Below, one piece after another: positions 1-64,000 of a DNA stretch of 64,000 nucleotides. Positions within the stretch are counted from its first letter, which is position 1; each line of letters opens with the position of its first letter. Below the pieces are notes generated by a model. It was not told where the DNA came from, ran no database searches, and was given only the letters and a program-made list of their open reading frames with translations. The translations under genes were made by a program, and so were the position numbers. The DNA is taken from the NCBI GenBank assembly GCA_945861385.1, contig CAMAUI010000002.1, positions 1 through 64,000 on the forward strand, given 5' to 3'. This stretch comes from Prosthecobacter debontii. Lineage in GTDB: Bacteria; Verrucomicrobiota; Verrucomicrobiia; Chthoniobacterales; Chthoniobacteraceae.

Positions 1-822
1 CGGAATCTCACGTGCAGCGGCGCGCGCCTGCTCGCGGTGACGGACAACCTCAACTTTGCCAACCCGCACAATCCCGAGCTGTTCTGGCAGCTCCGCGAGA
101 GCGTCGAGGGACTCGCCGAGGGCTGCCGCGAATTCGGCACGCCGGTCACGGGCGGCAACGTGTCGCTCTACAACCAATCGCCCGCCGGCCCGATCGATCC
201 CACGCCGACCGTCGGCATGGTCGGCATCATTGACGACGCGAAGCACATCACCACGCAGGCGTTCAAGTCCGCGGGCGACGTGATCATCCTGGCCGGCCCC
301 GTGCTCGATCCCGCCGCGGGCGACCTCTCACTCGGCGCGTCGCATTACATGAAAGTCGTGCACGGCCAGAAAGCCGGCCGCACGCCGCGGCTGTCGTTCG
401 ATCTGGAAAAGCGCGTGCAAGCTGCGGTGCTCGGCCTTATCCGCGAAGGCCTCGTGAAAAGCGCGCATGATTGCAGCGAAGGCGGCCTCGCCGTCGCCAT
501 CGCCGAAAGCTGCATCGGCGGAAAACTCGGCGCGACCATCGAACTCCCCAGCGGCCCCGCGCTCGACAAATATCCCGCCCACGCCGCCCGCGCCGCGCTG
601 CTCTTCGGCGAAAGCCAGAGCCGCATCATCCTAGGCATCGCCCCCGAAAACGCCGCCCGCGTCCTCGCCGCCCTCGCAACCGCAAAGATCCCGCACAGCC
701 GCCTCGGCACCGTCGGCGGCGACAAGCTGAGCATCACCGCCCACGGCGTGACGCTCGCCGCGACGCTCGCGGAAGTGAGCGATCCATTCGAGCACAGCAT
801 CGAGCGGGCGATGGCTTCATAA
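1..822 (+). CDS. purL: Phosphoribosylformylglycinamidine synthase II (PurL), C-terminal part; 5' end lies outside window
   Basis: Open from base 1: [31 protein letters not shown]...GGNVSLYN...HDCSEGGLAVAIAE; typical PurL C-terminal motifs; stop at 820-822. Confidence 0.93.
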   Translation, partial: RNLTCSGARLLAVTDNLNFANPHNPELFWQLRESVEGLAEGCREFGTPVTGGNVSLYNQSPAGPIDPTPTVGMVGIIDDAKHITTQAFKSAGDVIILAGPVLDPAAGDLSLGASHYMKVVHGQKAGRTPRLSFDLEKRVQAAVLGLIREGLVKSAHDCSEGGLAVAIAESCIGGKLGATIELPSGPALDKYPAHAARAALLFGESQSRIILGIAPENAARVLAALATAKIPHSRLGTVGGDKLSITAHGVTLAATLAEVSDPFEHSIERAMAS

Positions 823-836
823 CGCACCCACGGATT

Positions 837-3467
837 ATGCGCTTCGAGGAACAGGTCGGGATCAAACTCCGGGACACATTCCCGTTCGCCGTCCTTTCCA
901 ACATTCCTCTCTATCGTCCTGACGTGCATGAGGAGCGTCTCGCTGGATACGAGATCGATCATCTATTGCACGCCAGTTCCCCGTTGGTGGATCGTGTATT
1001 CATCATTGAATGCAAAGAGCCTCCCATATTCGGTTCAGCGAGAGACGAGCAACCGCGTCCCGGTGGTCCGTGGAATATCGAGCGACCTGAGGGATGGCGA
1101 AATACCAAGCGCCAAGTCGAGAATCATGCACGGGCGCTGATGAGCTATCTTCGTGGCATCTCTCGCGATCTGAGAATCGAGGCATGGGTGGTTTCTCGCG
1201 ACTACATCGGGCCGAATCTCGAATACCAGAAAGGGCGAATCCGTTTTCGTCTGATTTCCGGGCTGCGACTTAATGAAGAACTCCGAGCGCTTACTCAGGC
1301 GGAGCGAATTGTGCGAGCCGGACAAAGTGCGCTGCTTGGGGCACTGCGTCGCGGGCTGCCGCTTTCGGAAGTGGGGCATCCCGAACTCGGCAACGCTCTC
1401 GGCTACGTGGCTCGGTGTCGGAATGCGATTGATGTGGAGTTGTTCCGTTCCTTTGAGCCCACGACGGGATGGTGGGCTATCAATGGCTCTGCGGGCATGG
1501 GCAAGAGTGTGCTGCTCGCCTACTCCTTGTTCGTTTTCGCATCGGACAAACGCGTCGAGCCGAATCCGGATGGAGCGGAATCTTCGTGGAGTCTCACCCC
1601 ATTTGAAGCCCGTGCTGTCGAACTCGGGCTGCCGACGCTCGCCAATCGCTCAATCTTCGCGATGGCGAGAAAGGAAAAGCAGGTTCGTGGGCTGGAAGAA
1701 CTCTGGTCTCGGTTTGTCGCGGAGTATTCCAAACTCGAAAGCTCTTTGAACGTGCGCTTCAACCGACCTGTCTTTCGCCGATGGACTGGCGAAATCCCGC
1801 CGGAGTGCAACGTGCTGGTGATTGATGAGGCACACGACATCCCGCCGGAACACCATGCGAAAATCGTGCAATGGTTGAGGGCCGGAGAGCAACAGACGGA
1901 CGAACTGCGCCGCTATCTCGCAATCGCGTGTGATCGCCATCAACTACTCCGGCTCGTAGGAACCGACGCGCACCTCATTCGCGGCATCAGTTTCAGCGGC
2001 CACACGCGCAAACTGCGTAGGAATTACCGCAATCCGTTTCCGGTGTATGCGGGAAGTCTTGCGCTGATGTTTCGCTGGTTTGCCCGTAGTGGGCCAAAGA
2101 TCATCCCCACTCTTGAGCAGCTACGAGACGAGTTCGGTTTCGAGGTTGGCGAGCGCGGCGCACGCCGCGATGAAAGAACCTCGCTGGGAATCTGGAACGA
2201 CTCGCACCCTGGCAACTACTGGTCGTTCACGGTGTCGAAAGCTTCCTCTTGCGACGAAATCTTTTCCCAACTCGCGAACGAAGGGTTCGGAAAGAACGAT
2301 GTGCTTTGGGTGCGGTTCAGTGCGGAGGATGACGCTTTTGACTACGAGAAACTTGGGCGATTCACGTATCACAACTGCTTCAGCAAGGAATCCGCAGAAC
2401 TGGTGGACAAGTATATCAAGGGACAGGAATTCCCCGTCGTCATCATCGAAGGATTCCCGCGTGACGTGGAAACGGAAGACTGGAATCCCGCTGAGGAAAA
2501 CGAGGCGGAAAGGCAGATGTGGAAAGCGAGACGGGAACTCTACCTCTGCTGTAGTCGCTCGACGTGTTTTCTCTATTTCATAGAAGCGCGAACGGACGAT
2601 GCGAGAAGCCAAGGGCCTGCCGAAGAAGTCGCGGAATTGGTGCGGCAACTGTCCCACCCGCAGAATCACGATGCAGTTACACGCAGAGTGTGGACGCTCA
2701 GCTTTCAGTCCACTGGAGTTGTCCGCGCCGTTCCGACTTTTTCTGACGAAGTTGAGCCGCAGGCCGAATTGCCGCCCAACTTGAATTCGGTTTCAATGTG
2801 CCGTCCCGTGACGGCGAAGGCCCTCGCTACCACTCTCGGATTGCAGCCAAGTGTGCTCATTGAGCCGCTGTCCAACCTTGGATTCACGCTCAGAACCGTG
2901 AGGGACGTTGTTCCTGATTCGACAGCCAAGGAGTTGGCACTCAAGTTTGGCGCGATTCTCGAAATCACAGACGGCGAATCTGGACCGGGTGACGGGATTC
3001 CTCCGAAACCCGCCGGCGGAGTGCCAACCTCCCATCAACCCGACAGCCCCGCGAGTGGCGGTATTGCGCGCCAACCTGAATCCCCGACTCCGCCAACTCA
3101 ACCGCGCGAAGGAGCCAACGAGTTTGAAACGGCACTGATTCAGTTCGTGAAGTCTCGGGAATTCAAACGGCACAATGCGAAAGTTGATCGTTACCGTGCC
3201 CTCCTCGCATGGTTGCTGGCACGCAAGTCCGAGTTGCGCGAAGGCTTGCTTCGGTATGACCGTGGAAGAAACCGGAAATACTTCGCGACCTCGAAGGAGG
3301 AAATTGATCGTCACGCGAATTCAGCGAACGCACAGCCAATCGCAACAACCGGCCTTTGGGCGCTGACGACAACTTCCACTGACTTAAAGCTCAGCGTTCT
3401 CAACGACGTGATGCACGGCATCGGCATTTCACTGCCCGCACGGCAGGAAGTTCTTCGTCAGTTTTGA
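837..3467 (+). CDS. Putative PD-(D/E)XK nuclease - SF1-like helicase/ATPase with IF2_N-like segment and C-terminal SeqA-like DNA-binding domain
   Basis: ATG at 837, 14 nt after purL stop (upstream part of the 471..3467 ORF is out-of-frame purL). N-term E..YEIDHLL..FIIECKE..QVENHA; Walker A NGSAGMGKS; Walker B VLVIDEAHD; LRRNYRNPFPVY; ARRELYLCCSRS; C-term GRNRKYFA-x23-LWALTTTST aligns to SeqA GRTRVYFA...YWVITNTNT. Confidence 0.85.
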   Translation: MRFEEQVGIKLRDTFPFAVLSNIPLYRPDVHEERLAGYEIDHLLHASSPLVDRVFIIECKEPPIFGSARDEQPRPGGPWNIERPEGWRNTKRQVENHARALMSYLRGISRDLRIEAWVVSRDYIGPNLEYQKGRIRFRLISGLRLNEELRALTQAERIVRAGQSALLGALRRGLPLSEVGHPELGNALGYVARCRNAIDVELFRSFEPTTGWWAINGSAGMGKSVLLAYSLFVFASDKRVEPNPDGAESSWSLTPFEARAVELGLPTLANRSIFAMARKEKQVRGLEELWSRFVAEYSKLESSLNVRFNRPVFRRWTGEIPPECNVLVIDEAHDIPPEHHAKIVQWLRAGEQQTDELRRYLAIACDRHQLLRLVGTDAHLIRGISFSGHTRKLRRNYRNPFPVYAGSLALMFRWFARSGPKIIPTLEQLRDEFGFEVGERGARRDERTSLGIWNDSHPGNYWSFTVSKASSCDEIFSQLANEGFGKNDVLWVRFSAEDDAFDYEKLGRFTYHNCFSKESAELVDKYIKGQEFPVVIIEGFPRDVETEDWNPAEENEAERQMWKARRELYLCCSRSTCFLYFIEARTDDARSQGPAEEVAELVRQLSHPQNHDAVTRRVWTLSFQSTGVVRAVPTFSDEVEPQAELPPNLNSVSMCRPVTAKALATTLGLQPSVLIEPLSNLGFTLRTVRDVVPDSTAKELALKFGAILEITDGESGPGDGIPPKPAGGVPTSHQPDSPASGGIARQPESPTPPTQPREGANEFETALIQFVKSREFKRHNAKVDRYRALLAWLLARKSELREGLLRYDRGRNRKYFATSKEEIDRHANSANAQPIATTGLWALTTTSTDLKLSVLNDVMHGIGISLPARQEVLRQF

Positions 3468-3535
3468 AAGCGCGGATCGTGTTGGCACGCGACGGTCGCG
3501 TTGACGCCGCGCGGCGGAGCGTGCATCGTGCGGGC

Positions 3536-3787
3536 ATGAGCACGCTCGCGGAAATTGAGAAGGCCATTGCCACGCTGCCGACGCCGGAGCAGCGGGAGTT
3601 GTATCGGCATTTGGATGCGCGCTTTCGCGGCAGCGCGGTGTCGGCAGAGGATCGCCCGACGATTCGGCAGCGGAGCGCGCGCGATTGGGCGCGGCAGGCG
3701 AAGGGGAGTGTGCGGCTTGCGCCCGGCGAATCGGTGGACGATGCGCGGATGGCGCATTACGCGGCGAAGTATGATGTGAAGCCGTAA
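3536..3787 (+). CDS. Putative antitoxin of PIN-type TA module
   Basis: Small ORF (MSTLAEIEKAIATLPTPEQRELYRHLDARF...) immediately upstream of a PIN-domain ORF. Confidence 0.65.
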   Translation: MSTLAEIEKAIATLPTPEQRELYRHLDARFRGSAVSAEDRPTIRQRSARDWARQAKGSVRLAPGESVDDARMAHYAAKYDVKP

Positions 3788-3793
3788 GCTGCG

Positions 3794-4225
3794 ATGCGGA
3801 TTCTGCTCGATACGAACATCCTGCTGGATGTGCTGCTGAATCGTCCGGGCTTGGCGGATGAGAGCGATGCGGCGATTGCGAGGTGCGAGGAATTGGGCGC
3901 GGAGTTGTTCGTCGCGTGGCACGGACTGGCGACCGCGTATTACCTGCTCAGGCGCGGACGGACAGAGGCGGAGGCTCTCGCCGAAGTGGATCGAATCCTC
4001 GCTTGGGCGCATGTGGCCACGGCGGGCGATGCTGAGGCTCGCGATGCGCGCGCGATGGGACTGCCGGATTTTGAGGATGCCTTGCAGGTCGCATCCGCGA
4101 GCGCGTGTGGTGCAGACTGGATCATGACGCGAAACGAGGACGACTTTCGCAATAGTCTGGTTCCGGTGATCAACCCCGCTGATTTTCTCACACGTTTCCC
4201 GTTGCCTGCCGTAGAAGGCGCGTAA
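3794..4225 (+). CDS. PIN domain-containing protein (VapC-like toxin)
   Basis: MRILLDTNILLDVLLNRPG...PDFEDALQVASASACGADWIMTRNEDDF; PIN acidic residues in order. Confidence 0.85.
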   Translation: MRILLDTNILLDVLLNRPGLADESDAAIARCEELGAELFVAWHGLATAYYLLRRGRTEAEALAEVDRILAWAHVATAGDAEARDARAMGLPDFEDALQVASASACGADWIMTRNEDDFRNSLVPVINPADFLTRFPLPAVEGA

Positions 4226-4286
4226 GCACGGGGCGATGGCGCAAAACCCGCTCGCCACATCGCAATCGCCGGATAGACTTCCGCGC

Positions 4287-4547
4287 ATGAGCATCACGAT
4301 TGAACTGCCGCCGGATCTCGATGAGCGCGTTCGTATGATCCCCGATCTCGACAAGCGGATCATCCAATTCCTGCGGACGCAGACCGACCTCGAAGAAAGG
4401 CGCAACCGTCAATACAGCCCCGAGGCGAGGGCGGCTGCCGAGCGCGCGCTCGCGGAAGCCGAGCGATTGCGCGCCGCGGGCATGACCCGCGAGCAGGCGT
4501 TCGAGCAATTGCGCAGCGCGCACGACGAAGTTTCCAAGCACCTGTAA
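4287..4547 (+). CDS. Putative antitoxin of second PIN-type TA module
   Basis: MSITIELPPDLDERVRMIPDLDKRIIQFLRTQTDLEERR...; followed 3 nt later by PIN ORF. Confidence 0.65.
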   Translation: MSITIELPPDLDERVRMIPDLDKRIIQFLRTQTDLEERRNRQYSPEARAAAERALAEAERLRAAGMTREQAFEQLRSAHDEVSKHL

Positions 4548-4550
4548 CCG

Positions 4551-4970
4551 GTGGCCACTCGCGCGGTTCTCGACACGAATGTGGTGCTCGCCGCGCATCA
4601 TTCGCGCAATCCGGCCAGCCCCGGTGTCGAAATCCTGGATCGTTGGGAGCGTGGCGAGTTCGTCCTGCTCTACACTGCCGACGTCATCACCGAGTATGCG
4701 GAAAAGCTGATCGAAGCTGGCGCTCCGCAAACCGCGACAGACCGCTTCCTGTCGGCCATCGCATTGAACGGCACTTTCGTCCTGATCGAATTCTTCCACT
4801 TCCGCCACTATCCCGAGGACACCGACGACATCGCCTTTCTCCTCTGCGCACTGAACGGAGACGCCACGCACCTCGTCACCTACGACCCGCACCTGCACGT
4901 CCTCCAGCCGCACTACGCGCTCGCCATCTGCGAGCCGCTCCGCTTCCTCGCTGACTTGCGTTCAGCGTGA
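4551..4970 (+). CDS. PIN family putative toxin component
   Basis: GTG start; ATRAVLDTNVVLAAHHSRNPASPGVEILDRWERGEFVLLYTADVITEYAEKL...DDIAFLLCALNGDATHLVTYDPHL. Confidence 0.83.
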   Translation: MATRAVLDTNVVLAAHHSRNPASPGVEILDRWERGEFVLLYTADVITEYAEKLIEAGAPQTATDRFLSAIALNGTFVLIEFFHFRHYPEDTDDIAFLLCALNGDATHLVTYDPHLHVLQPHYALAICEPLRFLADLRSA

Positions 4971-5081
4971 TGCTGCGGGGGAAAAGTTCGTCTTTTGCCC
5001 GGCGAAGAGATCATCGGTGGAGTCGAGCACTTCGATGCTCTTTATGGCGTCGCTTTTCGCGATCCGGCCCGTCCGTTCGAT

Positions 5082-5534
5082 TCACAGTGGAACAAGCAGC
5101 CCTTCGCTCTTGGCAAGCTCGCGCTGTTTGCCGTCGAATGTGAGGAATTCGGTGGCTGCGAACTGCTGTGCGGTGGCGACGTGGAGGATGTCGAACGCGC
5201 GATAGCCGGAGTCCATTCCGTGCGCGGCGGCGAGGCGTTCGGAGGTCGCGAGCACTGACGGCCAGTCGTAGGCAACGAGCACGAGGCTGCCGTCGGCGAT
5301 GTCGGATTCAAGGTTGGCGAATGCAGAGGCGGCGTCCTCGCGCGTGACCACATCGGGCGCACCATGCTCGGCGCGATAGACGGCCAAACGAACGGCCAGA
5401 CGAAATTCGTAGAGGACGAGATCCGTGACGTGCAACGGCTCCTGCATCGCGGCAAAGTGTGCGGCGGCGCGGGGCGAGTGAATCTGCCTGACGTAAAGGC
5501 TGACGAGAAAGCTCGTATCCGGATACGCGATCAT
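5082..5534 (-). CDS. PIN domain-containing protein (VapC-like toxin)
   Basis: MIAYPDTSFLVSLYVRQIHSPRAAAHFAAMQEPLHVTDLVLYEFR...GYRAFDILHVATAQQFAATEFLTFDGKQRELAKSEGL. Confidence 0.85.
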   Translation of the reverse strand: MIAYPDTSFLVSLYVRQIHSPRAAAHFAAMQEPLHVTDLVLYEFRLAVRLAVYRAEHGAPDVVTREDAASAFANLESDIADGSLVLVAYDWPSVLATSERLAAAHGMDSGYRAFDILHVATAQQFAATEFLTFDGKQRELAKSEGLLVPL

Positions 5535-5788
5535 TCGCGTGAGCGAATGCCGTCAATGATCTCCGCAGCGCCCTTGGCGGACATGCACCGCTCACCGTAT
5601 TGCGCGTTGAGCCTCGCCATGATGTCAGGCTTCTTCGCCGGGCCTTTCGTCGGGGCTGGCATCTGCGCGGGGGAGACACGCGCGACGACGCGGCCCCCGC
5701 GACTGAGGGCCACTTCCTCACCCGCTTCGACGCAGCCGAGGTAGTCGGCGACGTGGGCGGTGAAATCTTCGACGGTGGCAGTCTTCAC
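5531..5788 (-). CDS. Phd/YefM-like antitoxin
   Basis: VKTATVEDFTAHVADYLGCVEAGEEVALSRGGRVVARVSP; overlaps the downstream toxin start. Confidence 0.75.
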   Translation of the reverse strand: MKTATVEDFTAHVADYLGCVEAGEEVALSRGGRVVARVSPAQMPAPTKGPAKKPDIMARLNAQYGERCMSAKGAAEIIDGIRSRE

Positions 5789-5913
5789 AGGGAAGAATCT
5801 AGGAGTCGTCGAGCTTTGCGGCAAGCAGTGAGTTTGCGAACGAGTGTCACTTTTCTCCGCCAAGAGAATCGCGCCCCGCGGGAGCAGCATCCATTTTCCA
5901 CCGGAAGCAAAAG

Positions 5914-6588
5914 CGCATCGCCATCGCCGAGGCCGCGCGGAATCTCACGTGCAGCGGCGCGCGCCTGCTCGCGGTGACGGACAACCTCAACTTTGCCAAC
6001 CCGCATAATCCCGAGCTGTTCTGGCAACTCCGCGAGAGCGTCGAGGGACTCGCCGAGGGCTGCCGCGAATTCGGCACGCCGGTCACGGGCGGCAACGTGT
6101 CGCTCTACAACCAAAGCCCCGCCGGTCCGATCGATCCCACGCCGACCGTCGGCATGGTCGGTCTCATTGACGACGCGAAGCACATCACCACGCAGGCGTT
6201 CAAGTCCGCGGGCGACGTCATCATCCTCGCCGGCCCGGTGTTCGATGTGGCTGCGACGCCCTCGTCGCCGTCCGTTGCCGCGGCGCCCTCGCCGCGGGGC
6301 GACGCCAGCGACGAGGCGTCGCTGCAACGGCCGGCGGCGGGGGCGCCGCAGCCACAGGTCGCCGGGGCGCCGCAGCCACGGTGCTGCGACCTCTCACTCG
6401 GCGCGTCGCACTACATGAAAGTCGTGCATGGCCAGCAGGCCGGACGCACGCCGCGCCTGTCGTTCGATTTGGAAAAGCGCGTGCAAGCCGCAGTCCTCGG
6501 CCTCACCGCCCACGGCGCGACGCTCGCAGCGACGCTCGCGGAAGTGAGCGACCCCTTCGAGCACAGCATTGAGCGGGCGATGGCGTAA
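5914..6588 (+). pseudogene. purL: Second, degenerate partial copy of purL 3' region (in-frame insertion plus in-frame deletion)
   Basis: [39 protein letters not shown]... nearly identical to copy at 1-822; carries an extra ~134 bp GC-rich element at ~6247-6380 and lacks ~100 codons between VLGL and TAHG. Confidence 0.85.
6247..6380. repeat. Palindromic GC-rich dispersed element inserted in purL copy 2
   Basis: Starts gtggctgcgacgccctcgtcgccg and ends with approximate inverse cggcggcgggggcgccgcagccac...cgccgcagccac; absent from purL copy 1; related sequence at 53928-53980. Confidence 0.7.
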
Positions 6589-6879
6589 AACCCGCTCGTA
6601 ACAGCGCAACTGCCGGATTCATCCACCGCATGACCGGAATGAATCTGCTCCGGCGCTTGAGTGCTGCCGCCCAACCCGTGACAACAAGCGTCGTCAGCGT
6701 GGAGAAAAACGTGCGTGGCTGCCCGACCTGCCCTGCGCTCGTCTGCCGTGACATCGCCATCCCTCCACTCAGCACGTGTTTTTTCAGGCCCATCCAGGCG
6801 ATAAATTGAGGGGTGCATCGGAGTGAAAAATCCGGTGTTGAAATGGCTGTCCCGCCAGCCATCATCCGCGCATCCAACC

Positions 6880-8268
6880 ATGAAAACAAACCACACCTCA
6901 ACGCATCCCGTCACCCGCCGCACCTTCCTGAAAAACGGCGCCATCCTCACCGCCGGCATCGCCGCGCTCTCGCCGCGGGCACGCGCGCAGACGAACAAGA
7001 ACGGCAAATTGCAAATCTACCACGTCGGCACCGGCGGCAGCATCGCGCCGCACGATCGCATGCAGTTGAAAAAGCACGCCGATGTCGTCTTCTCAGGTCT
7101 TTGCGATGTGGATTCCAACGCGCTCGCGAAGGTCTCGAAGGAGCATCCCGATGCGTTCACCTGCCGCGATTTCCGCGAGGGCTTCGAGAAGCACGCCGAC
7201 AAATTCGACGCCGTCCTCTGCTGCACACCCGACCATAACCACGCCATCGTGGATCTCTACGCACTCAAGGCCAACAAGCACGTCTATGGGCAGAAACCGC
7301 TCGTGCAGCAGCTCTCCGAAGTCGTCGCCATCGAAGATGCCATCAAGGCACGCCCGACACTCATCACGCAAACCGGCAACCAGCGCATGGGGCCGGTGGG
7401 ACGCCAGCACGCGGTGGACATCCTGCGCCGTGGGCTGCTCGGCAAGGCGATCGAGGCGCACGTCTGGGTCGGCGGCCCGCCGGAGGGAAAGCAGGGCTAT
7501 TTCTGGTATGGCGGCCTGCAGGAGCCCACGCCGGCGCCGGCGAACATTGACTGGACGCTCTGGCTCGGTTGCGCACTCGACGCGCCACACCGCCCGGGGC
7601 TCATCAGCCTGCAATGGCGCTCTTCGTGGGACTACGGCACCGGCCAGCTCGGCGACTGGTGTACGCATCTTCTCGATGTCCTCTATTTCGCCTACGACCT
7701 GCCATCGCCGGTCGCCGTGCAGTGCCACACCCACGAGCCGAGCGGGTTCTACTACACGCGCTTCATGAAATCCACGCTGACCTACGCCGTTCCCGCCGAG
7801 CGCTTCGCGAACGGGCGTTTCGCCGTCACCTACGCGGACCAGTCCCAGGCGCCATCGCGTGCGTCACTCGGGCTGCCAGCGGGAAAATGGCCGGGCACGG
7901 GAACGCTCGTGGTCTGCGAAGGCGGCGTGCTGTTCGTCCAGCCGGAAGGCGGCGTCGAGGTCTGGATCGGCGGGAAGCCCGTTGATTTCAAGACCATCGC
8001 CGGCCAGGGAACGGTGACCGCGCGCAACCACTGGCATGCGTGGGTGGACAAAATCCTCGGCAAACCCGACGCATTCGTCCAGACGCCGTTCTCCTACGCC
8101 GCGGGCATCGCGGAAGCCGGCCTCCTTTGCGCAAAAGCGTCGCGCTTCCCGAATCAGGAACTCCGCTGGGACAAGGCGACACTCACCTTTCCGAACCACG
8201 CGGAGGCGACGAAGACCATCGTCCGCCGCGAATATCGCAAGGGATACGAACTGCCCACGTTTACCTGA
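6880..8268 (+). CDS. Gfo/Idh/MocA family oxidoreductase, Tat signal
   Basis: TRRTFLKNGAILTAGIAAL Tat-like leader; HVGTGGS; ...VYGQKPLVQQLSEV (EKP-like motif); GNQRMGPVGRQHAVDIL. Confidence 0.88.
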   Translation: MKTNHTSTHPVTRRTFLKNGAILTAGIAALSPRARAQTNKNGKLQIYHVGTGGSIAPHDRMQLKKHADVVFSGLCDVDSNALAKVSKEHPDAFTCRDFREGFEKHADKFDAVLCCTPDHNHAIVDLYALKANKHVYGQKPLVQQLSEVVAIEDAIKARPTLITQTGNQRMGPVGRQHAVDILRRGLLGKAIEAHVWVGGPPEGKQGYFWYGGLQEPTPAPANIDWTLWLGCALDAPHRPGLISLQWRSSWDYGTGQLGDWCTHLLDVLYFAYDLPSPVAVQCHTHEPSGFYYTRFMKSTLTYAVPAERFANGRFAVTYADQSQAPSRASLGLPAGKWPGTGTLVVCEGGVLFVQPEGGVEVWIGGKPVDFKTIAGQGTVTARNHWHAWVDKILGKPDAFVQTPFSYAAGIAEAGLLCAKASRFPNQELRWDKATLTFPNHAEATKTIVRREYRKGYELPTFT

Positions 8269-8462
8269 GCCCTGCCGATACGGCGCACGCCATGGCCGCG
8301 CCGGGAGGACTGCAACCGCATATTTCACAGACGGAGCAGCGCCGTGCGTAGCGCGCCCGTAGCGGAGAGAGGGTGTGAATTTGCCGCGCGAACTCCGGGC
8401 CTTTTGTTTATGCGCTTTACAAAGGAATTCTGAAAACTGAGGGCTGTCGGGTTCGACACCTC

Positions 8463-9050
8463 ATGCTCATCGCGTTTAACAAGCCCTACGGGGTAATCAG
8501 TCAATTTACGCCCGACGGATCCAGGCACCGCACACTCGCGGAGTTCGGCTTTCCGCCGGATGTGTACCCGATCGGGCGACTCGACGCCGAAAGCGAGGGC
8601 CTCCTCCTGCTGAGCGACGAGCCGTTCCTGAACAAAAAACTTCTCGCCCCCGAGAACGCCCACGCCCGCACCTACTGGGCGCAGGTCGAGCGAATCCCCA
8701 CCGCGGAATCCCTCGCCGGTCTTCAGCGCGGCGTCCTGCTCGCCGGCCATGCCACGCTCCCGTGCCGCGCATGGCTCCTCGATCCGCAGCCATTCATCCC
8801 CCCGCGCAATCCGCCCATCCGCTTCCGCAAAAACGTCCCCGATTGCTGGATCGCGCTCTCGTTGATCGAGGGAAAAAATCATCAGGTCCGGCGCATGACC
8901 GCCGCCATCGGCCATCCCACGCTCCGGCTGATCCGCGTCCGCATCGGGGAACTGGATCTCGAAGGCCTCGCGACCGGCCACTGGCGCGAACTCAGCCCCG
9001 GCGAACGCGCGCGAGCCTTCGCGGGCAGCCGCGCAGGCCGCGCGGCGTAG
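8463..9050 (+). CDS. RluE/RsuA-family pseudouridine synthase
   Basis: IAFNKPYGVISQFTPD...YPIGRLDAESEGLLLLSDE...EGKNHQVRRMTAAIGHPTLRLIRVRIG. Confidence 0.92.
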   Translation: MLIAFNKPYGVISQFTPDGSRHRTLAEFGFPPDVYPIGRLDAESEGLLLLSDEPFLNKKLLAPENAHARTYWAQVERIPTAESLAGLQRGVLLAGHATLPCRAWLLDPQPFIPPRNPPIRFRKNVPDCWIALSLIEGKNHQVRRMTAAIGHPTLRLIRVRIGELDLEGLATGHWRELSPGERARAFAGSRAGRAA

Positions 9051-9182
9051 CATCGGGCTGCGCTTCCTGCCGGGGTGGCGGCGCAACTTTTTACTGGCCA
9101 CCAGCGGATGCGCCTGCGGGGAATGCATCCGCTTCTTTTTCACCGCTGTGCGTGTGCGTGCGCATCGCCGATCCGATCCATC

Positions 9183-11618
9183 ATGAAAAATCTCGCCCTT
9201 TGCCTCCTCCTGCTCATCTCACCTTCCGCCCTTCGTGCCGCTGCGGCAGCAAGGCCGAACATCCTCTACATCCTCGCCGACGACCTCGGCTATGGCGATG
9301 TGCAGGCCCTGAATCCGGAGCGCGGAAAAATCAAGACGCCGCATCTCGACAAGCTTGCGGCACAGGGCATGGCCTTCACTGACGCGCACAGCGGTTCCTC
9401 CGTCTGCACTCCCACACGCTATGGTCTGCTCACCGGGCGCTACGCGTGGCGCACGCGGCTGCAAAACGGGGTGCTCGACGGCGCCTCGAAACCGCTGATC
9501 GCAGCCGACCGGCTGACGGTCGCGGCACTGCTGAAACAGCACGGCTATTTCACCGCCGCCGTCGGAAAGTGGCATCTCGGCATGAACCTGCCCCCCGCCC
9601 AAAAGCTCGCCGAGCCGATCACCGAGGGGCCGCTCGCCCGCGGGTTCGATTACTTTTTTGGCATCAGCGCGTCGCTGGACATGCCGCCCTTCGCATTCAT
9701 CGAGAATGACCGCTACACGGAGGCCCCGACCGCGCAAAAACAATGGCTGCGGAAAGGGGCCGCCGCTCCAGGCTTCGAGGCGGTGGACGTGCTGCCCGCG
9801 CTCTCGCGCAAGACTGTCGAGATCATCGGCCAGCGCGCCGCGGATGCCAGGGCGGGCAAGCCGTTTTTCATCTACCTGCCGCTGACCTCGCCGCACACGC
9901 CCATCCTGCCCACCTCCGAGTGGCAGGGAAAGAGCGGGCTCGGCGCTTACGGGGACTTCGTGATGCAGACCGATGCCGCGGTCGGTGAGATCTTCGGCGC
10001 GCTGGAAAAAACCGGCCTCGCCGAAAGCACACTCGTCATTTTCACCAGCGACAACGGCTGCTCCCCCGCCGCCGGCACTGGCAATCTGGAGAAGCAGGGC
10101 CACTTCGCCAGCGGGCAGTTTCGCGGCTTCAAGGCCGACATCTGGGAGGGCGGCCATCGCGTGCCCTTCCTCGTGCGCTGGCCGGGGAAAGTGAAAGCCG
10201 GCTCGCAAAACACGCGGCTGATCTGCCACACCGACCTCATGGCGACATGCGCGGATGTCGTCGGCGCGAAACTTCCCGACAACGCCGGCGAGGACAGCGT
10301 GAGCTTCCTCCCCGCCCTGCTCGGCACTGACAAGCCCGCGCCGCGCGATGCCGTCGTACATCACAGCATCCAGGGGAAATTCGCCATCCGCCGCGGCCAG
10401 TGGAAGCTCGCGCTGTGCGCCGGCAGCGGCGGCTGGAGCAAGGGCGGTGGCCCGGAGTCGCCACAGCTCTACGACTTCGACGCAGACCCCGGCGAAACGA
10501 AAAATCTGGCCGCTGAAAAGCCCGGCATCGTCGCCGAACTCACGGCCCTGATGGAGAAATTTGTCACCGAAGGCCGCAGCACCCCAGGCCCGAAACAGGC
10601 GAACGATGTGCCCGTGGTTTTTCCCGGCGCACGCCCGCAGCCGGGGAAAGCGCCCCCTGCTGCCGCGGACAAGACTGCTTCGCCCGCCCAAGTCACCGGG
10701 CCATTGCCCGCGCCCGCCGCCGCCGAGACTTCCGGAGGCTGGCGGAAGTTCGCTGGCAATCCAGTGATGGGTGGAAAATACGGGACATGCTTCGACATCT
10801 CGGTTTTGCGCGAGGGCGACACCTGGCGGATGTATCTTTCCTGGCGGCCGAAAAAATCGCTCGCGATGGTCGAGAGCAAGGATGGCATCCATTGGAGCGA
10901 GCCGCCGCGGATCGTGTTTGGCCCGCGCGCGGAGACGGGCTGGGAGGATGAAATCAACCGGCCCTGCGTGCTGAAGAAGGGCGACACTTATCATCTGTGG
11001 TACACCGGCCAGACCAAAACCCGATCGTGGATCGGCTACGCGACCAGCATGGACGGCGTGAATTGGAAACGCATGAGCGACAAGCCGGTGCTGACCGCCG
11101 ATCAGCCGTGGGAGTTGAACCTCGCCGTGATGTGCCCGTCGGTTCTCTGGGACGAGGCGACCAGGCTTTTCCGCATGTGGTACTCCGGCGGCGAACAGGG
11201 TGAACCGAATGCGATCGGCTACGCCACCAGCCCGGACGGGCTTGTCTGGACAAAGCACGCGGCCAATCCTGTCTTCACCGCGGAGCCGAAAAGTCCGTGG
11301 GAAAAGCACAAGGTCACCGGATGCCAGGTCGAGAAAGTCGGTGACTGGCACGTGATGTTTTACATCGGCTTTCAGGATGAAGCGACGGCGCGAATCTGCC
11401 TGGCGCGCAGCAAGGACGGCATCACCAACTGGCAGCGACATCCCGCAAACCCGGTCATCTCCCCCGGTAAAAACAAATGGGACCACCTCGCATGCTACAA
11501 GCCTTATGCAATTTTTGACGGCGGGAAATGGCTGCTCTGGTACAACGGCCGCCAGGACAGCCTGGAACAAATCGGTGTTGCGCTCCACGAAGGAAAGGAT
11601 TTGGGATTTGAGAAATGA
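9183..11618 (+). CDS. Sulfatase fused to C-terminal GH43/GH117/GH130-like beta-propeller domain
   Basis: Signal peptide; RPNILYILADDLGYGDV; CTPTRYGLLTGRYAWR sulfatase signature; C-terminal IGYATSMDGVNW / IGYATSPDGLVW propeller repeats. Confidence 0.88.
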   Translation: MKNLALCLLLLISPSALRAAAAARPNILYILADDLGYGDVQALNPERGKIKTPHLDKLAAQGMAFTDAHSGSSVCTPTRYGLLTGRYAWRTRLQNGVLDGASKPLIAADRLTVAALLKQHGYFTAAVGKWHLGMNLPPAQKLAEPITEGPLARGFDYFFGISASLDMPPFAFIENDRYTEAPTAQKQWLRKGAAAPGFEAVDVLPALSRKTVEIIGQRAADARAGKPFFIYLPLTSPHTPILPTSEWQGKSGLGAYGDFVMQTDAAVGEIFGALEKTGLAESTLVIFTSDNGCSPAAGTGNLEKQGHFASGQFRGFKADIWEGGHRVPFLVRWPGKVKAGSQNTRLICHTDLMATCADVVGAKLPDNAGEDSVSFLPALLGTDKPAPRDAVVHHSIQGKFAIRRGQWKLALCAGSGGWSKGGGPESPQLYDFDADPGETKNLAAEKPGIVAELTALMEKFVTEGRSTPGPKQANDVPVVFPGARPQPGKAPPAAADKTASPAQVTGPLPAPAAAETSGGWRKFAGNPVMGGKYGTCFDISVLREGDTWRMYLSWRPKKSLAMVESKDGIHWSEPPRIVFGPRAETGWEDEINRPCVLKKGDTYHLWYTGQTKTRSWIGYATSMDGVNWKRMSDKPVLTADQPWELNLAVMCPSVLWDEATRLFRMWYSGGEQGEPNAIGYATSPDGLVWTKHAANPVFTAEPKSPWEKHKVTGCQVEKVGDWHVMFYIGFQDEATARICLARSKDGITNWQRHPANPVISPGKNKWDHLACYKPYAIFDGGKWLLWYNGRQDSLEQIGVALHEGKDLGFEK

Positions 11619-13678
11619 AACCGCCGATCATGAAACCACTCGTCACCATCCTGCTCTCCGCGCTCTCACTCGCCGCGGACGGCGCGGAGCCGGATGCACT
11701 CAAGGACAAAACCCTCGTCGTCTGGGTCGCGCCAGCCAACCTGACCCAGCGCGGCGGAAGCGCACTTACCATCGAGGACGGACGTGATCATTTCGATGCC
11801 GTCGTGTTTGGTGAGGTGACGCCCGCAAAATGGATGGCCGGCAGCGATCATTGGCACCGCTCGCAGAAGAACCAGGGGGACTTCCCTGGCGAGGATTCAG
11901 CCCCGGGGACATTTGTGCAGATGGCGATCGTTTACTCGGGCCGACAGGTCACCGTTTACCGGAATGGAAAGGTGTATTCGCAACATGCGATCACGGGCGA
12001 TCTCCTGGAGTTCGGACCGGCCAGCACAGTGGGGATCGGGAAACGGCATCGCGCCCAGACCGCCCCTGCGCATTTCGCCGGGGCGATTGATGACGCCCGC
12101 ATTTACGCGCAAGCCCTGTCGGCGGAGCAAATCGCCAGCCTGAAACCGAACGCGGCATCGGAGCCAACACCGTGGGCATGGTGGACTTTCGACGACAAGA
12201 AAGCGGAGGATCAGACTGCACGCTTCCCGATCACCCAGCTTACGGGCGGCGCAAAAGTGGAGGACGGCAAACTGGTGCTGGACGGAGTTCGCGCGGAGTT
12301 CCTCGCCAAGACCGGCAAGGAGGTTCCGTTCGCCTACGAAAAGCCTTCGCGCCCGGCCAGTCCGCCGGCGAATTGGCTGACCTATCACCTCGCACATCCC
12401 GGCCCCGGCAACGGGATGCCGGGCGATCCCAATTGCGCCTTCTTTTGGAAGGGACGCTATCACCTTCACTACATCTACGCCCACCGCGACGGGTTCTCCT
12501 TCGCACATGTTTCCAGCACCGACATGTTGCATTGGAAGTGGCACCCGACCACGCTCACCCCGCCGAAGACCAGACACGGGATGTTCAGCGGCACCGGTTT
12601 TTTCACGAAGGAAGGCCGGCCTGCGATCATCTACCACGGACAAGGATCGGGGCGGAATCAGATCGCCATTGCGGAAGATGACGAGCTGGAGAAATGGAGC
12701 GAGCCGATGGCACTCGAACCGATCATCCGGCCCGGCCAGGACGGGGGCAAAATCGCGAACTGGGATCCGGATGCGTGGATGGATGGCGGCAATTACTACG
12801 CGCTCTCCGGCGGTTCACCCGGCAGCGGAAAGCCCCCCACCCTCTTCAAGTCCGCCGATCTCAAGAGCTGGGATTACCTCGGCCTCTTCCTCACCACCGA
12901 CATGCCGGATGTGAAGAAAAACGAGGACATCTCCTGTCCCAATTTTTTCAAGATCGGTAAAAAGGACATGCTCCTCTGCATCAGCCACACCCTTGGCTGC
13001 CGCTACTATCTCGGAGAATGGAAGGGTGAGAAATTCACGCCCGACTTTCATGCGCGCATGAACTGGAAGGGCTGGGATTTCTTCGCGCCGGAGAGCGTGC
13101 TGACCCCCGACGGCCGCCGAGTGATGTGGGCGTGGTGCAATCTCGGCTTTCCTCAGACCGGCATCCAGTCGCTGCCGCGCGAACTGAGCCTGCCGGAGGA
13201 CGGCGTGCTCCGCATCAAACCCCTGCGCGAACTCGAGACGCTCCGGCACGGTGAAAAGAGCGAAGCCGGCTTTTCCGTGAAGGCTGATTCTCCGGCGATG
13301 CTCAAGGACATTGCCGGGGACGACATTGAATTGAAGATTTCCATCCAGCCGGGCACCGCAGCGCAGTTTGGTGTCGAGCTTTACTGCGACAAGGACGGCA
13401 GGAGCGGCTTCCCGATCACGGTGGATCGCGGCAGCAAGACCCTGAGCCTTGGCGCCACAAAGGCTCCCTTCGAATTGAAAGCCGGGGAAAACCTCGAACT
13501 GCGCGTCTTCCTCGACAAAAACATGATCGAAGTTTTCGCCAACGAACGGCAGGCTGTCGTCGCCTCCCACAAGTATGCGGCCGGAAATACAGGCATCCGC
13601 CTTTTCAGCAAAGGCGGTGATGTCATGGTGAAAGATATTAAAAGCTGGAAGATGAAATCCACCTACGCGGAGCAATGA
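11615..13678 (+). CDS. GH32-family glycoside hydrolase with N-terminal LamG-like domain
   Basis: ATGA overlap with sulfatase; LAHPGPGNGMPGDPNCAFFWKGRYHLHYIY; MLHWKWHPTTLTP; NWDPDAW; NEDISCPNFFKIG; C-terminal GH32C-like MIEVFANERQAVVASHKY. Confidence 0.87.
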   Translation: MKPPIMKPLVTILLSALSLAADGAEPDALKDKTLVVWVAPANLTQRGGSALTIEDGRDHFDAVVFGEVTPAKWMAGSDHWHRSQKNQGDFPGEDSAPGTFVQMAIVYSGRQVTVYRNGKVYSQHAITGDLLEFGPASTVGIGKRHRAQTAPAHFAGAIDDARIYAQALSAEQIASLKPNAASEPTPWAWWTFDDKKAEDQTARFPITQLTGGAKVEDGKLVLDGVRAEFLAKTGKEVPFAYEKPSRPASPPANWLTYHLAHPGPGNGMPGDPNCAFFWKGRYHLHYIYAHRDGFSFAHVSSTDMLHWKWHPTTLTPPKTRHGMFSGTGFFTKEGRPAIIYHGQGSGRNQIAIAEDDELEKWSEPMALEPIIRPGQDGGKIANWDPDAWMDGGNYYALSGGSPGSGKPPTLFKSADLKSWDYLGLFLTTDMPDVKKNEDISCPNFFKIGKKDMLLCISHTLGCRYYLGEWKGEKFTPDFHARMNWKGWDFFAPESVLTPDGRRVMWAWCNLGFPQTGIQSLPRELSLPEDGVLRIKPLRELETLRHGEKSEAGFSVKADSPAMLKDIAGDDIELKISIQPGTAAQFGVELYCDKDGRSGFPITVDRGSKTLSLGATKAPFELKAGENLELRVFLDKNMIEVFANERQAVVASHKYAAGNTGIRLFSKGGDVMVKDIKSWKMKSTYAEQ

Positions 13679-13715
13679 GCCGGAATCCGCGGCAACCACT
13701 CCGGAACAACCAACC

Positions 13716-14840
13716 ATGAAGCTCTCACTTCTCGCAATCGCCGCCTTCCTGGCCGCTCCACTGTCCGCGGCAACCCTCACCATTGCAGGGCCCACGGACT
13801 TTCAAGTCATCCAGCGCGAGTCCAAAAACAAGGGCGCCATCCCGATCAGCGGCGGTCTCGCGGACGCCGATGCAAAGGACGTGGCGATCGAGGCGCGCCT
13901 CGTCATTGACGGGAAAGCGGAGGAGTGGAGGAAGTTGCAGCCCGCATTCACAGGAGCAGCGTTCGAGGCGAAAATGGACGCCCCGGCTGGTGGCTGGTAC
14001 CGCCTCGAAGTCCGGGCTTCGAGTGGAGGAAAGACGCTTTCCGAGACGGCAGTCGAACATGTCGGCGTGGGTGAGGTTTTCGTCGTCGCGGGCCAGTCGA
14101 ACTCCGCCAATCACGGCGCAGAAAAGCAACGCACGAAAACGGGCAGGATTGCCACCTTCCACGGCAAACGCTGGCAGCTCTCCAATGACCCCCAGCCCGG
14201 AGCAAGCGGCGGCGGCGGCAGTTTCGTCCCTCCGTTTGGCGACGCGATTGCGGAGCGCTTCGCAGTTCCCGTGGGCTTCATCGCCTGCGGCATCGGAGCC
14301 ACGAGTGTCCGTGAATGGCTGCCAAAAGGGAGCACTTTCCCGAATCCGCCCACCATCGAGGGCAACGTGAGAAAACTTCCCGGCGGCGAATGGGAGAGCA
14401 AAGGAGCGGCTTACACGTCATTCGTCGCCCGGATGAAACAACTCCCTACGCGAGGCTTCCGCGCCGTGCTCTGGCACCAGGGCGAGAGCGACGCCAACCA
14501 GGCGGACAAGACGCGGACGCTCCCCGGGAATCTGTATCGCGAATACTTGGAAAAACTCATCTGCGAATCACGCCGCGAGACCGGCTGGGACGTTCCGTGG
14601 TTTGTGGCCCAGGTGAGCTACCATGTTCCGGGCGACGAAGCCTCGCCCGACATCCGCGCCGCGCAAGCGTCGTTGTGGAAGGACGGCGTCGCGCTCGAGG
14701 GGCCCGACAGCGATGCCATCAAGGGCAGCCTTCGCGAGAGCGGCGGCAAAGGGGTCCACTTCAGCGGCCCTGGCCTCCGCGAACATGCGGCGCGCTGGGT
14801 GGAAAAAGTCGCGCCATGGCTCGAGCAACAATTGAAATGA
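13716..14840 (+). CDS. Sialate O-acetylesterase/SGNH-like esterase
   Basis: Signal peptide; VFVVAGQSNSANHG; AVLWHQGESDANQ; typical DUF303 motifs. Confidence 0.83.
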   Translation: MKLSLLAIAAFLAAPLSAATLTIAGPTDFQVIQRESKNKGAIPISGGLADADAKDVAIEARLVIDGKAEEWRKLQPAFTGAAFEAKMDAPAGGWYRLEVRASSGGKTLSETAVEHVGVGEVFVVAGQSNSANHGAEKQRTKTGRIATFHGKRWQLSNDPQPGASGGGGSFVPPFGDAIAERFAVPVGFIACGIGATSVREWLPKGSTFPNPPTIEGNVRKLPGGEWESKGAAYTSFVARMKQLPTRGFRAVLWHQGESDANQADKTRTLPGNLYREYLEKLICESRRETGWDVPWFVAQVSYHVPGDEASPDIRAAQASLWKDGVALEGPDSDAIKGSLRESGGKGVHFSGPGLREHAARWVEKVAPWLEQQLK

Positions 14841-14841
14841 T

Positions 14842-15675
14842 ATGAAACATCTCATCAGCATTCTCGTCGCCGCGTCCATTCACGCCGCGCCCGCGCATTT
14901 GCCGAGGGATCTCATCCTCGATCTCGACGCTGATCGCGGCGTCACCGTCGAGGACGGTGACCGCGTCTCGCTCTGGCAGAACCAGGTCGCCGGCTTTGCT
15001 GGCAGGGATTTCGTCAAGCGCGATGCAGGCCGCAAAAAAGCCGGGGCTGGCCGCCCTTCCTTGCGCAAGGAGGTCAAGGAACTCAACGGTCACAGCGCCC
15101 TCGTCTTCCTGCAGCAGGAACTCGTGTGCATGGACGAAAAAGCCTTCGACTCGCTCACTCAGGGTGGCGGTTGCACCTGGGTGACCGTGATCGCCGTACG
15201 AGAGCAGCGCGTCGGCCTCAAGGACGTGAACTCATTTTTCGGCAACTTGAGAAACGACGGCAACTTCGAGGGCATCTGGGGCTGCGTGAACGACGACAAC
15301 ACGGTCTGGTGGGGTGCGCGCAACGGGATCACCTTCGGTCGTTTCGACGCCAACAACCCGCAACTGCTCGGCCCGAAACTCGAGAAGGGACGGTTCACCA
15401 TTGTGGCCGGACGCATGGGAGCCGGCACCGAGAAGGTGAAATTGGAAATTTTTTCCGGAGACACGAAACCGGCAGCCGCCACGGAGATCCGGGTGAACCC
15501 GAAAGCCAACCCGTCGAAGCTCGCCATGGGACAGGAGCGCGACGCCACCAATCATCCCGGCCACGAGTCTTTCGATGGCGAGATTGCGCGCTTCCTGATC
15601 TTCGCACGCCCGCTCGACGACGCGGAGTTGAAGGCCCTGTTTTCATCACTGAGGGAAACCTATGGCATCCGGTAA
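14842..15675 (+). CDS. LamG/concanavalin A-like domain secreted protein
   Basis: DLILDLDADRGVTVEDGDRVSLWQNQVAG...HESFDGEIARFLIFARPLDDAELKAL. Confidence 0.7.
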   Translation: MKHLISILVAASIHAAPAHLPRDLILDLDADRGVTVEDGDRVSLWQNQVAGFAGRDFVKRDAGRKKAGAGRPSLRKEVKELNGHSALVFLQQELVCMDEKAFDSLTQGGGCTWVTVIAVREQRVGLKDVNSFFGNLRNDGNFEGIWGCVNDDNTVWWGARNGITFGRFDANNPQLLGPKLEKGRFTIVAGRMGAGTEKVKLEIFSGDTKPAAATEIRVNPKANPSKLAMGQERDATNHPGHESFDGEIARFLIFARPLDDAELKALFSSLRETYGIR

Positions 15676-15771
15676 ACAGGCGGGAGAGCGCGAGGGCTGC
15701 ATTAAACGAAACAAACGCAGGTGTTGTCGGTTGCGCGTCATGTGTTCACATTGTGGCCACACAAACAGGAT

Positions 15772-16464
15772 ATGAACTCCCGCTCTGTCGCAATTTTCGC
15801 AATCGTCGTCGCCATCATCGTTGGCGCGGCACTTTGGTTTCTGAACAGCGAACACGCCCCGCATCAACTGCCGCCGGTGACACCCGCGACGGTGACGCCG
15901 AACCCCTCGACCACAGTGCAGCCACCGCCGGTTCCGCAGCGGCCCGCCGTCGCCCCGCCGCTCGTCGAGCGTCCGTCCGTGCCGCCCCGCCCGCCAACAG
16001 TCGCCCCGCAACTGACCGAGGACGACCGCAAGATTGACGACATCCTCAAGCGATTCCCCGGCAACACCGACGCGGACAACACCAACACCGCCCAGGCGCT
16101 CATCAATATCCTCCCCACGCTGATGCCCGATGGCCAGACCGAGGCGGCACAGCACATCGCCAATCTGCTCACCGATGAGGAATTCAACCGCGTGATGCCG
16201 CTGTGGAAAAACCCCGGCACAAATTCCGACGTGATTGACGTGCTCGGCACCGACCTGATGAACCGCGAGAACAAGGTCATGCTCCCCGCGATGCTCGAGG
16301 CGGCGAAAATGCCGAAGCACCCATTCCATGACGACGCGCTCTCGACGCTCCAGATCTTCCTCGACGAGGACTACGGCGAAAACATCCCGAAATGGGAAGC
16401 TGCGATGAAGAAGTTCTTGAAAGCGGAGGCGGATGAAGAGGCGGGCGTGGAGCCGAAGAAATGA
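15772..16464 (+). CDS. Hypothetical membrane-anchored protein with proline-rich segment
   Basis: MNSRSVAIFAIVVAIIVGAALWFL followed by PVTPATVTPNPSTTVQPPPVPQRP. Confidence 0.6.
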   Translation: MNSRSVAIFAIVVAIIVGAALWFLNSEHAPHQLPPVTPATVTPNPSTTVQPPPVPQRPAVAPPLVERPSVPPRPPTVAPQLTEDDRKIDDILKRFPGNTDADNTNTAQALINILPTLMPDGQTEAAQHIANLLTDEEFNRVMPLWKNPGTNSDVIDVLGTDLMNRENKVMLPAMLEAAKMPKHPFHDDALSTLQIFLDEDYGENIPKWEAAMKKFLKAEADEEAGVEPKK

Positions 16465-16502
16465 TGTTCCCCTGCTCCGCTGGCCGCCGTTGCAATCCAT
16501 AG

Positions 16503-17048
16503 ATGAAACTCGTCATTGCAGGCACGGGCGCGAGCGGCGCGATCTACCTCCAGCGACTGCTCGACCGCATTGATCCCCGCGCACACGAGGTGCATCTCGT
16601 CCTCAGCTCATTCGCAAAACAGGTGATCCACGACGAACTCGACCTGCTCCGCATCCCCGATGGCGTCCACCAGCACGGCGACAAGTCAATGAACGTCCCG
16701 TTTGCGAGCGGTTCCGCGCACTTCGATGCAATGGTCATCTGCCCCTGCTCCATGGGCACGCTCGGCCGCATCGCCGCCGGCACGGGCGACTCCGCGATCC
16801 TCCGGGCTGCGGATGTTTTTCTAAAGGAACGGCGCAGGCTGATCCTCGTCCCGCGCGAGACGCCGTGGAACCTCATCCACGCGCGCAATGTCTGCACGCT
16901 CATTGAGGCGGGCGCGCTCGTGATGCCAGCCAGCCCTGGCTTTTACAGCCGTCCGCAGACCATCGCGCAGGTTGCGGATACTGTGGTGGATCGCATCCTC
17001 GACCAGCTCGGCATGCCGCCGGAGGACGCCTTCCGCTGGCAGTCCTAG
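16503..17048 (+). CDS. ubiX: UbiX-family flavin prenyltransferase
   Basis: MKLVIAGTGASGAIYLQRLLD...MVICPCSMGTLGRIAAGTGDSAILRAADVFLKERRRLILVPRETPW. Confidence 0.93.
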   Translation: MKLVIAGTGASGAIYLQRLLDRIDPRAHEVHLVLSSFAKQVIHDELDLLRIPDGVHQHGDKSMNVPFASGSAHFDAMVICPCSMGTLGRIAAGTGDSAILRAADVFLKERRRLILVPRETPWNLIHARNVCTLIEAGALVMPASPGFYSRPQTIAQVADTVVDRILDQLGMPPEDAFRWQS

Positions 17049-18679
17049 ACCTTGAAGAGCGAGCTGATGCGGCGAAGGAAGCCGCGGGCGTATTCCTTTT
17101 TCTTTTCCTCCACCACCGCCTGCGGCGCGTTCGCCGCGATGAGCCCATCGGTCTCCACTTTGCGCTTCGCAAGCAGTTCACTCATCCGCCCCACGAGCAT
17201 GCTGTTCTCGTGCAGGAATGGCTGCAGCACCTCGCGCCGGATCTCCCACACCTCGCAATCCGTCCGCGCCACGACGCTCGCGCTGCGCGCCTCGCCCGTC
17301 AGCATGCACATTTCGCCAAATGCCTCCCCCTCCCGGAGCGTGGCGACGTGCATCTCGCTGCCACGCGCACTGACAAAAACATCCGCCTCGCCACCGAGGA
17401 TGATGAACATCGAGCAGCCATCCGCGCCCTGGCGGATGATGTGTTCACCGCGCCCGAACGTGGCGATGTTCGCCCGCGAAAGCAGCTCCGCCTTCTCCCG
17501 CGCGTCGAGCGGCGCAAGGATCTCCTGCTGCTCCAAAATCTCCCGCGCCTTCTGCATGATGAGGGACTCCCCGCGTGCCGGGCGCTGGATGTGCAGCGTG
17601 CGGATCGGGAACGGGATCGTGAGCCCGGCCCTCTTTGCCTCATACCAGACATTCGTCCGGATGTGGTTTTCGATGTCATTGAAGCGGGCGGCGTCATCAA
17701 TCGAATACTTGATCTCGTAGATGACCGCGGAGTCAGCGAAATCCACGACGAAAATCTTCACCATGGGCTGCTCAAGCACGCCATCGGCATCCCTGGCCGC
17801 GCGGCTCAGCGCGTCGCGCACGACATTGGGAGGCGCGCTGTATTCAAAGCCGATGCGGATGCGGTGGGCATGCGTCTTCGTCGGGTAACTGAGATTCGTG
17901 ATCGTGCTCCCGACGATCGTCTTGTTTGGGATATCGAGATAGATGTCGTCGTTCGTCCGGAGTTTCGTGGAGCGCCAGTTCACCTCAATGACCTCGGCCC
18001 GATGCGTCTCCACGATCAGCCAGTCCCCCACCCTGAACGGCTTTCCGATTTGCAGCGCGATCCCGGAGACGATGTTGGCGAGCGTCTCCTGCATCGCAAA
18101 ACCGATCACCACTGCGAGGATCCCCGAGCCGGCGAGGAACGCATCGAGATCCACGCGATAGGTGATTTTCAACACCATCACGAGCGCGATCGTGAACACG
18201 ACGAAGCCGGAGATCTGCTGCACGAACTTCGGCGCATCCACCCCGGTGCGCCGCGCAAACCAGCGCTGCCAGAAAAACCGCCGGACCAACTGCAGCGCAA
18301 ACACCACGCCGAGCAGCACGACGCACGTGCCGAAAATCCGGATGCCAGTGTCGTGCCATTCCTCCTGGGGGAGCGGCGGCTCTTTTGTGCCGCGCAGCCA
18401 GTTTACGAGCGCATCACCCGCCGCATCCACCACCGCGTTGCCGGTCTTCACCGATGCCGCCGCAGGTTCGGCATGGCCCTGCGGATGTTTTGAAACGTGC
18501 AGCGCTTTCAGCGGCACGTACACGGCCACCGACAGACACAGCACCTGGTAGGAGAAACCGAGCGCCACCCGGTGCCGCCGCTTCAGCCACCGCCCCAGCG
18601 CCAGCGCGCCAAGATAGATGAATGGGGCCGCCACGAAGGCGCCTATAAGCTGGCTGGTCATCCTGAAATCGTCGGGCAT
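17045..18679 (-). CDS. MscS-type mechanosensitive channel with C-terminal cyclic-nucleotide-binding domain
   Basis: IGFAMQETLANIVSGIALQIGKPFRVGDWL...PNKTIVGSTITNLSYP; GRGEHIIRQGADGCSMFIILGGEADVFV...GEAFGEMCMLTGEARSASVVA. Confidence 0.93.
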   Translation of the reverse strand: MPDDFRMTSQLIGAFVAAPFIYLGALALGRWLKRRHRVALGFSYQVLCLSVAVYVPLKALHVSKHPQGHAEPAAASVKTGNAVVDAAGDALVNWLRGTKEPPLPQEEWHDTGIRIFGTCVVLLGVVFALQLVRRFFWQRWFARRTGVDAPKFVQQISGFVVFTIALVMVLKITYRVDLDAFLAGSGILAVVIGFAMQETLANIVSGIALQIGKPFRVGDWLIVETHRAEVIEVNWRSTKLRTNDDIYLDIPNKTIVGSTITNLSYPTKTHAHRIRIGFEYSAPPNVVRDALSRAARDADGVLEQPMVKIFVVDFADSAVIYEIKYSIDDAARFNDIENHIRTNVWYEAKRAGLTIPFPIRTLHIQRPARGESLIMQKAREILEQQEILAPLDAREKAELLSRANIATFGRGEHIIRQGADGCSMFIILGGEADVFVSARGSEMHVATLREGEAFGEMCMLTGEARSASVVARTDCEVWEIRREVLQPFLHENSMLVGRMSELLAKRKVETDGLIAANAPQAVVEEKKKEYARGFLRRISSLFKV

Positions 18680-18710
18680 GTTCGCGGCAGCATAGGCGCA
18701 AGAAAGCCGT

Positions 18711-19646
18711 TCATTCCAAAAAAATCCGCTTTTTGTTTCGCCGCGCGTACCGCCCGCCCGGGAGATTCACCTTTGCGCGGCCTCCCCCGGCCAGGCTGAG
18801 CACGGCTTCCACTTCGTCAAATCCCACGTCCTTCACCCCGCCCGCCCGCAGCCATTCATGGATCAGCCTCCGCCGCAGCGCCAGCGGCAGCCCCGCGAGC
18901 GCCTCCAGCGGAACCTCCGCGATGCCCCCGGTGCGCGGCACCTGTCCCGACACGACATCATTCTCCGCGCGCAGGATTTCCGCCGCGCGCCACAACGCCC
19001 GGCGCACATCGCGGCCCATTGCCTGCGCGAGCGCGGGAAGCGCGGAATGGCGGATGCCGTTGCGTGTGTGGCGCGGGTCGGCGTTGCTTGCGTCCTCGCG
19101 GAAATCGAGGTCATGCGCTGCGATGTACGCGTCAATCTCCTCGCGCCACACGCCGAGCAGCGGGCGGGCGATCGAGAGGCCGTCGTCGCGCACGGTCAGC
19201 GCCGCCATCCCGCACAGGCCCCCGGGGCCGGCTCCGCGGAGGAGGTTGAAAAGGAACGTCTCCGCCTGGTCGTCCGCATGGTGCGCGAGGACAAGCGCGC
19301 GGGTGCCGTGCTTCTTCGCGCAGCGCGCGAAAAATTCGTGGCGCGCCTCGCGTGCGGCGGTCTCGATCGAAAGCCCGCGCCGCTTCGCGAGCGACGCAAC
19401 GTCAGTCCGCCCGCCCGAGAACCGGCACCCGAGCTGCGCCGCCAGCGCGCGAACGAATTTCGCATCCACCCGGCTTTCCGGGCGCAGGCCGTGGTCCAGA
19501 TGACATACGATGACCCGTGTGAATCCATTCGCGCACAGCCAGTGCGCGAGCGCCACGGAATCCCGCCCGCCGCTCACACCAGCGAGCACGGCGGCACGGC
19601 GCGGGAAGTCCGGGAGGACGGCATTGGAAAAAGGCGGGCGGGCCAT
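18711..19646 (-). CDS. tilS: tRNA(Ile)-lysidine synthase
   Basis: AVLAGVSGGRDSVALAHWL (PP-loop SGGxDS), VCHLDHGLRPES, LAHHADDQAETFLFNLLRGAG. Confidence 0.93.
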   Translation of the reverse strand: MARPPFSNAVLPDFPRRAAVLAGVSGGRDSVALAHWLCANGFTRVIVCHLDHGLRPESRVDAKFVRALAAQLGCRFSGGRTDVASLAKRRGLSIETAAREARHEFFARCAKKHGTRALVLAHHADDQAETFLFNLLRGAGPGGLCGMAALTVRDDGLSIARPLLGVWREEIDAYIAAHDLDFREDASNADPRHTRNGIRHSALPALAQAMGRDVRRALWRAAEILRAENDVVSGQVPRTGGIAEVPLEALAGLPLALRRRLIHEWLRAGGVKDVGFDEVEAVLSLAGGGRAKVNLPGGRYARRNKKRIFLE

Positions 19647-19840
19647 GTGCTGCGCTGGCTATTCCATTCGCCGCCGGTGCGACAGGAAAATCCAACTCCT
19701 TCCCTGCGCAGGATGAATTGCACCGTGACAAATGGGCGGATCGCGCTTTTTCAATGGCGCATGACATCCGCCAAGTCATCCGCCTCCACTCCATTGCCCG
19801 GCAGCCTGCCAGCGGGTGAAGTGCATTGGGGCAGCATCCA

Positions 19841-20836
19841 ATGAGCCGCCCGCGCATCGCAATCACGATGGGCGATCCCGCGGGCGTCGGCCCGGAAATA
19901 TGCCTGCGCCTGCTCGCGGATCCCGCAATCACCGGGCTTTGCACGCCGGTGGTGTTTGGCGATGCGGCAGTGCTGCGCGCCTGCGCGGAAAAGACGGGGC
20001 TTCCATTCATCGCACCGGTGCTAGCCGTGGCGGATTGGGCTGGCTCATTTTCCAAAGTGGACGCCCCGTGCGTGCTCGATCTCCGCGTGATCGCGCCGGG
20101 TGCCTTCTCGCCTGGCACGATCAGCGCGGAGACGGGGTGCGCGGCTTTTTCCTGCGTGAACCGCGCACTGGACGCTGCGCTCGCGGGCGAGGTCGCGGCG
20201 ATCACCACCGCGCCGCTGAACAAGGAGGCCATGCACATGGCGGGGATTGATTTTCCGGGACACACCGAGATTTTCGCCTCGCGCACCAACGCGCCGCGCT
20301 GGTGCATGATGCAGTATTCCAAGGAAATCACCTGCACGTTTGCCACCGTGCATGCCGGCTACGCCGAAGTGCCCGCGCTGCTCACGGTCGAGCGCATCCT
20401 TGATGTCATCGAACTGACCGCCGCCGCATTGCTGCGCATCCGCGGGCGTGCGCCAAAGATCGCCGTGCTCGGCTTGAACCCGCACGCCGGTGAACACGGC
20501 CTTTTCGGCGACCGCGAGGAGGAGCGCATCATCCTCCCGGCGATCGAAGCCGCGCGGGCGATGGGCATCGAGGTCGAGGGCCCGCTCCCACCGGACACGG
20601 CATTCCTGCCGTGGAAGCGAAGGAGCACGGACGCATTTGTCTGCATGTATCACGACCAGGGCCACATCCCGGTGAAGGCGCTCGCTTTCGACTCCGCCGT
20701 GAACACCACGCTGGGCCTGCCGATCATCCGCACAAGCGTGGATCACGGCACCGCCCTCGACATCGCGTGGCAGGGAAAAGCGGACACCGGCAGCCTCTTC
20801 GCGGCGGTGCGCCTGGCGGTGCGGCTGGCAGGATAA
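19841..20836 (+). CDS. pdxA: 4-hydroxythreonine-4-phosphate dehydrogenase
   Basis: RPRIAITMGDPAGVGPEICLRLL; TTAPLNKEAMHMAG; GLNPHAGEHGLFGDRE; MYHDQGHIPVKAL; SVDHGTALDIAW. Confidence 0.95.
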   Translation: MSRPRIAITMGDPAGVGPEICLRLLADPAITGLCTPVVFGDAAVLRACAEKTGLPFIAPVLAVADWAGSFSKVDAPCVLDLRVIAPGAFSPGTISAETGCAAFSCVNRALDAALAGEVAAITTAPLNKEAMHMAGIDFPGHTEIFASRTNAPRWCMMQYSKEITCTFATVHAGYAEVPALLTVERILDVIELTAAALLRIRGRAPKIAVLGLNPHAGEHGLFGDREEERIILPAIEAARAMGIEVEGPLPPDTAFLPWKRRSTDAFVCMYHDQGHIPVKALAFDSAVNTTLGLPIIRTSVDHGTALDIAWQGKADTGSLFAAVRLAVRLAG

Positions 20837-20946
20837 GCAAGGGAGATGGGGAACATCCTGGCTTTTCGCGCGAAGCCGCGGTGGCCAGCGGCGGCTGATC
20901 CGATCCGGTGATTCAGCGGGGCGGTGAGAGGATGGCTTTTGCTCCG

Positions 20947-23900
20947 CTATTTTACAATGCGCACGCGGCCAAACTGGGCGGGGGCCGCGCCGACGGGGAG
21001 GGTGCTGCGCCAGGTTTCGGTGACGGTGCCATCGCTGTGCCAGTTTGTGTCCTCGAGGACGCCGGGTTGATTGATCCCGTTCAAGACGGTGCCGAATTCG
21101 ACAAAGTAAGTGACATCCTCCGCGCTGGGCATGCGCTTGAATTTGAGGGTGAGATAGTCCGTGGTGAGGCGGCCGGGTTTGTACTGGCGGATGGCTGCGA
21201 CGGGCAGTCTGTCCAGGCTGGGGGCATCGGGGGGGCTTGCGAGGAAATACTCGGTGAGGTTCCAGATGCCGTCCTCATCGCTGTCTCCGGTCTCCGTGCC
21301 GGTGCCTCCGTGCGCGGCGAGCCATGTGGCGAAGTCCGTGCGATCATCGGCATTGGGGCTGCCGTCGCGCGAGGTGCTCAAGCGCCAGTTTGCGGGGTTT
21401 GCGGGATTCGGAATCGTCTCGGGGTGGAGCAGCACCAGGCTGAGGCCGGAACCGCCGGGAGGATCCGGCCACGGTGCCGTGGCGTCGTACGTGAAGTCGA
21501 GGAGCGGCGCGCCGGTTGCATCGAGAAGCGCGATGCGCTCACCGCCATTCGAGAGCCCGCTGCCGGCTTCGAATTCTCCGGCGACAGGAAGCCCGGGGCC
21601 GTGGCGCGCGGCGAATGCGGCTGCGTTTTTCACGATGAGCAGGCGGCCGCCGGGGGCAAGGGTCGTGAGGCTGCTGTTGATGAAATCGAAGGTGATGCCC
21701 GCGATGAATTTCATCGCGGTGAGATCGAGTGTCCCGGCCGTGGGGTTGTAGAGTTCGAGGTACTCGAAATCCGAATCGTCGGTGAAACCGGCCGCGGATT
21801 CCGCGGGTGTCGGGGCCGACGGGTTGTAGTGGAGTTCGCTGAGGACGAGGTTCGAGGCTGTGGCGGAAGTGCCGACCACAAAGGTCGCGCTGGCAAGCGG
21901 GGACCATTGATCCGAGAGGTTCCGCACGCGCGAGAGGATGGAACCGCTTTGCGAAAGTGCCACGGGGTTGAGGTACTCGACGGCGGAGGGCGACGCGCCA
22001 GCAGGTAAGCTTCCGGTGGTCGCAAGCAGTTCCGGCGAGATGAGGAACTCACCGCTACCGGCGAAGTTGAGCGCCTGGATGCAGAGATAATTTGTGCCGA
22101 CGACGAGATTCGGGATTTGCGATGTCCAATCGAAGGTCTCGTAAATGAGCGCGTCGGTCTTCAGGCGCTGGATGGATGCGGAGTCGTTGAAGGCAGGCGG
22201 TGTCGGGGGCGTGTTGCGCCTGGTGATCGGGCCGATGCCATTGATCCACGCGGAGAAGCCGTCATCGTAGCGCATGCGAAGCGTGAGGGCGGTGATGCTG
22301 GCGAGTTCCGCGGCGCTCGAGATGGTGAACGGGATGCGGATGTACATCGAAGTCTCCCCGGCGATCATCGCGGGCGCATTGGTCGTGATGTAAGGCGGGT
22401 AAGTCGTCGCGAGATCCGCGCCGATCGCGGAGGTGCCGTCGCTCCAGATGCCGATGTTGGCCGGAGCGGCGACGTCCTTCCAAGTGTCGCCGAGCACGCC
22501 GGAGGTTGGGATCCAGTACTTGGACGGCGAGGATGAGGTCGTCAGTTTTTTCCGCACCGGCCCGGCGGGCTGGAACGGATCGGTGCCGTCCAGCGTGTAG
22601 AAGATGGTTCCGCCACCGGCATTGGGGTTGGTCAATGTGAGTTGGAAGCCGTTTTGAACCACCCCGCCGAACATGCTGTATGCCGGCGGCTGCACGCTCG
22701 AATAGAGGCCTTGTGTTTGGAACTGGGAGATCACGATCGCGTTGCGCTGGGTGAGAAATGTGGCGTCCATCCAGTTCATCTCGGGCAGCCAGTGGCCATC
22801 GCGGGTGAAGTCCACCCCGTTGACGTCGCCCCAGCGCGCCGACTCCGGGACGATGGGAAGCAGCAGCGTGTTGCGCAGCGCAAGCAGGCGGGCCTTGTTG
22901 GCCGCCACCGTCATCGCGCCGTTGTTGAAAAAATGCTTGTAAAGCCGGTCGGCGAACCGGCGGCGGAAGTCCGCATTGGAGCGCAAGGCATGGTAGATCT
23001 CCGCGGGAGGGCCGGGGGGAATTCCGGAGGGTGACGTGACGCTGTCCGTTCCAGGCTCGCCCACGCGGGTGAAATCGAAATTCACCACCTGCTGCCCGGT
23101 AAAGCCGAAGACGAGCTGCGCCCCCATCGAGATTTCCGCATCCCATGAATTGAAAAGGAAGGGCGTGTAAGACGGCCCGCGACTCAGTCTGCCAGCCGTC
23201 CAGTTCTTGTTGAAGAACCGGGAGTAGTTCACCCCGGCGCGGAAGACCGGCCCCATCCAGTCGTTCTGCCCCGCCCAGATCATCACGATCATGTGGTCAA
23301 TGAACTCATCCATGTCGAGGTATCGCCCGATTTGATCGAAGATCAGCGGGGCAGCGGGGCGCGAGGCGGGCCTGCACAAGCTCAGCAGCACCTCGAGGTC
23401 GTCCGGGTTGCCATCCAGCACGTCGTAGGAGTCCGTCGTATTCCCGGGTTGCTCGACCACGTCCCAATCCGCGCCATCTCCACCGACGTGGCTCTTGAAG
23501 TAGTCTTTGCTCGGGACTTCGTGGATGTCGTAGAAGCCCCAGTAGAGGCCGTTGATGTAGAGGTGGACGAAGCGGCTGTGCGGCGAAAGCCGACCCTGCG
23601 CCTGCTCGGTCTGCCGCAGGAAAACGTCGCGGATGTAAGTCGCGTGGTAGGCGAGCCCGAACGATGATGAGCCAAACGGCACCGACCACCCATCATGCCC
23701 GCCCGGGCGAAGCTGGAGACGGTCGAACTTCCGGACCGGCGAATTTGCATACAGCGGAAAATCGAGTTCCGGGGCGCCGTACTCGCTTCGAAAGTAAATC
23801 CTGAGTGGTTTCTTCGGATGCTCGACCAGCGCGTCGCCTCCGTGGATGCGGAGGCCGCACCTGTGGTGAAATCCTGCACCCGACCCTGGGCCGAAAAACT

Positions 23901-24930
23901 CGACCGACGCAGGCACCTCCATCCCGAAATTGAGCCGTCCATTGGTGTAAATTCCGTTCGCACCGAAAATCTCGTCCGTATCGGCGGCGATGGAGAGCAC
24001 CGGGAGCGTGGTTTCCAGCGCGGGGACGATGAGATTTGCGTATGCCGGCGAATTCGTGATCGCCGCGTCCATCTCGTAATCGGCAGGAACGGGGCCCCCG
24101 CTCAATTCGCCGGTCGAGAAATTGTATGCGTTCCCCCAGGTGGATGGAAAACCCGCGGGAGCCGCCGGCTGATTCTTCACAGCAGCCGCAAAAATGTAAG
24201 TCTGCGTGTCCACATTCGACGGCTCCCAATTTTGCCGGAAGGCGGCCGCACGAAGCACCGTCGTGGTCGTGATGCTGACCGGCCCCGTGGCGACAAGCCC
24301 GGTCGTCGCGGTTGGCGCGCTCCCGTCCGTCGTATATCGGATTTCCGCGCCCGGCGTGGCCGTCGCAATCCTGACGGTGAAAGGCACGGTGAAAAACCCG
24401 CGGTCCACGGAAAAAACCGTGTCTTTCACAAAACCATCCACCGGCGTTCCATTCATCGCCCCCGGCGTCGGCGAAAGAAAGTAACCCGGCCCGTCGCCGT
24501 AGGATCTGTCCTTTTCCTGCGGCGGAAATACGGGGGCAAACTCGGTGAGCTTCGTGGTTCCATCCGGCGCGATGAGCGCGAGGTATTCGCCCGCGGAATT
24601 GAGCTGGAAATTCGTGTGCAATTGCCCGGCCGGATTCGCGCGGTTCTTCATCGAGGCAAACACCACCAGAAATCCGCCGCCGGGGATCGTCACACTCGGC
24701 AATACCCACTTTTGCGGCAGCAGCGGATCGTCTGTCAGCGCATAGCCGCTGAGGTTCACCGGAAATGCGTCGGGATTGAAAATCTCGATCCAGTCGGAGA
24801 AATCGCCGTCCTCATCCGCCAGCGTGCGGGTGTTCTCAGCCATGAACTCCGAGATGCGCGGGGCGGCGTCTGCGATGCAGTTCGATGCAGCAAGTCCCAC
24901 CGCGAGGACGAAGGCGGGTAATGCTCGCAT
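20947..24930 (-). CDS. Large secreted CotH-kinase family / lamin-tail domain protein
   Basis: Signal peptide; PRISEFMAENTRTLADEDGDFSDWIEIFNPDAFPVNLSGYALTDD; AEIRYTTDGSAPT; FHHRCGLRIHGG; second LTD near C-term. Confidence 0.82.
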   Translation of the reverse strand: MRALPAFVLAVGLAASNCIADAAPRISEFMAENTRTLADEDGDFSDWIEIFNPDAFPVNLSGYALTDDPLLPQKWVLPSVTIPGGGFLVVFASMKNRANPAGQLHTNFQLNSAGEYLALIAPDGTTKLTEFAPVFPPQEKDRSYGDGPGYFLSPTPGAMNGTPVDGFVKDTVFSVDRGFFTVPFTVRIATATPGAEIRYTTDGSAPTATTGLVATGPVSITTTTVLRAAAFRQNWEPSNVDTQTYIFAAAVKNQPAAPAGFPSTWGNAYNFSTGELSGGPVPADYEMDAAITNSPAYANLIVPALETTLPVLSIAADTDEIFGANGIYTNGRLNFGMEVPASVEFFGPGSGAGFHHRCGLRIHGGDALVEHPKKPLRIYFRSEYGAPELDFPLYANSPVRKFDRLQLRPGGHDGWSVPFGSSSFGLAYHATYIRDVFLRQTEQAQGRLSPHSRFVHLYINGLYWGFYDIHEVPSKDYFKSHVGGDGADWDVVEQPGNTTDSYDVLDGNPDDLEVLLSLCRPASRPAAPLIFDQIGRYLDMDEFIDHMIVMIWAGQNDWMGPVFRAGVNYSRFFNKNWTAGRLSRGPSYTPFLFNSWDAEISMGAQLVFGFTGQQVVNFDFTRVGEPGTDSVTSPSGIPPGPPAEIYHALRSNADFRRRFADRLYKHFFNNGAMTVAANKARLLALRNTLLLPIVPESARWGDVNGVDFTRDGHWLPEMNWMDATFLTQRNAIVISQFQTQGLYSSVQPPAYSMFGGVVQNGFQLTLTNPNAGGGTIFYTLDGTDPFQPAGPVRKKLTTSSSPSKYWIPTSGVLGDTWKDVAAPANIGIWSDGTSAIGADLATTYPPYITTNAPAMIAGETSMYIRIPFTISSAAELASITALTLRMRYDDGFSAWINGIGPITRRNTPPTPPAFNDSASIQRLKTDALIYETFDWTSQIPNLVVGTNYLCIQALNFAGSGEFLISPELLATTGSLPAGASPSAVEYLNPVALSQSGSILSRVRNLSDQWSPLASATFVVGTSATASNLVLSELHYNPSAPTPAESAAGFTDDSDFEYLELYNPTAGTLDLTAMKFIAGITFDFINSSLTTLAPGGRLLIVKNAAAFAARHGPGLPVAGEFEAGSGLSNGGERIALLDATGAPLLDFTYDATAPWPDPPGGSGLSLVLLHPETIPNPANPANWRLSTSRDGSPNADDRTDFATWLAAHGGTGTETGDSDEDGIWNLTEYFLASPPDAPSLDRLPVAAIRQYKPGRLTTDYLTLKFKRMPSAEDVTYFVEFGTVLNGINQPGVLEDTNWHSDGTVTETWRSTLPVGAAPAQFGRVRIVK

Positions 24931-25107
24931 GACTTTTGCCGGGTGAGAGTGATACAAATGGTCGCCGCGCTGCGGTCGCACGGTTCGAGGGTTTGATTAC
25001 CACCGAACCCCCCGATGTCAAATCCACGCCGGGCGTCGTATTGGACAGGCTCGTCCACCGCGCCCCGCGCTTGCACACGGCACCGGCAGGCATACAACCC
25101 CGCCCTC

Positions 25108-26577
25108 ATGGCACACTACTACATCGGCATTGACCTCGGCGCGGCGAGCGGGCGCGTGATGCTCGGCTCGCTCGAAAACGGCCGGCTCTCCCTTGATGAA
25201 ATCCACCGCTTTTCCAACGGCCCCGTGCGGCTCGGCGGCACTCTGCGCTGGGACGTGCTCCGGCTGTGGGAGGAAATCAAGGACGGCCTTCGCAAAGTCG
25301 CGCACCTCGGCGTCCCAGTGGAATCCATCAGCGTGGATTCGTGGGGCGTGGACTATGTGCTCATGCGCGGTGATGAGCCCATGCTGCGCGCACCGTTCTG
25401 CTACCGCGACGCGCGCACCGAGGCGACTTACCCGGCGCGGGAACGGATCGGCGAGGCGGGGATCTACGAGGCCACCGGCGTCCAGTTCATGTCCATCAAC
25501 ACCCTCTACCACCTCCTCGCCGAGCACGCGGGCGACCCGGGCCTCCTCGCCAGCGCGGACCACTTCCTCATGATCGGCGACTGGTTCCATTTCCTCCTGA
25601 GCGGACGCGCCGCGCAGGAGGAGAGCAACGCCAGCACCACGCAGCTTTGGAATCCGCGCAACCGCGAATGGAGCGATCCGCTCATCACCGCTTTCGACCT
25701 GCCCCGCCACATCTTCCCCGATGTCGTCCCGCCATGCACCCGGCTCGGCAAACTCACCCCCGCCGTGCAAAACGAAACCGGCCTCGGCGAAATCGCAGTC
25801 GTCGCCGGTTGCGTCCACGACACCGCCGCAGCCGTCGCAGCCGTGCCCGCCGGGGCCGGGGAAAACTGGGCCTACCTCAGCAGCGGCACATGGTCGCTGA
25901 TCGGCGTCGAACTCCCCTCGCCTCTCCTCACCGAAGCCGCCCGCAGCGCGAACTTCACCAACGAAACCGGCATCGGCGGCACCACCCGCTTCCTCCGCAA
26001 CGCAAGCGGCCTTTGGATTTTGCAGGAATGCCGCCGCGCATGGCAGCGTGCCGGCATTGACATCGGCTACGACGGCCTCACCCATCTGGCCGCCGACGCG
26101 GAGCCATTCCGTTCGCTCGTCAATCCCAACGACCCGCATTTCCTCCGCCCCGGTGACATGCCCGCCGCAGTCCGCGACTACTGCCGCGCCACCGGCCAGC
26201 CCGAACCGGAGACCCCCGGCCAGTTCGCACGATGCGCCCTCGAGAGCCTCGCATTGCTTTACCGCGAACTGCTGGATCTCCTCGAACACACCACCACCCG
26301 CCCCATTTCCACACTCCACATCGTAGGCGGCGGCGGCAAAAACAACCTCCTCAACCAACTCACCGCCGACTCCACGGGGCGCACCGTTCTCGCAGGCCCC
26401 ATCGAGGCCACCGCCATCGGCAACGTCCTCCTTCAAGCCCTCACCCTCGGCCACCTCCGCACCCACGCCGAACTCCGCCAGGTCGTCCGCGATTCATTCC
26501 CCATCCATGCATTCACCCCCTCACCCGCCGCCTGCCCGGCGAGTGCGCGGGAAAAATTTGCCGCACTCCCCGCCTGA
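25108..26577 (+). CDS. rhaB: Rhamnulokinase
   Basis: YYIGIDLGAASGRVMLGSLENGRLSLDEIHRFSNGPV...ISVDSWGVDYVL...YLSSGTWSLIGVE...HIVGGGGKNNLLNQLTADSTGR. Confidence 0.94.
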   Translation: MAHYYIGIDLGAASGRVMLGSLENGRLSLDEIHRFSNGPVRLGGTLRWDVLRLWEEIKDGLRKVAHLGVPVESISVDSWGVDYVLMRGDEPMLRAPFCYRDARTEATYPARERIGEAGIYEATGVQFMSINTLYHLLAEHAGDPGLLASADHFLMIGDWFHFLLSGRAAQEESNASTTQLWNPRNREWSDPLITAFDLPRHIFPDVVPPCTRLGKLTPAVQNETGLGEIAVVAGCVHDTAAAVAAVPAGAGENWAYLSSGTWSLIGVELPSPLLTEAARSANFTNETGIGGTTRFLRNASGLWILQECRRAWQRAGIDIGYDGLTHLAADAEPFRSLVNPNDPHFLRPGDMPAAVRDYCRATGQPEPETPGQFARCALESLALLYRELLDLLEHTTTRPISTLHIVGGGGKNNLLNQLTADSTGRTVLAGPIEATAIGNVLLQALTLGHLRTHAELRQVVRDSFPIHAFTPSPAACPASAREKFAALPA

Positions 26578-26652
26578 AACCATCACCCGATCAGCCATGC
26601 GGGAAGCTCCCGGCTCTTGCAGCCTCATCCGCGCCGCCGTAGTAAGCACGCG

Positions 26653-28092
26653 ATGAATTGTCCCGGACATGGCACACCCCTGCTTTCCACGCGCCGCGAG
26701 TTCCTGTGGCGCGCGGGTGGCGGCGTGGGCGGCATCGCGCTCGCGGCGATGCTCGCCCGCGAGTCGCGCGCCGCCGATGCGCTCGCGGTGCGGCGTCCGC
26801 ATTTCCCCGCGAAGGCAGTGCGGGTGATCGAGATTTTCTGCCCCGGCGGGGTCAGCCACGTGGATACGTGGGACTACAAACCGGAACTGGAAAAGGCGCA
26901 CGGAAAGGAATTCGACGCGGAACTGGGGAAGCAGACCTTCGCGGGCGTCGCGGGAAAATATGCGAAGAGCTTCTGGCCGTTCCGCCAGCACGGGCAGTGC
27001 GGGCGCTGGATGAGCGACCTTTTTCCAAAGCTCGCCGCGCATGTGGACGACATTGCGTTCATCCACTCGATGCAGAGCAAGTCCGCGCTGCACGGCCCTG
27101 CGATGTTCATGATGAACAGCGGCTTTCTGCTGCCGGGTTTCCCGAGCATGGGCGCGTGGGTCACCTACGGACTCGGCAGCGAGAACGCGGATCTGCCGGC
27201 GTTCGTCGTGCTGCCCGACACACGCGGCCTGCCGCCGGGCGGCGTGGTGAACTGGGGAGCGGGATTCCTCCCGGCGGTGCATCAGGGCACGGTGATCGAG
27301 ACGGCTGCCGGCAGGCCGCCGATCGCGGATCTTTTCCCCGCCCAGCCGCGCGAGGCGGAGCAGGACGGGCGGGACTTTTTGAAAACGCTGAACGCCGCCC
27401 ACGCTGCCGCGCGTCCCGGCGACACGATGCTCGAAGCCCGCATCGCGAGCTACGAACTCGCCGCCCGTCTCCAGCTCTCGGCGCCCGAAGCGGTGGACAT
27501 CGCGCGGGAGAGCGACGCCACGCGCTCACTCTACGCGCTCGGCGATGAGAGCGCGGGGCCGTTCGGCCGCCAGTGCCTGCTCGCGCGCCGTCTCGTCGAG
27601 CGCGGGGTGCGCTTCGTCCAGATTTATTGCGGGGCGGAAAACACCCAGGCGAAAAAAATCCGCCCGAACTGGGACAGCCACGAGGACATCGTGCGCGACC
27701 ATGGCTACTGGGGCCGCGTGCTCGACACCGGCGCGAGCGCGCTGCTGGCGGACCTGAAGTCACGGGGGCTGCTCGACTCGACGCTGGTGATCTGCACGTC
27801 GGAATTCGGACGGCAGCCTTTCATGCAGGGGAAGCAGAAGGGCCGGGATCACAATCCCGGCGCGTTCACCGCGTGGATGGCCGGCGGCGGCATCCGGGGC
27901 GGCGTGGCGTTTGGCGCGAGCGACGATTACGGCTTCAAGGCTGCGGTCAAACCCACCTACTGCTACGACCTTCACGCCACCGCGCTGCACCTGCTCGGCC
28001 TCGATCATGAGCGCGTGACTTTCTACCACAATGGCATCAAGCGCCGGCTTACCGATGTGCATGGGCATGTCTTCAAGGAGGTGTGCGCGTGA
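26653..28092 (+). CDS. DUF1501 domain-containing protein
   Basis: STRREFLWRAGGGVGGIALAAMLA; FCPGGVSHVDTWDYKPEL; TLVICTSEFGRQPFMQGKQKGRDHNPGAFTAWMAGGG. Confidence 0.9.
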   Translation: MNCPGHGTPLLSTRREFLWRAGGGVGGIALAAMLARESRAADALAVRRPHFPAKAVRVIEIFCPGGVSHVDTWDYKPELEKAHGKEFDAELGKQTFAGVAGKYAKSFWPFRQHGQCGRWMSDLFPKLAAHVDDIAFIHSMQSKSALHGPAMFMMNSGFLLPGFPSMGAWVTYGLGSENADLPAFVVLPDTRGLPPGGVVNWGAGFLPAVHQGTVIETAAGRPPIADLFPAQPREAEQDGRDFLKTLNAAHAAARPGDTMLEARIASYELAARLQLSAPEAVDIARESDATRSLYALGDESAGPFGRQCLLARRLVERGVRFVQIYCGAENTQAKKIRPNWDSHEDIVRDHGYWGRVLDTGASALLADLKSRGLLDSTLVICTSEFGRQPFMQGKQKGRDHNPGAFTAWMAGGGIRGGVAFGASDDYGFKAAVKPTYCYDLHATALHLLGLDHERVTFYHNGIKRRLTDVHGHVFKEVCA

Positions 28093-31000
28093 AAGCAGCC
28101 ATCATCGCTCCGCGTGATGCAGCGCCCGCAAGCGCCAGCAGCGTCCCATGTCATTCCAGCGCCGCCCGCAATGGCCGCGCGCAACGCATCACGCGGAGCG
28201 GTGATGGCTACTTTGCGCTGCTCGCCCTGCTCGCGCTGCTCGCACCGTTCGCTGCGCAGGCGGTGGATTTTGAAAAAGACATCCGCCCCGTGCTGCGCGA
28301 GCGGTGCGTGGAATGTCACGGCGCAGAGAAACAAAAGGCCGGCCTCCGCCTCGACGCTCGCTCGCTCGCGCTGAAAGGTGGCGACGACGGCCCCGTAATC
28401 GTCGCGGGCAAGAGCGCGGAGAGCGCGATTTTCCAGCGCATCACGAGCACCGACAAAGACGAGCGGATGCCGTCGAAAGGCGATCCGCTCACCGCCACGC
28501 AAATCGCCGCGTTTCGCGAGTGGCTCGACGCCGGCGCTGCGTGGCCGGAGACCGCCGCTGACATCGCCGCCGCACGCGACAAACGGCTCGATCATTGGGC
28601 GTGGCAGCCGGTGGCCAGCAAGCAGTTGCCTGTCGCCAGCGTTCAGTCACCCGCCGAGCACCTCTCACTCCTCAGCCAGCAAGTGGACACCATCGTCACT
28701 GCGAAACTCACCGAGCGTGGCATCAAGCCGCTTCCCGAGGCCGATGCGCGCACGCTCATCCGCCGCCTCTATTTCGATCTCACCGGACTCCCCCCGACAT
28801 TCGAGGAGGTCGCCGCTTTCGAGAAGGCATGCGATCGGACGGATCATTCGGATCAAGTCCGCTCCCTCGTGGACAAACTCCTCGCCTCCCCCGCGTATGG
28901 CGAACGCTGGGCGCGGCACTGGCTCGACATCGCACACTACGCCGACACGCACGGCTTCGAGCGCGACCAGCGGCGGGACAACGCATGGCGTTACCGCGAC
29001 TGGGTCATCCGCGCGCTGAATGACGACATGCCCTACGACGAGTTCCTGCGCCTGCAAGTCGCCGGCGACGCGCTGCATGCCGATCGCAGCGATGCCATCA
29101 TCGCGACAGGCTTCCTCGCCGCGGGGCCGTGGGATTTTGTCGGCCAGGTGGAGACACCAAGCCCCGTGCTCAAGCGCGCCGCGCGCGCCGACGACCTCGA
29201 CGACATGGTGACGCAGGTGATGACCGCCGCCTGCGGCGTCACGATCAACTGCGCGCGCTGCCACGACCACAAACTCGACCCGATTTCGCAGCGCGAATAC
29301 TACGCGCTCACCGCGGTATTCGCGGGCGTGAAACGCGCGGAACGTGATGCAGCCCCGCGGGGGATGAAAGCTGACGCCGGGGAAAGGCCGCGACTCTCCG
29401 CGGAACTCAGCGCCGTCAACAAACAGCTTGTGCAAATCGGACAGCGCGGCCTGGATCTCGCCGACATCGTCGGCGGCGGCGACGGCACGGGCACGGGCAA
29501 AATGGGCGCGGGCATCGGCCTGCAAACCGGGCAGCAGCAAATCGAAGGCATCGCCGGACAGCGCCCGAAGCCCAACGTGCCCACGCCGGTCGCGGGCGAC
29601 TTCATTGACTGCGTGCTGCTGCCGAATGGCGACGGCGCGGACGAAATCGCCGTGAGCACGACGGGCGTGAAAGTGCGCGGCGTGCCGCAGACGAGCGGTG
29701 AGACATGGGACGCGATTCGCAACGGCGCAATCATCCCGCAGGGCACGACAAAAATCGGCGCGACGGACTACGCCGCCGACGGTCACTCGCTGCTCGGCCT
29801 CCATGCAAACTCCGCGATCACATTCGATCTCACGCCCTTCCGCGCCGCGCTGAAAACGGGTGCGCTGCGGTTCCGCGCCGCTGTCGGCTACGGCGGGCGG
29901 CCCGCCGCCGGCATGGGCGCGGATGTACGCATCTTTGTGGACGGCGCGGGCGTGTTCCTGAGCGAGAACGTCGGCCCGAAAAGCGCGCCCGTGCCGGTGG
30001 ACATCGCACTCCCGGAGGGCGCGCGTTTCCTCACGCTGATGAGCACCGAGGGCCGCGACGGGAACATCGGCTTCGACCAAATCTTTTACGGCGACCCGCG
30101 CATCACCGCCGCCGTGCAGCCCGCACTCACAGTCCTGGAGAAAGCGGAATCCGGACGTCTCATGGCGCGGAAGGACGAGCTGGAAAAGAAGCTGAAACCC
30201 CTGCCCGCACCCGCGAAATCATTGGTTTTCGGAATCAAGGCCGAGCCGCCGCCCATCGTGAAACTCCAGCATCGCGGCAGTCCCGAGGATCTCCGCGAGG
30301 AAGTCGCTCCCGGCACGCTCGCGTGCGTGGTCAGTCTCAAGCCCGCGTTCGGCGGCGGCAAGCTCACCGACGCGGAGCGCCGGATCGCGCTCGCGAACTG
30401 GATCACCGACCCTGCGAACCCGCTCACGGCGCGCGTCATCGTGAACCGGCTATGGCATCACCACTTCGGCACCGGGCTCGTGGACACGCCAAGCGACTTC
30501 GGCCTCGGCGGCGGGCGGCCCTCGCATCCCGAGCTGCTCGATTTTCTCGCGGCGGAACTCATCGCGCAAAAGTGGTCGCTCAAGGCCATGCACCGGATCA
30601 TCTGCAACAGCGCCGCGTACCGGCGGGCGACGGCAGTAACCAGCGGTCTGTCGCGCGAAGGGAACAATGCCGCCACCGCGAAGGACGCCGCCAACCGCCT
30701 GCTCTGGCGTGGCCCTGCCCGGAGGCTCGATGCGGAGTCGGTGCGCGACGCCATCCTCGCCGTGAGCGGAAAATTGAACCGTGAGATGCACGGCCCCGGC
30801 TGGCGCGACTTCGACTACAAGGAGGAATACGCGCCCGTGTATTCCTACAAGACGCCCGACTCGCCCGCGCTGTGGCGGCGCAGCATCTACCGCTTCATCG
30901 TGCGCACGACGCCGCATCAACTGCTCACCACGCTCGACTGCGCGAACCCCTCGAACCTCACCCCCGCGCGCAACGTCACAACCACCGCCCTGCAATCGCT

Positions 31001-31232
31001 CGCGCTGCTGAACAACGATTTCATCCTCCGCCAGTCCGCGCATTTCGCGGAGCGGGTGAAAGCGAACGCCGCCACGCCCGAAGCGCAGGCCTCACTCGCC
31101 TTCGCCTTCGCTTTCTCCCGTCAGCCGGACACCGGGGAGAAGACCGCCGCCGTCGCGCTCATCCAAAAACGCGGCCTCACCGAGCTGTGCCGGATGCTTT
31201 TCAACGCGAACGAATTTGTCTTCGTGGATTGA
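28089..31232 (+). CDS. PSD1/DUF1549/DUF1553 (planctomycete-type cytochrome c) domain protein
   Basis: DFEKDIRPVLRERCVECHGAEKQKAGLRLD; YFDLTGLPPTFEEV; ARHWLDIAHYADTHGFERD; NRLWHHHFGTGLVDTPSDFG. Confidence 0.9.
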   Translation: MKAAIIAPRDAAPASASSVPCHSSAARNGRAQRITRSGDGYFALLALLALLAPFAAQAVDFEKDIRPVLRERCVECHGAEKQKAGLRLDARSLALKGGDDGPVIVAGKSAESAIFQRITSTDKDERMPSKGDPLTATQIAAFREWLDAGAAWPETAADIAAARDKRLDHWAWQPVASKQLPVASVQSPAEHLSLLSQQVDTIVTAKLTERGIKPLPEADARTLIRRLYFDLTGLPPTFEEVAAFEKACDRTDHSDQVRSLVDKLLASPAYGERWARHWLDIAHYADTHGFERDQRRDNAWRYRDWVIRALNDDMPYDEFLRLQVAGDALHADRSDAIIATGFLAAGPWDFVGQVETPSPVLKRAARADDLDDMVTQVMTAACGVTINCARCHDHKLDPISQREYYALTAVFAGVKRAERDAAPRGMKADAGERPRLSAELSAVNKQLVQIGQRGLDLADIVGGGDGTGTGKMGAGIGLQTGQQQIEGIAGQRPKPNVPTPVAGDFIDCVLLPNGDGADEIAVSTTGVKVRGVPQTSGETWDAIRNGAIIPQGTTKIGATDYAADGHSLLGLHANSAITFDLTPFRAALKTGALRFRAAVGYGGRPAAGMGADVRIFVDGAGVFLSENVGPKSAPVPVDIALPEGARFLTLMSTEGRDGNIGFDQIFYGDPRITAAVQPALTVLEKAESGRLMARKDELEKKLKPLPAPAKSLVFGIKAEPPPIVKLQHRGSPEDLREEVAPGTLACVVSLKPAFGGGKLTDAERRIALANWITDPANPLTARVIVNRLWHHHFGTGLVDTPSDFGLGGGRPSHPELLDFLAAELIAQKWSLKAMHRIICNSAAYRRATAVTSGLSREGNNAATAKDAANRLLWRGPARRLDAESVRDAILAVSGKLNREMHGPGWRDFDYKEEYAPVYSYKTPDSPALWRRSIYRFIVRTTPHQLLTTLDCANPSNLTPARNVTTTALQSLALLNNDFILRQSAHFAERVKANAATPEAQASLAFAFAFSRQPDTGEKTAAVALIQKRGLTELCRMLFNANEFVFVD
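28099..28207. repeat. Palindromic element: 22-bp inverted repeat (21/22 match) with 65-bp loop, inside N-terminal coding region
   Basis: ccatcatcgctccgcgtgatgc (28099-28120) vs reverse complement of gcatcacgcggagcggtgatgg (28186-28207). Confidence 0.8.
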
Positions 31233-31263
31233 GCCGTTGAGCGGGCAGGCTGCGAACCTGCGG

Positions 31264-32553
31264 CTACTTCGGGGCCGCGATGCAGAAGAGATGCTTTTCG
31301 CCGCGGATGAGGAGCCGGTTGCCGATGGGGACGGGCGAAGCGATGACCGGCTCGCCCATTTTGTTTTCGGAGAGAACCTCAAATGCACCGTCAATTTTCG
31401 CGACGAAAATGACGCCATCCTCGCGGGCGGCGTAGATCTTTCCGTCGGCTGCGGCGGGTGACGAATAATAACTCGAACTTCCCTTTGGAAGATCGCCGGC
31501 CCATGCGGTTTTGCCTGTCGCCGGGTCAATGCACACGACCTGTCCGCGGTCGCGCACGAGGTAGATGCGGCCTTTGTACTCCAGCGGAGTCGGCACAAAG
31601 CTTCCCGTGTCCTCGCGCACCCACGCGCGGTGCGTGGCGGTGACGTTGCCCGCGCCGCCGAGCTTGATGCCGTGCAGGCGCGAGCCGCGGCCGAAGGGCA
31701 CCACTGCGATGTTGCCGGCGATCACCGGCGAGGCGACGGCCACCCAGTTGGCCTTCGCCTGGGGGTTGAAGTCGCCGCAAGTCCACAGCGTCGCGCCGGT
31801 CGCGGCGTCATGCGCCGTGAGATGCTCGCCGCCCCAGACGAGGAGCGCCTCCTTGCCCTCGTGCCGGATGACGATCGGGGTGGCATAGCTGTGATCACCT
31901 TCGCTCGGCGTCACGAAATTGCGGGCGACCTTCCAGCGCATTTCGCCGGTGGTCTTGTCGAAGGCCGCGACGTAGGACTCGCCGTGGTGCATCACAGCGG
32001 CGACGACGTTTTTTTCCGTGACCACGGGCGAGATGCCGTAATCCCAGTAGAGGGTGTCCTTGCCGAAGCGCTCGATCAGGTTGGTCTTCCAGCGCACCCT
32101 GCCGTCCATCTCGAAAACGGCGAGAGTGCCGCTCTTGAAATAGGTGAAGATGGCCGTGCCATCCGTAGCCGGCGACGGGTTGCTTCCGGAGCCGTTGCGG
32201 TTTTTCCCGGGGTTCTCGGGACCGAGAGGGGTTTGCCAGAGTGCGTTCCCGGACCAGTCGAAAGCGAGCAGCGTGTCCTTTCCGTTGGACGGTGCGGTGA
32301 GGTAGATGCGCTCGTTCCAAACGATGGGCGTGGAGCAGCCCTTGCCGGGCAGCGGAGCCTTCCACAGGACGTTGGTGGTGGAGTCCCACTTGACGGGATA
32401 GGAGCCGCTCTCGTTGCTGCCGTTGTCGAGCGGACCGCGCCAGCGGGGCCAGTTCGAGCCGGGGTCGGCCAGGGCCATGCCGGATAAAATGACCATGGCG
32501 ATCGCAAGGGTCCTTGTCGGTGTGGAATGAGCGGAGTGAAGGCGGCGAAGCAT
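31264..32553 (-). CDS. PQQ-binding-like beta-propeller repeat protein
   Basis: NWPRWRGPLDNGSNESGSYPVKWDSTTNVLWKAPLPGKGCSTPIVWNERIYLTAPSNGKDTLLAFDWSG. Confidence 0.9.
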   Translation of the reverse strand: MLRRLHSAHSTPTRTLAIAMVILSGMALADPGSNWPRWRGPLDNGSNESGSYPVKWDSTTNVLWKAPLPGKGCSTPIVWNERIYLTAPSNGKDTLLAFDWSGNALWQTPLGPENPGKNRNGSGSNPSPATDGTAIFTYFKSGTLAVFEMDGRVRWKTNLIERFGKDTLYWDYGISPVVTEKNVVAAVMHHGESYVAAFDKTTGEMRWKVARNFVTPSEGDHSYATPIVIRHEGKEALLVWGGEHLTAHDAATGATLWTCGDFNPQAKANWVAVASPVIAGNIAVVPFGRGSRLHGIKLGGAGNVTATHRAWVREDTGSFVPTPLEYKGRIYLVRDRGQVVCIDPATGKTAWAGDLPKGSSSYYSSPAAADGKIYAAREDGVIFVAKIDGAFEVLSENKMGEPVIASPVPIGNRLLIRGEKHLFCIAAPK

Positions 32554-32873
32554 GGCTCCATTCACTGCGAGACATTGGGAAATGACAAACCCAATTGCAC
32601 GGGGCGAGAAGTGCTGCCACAGCCTCAGTTTCCTCGCTGTGGGAGACGATGCTCCGGCGGCAATCCGCTCATTTTCGGATCGAGGGCCGCAAACTCCCGA
32701 AAATAGTTGTCGCTATCCTCCAAAAGCCGGCCATAGTGCACGCCCTGTTAGATAGCTTCTCTCTTTCGAGGCATGGTAGATCTTCGGTGAACCAAGTTCA
32801 GTGATGATTTTAGACCCGGCAGTCGGGAACAGTCTGTGAAAAGCGTCAGTTTGTCGGACAGTAATTACATCAC

Positions 32874-33206
32874 ATGAGCACAAAACTATACGTTGGAAAT
32901 CTCTCTTTTGAGACCACCGAAACCATCCTTCAGGATGCATTTGCCAAGCACGGCACAGTCACCGATTCGGTGATCATGATGGATCGCATGAGCAATCGCC
33001 CTCGCGGCTTTGGCTTCGTCACCATGAGCACCGCCGACGAGGCGCAAAAGGCCATTGATTCCTTGAATGGCACCGACCTCGACGGACGCACCCTCACTGT
33101 CAACCTCGCCAAACCGCGCGAAGACCGTGGCGGCGGCGGCGGCGGCGGTGGTGGTGGTGGTGGTGGCCGGCGCGCATTCAGCGGCGGCAATCGCGAGCGC
33201 TACTAA
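32874..33206 (+). CDS. RRM-type RNA-binding protein with glycine-rich tail
   Basis: [16 protein letters not shown] (RNP2), [10 protein letters not shown] (RNP1), polyG tail. Confidence 0.95.
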
Positions 33207-33224
33207 GCCATTCGCAATTCCATT

Positions 33225-33266
33225 GGCGGGGCTTGGTTTGAAAAAACCAGGCCCCGCCTTCCTTTG
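33225..33266 (+). terminator. Rho-independent terminator after RRM gene
   Basis: ggcggggcttggtttgaaaaaaccaggccccgcc hairpin followed by ttccttt. Confidence 0.75.
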
Positions 33267-33339
33267 GCCGCATCCTTTTTGCCCGTCGGCGGGATGCGGA
33301 GTTTTAATTTCCGAGACGGCACGCATCAAAAATACATCC

Positions 33340-33555
33340 ATGAAAGAAGAAGCCATTGAAGTTGAAGGCCGGGTCCACACCATCCTGCCAAGCACCATGT
33401 TTCGGATCGAACTCGACAATAAGCACCTCGTGCTCGCGACCATCTGCGGCAAAATGCGCAAGCGATGGATCCGTCTTTCCGTGGGCGACCGTGTGAAGAT
33501 GGAAATCTCCCCCTATGACCTCAACAAAGGCCGCATCACCTGGCGGCTGAAGTAG
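33340..33555 (+). CDS. infA: Translation initiation factor IF-1
   Basis: [71 protein letters not shown]. Confidence 0.93.
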
Positions 33556-33609
33556 GACAGGCGCGGCAGGCATCCGTGCGCGGAGGCGCACGGTGAAGAT
33601 CATCCCGGC

Positions 33610-34431
33610 TCATGACACGGCGCTCAGGGCTGCCGTGGCATGGGCAGCAGCGCGGACATTGTGGACGCGAAAAATGTGCGCGCCACGCAGCACTCCGGCG
33701 ACCAGGCAGGCGATCGTGCCCGCGTCGCGCTCCGCAGGCGGAATGCCGAGCACCTCGCCGATCACGGTCTTGCGCGAAATGGGCAGAAGCAACGGGCGGT
33801 CGAAGCGCTGAAGGAGCATCAAGTCGCGAAGGATTCGGAGGTTGTCGTGGCGCTGCTTTGCGAAATCGAGGCCGGGATCGAGAATTGTCGCATCGGCGGG
33901 GAGCCCGGCGCGTGCGGTGAGTTCCAGTTTTTCGGCAAAGAACAAGCCGATCTGTTCCATGATGTCGTCGTAAGCGATGTGCGTGTGTGGAACCTTCGGC
34001 TCGCCGATGCTGTGCATGATGAGCAGCGCCGCACCGGTGTCAGCGCAAAGGCGCGCGTTCTCGTCCGATGGCAGCGCCCCGATGTCGTTGAGAATGTGCC
34101 CGCCGCGCGGCAGGACGCGACGGACGACGCCGGGACGCCAGGTGTTGATGGAAAGCGGGACGCGGGATTCCCACCGCTCGATGAAGCGGATGATCTGGGA
34201 GGCTTCGTCCTCCTCCTCGATGGGACTGCGGTTCGTTCGCGCGCTCTCTGCCCCGATGTCAATGATGTCCGCGCCGTCAGCTACGAGCGCGTGTGCTTTT
34301 TTCACTGCGGATGGGATGTCCACGATGCCGTCGCCGGAGAATGAATCCGCGACGAGATTCACAATGCCCATGATGAGCGGGCGGCGGGGAAATTCAAAAA
34401 TGTGGCCGCGGGCAGCGAGCTTCATTCGTGT
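33610..34431 (-). CDS. folP: Dihydropteroate synthase (divergent signature loops)
   Basis: LIMGIVNLVADSFSGDG...GADIIDIGAESARTNRSPI...HILNDIGAL...ILDPGLDFAK...RPLLLPISRKTVIG. Confidence 0.87.
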   Translation of the reverse strand, partial: TRMKLAARGHIFEFPRRPLIMGIVNLVADSFSGDGIVDIPSAVKKAHALVADGADIIDIGAESARTNRSPIEEEDEASQIIRFIERWESRVPLSINTWRPGVVRRVLPRGGHILNDIGALPSDENARLCADTGAALLIMHSIGEPKVPHTHIAYDDIMEQIGLFFAEKLELTARAGLPADATILDPGLDFAKQRHDNLRILRDLMLLQRFDRPLLLPISRKTVIGEVLGIPPAERDAGTIACLVAGVLRGAHIFRVHNVRAAAHATAALSAVS

Positions 34432-34543
34432 CAAACTATGGAAAAGCACAGTGCTGTCCCTCTCGAAATACGGCGCTCCCGTGCATCATTGTCACCGCTG
34501 TCCGAGTCATTGCCATCGTCCTGCCGTCGGTTACGCTCCCGGC

Positions 34544-35074
34544 ATGACCATCGAGCCAGCCATCACCATGCGGGAACTGACCGCCCAGTTTCCCGGCGCA
34601 CAGCGCGCGCTTTTCCGAAGCTATCACATCGGCGGTTGCGCGAGCTGCGGCTTCCAGCCGGATGAAACCCTCGCGCAAGTCTGCGCACGCAACGAGAATC
34701 TCCCGGTCAGCGAAGTCATCGCAACACTTCAGACCGCCCGGGCGGCCGATGAGAAAATGCAGGTCTCCCCCGCGGAGGCTGACGCACTTGTGAAAGCCGG
34801 GAAGGCCCGCCTGCTCGATGTCCGCAGCAAGGAGGAATGGGACGCAGTGCAGATTGCAGGCAGCACCTTCTTCACGCAGGAACTCATGCAGGAACTCGGC
34901 GGCTGGCCCCCGGATCAGCTCATCATCTTCGTCTGCCACCGCGGTGTTCGCAGCCTCGACGCCGCCGCGTATTTTGCCGGGCACGGCTTGGAAAATGTGC
35001 GCTCGCTGCGCGGCGGGATTGACGCGTGGAGCACGGAGGTGGATCCAAACCTGCCCCGCTACGAACTCGAGTAA
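34544..35074 (+). CDS. DUF1858-like domain fused to rhodanese domain
   Basis: GGCASCGFQPDETLAQVC N-terminal; ARLLDVRSKEEWDAVQIAG...QLIIFVCHRGVRSLDAAAYFAGHGLENVRSLRGGIDAWS. Confidence 0.86.
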   Translation: MTIEPAITMRELTAQFPGAQRALFRSYHIGGCASCGFQPDETLAQVCARNENLPVSEVIATLQTARAADEKMQVSPAEADALVKAGKARLLDVRSKEEWDAVQIAGSTFFTQELMQELGGWPPDQLIIFVCHRGVRSLDAAAYFAGHGLENVRSLRGGIDAWSTEVDPNLPRYELE

Positions 35075-35083
35075 TTCAAAGCC

Positions 35084-35560
35084 ATGGCCGACGACATCAT
35101 TCAAAATTTCGAGTCCGCAGAGCCAAGGAACCTCGGTGCGATGGAGAACGCCGACGCGGTCGGCACCGTGGGAAGCGCGGATTGCGGCGACATGCTGCGG
35201 ATGTGGATCAAGTTTCGCGACGACGGCGGGCGCAGGGTCATTGACAAGGCCACATTCCAGACCTTCGGCTGCCAGACCGCCATCGCCGTCGCGAGCCTCG
35301 CCACCGAACTCATCAAGGGCAAGACACCCGAGGAGGCGCTCGCCATGGACGGTGCCGCGCTCAGCGCCCCGCTCGGGCCGCTGCCACCGATGAAGATCCA
35401 CTGCGCGCAACTCGTGGAGGGCGCACTCAAGCAGGCTCTCGGCGCAACTACTCCGCCACCAGCAGCCCGGACTGAGACTTCGCCGACTTTGGTGGACAGC
35501 TTCAGCGGCAGCGCTGGGGAGCGGAAAGTGAAAGTCGTGCTGAAGCCCCCGAGCCAGTAG
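35084..35560 (+). CDS. IscU/NifU-like iron-sulfur cluster scaffold
   Basis: GSADCGDMLRMWIKF...TFGCQTAIAVASLATELIKGKTPEEAL...KIHCAQLVEGALKQAL, conserved Cys residues. Confidence 0.87.
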   Translation: MADDIIQNFESAEPRNLGAMENADAVGTVGSADCGDMLRMWIKFRDDGGRRVIDKATFQTFGCQTAIAVASLATELIKGKTPEEALAMDGAALSAPLGPLPPMKIHCAQLVEGALKQALGATTPPPAARTETSPTLVDSFSGSAGERKVKVVLKPPSQ

Positions 35561-35637
35561 GCGCCACGGTTGGGTCACCCGGCGACGGCTGGCCCGGCAT
35601 CTTTGCACTCAACAAGCGGGGCAGATTCTGGGATGTC

Positions 35638-36579
35638 ATGCGCATGCTCCGCACACTGCTCGCACTTCTCGCCGTCATTCTCACCGCGCACGCCGATGAT
35701 TTTCTCGCCGGCAAAAAGCGCATCCTGTTTCTCGGGGACAGCATCACCTACTCCGGTGGTTATGTGGATGCTTTTGAGGTTTTCCTCGCGGTGAAGCACC
35801 CGGATCGAGAGGTCACCGTGATTGATTGCGGCCTGCCGAGCGAGACCCTCAGCGGCTTGAGCGAAGCCGGTCACGCAGGCGGAAAGTTTCCGCGCCCCGA
35901 CCTCCACGAACGCCTCGATCGCGCGCTCGCCATCGCGAAGCCCGATCTTGTCTTCGCCTGCTACGGGATGAACTGCGGTATCTACCTCCCGCTCGACGAA
36001 ACGCGCTTCACCGCCTACCGCGCGGGCATCGAGAAGCTTCGCGCCAAGGTGAACGCAGCCGGGGCGGACATCGTGCATTTGACTCCGCCGGTCTTTGACG
36101 CGCTGCCGATCAAGTCCCGCGTGAAAACCGCGGACACGGTGAAAGACGGCGACATGTTCGAGGGCTACGACGGCGTGCTGGCGCGCTACTCCGCATGGCT
36201 CGTCGAGCAGGGAAAAAAGGAGAACTGGCGCGTGATTGACACGCACACCGCAATGGCCGACGCGATCGCCAGCGCGCGCAAAACAAACCCTGCATTCACG
36301 TTCGCCGGCGATGGCGTCCATTGCAACGACAAGGGCCACGCCGTCCTTGCCGCTGCGCTCATCAAGGGCCTTGGCGGATCGTTCGATCCGGACGTCTCCA
36401 ATCATGGCAAGCTATCCGGCCTCATCCGCCAGCGCCGCACAATCCTCTCCAACGCATATCTCACCGCCATTGGCCACAAGCGCCCCGGCATGGCCAAGGG
36501 CCTCCCGCTGGAGGAGGCAAACGCCAAGGCCGCTGAGCTGACTGCGCAAATCCGGACCGCGGCAACCGCAGCCAAGTGA
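35638..36579 (+). CDS. SGNH/GDSL hydrolase family protein
   Basis: KRILFLGDSITYSGGYV; VFACYGMNCGIY; FAGDGVHCNDKGHAVLA. Confidence 0.87.
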   Translation: MRMLRTLLALLAVILTAHADDFLAGKKRILFLGDSITYSGGYVDAFEVFLAVKHPDREVTVIDCGLPSETLSGLSEAGHAGGKFPRPDLHERLDRALAIAKPDLVFACYGMNCGIYLPLDETRFTAYRAGIEKLRAKVNAAGADIVHLTPPVFDALPIKSRVKTADTVKDGDMFEGYDGVLARYSAWLVEQGKKENWRVIDTHTAMADAIASARKTNPAFTFAGDGVHCNDKGHAVLAAALIKGLGGSFDPDVSNHGKLSGLIRQRRTILSNAYLTAIGHKRPGMAKGLPLEEANAKAAELTAQIRTAATAAK

Positions 36580-37613
36580 GCGAGCCGGCTCCGGGAAAGC
36601 CCATGCGCCGCCCGCGCTATCGCGGGACGCATCCGCGGCGGTTCGATGAAAAATACAAGGAGCGCGACCCGGCTCGCTACGCCGACGATGTGGCGAAGGT
36701 GCTCGCAAGCGGGAAGACGCCAGCAGGGATGCATGTCCCGATCATGGTGCGTGAAATCCTCGAAGTGCTCCGCATTCTGCCGGGCGAGACGGCCGTGGAC
36801 TGCACACTCGGATACGGCGGGCATGCACGCGAACTGCTCGCCGCGGTTCAGCCGGGCGGACGCCTCATCGCACTCGATCAGGATCCCATCGAGCTGCCAA
36901 AAGCCGAGGCGCGACTGCGGGCGCTTGGCTTTCCGCCGGCTTCGCTCGCAGTCCACCGCTCAAGCTACGCCGGACTGCCGGCGCTTCTCGACGGGGGCGG
37001 AGCGGATGCTCTGCTCGCGGATCTCGGGCTGTCCTCGATGCAGATTGATAACCCCGCCCGCGGGTTCACATTCAAAACGGAAGCCCCGCTCGACATGCGG
37101 ATGAACCCGCAGCGCGGACTGCCGGCAAGCGCGCTCCTCGACCGCACCGATGCGCGCACGCTTGCGGAATGGCTGGCGGAGAATGGCGACGAGCCGCACT
37201 CCGTAACGATCGCCGCAGCGATCCTCGGAGCGCTTCCGCTCTCCACCACGACACAGCTCGCCGGAGTTCTCCGCGCCACGCTGCAAAAGATCGCGCCCCG
37301 TCTCCGCGAAGACGACATGGAATCCAGCGTGCGCAGGGCGTTTCAAGCGATCCGCATCGCGGTGAACGACGAATTTGGCGCACTCGATACATTTCTACGG
37401 AACCTGCCGCGGTGCATGAACCCCGGCGGACGGATTGCGGTGCTGACGTTTCACTCCGGCGAGGACAGGCGGGTGAAGCACGCCTTCAAGTCCGGCCTGC
37501 GTGATGGCGTATATTCCGCCATCGCTGATGATGTGGGCCGCGCCACGCCCGGCGAGCAACGCGCCAACCCCCGCAGCTCCTCCGCAAAGCTGCGCTGGGC
37601 CATCCGCCGGTGA
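36576..37613 (+). CDS. rsmH: 16S rRNA (cytosine(1402)-N(4))-methyltransferase, N-terminally extended
   Basis: MHVPIMVREILEVLRILPGETAVDCTLGYGGHARELLA; ALLADLGLSSMQIDNPARGFTFKTEAPLDMRMN; RVKHAFKSGLRDG. Confidence 0.92.
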   Translation: MSEPAPGKPMRRPRYRGTHPRRFDEKYKERDPARYADDVAKVLASGKTPAGMHVPIMVREILEVLRILPGETAVDCTLGYGGHARELLAAVQPGGRLIALDQDPIELPKAEARLRALGFPPASLAVHRSSYAGLPALLDGGGADALLADLGLSSMQIDNPARGFTFKTEAPLDMRMNPQRGLPASALLDRTDARTLAEWLAENGDEPHSVTIAAAILGALPLSTTTQLAGVLRATLQKIAPRLREDDMESSVRRAFQAIRIAVNDEFGALDTFLRNLPRCMNPGGRIAVLTFHSGEDRRVKHAFKSGLRDGVYSAIADDVGRATPGEQRANPRSSSAKLRWAIRR

Positions 37614-37658
37614 ATCGTTTTCTCGCAAACACCCCTCCTCCGCCGCTACGCACACTGC

Positions 37659-38648
37659 ATGAAAATCGCCGTCTTTTCCGCCAAGCGATACGACCGTGAA
37701 TTCCTCGATGCCGCCAACGCGGGAAAATACGCACTGCGTTTCCTCGAACCGCACTTGAACGAGGAGACCGCCTCGCTGGCAGCCGGCTTCGAGGCGGTCT
37801 GCGTCTTTGTGAACGACGAGCTGAGCAACACGGTGCTGGAGACCATCGCCGCGTTTGGCGTGAAACTCGTCGCGCTTCGCTGCGCGGGTTTCAACAACGT
37901 GGACCTGCATGCCGCCGCCCGGCTTGGCATCACCGTCGTGCGCGTGCCCGCCTACTCGCCACACGCAGTCGCCGAGCACAGTGTTGCGCTCATCCTCGCC
38001 CTCAACCGCCGGATTCATCGGGCCTACAACCGCGTACGCGAGGGGAACTTCGCCCTCGACGGACTGCTCGGCTTCGACCTTCACGGGCGCACCGTCGGGG
38101 TGATCGGCACCGGGCGCATCGGCACCGTGTTCGCGCACATCATGACAGGCTTTGGATGCGAGATCCTCTGCCACGATCCGACGCCAGATCCCGAACGCCT
38201 TCCCACGACCGCAAAAATCGTCTCGCTGGATGAAATCTACGCGAAAAGCGACATCATCAGCCTCCATTGCCCGCTCACACCGGAGAACCATCACCTCATC
38301 AGCAACACCACCCTTGCCCGGATGAAGGACGGCGTAATGCTCATCAACACAAGCCGCGGCGCGCTGCTCGACACGAGCGATGTCATCGAGGCGCTCAAGT
38401 GCGGCAAAGTCGGCGCTCTCGGCCTCGACGTGTATGAAGAGGAGGCCGACCTGTTCTTCGAGGATCTCAGCAGCACGATCATCCCCGACGATATTTTTGC
38501 ACGGCTGCTCACTTTTCCAAACGTGCTCATCACCGGTCATCAGGCGTTCTTCACGCGTGAGGCGCTGGAGAACATCGCGGCTACCACGCTCGCAAACATC
38601 GCCGAGTGGGAGGCCAGCGGCACCTGCCGGAATTCCGTGAGGGGATAG
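37659..38648 (+). CDS. 2-hydroxyacid dehydrogenase (D-lactate dehydrogenase-like)
   Basis: [86 protein letters not shown]. Confidence 0.92.
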
Positions 38649-38653
38649 CGCGG

Positions 38654-39646
38654 CTACGGAACCGGGATCGTGTCGAAGATCCGCTTCACGAGCGCATCGC
38701 TCTCCAGTCCGCGCGCCTCGGCCTCGTAGGTGAGGATGATGCGGTGGCGCAGCACGTCCGGCCCGATGGCCTTGATGTCGCCCGGCACGACATACGAGCG
38801 GCCCTGCATCAGCGCCCACGCTTTTGCGGCGAGGGTGAGGGCGATAGTGGCGCGCGGGCTTGCGCCGAATTGGATCAGCGGCTTCGCATCGGCGAGATTG
38901 TATCGCTCCGGCTCGCGCGTCGCGAAGACCACGTGGACGATGTAGTCGCGCAACTTTTCATCCACATGCAACGTGTCCACGACAGCACGGGCGTTGAGGA
39001 TTTGCTCAAGGTTGACGACCGGCTCCACATCGAGATTGGGCCGGGTGAACGCCATCGTATCGAGAATGCGGCGCTCCTCGGCGAAGTCCGGATAGCCCAC
39101 GACGACCTTGAGCATGAACCGGTCAACCTGCGCCTCGGGCAGCGGATACGTGCCCTCCTGGTCAATCGGGTTCTCGGTGGCGAGCACGAGGAACGGCACC
39201 GGCAATTTGTGGGTCTCGCCGCCAAGCGTCACCTGACGTTCCTGCATCGCCTCGAGCAGCGCGCTCTGCACTTTCGCGGGCGCACGGTTGATCTCATCCG
39301 CGAGCACGAAATTCGCGAACACCGGGCCCTTGGTGGCGTGGTATTTCGAGTCCGCCGGATTGTAAATGAGCGTGCCCACGATATCCGCCGGCAGCAGGTC
39401 AGGCGTGAACTGAATCCGGCTGAAGCTGGCGTGAATCGCACTCGCAAGCGTCCGCACGGCGAGAGTCTTCGCCAGCCCAGGCACGCCCTCGAGCAGCACA
39501 TGGCCGTTGGCGAGCAGCCCGACGAGCAGGCGATCGAGCAGGTGCAACTGCCCCACGACGACCTTGCCGACCGTCTCGCGGAGCTGTGGTATCCAGCCCG
39601 CTGCTTCGCGGACTTTGGCGTTCATTTCATCGAGAGTAGGATTCAT
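38654..39646 (-). CDS. MoxR-family AAA ATPase
   Basis: LANGHVLLEGVPGLAKTLAVRTLA; RIQFTPDLLPADIVGT; FVLADEINRAPAKVQSALLEAMQERQVTLGG; LVLATENPIDQEGTYPLPEAQVDRF. Confidence 0.95.
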   Translation of the reverse strand: MNPTLDEMNAKVREAAGWIPQLRETVGKVVVGQLHLLDRLLVGLLANGHVLLEGVPGLAKTLAVRTLASAIHASFSRIQFTPDLLPADIVGTLIYNPADSKYHATKGPVFANFVLADEINRAPAKVQSALLEAMQERQVTLGGETHKLPVPFLVLATENPIDQEGTYPLPEAQVDRFMLKVVVGYPDFAEERRILDTMAFTRPNLDVEPVVNLEQILNARAVVDTLHVDEKLRDYIVHVVFATREPERYNLADAKPLIQFGASPRATIALTLAAKAWALMQGRSYVVPGDIKAIGPDVLRHRIILTYEAEARGLESDALVKRIFDTIPVP

Positions 39647-39743
39647 TTGGAAAAACGGCCGCCGCACTGGAGCGACGGAGCGGGTAGGACAGCGGAAAAG
39701 GAGTTTTCAGCAAGCAGAGAAGTGAAACTGCCTCGAGCAGGAG

Positions 39744-39863
39744 CGTGATTGATTTCCGGTTCACAAGCGTGCAGGCGGCGGCAGGGAGCGGCGCCTCTCC
39801 ACACCTTCGCCTCAGCTTCCCCCGCAATTTCTGCTCCTCCAGATGGACTCACTTCTAATCACG
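39744..39863 (-). repeat. MITE-like dispersed repeat, short form (~120 bp), ends CGTGATT...AATCACG
   Basis: Reverse complement matches both flanks of the longer element at 42533-42829 (cgtgatt.gaagtgagtcca.ctggaggagcagaaa...gcgaaggtgtggagaggcg / ccgctccctgccgccgcctgcacgcttg..gaccggaaatcaatcacg). Confidence 0.8.
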
Positions 39864-40020
39864 CCAGCCGCTGCACAACTCCAAAACTTCGTCCCCCAAT
39901 TCACGCGGAGGGCGGCATTCGAGGGTGGCATGAATGAGCGCATCGGCAACATGCGGCGGCGGGATTTCCATGCGTTCCTCGCGCGAGTGTGGCCGCAGGT
40001 TCGAGAGACTGCTGCCAATA
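39864..40020 (-). pseudogene. Possible short-chain dehydrogenase remnant
   Basis: Reverse-strand reading RMEIPPPHVADALIHATLECRPPRELGDEVLELCSGW resembles an SDR C-terminal segment (PE.VADAI.HA..HP.RE); truncated, adjacent to the MITE. Confidence 0.35.
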
Positions 40021-40077
40021 CACAAGCTGGTGAATGTGTACGCCGACCGCATTGAGGGGGTGGCTTGAGCGTGCGAT

Positions 40078-41172
40078 CTATTTCCGCTCCGACGCGGATT
40101 CGAGGGCGGTCTTCGCGGCTTCGTGATTCCACTCCGCGATGAAAATTTGCGACTTCCCGCCGGCGGCGCGTCCACTCGCCCACGCGAGCTTTTTGCCATC
40201 AGGCGAAAAGACGGGGAGGCCGTCGAAGCCGGGCGTGTCGGTGATGCGGACGGGGTCGCGCTTTCCGTCGGCGTCCACGATGAACAACTCGAAGTTCTCG
40301 AAGCCGTGTTTGTTCGTCGTGAAGATGGCGTAGCTGCCGGCGGGGTGAAAATACGGCGCCCACGACATCGCCTTGAAATCCGTCAGCCGCCGCACATCGC
40401 TGCCGTCGGTTTTCATCGTGAAGACGTCGGCATTCATCCCGCTCGCGTCGAAGCGCCGCCAGATGATCCGCGTGCCGTCCGGCGAAAAGAACGGGCCGCC
40501 GTCGTAGCCGGGGGCGTTCGTGAGCTGGCGGACGTTGGTGCCGTCGGCGGCCATGATGAAAATCTCGCCGAACCACGCGGGATCTTTTTCGAGGCGCACT
40601 TTTTCCTCCGCGCCCAGCTCGCGACCGTACGCTCCGCGCAGGGAGCAGAAGACGATGCTTTTCCCATCCGGCGAGAAGGCGCCCTCCGCATCGTAGCCGG
40701 GCGACTTGGTGAGATTCACCACCGCGCTGCCGGCGGCGTTCGCGGAAAAAATATCCATCGTCGCGTCGTAGTCCCACGAGTAGCGGCGCTGCTTGCCGCT
40801 GGCGCGGAAATCCAGCTCGGCCTGCTGCTTCGCCCTCGCCTCCGGATCCTCGTGGGTGCTGGCGAAGATGACGCGGTTCGCGCCGGGCTGGAAGAACCCG
40901 CACGTGGTCTTGCCCATGCCCGGCGAGACGCGCGCGGTGTCGCCGGTCACCAGATCGAGCACGTACATTTGATAGAATGGATTCCCCTCCTCGCGCTCGC
41001 TCTGGAAAATCAGCTTCTTCCCATCTGGCGAAAAGTACCCCTCACCGCTCCGCTTCCCCTCGAAAACAAGCTGCCGCGCATTGGAAAGGAACCGCGCTTC
41101 CCCGGCGGGAACCCCGGCCGCAACAGCGAAGGAACCGAGGGCGGGCAGACATGCGAGAATGTGGCGCAACAT
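40078..41172 (-). CDS. TolB-like / PD40 WD40-like beta-propeller protein
   Basis: Signal peptide; repeated FSPDGKKLIFQSERE, FSPDGKSIVFCSLRG, FSPDGTRIIWRRFD, FSPDGKKLAWASGR. Confidence 0.9.
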   Translation of the reverse strand: MLRHILACLPALGSFAVAAGVPAGEARFLSNARQLVFEGKRSGEGYFSPDGKKLIFQSEREEGNPFYQMYVLDLVTGDTARVSPGMGKTTCGFFQPGANRVIFASTHEDPEARAKQQAELDFRASGKQRRYSWDYDATMDIFSANAAGSAVVNLTKSPGYDAEGAFSPDGKSIVFCSLRGAYGRELGAEEKVRLEKDPAWFGEIFIMAADGTNVRQLTNAPGYDGGPFFSPDGTRIIWRRFDASGMNADVFTMKTDGSDVRRLTDFKAMSWAPYFHPAGSYAIFTTNKHGFENFELFIVDADGKRDPVRITDTPGFDGLPVFSPDGKKLAWASGRAAGGKSQIFIAEWNHEAAKTALESASERK

Positions 41173-41287
41173 GACGCGGACGGTGCCGCACCCGCTCGAA
41201 TGACGCAACGCGGATCCGCCAGGACGCGGACGCAGGCCATCGCCAGCCGGGCACGGCGGACTGATTTTCTGCAGAGGTCTCAGGATG

Positions 41288-42463
41288 CTACCGCACTTTG
41301 CCCCATGAGTCTTTCAGCCAGAACGGGTCGTAGGATTCGGCTGCCAATTTTTCCCCGATGAACGCCTGCACGCCATAGCCCGCAAACTTTGTCCCGGAAG
41401 ACGCCACGCGCTTGAGCGTGGGGTCAAATTTCGGCCCGACCATGGTGGCGGTCACAATTGGGGTTTCAAAGATCTGCGTGGAGCGGGGCTTGGCCGCGAC
41501 ATCAGGGGTGCCCTCATTGAGTATTTTGAGCTGCTTCTCCGCCGCTGCATCGTATCCGAAGAAAATGTATTTGAGCTTGACGTCGAGCGGCTCTGCCGAG
41601 GTGTTCGCAACGGCAATTCGCAGCGAGCGTTTCACGACCCGGCTGCCCCCTTCCACGGTATTTGTTGACGGTTGCTCGACGCGGATGCGTATGGGACCAA
41701 GTCCCGTGAGGGTTGTTTTCTCCAGGGCAGTGACTGGCGTTTTTTCCGGGCTGGCTCCGGGAACGCCGACTGGCGGAGTAGCGGCTGCGTGGCTGATTAT
41801 TTGGACCGGCGGCAGACGCCATGATTCAGCGAGGGCGGCAGCAGGGACGCCGCCCGATGGCGGTTTGATCGCTGGGGTGTGGGCAAAGTCCGGCGAATTC
41901 GGACCGGTGCCGTCGCCTTTGAAAATAAGCCCGATCTCATCATCCGACAGCGCCCGCTCCCAGATGCGCACGAGGGCAATTCTGCCTTTGGTGAAATCAC
42001 CCCAAAATTCGGGCGTCGCAGTGCCGATTTTCAGGATATGACCCGCCGCATCCGGCCTTGAAAACTGCGGGCTCTCCACGACCACCTTGCCATCGAGCCA
42101 CAGCCGCACCGCGCCCGCGCGCGCCGCGAGCACGGCGGTATGCAACTTCCCGTCGTTTACCGGGTCGCCGCCGGTCATCTTACCCAGCCAGCCGATGTCA
42201 TACACCAGCCGCCTGTCGCGAATGAACAGGGCCTTCGAATCCGGGGCCCATCTGCCACTGGGCGAGCACTTGGAAAGCAACGTCCCTTCGCCCTCCGTCT
42301 CAAACTTCACCACCGCCGTGAAATCCCCACCGAGGTCAATCTTCGCCTTGGGGAAATTCTCCGCTTCCGTCTGCCCCGCTGCGGGCGCGGCTTGCGCATT
42401 GATGCAGGCCTGAAAAACCGACACAGCGGCAAAGGCGACACAGAGAGTTGCACGAATGAGCAT
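41288..42463 (-). CDS. Secreted LamG-domain hypothetical protein
   Basis: Signal peptide; LHTAVLAARAGAVRLWLDGKVVVESPQ...ALVRIWERALSDDEIGLIF. Confidence 0.72.
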   Translation of the reverse strand: MLIRATLCVAFAAVSVFQACINAQAAPAAGQTEAENFPKAKIDLGGDFTAVVKFETEGEGTLLSKCSPSGRWAPDSKALFIRDRRLVYDIGWLGKMTGGDPVNDGKLHTAVLAARAGAVRLWLDGKVVVESPQFSRPDAAGHILKIGTATPEFWGDFTKGRIALVRIWERALSDDEIGLIFKGDGTGPNSPDFAHTPAIKPPSGGVPAAALAESWRLPPVQIISHAAATPPVGVPGASPEKTPVTALEKTTLTGLGPIRIRVEQPSTNTVEGGSRVVKRSLRIAVANTSAEPLDVKLKYIFFGYDAAAEKQLKILNEGTPDVAAKPRSTQIFETPIVTATMVGPKFDPTLKRVASSGTKFAGYGVQAFIGEKLAAESYDPFWLKDSWGKVR

Positions 42464-42532
42464 GCCCGAGCGTACATTTTTCAGGAGCCCCGGCAATCAT
42501 CCATTCGGCCGACTCCCGAAGCCATTTTCCGG

Positions 42533-42829
42533 GCGTGATTGGAAGTGAGTCCACCTGGAGGAGCAGAAAGGGCCGTGGAAGCTGGGGCGAAGGTGTGGAG
42601 AGGCGGCGCACAAGCGGCGACATTCCTGTCGCCGTCGCTGGTTGCGCCGGAGGCGCGCATGTTCCGGCAAGGTGGCGGGCGGTGGAGAGCGAGGGAAAAT
42701 TTTTGTCGCGAACAGTGCGCCGCCGCGTTGCCGAGGGTGTGCGCGCCTCCGGCGCATGTGCGGACGGCGACAGGAATGTCGCCGCTCCCTGCCGCCGCCT
42801 GCACGCTTGCGGACCGGAAATCAATCACG
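42533..42829 (+). repeat. MITE-like dispersed repeat, long form with nested ~177 bp inverted-repeat insert
   Basis: Same outer sequence and CGTGATT/AATCACG ends as 39744-39863; internal 47-bp inverted arms at 42613-42659 and 42740-42786. Confidence 0.8.
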
Positions 42830-42928
42830 CCCCCATTTTTCCCGGGCTCGGATTTCCGCTTGACCCCCTTCCGCTCCCCGACATCATGCGCGCCTTTCTT
42901 GCCGGACACGGCTTTCACTACATTCCGC

Positions 42929-44446
42929 ATGCCCGACAATCTGGGAACAATAATTTGGACGCTCTGCTACACAGCCGTATTGCTCGGCCTGTCGTTGTAC
43001 GGTCTCCACCGCTACATCATCGTTTACTTGTATTTGAAGAACAAGAAACGCGCACCCGAGCCCATGGGGAGATTCGACTCGCTGCCGCGAGTCACCGTCC
43101 AGCTCCCCATTTTCAACGAGCTTTACGTGGTCGAGCGCCTGCTCGATTCCGTGAGCAAACTCGACTACCCACCCGAACTGCTGGACGTGCAGGTGCTCGA
43201 TGATTCGACCGACGAAACTTATGAACTGACCGCGAAAAAGGTCACGGAACTCCGGGCGGCGGGCCTCGATATCACCCACATCCACCGCAGAGACCGCACC
43301 GGCTACAAGGCAGGCGCCCTCCAAAATGGACTCGAAACTGCAAAAGGCGAATTCATCCTCATCCTTGACGCCGACTTCGTGCCCACGCCAGACGTGCTTC
43401 GCAAGACGGTGCATTTCTTCACCGATGAAAAGATCGGAATGATCCAGACCCGCTGGGGCCACCTGAACCGCACCTACTCGCTCCTGACACGCGTGCAAGC
43501 CATGTTCCTCGACGGGCATCTGCTCCTTGAGCAAACCGGCAGGAACCGCTCGGGACGCTTCATCAATTTCAATGGCACCGCCGGAGTGTGGCGAAAGAGC
43601 TGCATCACTGCGGCTGGCGGATGGCAGCACGATACACTGACCGAAGATCTGGACCTGAGCTACCGCGCCCAGCTCAAAGGGTGGAATTTCGTTTTCCTCC
43701 CCAACCTCGTCACCCCCGCCGAGCTACCCGTGGACATGAATGGCTTCAAGAGCCAGCAGTACCGCTGGACCAAGGGCAGCATCCAGACCTGCCGCAAACT
43801 GCTTCCCGCCGTGTGGCGCGCCGAGCTTCCGCTGAAGGTGAAACTCGAAGCCACCGTGCATCTCACTTCAAACTACGCATTCCTGCTCCTCGCATGCATC
43901 TGCATCCTGATGCACCCGAGCACCGGCGGCATCACAGCCGACAGCCAGTATGCGTGGCTGCGGATGATCCTGCTCGACATCCCGATCTTCATCACCGGCT
44001 CGCTTCCCGCCGTCGTGTTCTACATCGTTTCCCAACGCGAACTCTACCCGCGCTCGTGGTGGCGTGAAGTACTCTATCTGCCCGCCCTGCTCGGCCTCAC
44101 CATCGGCCTCGCCATCAACAACGCATGGGCCGTCCTCCAAGGCATGAGCGGCGCCACCGGCGAATTCACCAGAACACCCAAGTACGGGATCAAAACGAAG
44201 ACCCAGAGCTGGAAGAAGACGAAATATTCCGTGGCAAAAAACATCCTCCCATTCATCGAGGTCGCCTTTGCCGCCTACTTCATCTATTTCCTCGCAAACG
44301 AGGTCATCGTTCAAAACTGGTTCGCAGTGCCATTCCTCTTCCTCTTTGCCAGCGGCTTCACCTACGTCGCCCTCTGCTCATTTGCCCAGTGGTTCCCGCA
44401 GCTTCGCGCACCGTGGCGCGACACCGGGAACGCACTCTCCGCATAA
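42929..44446 (+). CDS. Membrane glycosyltransferase family 2 (cellulose synthase-like)
   Basis: RVTVQLPIFNELYVVERLLDSV; VQVLDDSTDETYEL; ILILDADFVPTPDVLRKTV; QTRWGHLNRTYS; TEDLDLSYRAQLKGW; QQYRWTKGSIQT. Confidence 0.93.
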   Translation: MPDNLGTIIWTLCYTAVLLGLSLYGLHRYIIVYLYLKNKKRAPEPMGRFDSLPRVTVQLPIFNELYVVERLLDSVSKLDYPPELLDVQVLDDSTDETYELTAKKVTELRAAGLDITHIHRRDRTGYKAGALQNGLETAKGEFILILDADFVPTPDVLRKTVHFFTDEKIGMIQTRWGHLNRTYSLLTRVQAMFLDGHLLLEQTGRNRSGRFINFNGTAGVWRKSCITAAGGWQHDTLTEDLDLSYRAQLKGWNFVFLPNLVTPAELPVDMNGFKSQQYRWTKGSIQTCRKLLPAVWRAELPLKVKLEATVHLTSNYAFLLLACICILMHPSTGGITADSQYAWLRMILLDIPIFITGSLPAVVFYIVSQRELYPRSWWREVLYLPALLGLTIGLAINNAWAVLQGMSGATGEFTRTPKYGIKTKTQSWKKTKYSVAKNILPFIEVAFAAYFIYFLANEVIVQNWFAVPFLFLFASGFTYVALCSFAQWFPQLRAPWRDTGNALSA

Positions 44447-44503
44447 AATCCGTGGTTTCATGACCAGCCTGCCCACTCCACACAGCACAGCGAACGCGGC
44501 TTG

Positions 44504-45298
44504 ATGGCGACACTCCAATCCTTCCTCCGCCTCATCGGCTTCATCATCCCCGCCGCCGCTTCCGCCGCCGCAATCGTCGTCAGCATCCCCGAACAAAGGC
44601 TCTACGTGTTTGACGACTCCGGGGAGAAAACCGCCAGCTACCCCGTTTCCACCTCGGCCTACGGCCTCGGCGACACCCGCGGCACCTACAGCACGCCGCT
44701 GGGGAAATTGGAGGTGGCTGGCAAAATCGGTGACGGCGCCCCGATCGGTGCCGTTTTCAAATCGGGCCATCGCACCGGCGAAATCTGCAAGATCAACTCC
44801 CCCGGCCGCGACCCCATCATCACCCGCATCCTCCACCTGCGAGGCCTCGAGAGCCAGAATGCCAGCGCCTACACCCGCTGCATCTACATCCACGGCACCC
44901 CGGACGAGCGCCGCATAGGAAAGCCCGTCAGTTACGGCTGCGTCCGCATGCGCTCCAGCGACCTCGTCCAGCTCTTCGACATGACAAGCGTCGGCACCAG
45001 CGTCGAAATCGTGAACGCCAGGGTCGGTAAACTCTTCGCGAAAACGACGTGGAACGTCCCCCTCCCGGCCGTTGCATCCGCTCCACCTGCGGAAAAACAG
45101 ACCGCTTCATCCGAAAAATCAACAACCCTCACCAGGACCGAACCGCCGAGAATGGCCCTCGCATCAAAACTGCACCCCGCCCCACGGCCCCTTCAAATCT
45201 CCCCGGAAACCAGGACGCCGGCCGGCGCGATGACCATCTTCGAGATGCCCGGCATGAGCTTCAAGTTCGGCCCGGCATCGCGCGACGACTCCCGATAG
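44504..45298 (+). CDS. L,D-transpeptidase (YkuD family)
   Basis: IVVSIPEQRLYVFDDSGEKTASYPVST...YIHGTPDERRIGKPVSYGCVRMRSSDLVQLFD. Confidence 0.92.
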   Translation: MATLQSFLRLIGFIIPAAASAAAIVVSIPEQRLYVFDDSGEKTASYPVSTSAYGLGDTRGTYSTPLGKLEVAGKIGDGAPIGAVFKSGHRTGEICKINSPGRDPIITRILHLRGLESQNASAYTRCIYIHGTPDERRIGKPVSYGCVRMRSSDLVQLFDMTSVGTSVEIVNARVGKLFAKTTWNVPLPAVASAPPAEKQTASSEKSTTLTRTEPPRMALASKLHPAPRPLQISPETRTPAGAMTIFEMPGMSFKFGPASRDDSR

Positions 45299-45334
45299 CC
45301 AGCCAGGGCCACCGGCCCTCAAGTCGCTGCCAGG

Positions 45335-45937
45335 CTATTCGCCCAGCTCGACGTTCCAGTAGGCGAAATCCACGAAATGCTTCCAGCTCTCGTGGGCCTC
45401 GGCGCCGAAAGTGAGATGCGCGAACGGGCGCCATTTCGGGCGCTCGGGCTTGCGGATGAGCTTCATCCGGGCCTCATCCGGGGTGCGGTTGCCCTTGCGC
45501 GTGTTGCAGCGGATGCACGAGCACACGATGTTTTCCCAAGTCATCGCGCCGCCGCGATCCCGGGGAAAGACATGGTCGAGGTTGAGATCCTTCCGGTCGA
45601 AGTGTCCGCCGCAGTACTGGCACACGCATTTGTCGCGCTCGAAAATGTTGTGCCGCGTGAACTTCACCTCCTGCCTCGGCATCCGCTCGAAGAACATGAG
45701 GACGATGACGCGCGGAATCCGGATCCGCCAGCGGGAGGTATGCACCATCTGCGGATCAGGCTGCCGCTCGCTGATGTCACGCCACGAATCGAAATCATGC
45801 GTGGAAAAGCTCCCGTCATCCGTGTGGACCACCTGCGCGTGGCCCTGGCAGAGAAGCGAAAACGCCCGGCGGGCTGTGCAGACGTGGATCGCCTGCCACA
45901 GCCGGTTCAGGACAAGGACTGGTCGGTTAAGAAGCAT
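45335..45937 (-). CDS. HNH endonuclease
   Basis: RRIMLLNRPVLVLNRLWQAIHVCTARRAF; FERDKCVCQYCGGHFDRKDLNLDHVFPRDRGGAMTWENIVCSCIRCNTRKGNRTPDEA. Confidence 0.9.
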   Translation of the reverse strand: MLLNRPVLVLNRLWQAIHVCTARRAFSLLCQGHAQVVHTDDGSFSTHDFDSWRDISERQPDPQMVHTSRWRIRIPRVIVLMFFERMPRQEVKFTRHNIFERDKCVCQYCGGHFDRKDLNLDHVFPRDRGGAMTWENIVCSCIRCNTRKGNRTPDEARMKLIRKPERPKWRPFAHLTFGAEAHESWKHFVDFAYWNVELGE

Positions 45938-46064
45938 GATCCGCCGGTTTGAGCGCGCGGAACCTAGCAGCGGTGCCGCCGCACTGTCAACCGGGACGCT
46001 CGCGTTCATGGCGTTGCCAGACCGCGCTTGCCGAAGCACATCCACGCCCCTATCACCGCCGCAC

Positions 46065-47303
46065 ATGCGTTTCCCACTCGCGCTCACCGCCAAGATCGCC
46101 ACCCACATCATCCGCAAAAAACTCAGCGGCGTGCGCAAATTCGCCACCGTCCTCCAGCTCGAACCCCTCCACACCTGCAACCTCACCTGCACCGGCTGCG
46201 GCCGCATCCGCGAGTATTCCACGAGCATCAAGGATGTGATGCCACTCGAAGACTGCCTCGCTGCCGCCACGGAATGCAACGCGCCGATGGTCTCCATCTG
46301 CGGCGGCGAGCCGCTCATTTATCCGCAGATCGAAGCACTCGTCTCCGGCCTCAAGGCGCAGAAACGCATCGTCTATATCTGCACCAACGGCACCCGCATG
46401 CGGGCGAAAATGCGCGACCATCTCGCCGCGGAGCGCGCACGCAGGCCCGGCTGGGTGGAAATGCGGCTGGCTCAATTGCTGGAGGAAAAACTGATCACGC
46501 AGGAGCAGGCGGACAGTCTCCGCCATTCGTCACCCGTCGCCCGTCCCGTCCAACCGATCTCCCCTTCCCCGCTCCTGTTCTGGAACGTGCATCTCGACGG
46601 GCTCCAAGCCACGCACGATCTCATCGTCGAAAAGCCCGGCGTCTTCGCCGAGTGCATCGCCGCCATCCGCATGGCCAAAATCCTCGGCTACCAGGTCGCC
46701 ACCAACACCACCGTCTATCGCGAGACCGATCCCGCCGAGATCGAGGAGCTTTTTCATTTCCTCGCCACACTCGGCGTGGACGGGCACACGATCTCCCCCG
46801 GCTACGACTACGACGCCGCGAAGCGCGACATGGCTGCGCGCCTCGGGCGTGATCCGGCGGAGTTTTTCCTCACCCGCGAAGCCACTCGCGAGAAATTCGC
46901 CCGCGCCATCGAGTGGGGGAAAATGTTCCCGATCTTCGGCACCCCAGGCTACCTTGAATTCCTCGCCGGCCGCCGCGAACTCCCGTGCAGCGCCTGGGCC
47001 ATCCCCACCCGCAACGTCCGCGGCTGGAAAGGCCCGTGCTACCTCATGACCGACGGCCATTACCCGACCTACGCCGCGCTCCTGGAAAGGACCGACTGGT
47101 CGAAGCTCGGTCACGGCAGCGATAGCCGCTGCGAAAACTGCATGGTGCATTGCGGCTACGAGCCCAGCGCCGCCCTCGGCCTTTCCCCGGAACCCGGCGA
47201 TCTTTGGAAGACGCTGAAATTCACGTTTGGCCCAAAGCCGAAGCCCGGACGATCGCTACCCCCGCCGCGAAAACACCCGGAACCGGCTGCTGTGGCAGGT
47301 TGA
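46065..47303 (+). CDS. hpnH: Adenosyl-hopene transferase HpnH-like radical SAM protein
   Basis: LQLEPLHTCNLTCTGCGRIREY (CxxxCxxC variant), SICGGEPLIYPQI, YICTNGTRM, TISPGYDYDAAK, GWKGPCYLMTDGHYPTY, CENCMVHCGYE. Confidence 0.88.
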   Translation: MRFPLALTAKIATHIIRKKLSGVRKFATVLQLEPLHTCNLTCTGCGRIREYSTSIKDVMPLEDCLAAATECNAPMVSICGGEPLIYPQIEALVSGLKAQKRIVYICTNGTRMRAKMRDHLAAERARRPGWVEMRLAQLLEEKLITQEQADSLRHSSPVARPVQPISPSPLLFWNVHLDGLQATHDLIVEKPGVFAECIAAIRMAKILGYQVATNTTVYRETDPAEIEELFHFLATLGVDGHTISPGYDYDAAKRDMAARLGRDPAEFFLTREATREKFARAIEWGKMFPIFGTPGYLEFLAGRRELPCSAWAIPTRNVRGWKGPCYLMTDGHYPTYAALLERTDWSKLGHGSDSRCENCMVHCGYEPSAALGLSPEPGDLWKTLKFTFGPKPKPGRSLPPPRKHPEPAAVAG

Positions 47304-47437
47304 TAATCCCCGCAACACCTCCCGGTTTTCGCTCCAAATCCCGCCCCTGATTTCCCCGTGAAATCCCGTTGCCAAGCGCCGGGACGCCGCTACTGTCGCG
47401 CCCCTTTTCCCGGATGCTAAACCGACCGCCAATCGAA

Positions 47438-48373
47438 ATGAAAATCTTCAGCGGCTCAGCTCATCGCGAGCTGGCCCGCAGGATCGCCGACTACTGCCGC
47501 CTGCCGCTCGGCGACGCGACCGTGGACTCGTTCCCCGATGGCGAGACGATGGTGAAGATCAATGAAAACATCCGCGGACGCGATGTCTTCCTCGTGCAGC
47601 CCACCTGCCCCCCGACAAACCAAAACCTGATGGAACTCCTCATCATGGTGGACGCCGCGCGCCGCGCCAGCGCATCGCGCATCACGGCGGTGATCCCGTT
47701 TTTCGGCTACGCCCGGCAGGACCGGAAAGACCAGCCGCGCGTGCCCATCACCGCAAAACTCGTCGCAAATCTCCTCACAGCCGCCGGCGTGGATCGCGTG
47801 CTCACCATGGATCTGCACGCGCAGCAGGTGGCCGGGTTTTTCGACATCCCGGTGGATCACCTTTTCGCCGCCCCGGTCATCATCAAGTACCTCCAGTCGA
47901 AAAATCTCAACAACCCCGTCGTCGTATCGCCGGACGTTGGCGGTCTGAAAATGGCGAGCGCGTACTCGCAGGCGCTGGGAGCGGGCCTCGCCATCGTCGC
48001 GAAAAAGCGCACGAGCCCGACGGAAGTCGAGGCGACCAGCATCATCGGTGAAGTGGAAGGCCGGACGGTCATCCTCGTGGACGACCTCACCGAGACCGCG
48101 GGCACACTGACTGCGGCTGCAAGGATCCTCAAGGAGCACGGCGCCACCGAGATCATGGCCTGCGTGTCCCATGCCGTCCTCAGCGACATCGGCGTGCAGC
48201 GGCTGCAGAACTCCGAGATCACCGAACTGGTCTGCTCGAACAGCGTGCCGGTGCGCGAAAGCGTGGACTTCCGAATCACGCCACTCTGCGTCGCCCCGCT
48301 CCTCGGTGAAGCCATCAAGCGCGTCGCGCTCGAGGAATCCGTCTCATCCCTTTTCGAAATCCCCGGAACCTAA
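47438..48373 (+). CDS. prs: Ribose-phosphate pyrophosphokinase
   Basis: MKIFSGSAHRELARRIADYCRLPLGDATVDSFPDGETMVKINENIRGRDVFLVQP; VIPFFGYARQDRKDQPRVPITAKLVANLL; VILVDDLTETAGTLTAAARIL. Confidence 0.97.
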   Translation: MKIFSGSAHRELARRIADYCRLPLGDATVDSFPDGETMVKINENIRGRDVFLVQPTCPPTNQNLMELLIMVDAARRASASRITAVIPFFGYARQDRKDQPRVPITAKLVANLLTAAGVDRVLTMDLHAQQVAGFFDIPVDHLFAAPVIIKYLQSKNLNNPVVVSPDVGGLKMASAYSQALGAGLAIVAKKRTSPTEVEATSIIGEVEGRTVILVDDLTETAGTLTAAARILKEHGATEIMACVSHAVLSDIGVQRLQNSEITELVCSNSVPVRESVDFRITPLCVAPLLGEAIKRVALEESVSSLFEIPGT

Positions 48374-48413
48374 CCACACAACAAAAACCAACAAAAGCAG
48401 TAGCTCAAAAGCA

Positions 48414-49100
48414 ATGGCCAAAACACTGAACCTAAAAGCAGAACCTCGCGGCGGAATCGGCACCGTCGCATCGAAGGCAATCCGTAAAGCCGGCAAAGTC
48501 CCCGCGATCATCTACGGGCGTCACCAGGAACCGCAGGCGCTCCAGCTCGATGCGCACGCGCTCCAACTCGCGCTCCGGAAATCCACCGGCGAGCACGTCC
48601 TCGTCAACCTCGAGATCGAAGGCGGCAGGAGCACGCTCGCGCTCGTCCAGGATGTGCAGCACGACCCGGTGAAGCGCCACATCGTCCACCTCGATTTCCA
48701 CGCGCTGAAGGAGGACGAGAAAATGCACACGACGGTGCCCGTACTCGGTTTCGGCGAGCCTGCTGGAGTCAAATCCGCCGGTGGCCTTCTCGAACAAATC
48801 ATCCGTGCGCTCGACGTGGAGTGCCTTCCCAAGGATCTCCCGGACTCCATCACCGTGGACGTCGCCGCGCTGAACATCGGCGACTCGATCCACGTCAATC
48901 AGATCTCCCTCCCCGAGGGCGTGATCACGAGGAACTCACCCGAGGCCATCGTTTTCCACTGCGTCGCCCCGACCGTCGAGGCCGAGCCCGAGCCAGCGGC
49001 GGAAGGCGCCCCGACCGAGCCGGAAGTCCTCAAGGAAAAGAAACCCGAAGGCGAAGCCCCCGCCGCCGAAGGCAAGGATTCGAAGGACTCGAAGAAATAA
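48414..49100 (+). CDS. rplY: 50S ribosomal protein L25/Ctc
   Basis: LKAEPRGGIGTVASKAIRKAGKVPAIIYGRHQEPQALQLDAHAL...VQDVQHDPVKRHIVHLDFHAL. Confidence 0.93.
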   Translation: MAKTLNLKAEPRGGIGTVASKAIRKAGKVPAIIYGRHQEPQALQLDAHALQLALRKSTGEHVLVNLEIEGGRSTLALVQDVQHDPVKRHIVHLDFHALKEDEKMHTTVPVLGFGEPAGVKSAGGLLEQIIRALDVECLPKDLPDSITVDVAALNIGDSIHVNQISLPEGVITRNSPEAIVFHCVAPTVEAEPEPAAEGAPTEPEVLKEKKPEGEAPAAEGKDSKDSKK

Positions 49101-49115
49101 CAACCTCCCGGATGA

Positions 49116-49688
49116 ATGGCTCCATTCCGTCTCATCGTTGGCCTGGGCAATCCCGGTCGCGAGTACGCGGAAACGCGCCACAACGCCGGCTTCATGGTCC
49201 TGGACCGTGTGGCCGCCGGCGCGGGAGCCACCTTCCGGATGCAGAAGAAGTGGCAGGCGGAGGTCGCCTCGACGGGTGATCTCATTTTCTGCAAACCGCA
49301 AACATTCATGAACCTCAGCGGCGGCAGCGTCAGCGCCATCGGGCACTTTTACAAAATCGAGCCCTCACAGGTGCTCGTGGTGCTCGATGAGATGGCACTG
49401 CCGCTCGGCCGCCTGCGCATCCGTGAAAGCGGCAGCGCCGGCGGACACAACGGCCTCCAAAGCGTGCTCGATCACCTCGGCACGCGCGACGTCCCGCGGC
49501 TCCGCATCGGCATCGGTGCGGCGCAGCCTGGGGATGCGACCGGCCATGTCCTCGGACGTTTTGCCTTGGCGGAACGCCCCACGCTGGATGACGCTGTCGC
49601 CCGCGCTGCGGAAGCCATCGAGTTTGCGCAAAGCACCGGCCTCGCCGCCGCAATGAACCGATACAACAAAAACCAGACCACCAACTAA
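49116..49688 (+). CDS. pth: Peptidyl-tRNA hydrolase
   Basis: FRLIVGLGNPGREYAETRHNAGFMVLDRVA; KPQTFMNLSGGSV; GSAGGHNGLQSVLDHLGT. Confidence 0.97.
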   Translation: MAPFRLIVGLGNPGREYAETRHNAGFMVLDRVAAGAGATFRMQKKWQAEVASTGDLIFCKPQTFMNLSGGSVSAIGHFYKIEPSQVLVVLDEMALPLGRLRIRESGSAGGHNGLQSVLDHLGTRDVPRLRIGIGAAQPGDATGHVLGRFALAERPTLDDAVARAAEAIEFAQSTGLAAAMNRYNKNQTTN

Positions 49689-49690
49689 AA

Positions 49691-50035
49691 ATGAGCAAAC
49701 ACCGTTACGAAGGACTCCTCGTCCTCAACATCAAGGGCAGGGAAGATGGAGCCCAGAAAATCATAGACCGCATCGAGAAGGATATCGCCGCCGAAGGCTG
49801 CACTCTGGAGAGCGTCCAGAAAATGGACACCCGCCACTTCAGCTACGTCGCCGGAAAACTCGACAGCGGCTTTTACGTGACCATCGCCTTCGCCGCCGAA
49901 CCCGCCGCACTCGACCGGCTCAAGGCAAAATTCAAAATGGACGACGACATCTACCGTCACCAATACGCCCGCCTCTCGGACAAGCCGCAAGCGCCGAAGC
50001 CCCCGAGGATCCCGAGGCCCGCAAGAGCGGCCTAG
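49691..50035 (+). CDS. rpsF: 30S ribosomal protein S6
   Basis: HRYEGLLVLNIKGREDGAQKIIDRIEKDIAAEG...DTRHFSYVAGKLDSGFYVTIAF. Confidence 0.88.
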   Translation: MSKHRYEGLLVLNIKGREDGAQKIIDRIEKDIAAEGCTLESVQKMDTRHFSYVAGKLDSGFYVTIAFAAEPAALDRLKAKFKMDDDIYRHQYARLSDKPQAPKPPRIPRPARAA

Positions 50036-50056
50036 ATGCAATAACCGACCATCGCC

Positions 50057-50533
50057 ATGCCAAATCTCAACAAGGTCATGCTCATGGGGAACCTCACGAG
50101 GGATCCCGAGATCAAGTACACGCCCAAGGGCACCGCGATCGCCAATTTCGGCATCGCCGTGAACCGCACCTACACGCCCGAGGGCGGAGAGAAGCGCGAG
50201 GAAGTCACATTCATTGACCTCGAAGCGTTTGGTCGCACCGCCGAGATCATCGGCGAGTATTTCAAAAAGGGCCGCCCGATTTTCATCGAAGGCCGGCTCA
50301 AGCTCGATCAGTGGGACGACAAGACGACCGGGAAAAAGATGAGCAAGCTGCGGGTTGTCGTGGACAGCTTCGAGTTCCTCGGCTCCCGCGAAGGCGGCGG
50401 GGCTGCCAGCGGAACCACGGCGGAATACGCTGATGCCCAGGCCGCCCCCCCGGCCCGACGCGCACCCGCACAGGCCCCGCGCCCTCCCGCCGATCCGGAT
50501 CTCGACGCGCAACCGGACGACATTCCCTTTTAG
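50057..50533 (+). CDS. ssb: Single-stranded DNA-binding protein
   Basis: MPNLNKVMLMGNLTRDPEIKYTPKGTAIANFGIAVNRTY...C-terminal DDIPF. Confidence 0.97.
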   Translation: MPNLNKVMLMGNLTRDPEIKYTPKGTAIANFGIAVNRTYTPEGGEKREEVTFIDLEAFGRTAEIIGEYFKKGRPIFIEGRLKLDQWDDKTTGKKMSKLRVVVDSFEFLGSREGGGAASGTTAEYADAQAAPPARRAPAQAPRPPADPDLDAQPDDIPF

Positions 50534-50565
50534 CCAGCACAGGGCGGAACTCCTCCCATGCTAAG

Positions 50566-50596
50566 CCGCGCCGGGTTTCAAAGCCCGCGCGGTTTT
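50566..50596 (+). terminator. Probable Rho-independent terminator after ssb
   Basis: ccgcgccgggtttcaaagcccgcgcggtttt hairpin plus T-run. Confidence 0.65.
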
Positions 50597-50667
50597 CCGC
50601 CAAATTCAAGGAATTCTATCAAAGACAATCCCCCCGAATCTGCCTATCATGCGCGCACCATACGCTC

Positions 50668-53600
50668 ATGAACACGCCGAAACTCGCCTGTCTGCTGGCT
50701 CTCATCCTTTCCCATCCCGCACTCCCGGCTCCGCTGCCGTCCGAGAACATCCGGGATAGCGAACTGAAACAGGAACAGCTCAGCGTGGAAACACGCCAGC
50801 TTGCCACCGCCCTCGATGCCATGCTCGGCGAGTATCAGCGCAACAATCTCGTCGGCGACGAAGTGCAAACCGTGAAAACCCTCCGCGCGCGCATCGAGCA
50901 ATTGAGCGTCGCGGAAATGCGCCAGGTCATTGACCTCCTCCAGCGCGCGCGCGCGATCAACGATCCCGGCGCAGCGGCAAAAACCGTCGCCGACGCATAC
51001 TCCGCGCAAAAGCAAATCGTCGTCGCCATCCAGCGAATCCTTGCCGCACAGGCACGCAACCACGAGGCGCGGGAACTCGCCCGCCAACTCGACGCCCTCG
51101 CAGACCGCCAGGCCCGCAATCTCCAAAACGGCATCGAACTCGGCCGGATGCTCGCCGGCACAAAGCCGGAAAATTTTGAGACCCTGATGGAGGCGCAGCT
51201 CGAAACCCAGCGCGGCGAACAGACGGCAATCGCCGACGAGATGAAAGTCTCCGGGGAGAAGCTGAGAAAATTCGCCGCAAACCCGGAAAATCTGGATGTC
51301 TCCCAGCGCTTCAACGGCGGAGCCGAGCAGATCGAGCGCGTGCTGCCCAGGGCGGTGCAGGCGGCCGACGCACTGAAGGACGGGAAGCTTTTCAAGGGGG
51401 TCGCCGATGAGAAAGTCACCCGCGACGAACTCCGGAAGATCGCGCACGCCATCACCCCGCAGGAGCGAGGCGCGGCGGCATTGCGGCAGGCCGAGCGCCA
51501 GTTGGCGGACATCATCCGCCAGCAGCAGCAGTTAAAAACCGAGACAGGACGCGAGGTCGCCGAGACGAATTTTGAAAAGTGGATCTCCGAACGCCTGCTG
51601 GACCCGGATCCCAACAAAACGATGCCGGCCGAATTTCGAAAACTCCCCCGCGCCGAAATGAGCGCCAGCAAGGAATTGCGCGAACTTTTCAACGCAGACC
51701 AGGCCGCCAAGGCAACCAACCTCGCGAAGATGGAGGACAAACAGGGCGATCTCGCCGCCAACAGCGATTTCCTCGGGCAGGATCTCGTGGCGATACCGCA
51801 GGCGGCAACTCCCATCCGCGAGGCAACCACCAGGATGCAGGAAGCACGCGCCGCGATGCAGGATGCCAACGCGCCCACAGCTCAGCGGCAGCAGGACGCC
51901 GCGATCGCGCAGTTGCAGCTGGCTCACATGGAAATCCGCAAAAGGGCCGACGAAGCGGAACTGGCCGCAGCCGCCGGCGGCAACAAGATCGAGGATCTCC
52001 AGCGCCTCAAGGCCGCCGTCGAAAATCTCGCCAGACAGGAGGACGCCATCGCCAAAAACCCGGCACCCGACCGCGCGGAACAGACCGCGCTCGCCCGCCG
52101 CACCGAGCAGATGGCGCAGCGCGCCGCCGAGATCGCGCCATCCGCAAACGCCCCGATGGCGCAGGCAGCCGCCAGGGCGGAGGCCGCCGCGCAGGCACTG
52201 AACGGCAACCAGCAGGCAGCCGGGCGCCAGGCCGCACAGCAGGCCGCCCAGCAACTCGCGCAGGCCGCCCAGCAAATCGCGAAGGAACTCGCAAATGCCG
52301 AAAACGCGCAGAAGCTGCTCGATCAAACTCAGGCCTTGCTTGCCGAACTCGCGAAGCTGATCCAAGCCGAGCAGAAGCTGGAACTCGATACCGTAAAAGC
52401 AACCGCCCTCACCCCCTTGAAGCTTCCGGAAGCGTTGCGCGAACTCTCCAGCCAGCAGACCGCCATCGCCCAGCAGGCAAACACCCTCAAGGCAACATTC
52501 CCCGATTCGCTGCTCGCTGCCGCCGAAGCCATGAACGAGGCGGGAAACGCGATGAAAACAGCCGCCACCGAGCTCGCCAGGGCCGATGCCCCAAAAGCCC
52601 GAACCGCCGAACAACTCGCCCTCGCAAAACTTTTTGAGGCGCAGAAGCACATGAACCAGCTCGCCAATGCCGCCCAGGAACTGCTCGGTGAAAAACCGGC
52701 AAATGCCGAGGAAATGGCAGCCGCCGCAAACCAGCTCGCCCAGGCCCAACAGCAGGTGAATGAGGCGCAGAAAAAACTCGAACAAGCCGCCGGGCAGATG
52801 GGCCAGCAAGCCGCTCAAAACGCCGCGCAAGCCGCCCAACAAGCGGCTCAGGCCGCACAACAGGCCGCGCAGCAGGCGCAGGCTGCACAGCAACAGGCCC
52901 AGCAGGCGGGAAACCAGGCCGCAGCACAGCAAGCCGGCGAAGCCGCTCAACAGGCCCAGCAAGCCGCGGAGAATGCCGGGCAAGCTGCCCAAGCCGCCGA
53001 GCAAGCGGCAGCGCAAGAGGGCCAGCCCGCGCAGCAAGCTGCGCAGCAGGCCGCACAACAAGCCGGGCAAGCCGCCCAAGCCGCCCAACAAGCCGCCGCC
53101 GCCGCACAGCAGGCACAGCAAGCCGCCGCGCAAGCGGGGCAGCCCAGCGAACAAGCCGCCCAGGCCGCGCAATCTGCGCAACAAGCCGCCGCTGCCGCAC
53201 AGCAAGCCCAGCAAATGGCCCAGGCTGCGGCGCAGGCTGCGCAATCAGGATCGCAGCAGGCCTCACAAACCATGCAACAAGCTTCGCAGCAGCTCGCGCA
53301 GGCAGCGATGCAAGCTGGCCAGGCCGCAGCTCAGGCGGGCCAGGCATCACCCGCAGCACAGCAAGCAGCACAGCAGGCGGCACAGCAGCTCTCCAATGCC
53401 GCCGCACAGGCAATGCAGGGCCAGAACGCCAGCGCCCAGCAATCCGCACAGCAGGCAGCTCAGCAACTTGCCCAAGCCGCGGGCCTCTCCGCTGCCGAAC
53501 AGGCGGGCCTCGCAAGTCAGCCTCAAAGCCAGGGCCAGATGCCAGGCCAGAGCCCAATGCCGGGACAAGGCCAGATGCCAGGGCAGATGCCAGGCCAGGG

Positions 53601-53904
53601 TCAGATGCCGGGGCAGGGCCAGGGCCAGGGTCAGCAACCCGGCGAAGATCAAGGTGGTGGCCCCGCTCAGAAATCCAGTGCCAAACCTTCGCAGGGAGGG
53701 GGTGCTCCCAAGCAGGGATCCCCGGAAGCCGTCCAACGCGAAGCCCGCGAAACCGCACTGAAAAAGGCCGGGTTCCTCGGACTCCCACCCCGCGACCGCG
53801 AAGCCATCCAGCAATCACTCGGCGAAAAATACCCGGAGGAATACGGCGCACTCGTCGAACAATACCTCCTCAACCTCGCGAACGAGGCAGCCAGGAAAAA
53901 ATAG
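50668..53904 (+). CDS. Large secreted Ala/Gln-rich low-complexity protein
   Basis: Signal peptide MNTPKLACLLALILSHPALPAPLP; coiled-coil-like region then AAQQAAQAAQQ repeats and GQMPGQ repeats; conserved-looking C-term GFLGLPPRDREAIQQSLGEKYPEEYGALVEQYLLNLAN. Confidence 0.85.
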   Translation: MNTPKLACLLALILSHPALPAPLPSENIRDSELKQEQLSVETRQLATALDAMLGEYQRNNLVGDEVQTVKTLRARIEQLSVAEMRQVIDLLQRARAINDPGAAAKTVADAYSAQKQIVVAIQRILAAQARNHEARELARQLDALADRQARNLQNGIELGRMLAGTKPENFETLMEAQLETQRGEQTAIADEMKVSGEKLRKFAANPENLDVSQRFNGGAEQIERVLPRAVQAADALKDGKLFKGVADEKVTRDELRKIAHAITPQERGAAALRQAERQLADIIRQQQQLKTETGREVAETNFEKWISERLLDPDPNKTMPAEFRKLPRAEMSASKELRELFNADQAAKATNLAKMEDKQGDLAANSDFLGQDLVAIPQAATPIREATTRMQEARAAMQDANAPTAQRQQDAAIAQLQLAHMEIRKRADEAELAAAAGGNKIEDLQRLKAAVENLARQEDAIAKNPAPDRAEQTALARRTEQMAQRAAEIAPSANAPMAQAAARAEAAAQALNGNQQAAGRQAAQQAAQQLAQAAQQIAKELANAENAQKLLDQTQALLAELAKLIQAEQKLELDTVKATALTPLKLPEALRELSSQQTAIAQQANTLKATFPDSLLAAAEAMNEAGNAMKTAATELARADAPKARTAEQLALAKLFEAQKHMNQLANAAQELLGEKPANAEEMAAAANQLAQAQQQVNEAQKKLEQAAGQMGQQAAQNAAQAAQQAAQAAQQAAQQAQAAQQQAQQAGNQAAAQQAGEAAQQAQQAAENAGQAAQAAEQAAAQEGQPAQQAAQQAAQQAGQAAQAAQQAAAAAQQAQQAAAQAGQPSEQAAQAAQSAQQAAAAAQQAQQMAQAAAQAAQSGSQQASQTMQQASQQLAQAAMQAGQAAAQAGQASPAAQQAAQQAAQQLSNAAAQAMQGQNASAQQSAQQAAQQLAQAAGLSAAEQAGLASQPQSQGQMPGQSPMPGQGQMPGQMPGQGQMPGQGQGQGQQPGEDQGGGPAQKSSAKPSQGGGAPKQGSPEAVQREARETALKKAGFLGLPPRDREAIQQSLGEKYPEEYGALVEQYLLNLANEAARKK

Positions 53905-53927
53905 CCGCGCTGCGAAACACGCGGCGG

Positions 53928-53980
53928 GGGCGCCGCGGAAATCCCGATGTATCGGGACGACGAGGGCGTCGCAGCCACGG
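53928..53980. repeat. GC-rich palindromic dispersed element related to that in purL copy 2
   Basis: Reverse complement gtggctgcgacgccctcgtcg...ccgcggcgcccccgccgcg matches 6247-6298 except loop sequence. Confidence 0.65.
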
Positions 53981-54007
53981 AACAGCCGCAGCCGCTGCGC
54001 TTCAATT

Positions 54008-56116
54008 TTACAGTTCGAGGATGGTGAATTCGACCCTGCGGTTCACAGCCTTATTCTCAGCAGTGGTATTCGGAACCTGCGGCATGGATTCGCCGAATCC
54101 CTTTGAAGAAAGTCTGCCGGCATTCACGCCCTGCTTGGTCAGGTAATCGGAGACGGCAGTCGCCCTTTTCCTGCTCAATTCGAGATTGTATGCATCGCTC
54201 GCATCACTGTCGGTATGCCCGGCGATCGCGATCTTGAGCGTGGGCTGTTGGTTCATGAGCGTGACCACGCGATCGAGCTCGGGAAAGGAGGTCGGTTTCA
54301 AAACCGCTTTGTTGGTGTCGAAGAAAATGTTGTTCAGGCGAATGACTGCGCCTTTCTCAAGAGGGACAAGATAGAGATCCTTTTTGATCTCGGTGAACTT
54401 CTCCAGCACCGGCAGGTTGAGGTTTGCACTCACGGAGGCGTAGCGGGGTGTTTCCGCGAGGAAGCCGTAGTTGGCTCCGCCGGGGAGAACGATCGTGTAG
54501 TGCCCATCCTTCGCGTCGCTGAAAGCAGTGCCAAGCTTGGCGCCGGTCGCCAGATTTTCACAAACGATCCTGGCTGCGATGGGCAGTCCGGTTTTCTTGT
54601 CAAGGGTGCGGCCACTCACGAGGACGACGGGCTTGGGCCGAAGCGCATCGGGCAGCTTGATCCGGAAAATGTCGGTGGAACCGAGGCTGTTTTCTTCCGA
54701 CACGCAATAGGCGTAAGTGCCGCTCGCGGGCATGGAGTAATAGGCGTCCCACCTCGGCGTGTTCAATTCCGGGCCAAGGTTGACCGGCAGTGACCAGTTG
54801 AGCCAGGTGTCATCCAGTCTTCTCGTGACAAACATGTCGTTGCGGCCAAAGCCCGGGTGTCCCGCAGTGCTGAAATACATGGTCGCACCGTCCGCAGCGA
54901 TGAATGGCGAGGTTTCATTGTCCGCGGTATTCAATGCGGCGCCGATGTTCCTCGGCTCCGTCCATGAGCCGTCGGCTTTGAGGAAAGACACGTGCAGATC
55001 CTTGCTGCCAAAGCCATCCTTTCGCTGGAGAGTTGCCACCATCACCTTCCCGCTGGGGGCGAGGCTGTACTCCGAATACTGGTTGTCGTTGTAAAAATCT
55101 TCCATTCTCACCGCCTTCGGCATGTCCCAGCCAGCCGCTCCCCTGCGTGCGATGGAGATGCCTTTCTCGAGCGAGCCGTCGGGCTTGTAAACGTTTAGCA
55201 CGAGCAATGAGTTATTGTCGGGCAGGATCGAGGCGACGGAGTTGTTGTCCGGGGTGTTGATCGGGAGTCCCATCGGTTTGCACGGGCCGAAAACTCCACC
55301 GGCTCCGATCTCCGAAAACCAGACGTCCTGCGACTCGATCGGCGGGGTGTTGTCGGGATGATTGGATCTGGTGAAATACAGCGTCTTGCCATCCGGCGAA
55401 ATCAACGGGCTGAACTCGTTCGTGGGGGAATTGATATTCGGCCCCAGGTTCTCGCGCGCAAAACCTGACTGCAGATTGGGAGGAAGGTTCACTTTCACCT
55501 GCACCTTGTCCTTGTGATCGGCGATGCCGATGGCATCGATCTGATTGAATCCGGAAACCGCCTTGCTGTTGAGTGTGACCTTGACCGACATCACGAGGTA
55601 GGGCGTGCGATCCATCGTGACGCTCAACATCCTCCCGACACTGCCCACCGCCTGCGGATTCTTGTTTTCGAAAACCCGATGAGCCGTGCCGCCTGCGTCA
55701 ATCAGGTCAACCAGCGTGATTGCACCCGGACTGAAATTCTCGTGAATCAGCACCTGCTGGATGTTTGCAGGCTGGGAAAAACCGACGTGGATGAATTCTT
55801 CCGCCAAGTCATCCTTCGTGGCGGGACTCCATGCGGCGGGGCTCAATCCAAACGATGAGGTGACGCTGGGACTGCCCAGAACATTGACCGCACTATATTG
55901 TTTGGGAGCGATGGGGTTCTCGCCTTCGGTGGAGAACGCGATCACTTTCGATGCCCATTGCACCTGCTGCGCGAAAACCGGCTGGCAGGCGCTGGCGAGG
56001 AGCAGCGATGACAAAAAGAGCCGGAGTTTCACCGCAAGGAATTTGCACTTGCGCCCGCCAGCGTCTGGACGAACAGAGGGCGGCTGCCGCTGGATTTTGT
56101 CCGATTCATCGCGCAT
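54008..56116 (-). CDS. OmpA-family protein with PD40 beta-propeller repeats
   Basis: Signal FLSSLLLASACQPVFAQ; FSPLISPDGKTLYFTRSNHPDN; C-term INNIFFDTNKAVLKPTSFPELDRVVTLMNQQPTLKIAIAGHTDSDASDAYNLELSRKRATAVSDYL. Confidence 0.92.
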   Translation of the reverse strand: MRDESDKIQRQPPSVRPDAGGRKCKFLAVKLRLFLSSLLLASACQPVFAQQVQWASKVIAFSTEGENPIAPKQYSAVNVLGSPSVTSSFGLSPAAWSPATKDDLAEEFIHVGFSQPANIQQVLIHENFSPGAITLVDLIDAGGTAHRVFENKNPQAVGSVGRMLSVTMDRTPYLVMSVKVTLNSKAVSGFNQIDAIGIADHKDKVQVKVNLPPNLQSGFARENLGPNINSPTNEFSPLISPDGKTLYFTRSNHPDNTPPIESQDVWFSEIGAGGVFGPCKPMGLPINTPDNNSVASILPDNNSLLVLNVYKPDGSLEKGISIARRGAAGWDMPKAVRMEDFYNDNQYSEYSLAPSGKVMVATLQRKDGFGSKDLHVSFLKADGSWTEPRNIGAALNTADNETSPFIAADGATMYFSTAGHPGFGRNDMFVTRRLDDTWLNWSLPVNLGPELNTPRWDAYYSMPASGTYAYCVSEENSLGSTDIFRIKLPDALRPKPVVLVSGRTLDKKTGLPIAARIVCENLATGAKLGTAFSDAKDGHYTIVLPGGANYGFLAETPRYASVSANLNLPVLEKFTEIKKDLYLVPLEKGAVIRLNNIFFDTNKAVLKPTSFPELDRVVTLMNQQPTLKIAIAGHTDSDASDAYNLELSRKRATAVSDYLTKQGVNAGRLSSKGFGESMPQVPNTTAENKAVNRRVEFTILEL

Positions 56117-56181
56117 GAGAGCCCCGTAGCAGCGCATGCAAGGCTCGCCAAGTGGAAAGGCTGCGACTGCGCTGATCGGAA

Positions 56182-59100
56182 TCATTCCGGAGCGCGCGGC
56201 GATTTCGCGCGCTCCATCTCCCCGGTCCTCAGCCACAGGAAAATCACCGGCGTGACGATGAGAATGTGGATGAGGCTGGAAATCATTCCGCCGATGACCG
56301 GCGTGGCAAGGGGCTTCATCACTTCAGCGCCCGTGCGCGTGCTCCACATGATCGGCAGCAGGCTTGCGACGATGGTGGCGACGGTCATCACCTTTGGGCG
56401 AAGACGGAGACGCGCGCCTTCCTTGATGGCGGCGACAAGATCGGCGCGCGCGCTCCACCGCCTCCTCGAGATATACAACCATCACCACACCCGTCTGGAT
56501 CGCGGTGCCGAAGAGCGCGATGTAGCCGACGGCGACGGCGGCGCTGAAGTTGTAGCCGAGCGCCCATTGCAAGAACACGCCACCCGTGAGCGCGAATGGC
56601 ACGGCGAGAATGACGTGAGCGGCCTCCTTCACGCTGCCGTACACAATGTAGAGCAGCAGGAAAATCACCGTAAGCACGCAAGGCACGACAAGCCACATGG
56701 TCTCGATGAGGCGAATCTGGTTTTCGTATTCGCCTGCAAACTCGAATTTCACTCCCGGCGGAAGCGGGATTTTGCCGACGCGCTCCTTCACCTCCGCGAC
56801 GAAGCCGGCGAGGTCCCGGCCCTGCACGTTCGCCTGCACGTAACTTTTCAGCCGCCCATTCTCGCTCTGGATTTCATTCGGCCCGCTCGTGCGCTTGATG
56901 GTCGCCACCTGGGCGAGCGGGATGTGCTTTCCGCCGGGTGTGGAGACAAGGATCGAGCCGAGGCGCTCGATATCGTCGCGCTCCTCCCGGGCGAGCCGCA
57001 CTTGGATGGGGATGCGCTTCCTTCCCTCGATGGTCGTCGCCACGATTCGCCCGCCAAGGCCGGCCTCAACCGCGGCGAAAAGTTGCTCCGCGCGCAGACC
57101 GAAACGCCCGGCGGCTTCGCGATCAATTTCGATTTCGAGATACGGTTTTCCCTGCACGCGCAGCGGCGAGACACCCGCTGCCCCGGGCACCTGTTGGATC
57201 GCGCGCTCAACCTCAAACGTGAGCCGCGAAAGCGTGTCGAGGTCGTCGCCGAGGATCTTCACGCCGAGTTGCGCGCGGATGCCGGTGGCCAGCATGAGGC
57301 GGCGGTTCTCGATCGGTTGTAAAAACGCACCGGGCACGTAGCCGGGAACCTGCGCGAGCTTTTCGGTCAGCTCGGCTTGCAGCTTCGCCAGCGTCATACC
57401 TGCACGCCATTGCACTTGCGGTTTCAGCATAATGGTCGTCTCGACCATCTCGACGGGTGCCGGGTCGGTCGCGGTGTCCGCGCGCCCCAGCTTGCCGCCG
57501 ACGCTCAGCACCTCGGGCACCTCGGCGATGACGCGATCCTGCCACGACATCACGCGCTTTACCTCCGTGAGGCTCGTCGTGGGGATGAACACCGGCATGA
57601 AAAGCAAGCTGCCCTCGTCGAGCGGCGGCATGAATTCACCGCCGATTCCGCTGAGCGCACTCTGCGCTTTTGGAAAAGCATCAAGCCTCGCAAGCACCGC
57701 GCGCGGCAGACCGAGCGCGAGCGTGAGCGCCATCGCGAGAAGCAGCGCGGCAAGGGCGAGGACGGTCTTGCGCCACCGCAGCGCCCAATCGAGCACGGGA
57801 TCGTAAATGCGGAGCAGCACCCGCATGACCCAGTTGTTTTCCTCGCGATGGAACGGCCCACGCACGAGCAGCGCGCACAACACCGGCACGATGGTCACGG
57901 CGAGCAGCGTCGAGGCGATCATCGCGAAGGTCTTTGTGAATGCGAGCGGGTGGAACAATTTTCCCTCCTGCCCTTCGAGCGCGAACACCGGCACGAACGC
58001 CAGGATGATGATCGCCATCGCGAAGAAGATCGGGCGGCCCACTTGCTTCGCGGCGCGCAAGGTGACCTCCCAAGTCTCGGCAGCGGTGAGGCGCGCAGCG
58101 TCCGGGTGGAGCACGCGACTCGCCGGGAACACTACGGGAGAGGTGGCATCGCCAGAAGCCTCCCGAGTCCCGGCAGCGCACTCCGCTTGCGAGCCTGCCT
58201 GCGGCGTTTGCGGCCCGTCGCCGCAAACTGCACGCGAGTCGCGTGCTCCACCCGGGGCAGCGGCGCATCGCGCCTTTTCCAGCTCCGCCTCCTCGCAGTG
58301 CCGGATGACATTTTCCGTGATGACGATGGCCGCATCCACAAGAACGCCGATGGCAATGGCGATACCGGCGAGCGACATGATGTTCGACGTGATGCCAAAC
58401 TGCCGCATCATCACAAACGCGATAAGGATGCTCACCGGCAGCGGAAAAGTAACGATCAGGATGCTGCGGAAATGGAACAGGAAGATGATATGCGCGAGGG
58501 TGACGAGGATGACCTCCTCGATGAGCGCGTGCTTGAGCGTGCCAATGGTGCGGTCAATCAACTCGCTGCGGTCATAGAAAGGCTTGATGCTGACGCCCGC
58601 CGGGAGGCCCGGCGCGATGCGGGCGATTTCCTCTTTCACTGCCTTGATGACGGCGTGCGCGTTTTCGCCAGTGCGCATCACGACGACGCCGCCGACGACT
58701 TCGTGTCCGTTCACATCGAGCGCGCCGCGGCGGAAATCGCCGCCGATCCCGATGCGCGCGACATCGCGCAGGTAGATGGGCGTGCCTTCGCGCTCGCGGA
58801 GGACGACATTTTCGAGATCGGCGGCGCTTTTCACCAAGCCCAGCCCACGCACGACGAACTCCATGCCGTTTTCCTCGATGACCTTTCCGCCGACGTTGAG
58901 ATTGCTCTCGCCGACCGCGGCCATGACTTCGTCGAGCGAGACGCCAGCGGCTTTCATTTTCAAAGATGACACCTCGATCTGCCACTGCCGCACGAAACCC
59001 CCGACACTCGCAACCTCCGCGACGCCGGGCACGCTTTGCAGCGCGTAGCGGATGAAAAAATCCTGCTCCGCACGCAGGCGCCCGAGGTCGTAGGTGCCCT

Positions 59101-59548
59101 GCGCGGGATCCACATCCAAGTAGTATTGATACACCCATCCAAGGCCGCTCGCGTCCGGGCCGAGCTTCGGCGAGACGCCGGGAGGCAGCGAGTCGCCGAT
59201 GGAGTTGAGCCGCTCGAGCACGCGCGAACGGGCGAAATAATTGTCCACGTCGTCGCGGAAAATCACGGTGAGCAACGAAAAGCCGAACATGCTCTGCGCA
59301 CGGACGGCCTTCACGCCTGCGAGGCCCTGGAGCTGCGTCGAGAGCGGATACGTCACCTGATCCTCGACCTCACGCGGAGCGCGGCCTGGCCAGTCGGCGA
59401 AGACGATAACCTGATTTTCGCTCAGGTCGGGGATGGCATCCACCGGCGCGCGGCGCACCTCGAAGATTCCGAGCGCGATGAGCAACAGCGTCCCGCAGCC
59501 GACAAGGAAGCGATTGCGGAGGGACCATTCGATGAGCGTGGGAATCAT
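56182..59548 (-). pseudogene. CusA/CzcA-type heavy-metal RND efflux pump, frameshifted near its C-terminus (~56440-56470)
   Basis: MIPTLIEWSLRNRFLVGCGTLLLIALGIFEVRRAPVDAIPDLSENQVIVFADWPGRAPREVEDQVTYPL...; frame 1 ends after [15 protein letters not shown], a second frame (56182..56478) continues [53 protein letters not shown]. Confidence 0.88.
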
Positions 59549-59600
59549 GGCAGCGTATAAGTGGCGCGAGCTTTTGGAGTGGGGCGCTCATGGGCGACCT

Positions 59601-61259
59601 TCACGGGCGCACCTCCGCTCCACACTCGAGCATCTCGGCGCCCCACCACGGGTTTCTCAGGTCGGCTTCGAACTGGATCCAGTGGCCGCGCTCTTTCGGC
59701 GCGCTTGGCACGTTTCCCTTCGCCATGTCGCACGCGAAGACGCGCACGGCGTCAAGGCCGGAGGACTCGCGACGCAGGGCCAGGGCAAATTCGGCGGCGG
59801 CTTCGCTGAGCGGGTAGAAGGCGGCGCGTTGTTCCGACAGCGCGGCGGCGTCGGGGAGCTTTGCGAGGGCGGCGAGCTTTTCGGCGCGGTCTCCGAAGGC
59901 CGGGCGCAGCGCGGCGGCGGGTGCGGCGACCTTTGCGGCGGCTGCACGGAAGTCGGCGGGCTTGTCGGCTGCAAGCGACTGCGAGAGCGCATTGAGCGCG
60001 GTGAAGAAATCGAGCGCGGCTTTTCGCTGCGCGTCGGTGAGCGCGGGCTTTGGCGGCTCGGCGGGGTGGTTGATTTGCGACTGCCCGTCGAGAAGCAGAT
60101 TGCCGGCGGTCACGATGCGCTCGTTCTCGCGGAGGCCGCCCGCGATTTCCCAGACATCATCGCCCGCGACGCCGACCTGCACGTCGCGCGGCTCGTACAC
60201 GCCCGCACTTTTCTCCACGTACACGAGCGGACGGCCCGCGGGCCACAGCACGGCGGCGCGCGGGGCGGTGAGCGTCGGCGCGGTCTCGGCAGTGATGCGG
60301 CCCTCGGCATAAAGCTTGTGCAGCAGTTCGTGGCGGTGCTTGCCGGGTTCGTTCGTCGGCGCGTTATCGAGGACGACGCGCACTTTCGCGCTGCGCGTCT
60401 CCATGTTGAGATTCGGATCAATGAACGCGACCGGCGCACGCAGCACGCGGCCCGGCAGCGCGGGTGTGGTGACTTCCACTTCGGCACCCATGCGAATCCA
60501 CGGCAGGTCGCGTTCGTAGGCGTCGAAGACGAACCACATCTTCGAAAAGTCCGCGACCTCGAACAGCATATCCCCCTCCTTCACGTACTGGCCTTCGTAC
60601 ACATTGCGCGCGACGACGGTGCCGGTGATGGGCGCGAGGACTTTCAGCTCCTCCGGCAGTTTGCCGCCAGCAGCGTCAATCTCCGCGGCGGAAATGCCGG
60701 CGCGCAGCAGTCGCTCGCGGAGTCCGGCGAGTAATTGCTCGCGCTGCGGCGACGCGGGCTGCTGCACGACAGACTGATACTCGGCGATTTTTGTCCTCAG
60801 CGATGGGCTGTAGAGCGTGGCGAGCGGCTGGCCGGCGATGACCTCGGCACCGACAAAATTCACGAAGAGCTTCTCGACACGCCCATCCGCCGTCGCACTG
60901 AGGCGGCGGTGCGCGCTGTCGTCGTCGTCTATCATCCCGGCGACGCGGATCGTGCGCCGGATGGTCTTTTTCACCACCGGCGCGGTTTCGATGCCGGTCA
61001 CGGTGACGCCGCTTTTTCCGAGCGTGATGAGCGGGGAGTTCACGTCGAAGCCTGCGTCGCCCTCGTAAACGGGTGACAGTTCCATGCCGCAAATCGTGCA
61101 GCGGCCGGGCTTGTCGGACTTCACCCACGGGTGCATCGAGCTTTGGTAAAAGAGCGGCTTGCGCGCGGGAGCGGCGGGTGCGGCGAGATGCCGCGTGGTG
61201 AGCCACGTCGCCGGCACGGCGAAGGCAAGCGTGATCAGGATGACGATGGGCGTTTTCAT
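59601..61259 (-). CDS. CusB-like efflux RND periplasmic adaptor with heavy-metal-binding domain
   Basis: FYQSSMHPWVKSDKPGRCTICGMELSPVYEGD; SADGRVEKLFVNFVGAEVIAGQPLATLYSP; LKVLAPITGTVVARNVYEGQYVKEGDMLFEVADFSKMWFVFDAYERDLPWIRMG. Confidence 0.92.
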   Translation of the reverse strand: MKTPIVILITLAFAVPATWLTTRHLAAPAAPARKPLFYQSSMHPWVKSDKPGRCTICGMELSPVYEGDAGFDVNSPLITLGKSGVTVTGIETAPVVKKTIRRTIRVAGMIDDDDSAHRRLSATADGRVEKLFVNFVGAEVIAGQPLATLYSPSLRTKIAEYQSVVQQPASPQREQLLAGLRERLLRAGISAAEIDAAGGKLPEELKVLAPITGTVVARNVYEGQYVKEGDMLFEVADFSKMWFVFDAYERDLPWIRMGAEVEVTTPALPGRVLRAPVAFIDPNLNMETRSAKVRVVLDNAPTNEPGKHRHELLHKLYAEGRITAETAPTLTAPRAAVLWPAGRPLVYVEKSAGVYEPRDVQVGVAGDDVWEIAGGLRENERIVTAGNLLLDGQSQINHPAEPPKPALTDAQRKAALDFFTALNALSQSLAADKPADFRAAAAKVAAPAAALRPAFGDRAEKLAALAKLPDAAALSEQRAAFYPLSEAAAEFALALRRESSGLDAVRVFACDMAKGNVPSAPKERGHWIQFEADLRNPWWGAEMLECGAEVRP

Positions 61260-61435
61260 GTGTGTAAATGTTTGTGAGATTCAAATGCCCGCGCGGCCTT
61301 GGAGTGACATCACGCCGCGCGTACGGGCGGCACGCGGCCTGGAGAAATCGAACATGCGCCTCCACTGCAAACAGGCAGGCAGGGAACGCATGGCAGCGCG
61401 ATTGAAAGCTCCAGCCGATGGCGGAGACCGCGCTG

Positions 61436-61870
61436 CTACTCGATGGAGGGCGGCGCGTGGGAAAGAAGGCTCTGGTTCAATACCAACCAGGCAAACCCGG
61501 GCACATCCGGTGGCGGGCCCGGGTCGGTCGCGGCGCTGCATTCCCCGGTCAGAAGGACTGTGAAATCCACGATCCACGCCGCCACATTCGGATCAACAAG
61601 CGCCAGCGATGCGTGGGCAATTTTCATCGCATCAGGCATCGCAACCTTCAGCGTTTTGCAGCAGCCCTGCGGCAATTGCGGGCATGATCCGTCGTGGTCG
61701 CCGGGCTGCGGCTGGTTCTTGCAGCACCCCGGCTCCACAGTGGCAACGGAAGCGGATTTCACCGCGAAGACCGCCGACAAGGCACAGTGGTTCGAGAGCA
61801 CCACCCACGCACAGAGCATGACAGCGGTGGCGACAATCCGAAGCGCGATGTTGGTGCGGACTGCGTTCAC
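61436..61870 (-). CDS. Small cysteine-containing hypothetical protein upstream of cusBA-like genes
   Basis: Putative leader RIVATAVMLCAWVVLSNHCALSAVFA; GCCKNQP..DHDGSCPQLPQGCCKT. Confidence 0.6.
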   Translation of the reverse strand: MNAVRTNIALRIVATAVMLCAWVVLSNHCALSAVFAVKSASVATVEPGCCKNQPQPGDHDGSCPQLPQGCCKTLKVAMPDAMKIAHASLALVDPNVAAWIVDFTVLLTGECSAATDPGPPPDVPGFAWLVLNQSLLSHAPPSIE

Positions 61871-62110
61871 AGGATTTATCCTATGGCATTATGCCGGGAT
61901 GGCAAAGGGCTATTTTCCGGGCATCCGAGCTGGGCGGGCGACCGGGCCTGCGCTTTGCCCTGCACTGACTCCTTTTCTGAAACCCGGCATCACCTGGCAA
62001 AAACCAGGAGCATGCTCTGACCCGCTTCCAGTTTGCCCCAAGGAGATCGCTCGGGAGAAAAGTTTTGCTGCCAGGTTGGGGTGTTCAGAATCTATTCGCC
62101 CACATGAGAA

Positions 62111-62515
62111 ATGTGTAACTTTTCCTTCCCGTCCACTTTCGTCACCTGCATCATCCCTTCAGTGCGGAACCGTAGTATCAGAGCATTTTGTCCGAGGTGT
62201 AATCACACCCAGCAGTTCGTCCGGGCTCGTTTCGATTGGAAACTGCATATTTTCCTGACGCTGGTAACCCTCGGAGTCTGGGCAATCTGCTTGATATCTT
62301 CAGCCATTAAACGCTGCATCTGGCCTTGGCGCTGCGAGCATTGTGGGTGGCATGATCCCGATTTCAGAAGCCCTGAAGAACGAAACAGCGGACTCAAAAA
62401 ACCACGCCGCCGCGCAGGCGAATCCGGTTCATGGATTCGGACACAGGATGGCATTCTCGTCAAACGCAGCACCCCTCCTCCCTCGAAGACGGATAACCCT
62501 CCTCAAGAACCGTAG
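62111..62515 (+). CDS. Hypothetical protein with zinc-ribbon-like Cys pairs and one TM segment
   Basis: FCPRCNHTQQFVRA...LHIFLTLVTLGVWAICLISS...WRCEHCGW. Confidence 0.55.
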   Translation: MCNFSFPSTFVTCIIPSVRNRSIRAFCPRCNHTQQFVRARFDWKLHIFLTLVTLGVWAICLISSAIKRCIWPWRCEHCGWHDPDFRSPEERNSGLKKPRRRAGESGSWIRTQDGILVKRSTPPPSKTDNPPQEP

Positions 62516-62549
62516 TTACCACGACGCGCGGAGCCCCATTCGCTCAAGC

Positions 62550-63305
62550 TCACCGTCCCGGTGGCCTGCCTGCTTCGTCGGTTTGCCGCGCACCGCCCAG
62601 ATCCGCGAACACGCCCGCGGCGGCCTTCACTGGGATTGTCTGGTTGCGCGCGTACGCTGAAGCAGCGCGCTGGCGGATTTGCCCGCTGCTTTCACCGAGC
62701 ATCCAGCCATCCAGCGCGGCGCGAAGCAGAAAGCCACCCGGATACATGAGCTGTGTAGACAGCAGGCGCGGCCTCGCATTCACGGCTTCGAGATGAGCAG
62801 CGAAGTAACCGCGGCTTTTGCAGCAGAGCACTATCGCATCGCGACCGGTGCCGCGCCGTGCGATGGATTCGGGCGGCGGCGAAAACTCCATCAGGCCACA
62901 ATGGCCGATGTAGGCGGCGAGCGGAAACTCAGCGACCGGCACTTCGCTCCCGAGCGCCGCGAGAAAATCCCCGATGCATTCGCGAATCGCTGCGCCGCGA
63001 TAAGCGTCGGCGACCATGCGCCATTTTCCGCTTTTGTGCAGGAATGTGACCCGCTCGATCACAGCGTCCTTCCCGCCTTTGCCGGTCGAAATCAGCTTCC
63101 AGTCACCGCTCGCCTTGAACACCGGTGGCAACGCATCCGAGCAACCCCAGTACAGATTGTTCGGCGCGTCGTTCCCGTTTCCGATCTTTGCGGGTACCGG
63201 AAGAATTCCCTGGGTCTGGTTGTCGGCAAGCGCGACAAAAACCCGGATGGTCGCCGGTTCCGCGGCAGCAGTGGCGGTGAGCAAGGCGAGAATGAGGAGG
63301 CGCAT
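62550..63305 (-). CDS. Hypothetical secreted protein
   Basis: Signal MRLLILALLTATAAAEPA; coherent ORF TIRVFVALADNQTQGILPVPAKIGNGNDAPNNLYWGC... Confidence 0.72.
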   Translation of the reverse strand: MRLLILALLTATAAAEPATIRVFVALADNQTQGILPVPAKIGNGNDAPNNLYWGCSDALPPVFKASGDWKLISTGKGGKDAVIERVTFLHKSGKWRMVADAYRGAAIRECIGDFLAALGSEVPVAEFPLAAYIGHCGLMEFSPPPESIARRGTGRDAIVLCCKSRGYFAAHLEAVNARPRLLSTQLMYPGGFLLRAALDGWMLGESSGQIRQRAASAYARNQTIPVKAAAGVFADLGGARQTDEAGRPPGR

Positions 63306-63401
63306 GCCGGGAGTGTTGCACCACACGACATGGATGATCCAGCACCGGAAGATGAAAAGCCTGTGGCTCCGCGCTTCCCCAATGGCATGCGGCTGGCTTA
63401 A

Positions 63402-64000
63402 ATGCGCGCCCAAGCCCACATGCTCCGCGTCGCCATCTGCATCACCACGCACAACCGTCGCGTGGAACTGGAGCGCACTCTTGCTCACGTCGCCGCGCTC
63501 GATCCTCAGCCCGACGAATTGCTCCTCGTGGCCGACGGCTGCACGGACGGCACCGCCGCATGGGTGCGTGCGAACCATCCGCGCGCCCGGCTGTTCGAGC
63601 ACACGCCGGGGCGCGGCTCCGTGCCGTCACGAAATGTGATGGGCCGCGCGACTGACTGCGAAATTTTCCTGAGTCTCGATGACGACAGCCATCCGATCGA
63701 GGCCGATGCGATCGCGCGCATCCGTTCCGTTTTTGAAAAAAACGAGCAGCTCGCGGTGGCGGAGTTTCCGCAACGGACGGATGAGCGCCCGCAGTCGCTC
63801 GGTCAGGGCAGCTTCGGCCCCGCGCAGTTCATTGGCAGCTACGCGAACAGCGGCGCGGCGATCCGCCGCGCGGCGTTCATCGCACTCGGCGGCTACGAGG
63901 ACCGGTTCGTCCACGCATACGAGGAGCCCGACTTCGCGCTGCGTTGCTGCGCGGCAGGCTGGCAGGTTCGATTCGAGCCGGTGATCCACATCCGCCATCA
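63402..64000 (+). CDS. Glycosyltransferase family 2 protein, truncated by window end
   Basis: LRVAICITTHNRRVELERTLAHVAALDPQPDELLLVADGCTDGTAAWVRANHP...FLSLDDDSHP...AFIALGGYEDRFVHAYEEPDFALRCCAAGWQVRF; no stop before 64000. Confidence 0.9.
   Translation, partial: MRAQAHMLRVAICITTHNRRVELERTLAHVAALDPQPDELLLVADGCTDGTAAWVRANHPRARLFEHTPGRGSVPSRNVMGRATDCEIFLSLDDDSHPIEADAIARIRSVFEKNEQLAVAEFPQRTDERPQSLGQGSFGPAQFIGSYANSGAAIRRAAFIALGGYEDRFVHAYEEPDFALRCCAAGWQVRFEPVIHIRH

What the first reader, a model, noticed from the sequence alone, without database searches (positions are those of the whole stretch)
837..3467. Nuclease-helicase protein ending in a SeqA-like methyl-GATC-reading domain: candidate methylation-sensing defense effector
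Seen in sequence: the last ~115 residues (SREFKRHNAKVDRYRALLAWLLARKSELREGLLRYDRGRNRKYFATSKEEIDRHANSANAQPIATTGLWALTTTSTDLKLSVLNDVMHGIGIS) align without gaps to the E. coli SeqA C-terminal domain as I recall it (SDEYAEQKRAVNRFMLLLSTLYSLDAQAFAEATESLHGRTRVYFAADEQTLLKNGNQTKPKHVPGTPYWVITNTNTGRKCSMIEHIMQSMQFP): 44 residues to YF in both, and 23 residues between YFA and the conserved W in both. The N-terminus has a PD-(D/E)XK-like order E..EID..ECK..QVENH, followed by an SF1-like ATPase (GSAGMGKS, VLVIDEAHD, LRRNYRN, ARRELYLCCSRS). Established: SeqA's C-terminal domain binds hemimethylated GATC. Inference: DNA methylation state recruits or gates a nuclease/helicase, e.g. type IV-like restriction or replication surveillance.
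Basis: partly seen in the sequence, partly recalled or inferred. Interest (0 to 1): 0.9.

Follow-up and report, generated by a model that had tools for sequence, protein, structure and literature searches.

The report
Nuclease-helicase fused to SeqA-type domain
A horizontally acquired bacterial protein joins a DNA-cutting domain, a helicase motor and a relative of SeqA, the protein E. coli uses to read methylated DNA; it sits where a close relative carries a known anti-phage system, so it is probably a defence enzyme, but the residues that read methyl-GATC in E. coli are changed.

Summary
Confirmed: window 837-3467 (+) encodes an 876-aa protein whose last ~110 residues are a true SeqA C-terminal domain (Pfam PF03925 E=1.6e-13; predicted model matches SeqA-DNA crystals, TM 0.92). 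Upstream are a NERD (PD-(D/E)XK) nuclease domain (just under Pfam's cut-off; catalytic motif conserved in three homologues), an SF1/UvrD-type ATPase with motifs in order, and a weak IF2_N-like domain. The gene looks foreign (GC3 0.62 against 0.72-0.85), starts 14 bp after purL, and fills a cargo hotspot: same-genus G005 lacks it between the same flanks; G008 has a complete type II Zorya there. The only near-full-length homologue found (Verrucomicrobia MAG, 40%) lacks SeqA and lies beside YprA/MZB- and DpdE-type defence helicases. The methyl-GATC step is only partly supported: of five SeqA residues contacting GATC, R116/R118 are kept, N150/N152 are T/S, T117 is N, and SeqA_N is absent. The host genome (94% complete) has no Dam-type methylase, so a methyl-DNA-dependent effector could be tolerated. 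Most likely a defence nuclease-helicase that the SeqA module docks on DNA; gating by adenine methylation is plausible but unproven. One copy known.

The parts
837..3467 (+). CDS, 876 aa: NERD nuclease - SF1/UvrD-like ATPase - IF2_N-like - SeqA C-terminal domain
   Evidence: starts 14 bp after the purL stop
840..1187 (+). NERD / PD-(D/E)XK-like nuclease domain (residues 2-117); candidate catalytic residues E4, D41, E58, K60, Q93
   Evidence: PF08378 E=3.4e-4, just below cut-off; residues invariant in P0001, P0002 and L058
1464..2561 (+). SF1/UvrD-type ATPase core (about residues 210-575): Walker A GSAGMGKS, Walker B VLVIDEAHD, CDRHQ, LRRNYRN, KGQEFPVV, RRELYLCCSRS
   Evidence: motifs align in order with UvrD-type proteins by hhalign; weak colinear PADLOC GajB and NERD+UvrD hits
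2808..2951 (+). IF2_N-like small domain (residues 658-705)
   Evidence: PF04760 E=8.4e-4, below cut-off; this stretch also picks up IF-2 of other Verrucomicrobiota
3141..3431 (+). SeqA C-terminal DNA-binding domain (residues 769-865)
   Evidence: PF03925 E=1.6e-13; fold match to 1lrr, TM 0.92; R, N, R, T, S at the positions of R116, T117, R118, N150, N152
37..822 (+). 3' part of purL (AIRS / AIRS_C domains); its 3' end is the insertion point
5938..6588 (+). second, truncated and rearranged copy of the purL 3' part
   Evidence: 96% identity over 300 bp, further pieces at 88-93%
3464..5890 (.). PIN-domain genes and their small partners (three PIN toxin-like ORFs), partly shared with G005

Best explanation
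The gene is a horizontally acquired, single-protein defence effector. A NERD-type PD-(D/E)XK nuclease is driven or positioned by an SF1/UvrD-type translocase, and a C-terminal SeqA-type domain docks the enzyme on duplex DNA and helps to choose the target. The most natural cue for a SeqA-type domain is adenine methylation of incoming DNA, which the host can tolerate because it has no Dam-type methylase; but it probably does not use the exact E. coli hemimethyl-GATC code, because both base-reading asparagines are replaced. Shown: domain homology, conserved motifs, foreign composition, hotspot position, absence of a Dam-type gene. Inferred: nuclease and helicase activity, anti-phage role, DNA docking. 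Least secure: that methylation is the cue. I put a defence role of any kind at about 0.8; the confidence below is for the whole chain with a methylation cue of altered code.
For: SeqA domain by sequence and fold. NERD motif conserved in three homologues and SF1 motifs in order. Low GC and GC3 throughout, SeqA part included. Same-genus G005 has purL and the PIN array at the same place but no such gene, so both borders are host sequence; G008 has ZorA2 (4e-65), ZorB2 (6e-79) and ZorE (3.5e-45) there, preceded by a copy of the purL 3' end. Homologue P0002 (40%) lies directly downstream of a YprA/MZB-type helicase, a DpdE-like SNF2 helicase (E=1e-184) and a Schlafen AlbA_2 protein. No PF02086 (Dam-type) methylase in the host genome. 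Fusions of 6mA readers to nucleases that act on Dam-methylated DNA are an established kind (PMC11037411).
Against: N150 and N152 are T and S. Only one copy of the fusion is known, and the family without SeqA exists (P0002), so SeqA is not essential to the core. NERD is below Pfam's cut-off and the predicted model of residues 1-716 was too poor to use (pLDDT 40). Zorya occupies the site in one relative only; other relatives carry other cargo there. No activity has been tested.
Confidence: 0.38

Rival explanations
1. Same defence effector, but the SeqA-type domain is only a methylation-blind DNA-binding module: it adds affinity or a different sequence preference, and self/non-self is decided elsewhere (for example by DNA ends or replication intermediates sensed by the helicase).
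For: Both base-reading asparagines are lost while the arginines R116 and R118 are kept; the homologue P0002 has no SeqA; SeqA homologues in Verrucomicrobiota do not track Dam-type genes (4 of 17 with strong PF02086 hits).
Against: SeqA is known as a reader of methylation state, and the domain is kept as an intact fold.
Confidence: 0.33
2. One reading: a strict hemimethylated-GATC (Dam) sensor that recruits or gates the nuclease-helicase, type IV-like or in replication surveillance.
For: SeqA-C homology; no Dam-type gene in the host, so no self-attack.
Against: N150T, N152S and T117N (residues from PMC6225831); no SeqA_N for oligomerisation on paired GATC sites.
Confidence: 0.12
3. A housekeeping replication or repair factor (a SeqA/MutH-like role at forks).
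For: NERD, UvrD-like and SeqA parts all touch replicating DNA; the gene follows purL closely and may be read with it.
Against: Absent from the nine other same-genus genomes and from nearly all of the phylum searched; foreign composition; hotspot position.
Confidence: 0.07
4. Cargo serving a mobile element itself (stability, anti-competitor or transfer function), not host defence.
For: Flanked by PIN toxin-like genes and purL-end repeats.
Against: No integrase, relaxase or phage gene identified in 823-5970; no match in the phage or plasmid collections or in viral contigs.
Confidence: 0.1

Closest known systems
SeqA (E. coli; PF03925, PDB 1lrr, 1iu3, 3fmt)
   Same: C-terminal domain homologous in sequence and predicted fold; two of the contact arginines kept
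   Different: No SeqA_N; N150/N152 replaced by T/S, T117 by N; fused to a nuclease-helicase
6mA-dependent type IV restriction fusions with winged-helix readers (PD-(D/E)XK-wH, PUA-wH-HNH and others; PMC11037411)
   Same: A PD-(D/E)XK-type nuclease joined to a domain related to adenine-methylation readers; a host without a Dam-type gene
   Different: Reader is SeqA-type, not winged helix; carries an SF1 helicase; dependence on 6mA untested. That paper's survey of 6mA readers does not include SeqA
NERD + UvrD proteins (PADLOC C3a187) and GajB of Gabija
   Same: NERD-like N-terminus and SF1/UvrD motifs in the same order
   Different: Only weak profile scores; no GajA next to it
YprA-helicase defence systems (Dpd, Druantia, ARMADA, TALON; PMC12458937)
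   Same: The homologue P0002 lies next to YprA/MZB-type and DpdE-like helicases; ARMADA II has a GajB-like helicase with an N-terminal nuclease, TALON a NERD nuclease
   Different: The window gene stands alone, with no YprA or SNF2 gene beside it

Membership tests
SeqA C-terminal domain family (PF03925) | Profile score above the curated cut-off | tested here: met
   51.1 bits against 25.5
SeqA C-terminal domain family (PF03925) | SeqA-C fold | tested here: met
   TM 0.92, rmsd 1.5 A to 1lrr
SeqA protein (GATC hemimethyl reader) | GATC-contact residues R116, T117, R118, N150, N152 | tested here: not met
   R, N, R, T, S; residue list from PMC6225831
SeqA protein (GATC hemimethyl reader) | N-terminal oligomerisation domain SeqA_N | tested here: not met
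   no PF17206 hit in P0001 at E<=1; the free-standing homologue L003 does have it
SeqA protein (GATC hemimethyl reader) | Preference for hemimethylated GATC | not testable with these tools
   needs a binding assay
Type IV (modification-dependent) restriction enzyme | Nuclease domain plus modified-base reader | tested here: inconclusive
   NERD sub-threshold with conserved motif; reader residues changed
Type IV (modification-dependent) restriction enzyme | No conflicting methylase in the host | tested here: inconclusive
   no PF02086 (Dam-type) match, but four PF01555 matches of unknown specificity; genome 94% complete
Type IV (modification-dependent) restriction enzyme | Cuts modified, spares unmodified DNA | not testable with these tools
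   needs an enzyme assay
NERD nuclease | PF08378 above cut-off | tested here: not met
   21.5 against 22.1 bits, E=3.4e-4
NERD nuclease | PD-(D/E)XK motif order E..D..ExK..Q | tested here: met
   invariant in P0001, P0002 and L058
SF1/UvrD helicase | Walker A, Walker B, motifs III to VI in order | tested here: met
   colinear hhalign segments 210-226, 325-399, 528-575; each segment alone scores low
Gabija | GajA OLD-family nuclease next to GajB | tested here: not met
   neighbours are purL and PIN genes

The most novel reading that the evidence does not exclude
A SeqA-type domain has been recruited as the adenine-methylation reader of a nuclease-helicase, giving a type IV-like or replication-state-sensing restriction enzyme with a reader class not before described in defence, and with a recognition code different from hemimethylated GATC.
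Probability: 0.35. Interest if true: 0.82.

Novelty: new variant of a known kind. Interest (0 to 1): 0.62.

Why it matters
SeqA is textbook as a replication-timing reader of newly replicated DNA. Here its DNA-binding domain is part of a probable defence enzyme. If it senses methylation, the known set of 6mA readers in restriction grows by a new fold, and an enzyme could in principle sense hemimethylated (just-replicated) DNA. The free-standing SeqA homologues in Verrucomicrobiota, which do not track Dam-type genes, make the question of what SeqA reads outside Gammaproteobacteria directly testable.

Tried and rejected
Chance resemblance of the SeqA match: rejected. Assembly artefact: unlikely, since both borders match same-genus sequence, although the contig starts inside purL. 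Structure of residues 1-716: model too poor (pLDDT 40), not used for a fold search. More copies of the fusion: none in the contigs of 85,462 species with two peptide patterns (one hit, the SeqA-less G501 protein), in four viral-contig scans, in phages and plasmids, or in PF03925 scans of 214 and 390 genomes, where the other hits look like separate SeqA-like ORFs (a few lie in longer open frames that I did not examine in detail). These scans are sensitive only to fairly close relatives or cover a sample of genomes, so more copies may exist. Extra family members: a gene remnant (L057) and a contig-end fragment (L058) only. Literature on SeqA-nuclease fusions: none found in the held library. A co-occurrence of SeqA with Dam-type genes in Verrucomicrobiota was looked for and not seen. 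GATC avoidance: 360 observed against 435 expected in the window, not striking.

Full report
The observation. The window carries an uninterrupted 876-codon gene at 837-3467 on the + strand. Its C-terminal part is a genuine SeqA C-terminal domain: PF03925 E=1.6e-13, twice the curated cut-off in bits; NCBIfam SeqA E=1.3e-14; SeqA chains are the only significant hits in the PDB by sequence and by fold (TM 0.92 to 1lrr, rmsd 1.5 A).

The rest of the protein. Residues 2-117 match NERD just below the cut-off. In the two other family members found (P0002 from G501, and a contig-end fragment L058) E4, D41, E58, K60 and Q93 are all kept, which is the PD-(D/E)XK order. Residues 210-575 hold Walker A, Walker B, a motif III-like CDRHQ, NYRN, KGQEFPVV and the motif VI-like RRELYLCCSRS, aligned in order with UvrD-type proteins. 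Residues 658-705 weakly match IF2_N. The structure prediction for this region was not usable.

Setting. The gene starts 14 bp after the stop of purL, has GC 0.566 and GC3 0.62 against GC3 0.72-0.85 in most other genes measured, and its SeqA part has the same composition as the rest, so the fusion probably predates its arrival. In G005 purL is followed by other cargo and then by PIN genes 90-93% identical to those in the window, without this gene. In G008 the same site holds ZorA, ZorB and ZorE of type II Zorya, preceded by a copy of the purL 3' end. G001 and G004 carry unrelated genes there. So the site is a cargo hotspot that holds a known type of defence system in at least one relative. P0002 lies next to a YprA/MZB-type helicase, a DpdE-like SNF2 helicase and a Schlafen AlbA_2 protein, and YprA-type systems are defence systems (PMC12458937).

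Does it read methyl-GATC? PMC6225831 lists R116, T117, R118, N150 and N152 of SeqA as GATC contacts. The window protein has R, N, R, T, S. The two arginines are kept; both asparagines are gone. SeqA_N is absent. In other Verrucomicrobiota I found free-standing SeqA homologues, one with a clear SeqA_N (L003). Positions 150 and 152 vary there too, and only 4 of 17 such genomes have a strong Dam-type PF02086 hit, against 2 of 4 comparison genomes. The host has none but has PF01555-type methylase genes of unknown specificity. The claim of strict GATC reading is therefore not supported, and methylation sensing in general is open. On a small tree the domain groups with L008, L003, L004, L006 and E. 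coli SeqA rather than with the SeqA-like clade of family f17, with modest support inside that group.

Verdict. A new domain architecture from known parts, found once. The likeliest reading is a defence nuclease-helicase docked on DNA by a SeqA-type module (defence of some kind about 0.8; methylation as the cue, in any code, about 0.5). The known systems it most resembles in logic are the 6mA-dependent type IV fusions with winged-helix readers (PMC11037411), whose authors' survey of 6mA readers does not mention SeqA.

Noticed in passing
window 1-822 and 5938-6588: purL 3' part is duplicated (96% over 300 bp); the second copy is rearranged. The contig begins inside the first copy, probably because of this repeat.
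   Followed up: partly
window 787-814, 6556-6583; L075 12792-12828; L076 4542-4585: A 28-44 bp repeat of the purL 3' end precedes different cargo genes in several same-genus genomes and may be an attachment-like site; no recombinase was identified.
   Followed up: partly
window 3464-5890; L076; L077: Array of PIN-domain toxin-like genes with repeated flanking DNA, reshuffled between same-genus genomes, like a toxin-antitoxin cassette array.
   Followed up: no
L003, L006, L008, L029-L041: Free-standing SeqA-like proteins in Verrucomicrobiota with varied residues at positions 150 and 152, not tracking Dam-type methylase genes; one family (f17) forms its own clade with an N-I-D or T-I-D motif.
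   Followed up: partly
L075 9738-12714 (-): Complete type II Zorya (ZorA, ZorB, ZorE) downstream of purL in a same-genus genome.
   Followed up: yes
L027 42-7399: YprA/MZB-type helicase part, DpdE-like SNF2 helicase and Schlafen AlbA_2 protein next to the homologue P0002: a possible YprA-type defence system with a NERD-SF1 protein.
   Followed up: partly
window 9186-13675: Sulfatase with a glycoside hydrolase 130/32-like C-terminal part, followed by a GH32 protein with a laminin-G-like domain.
   Followed up: no
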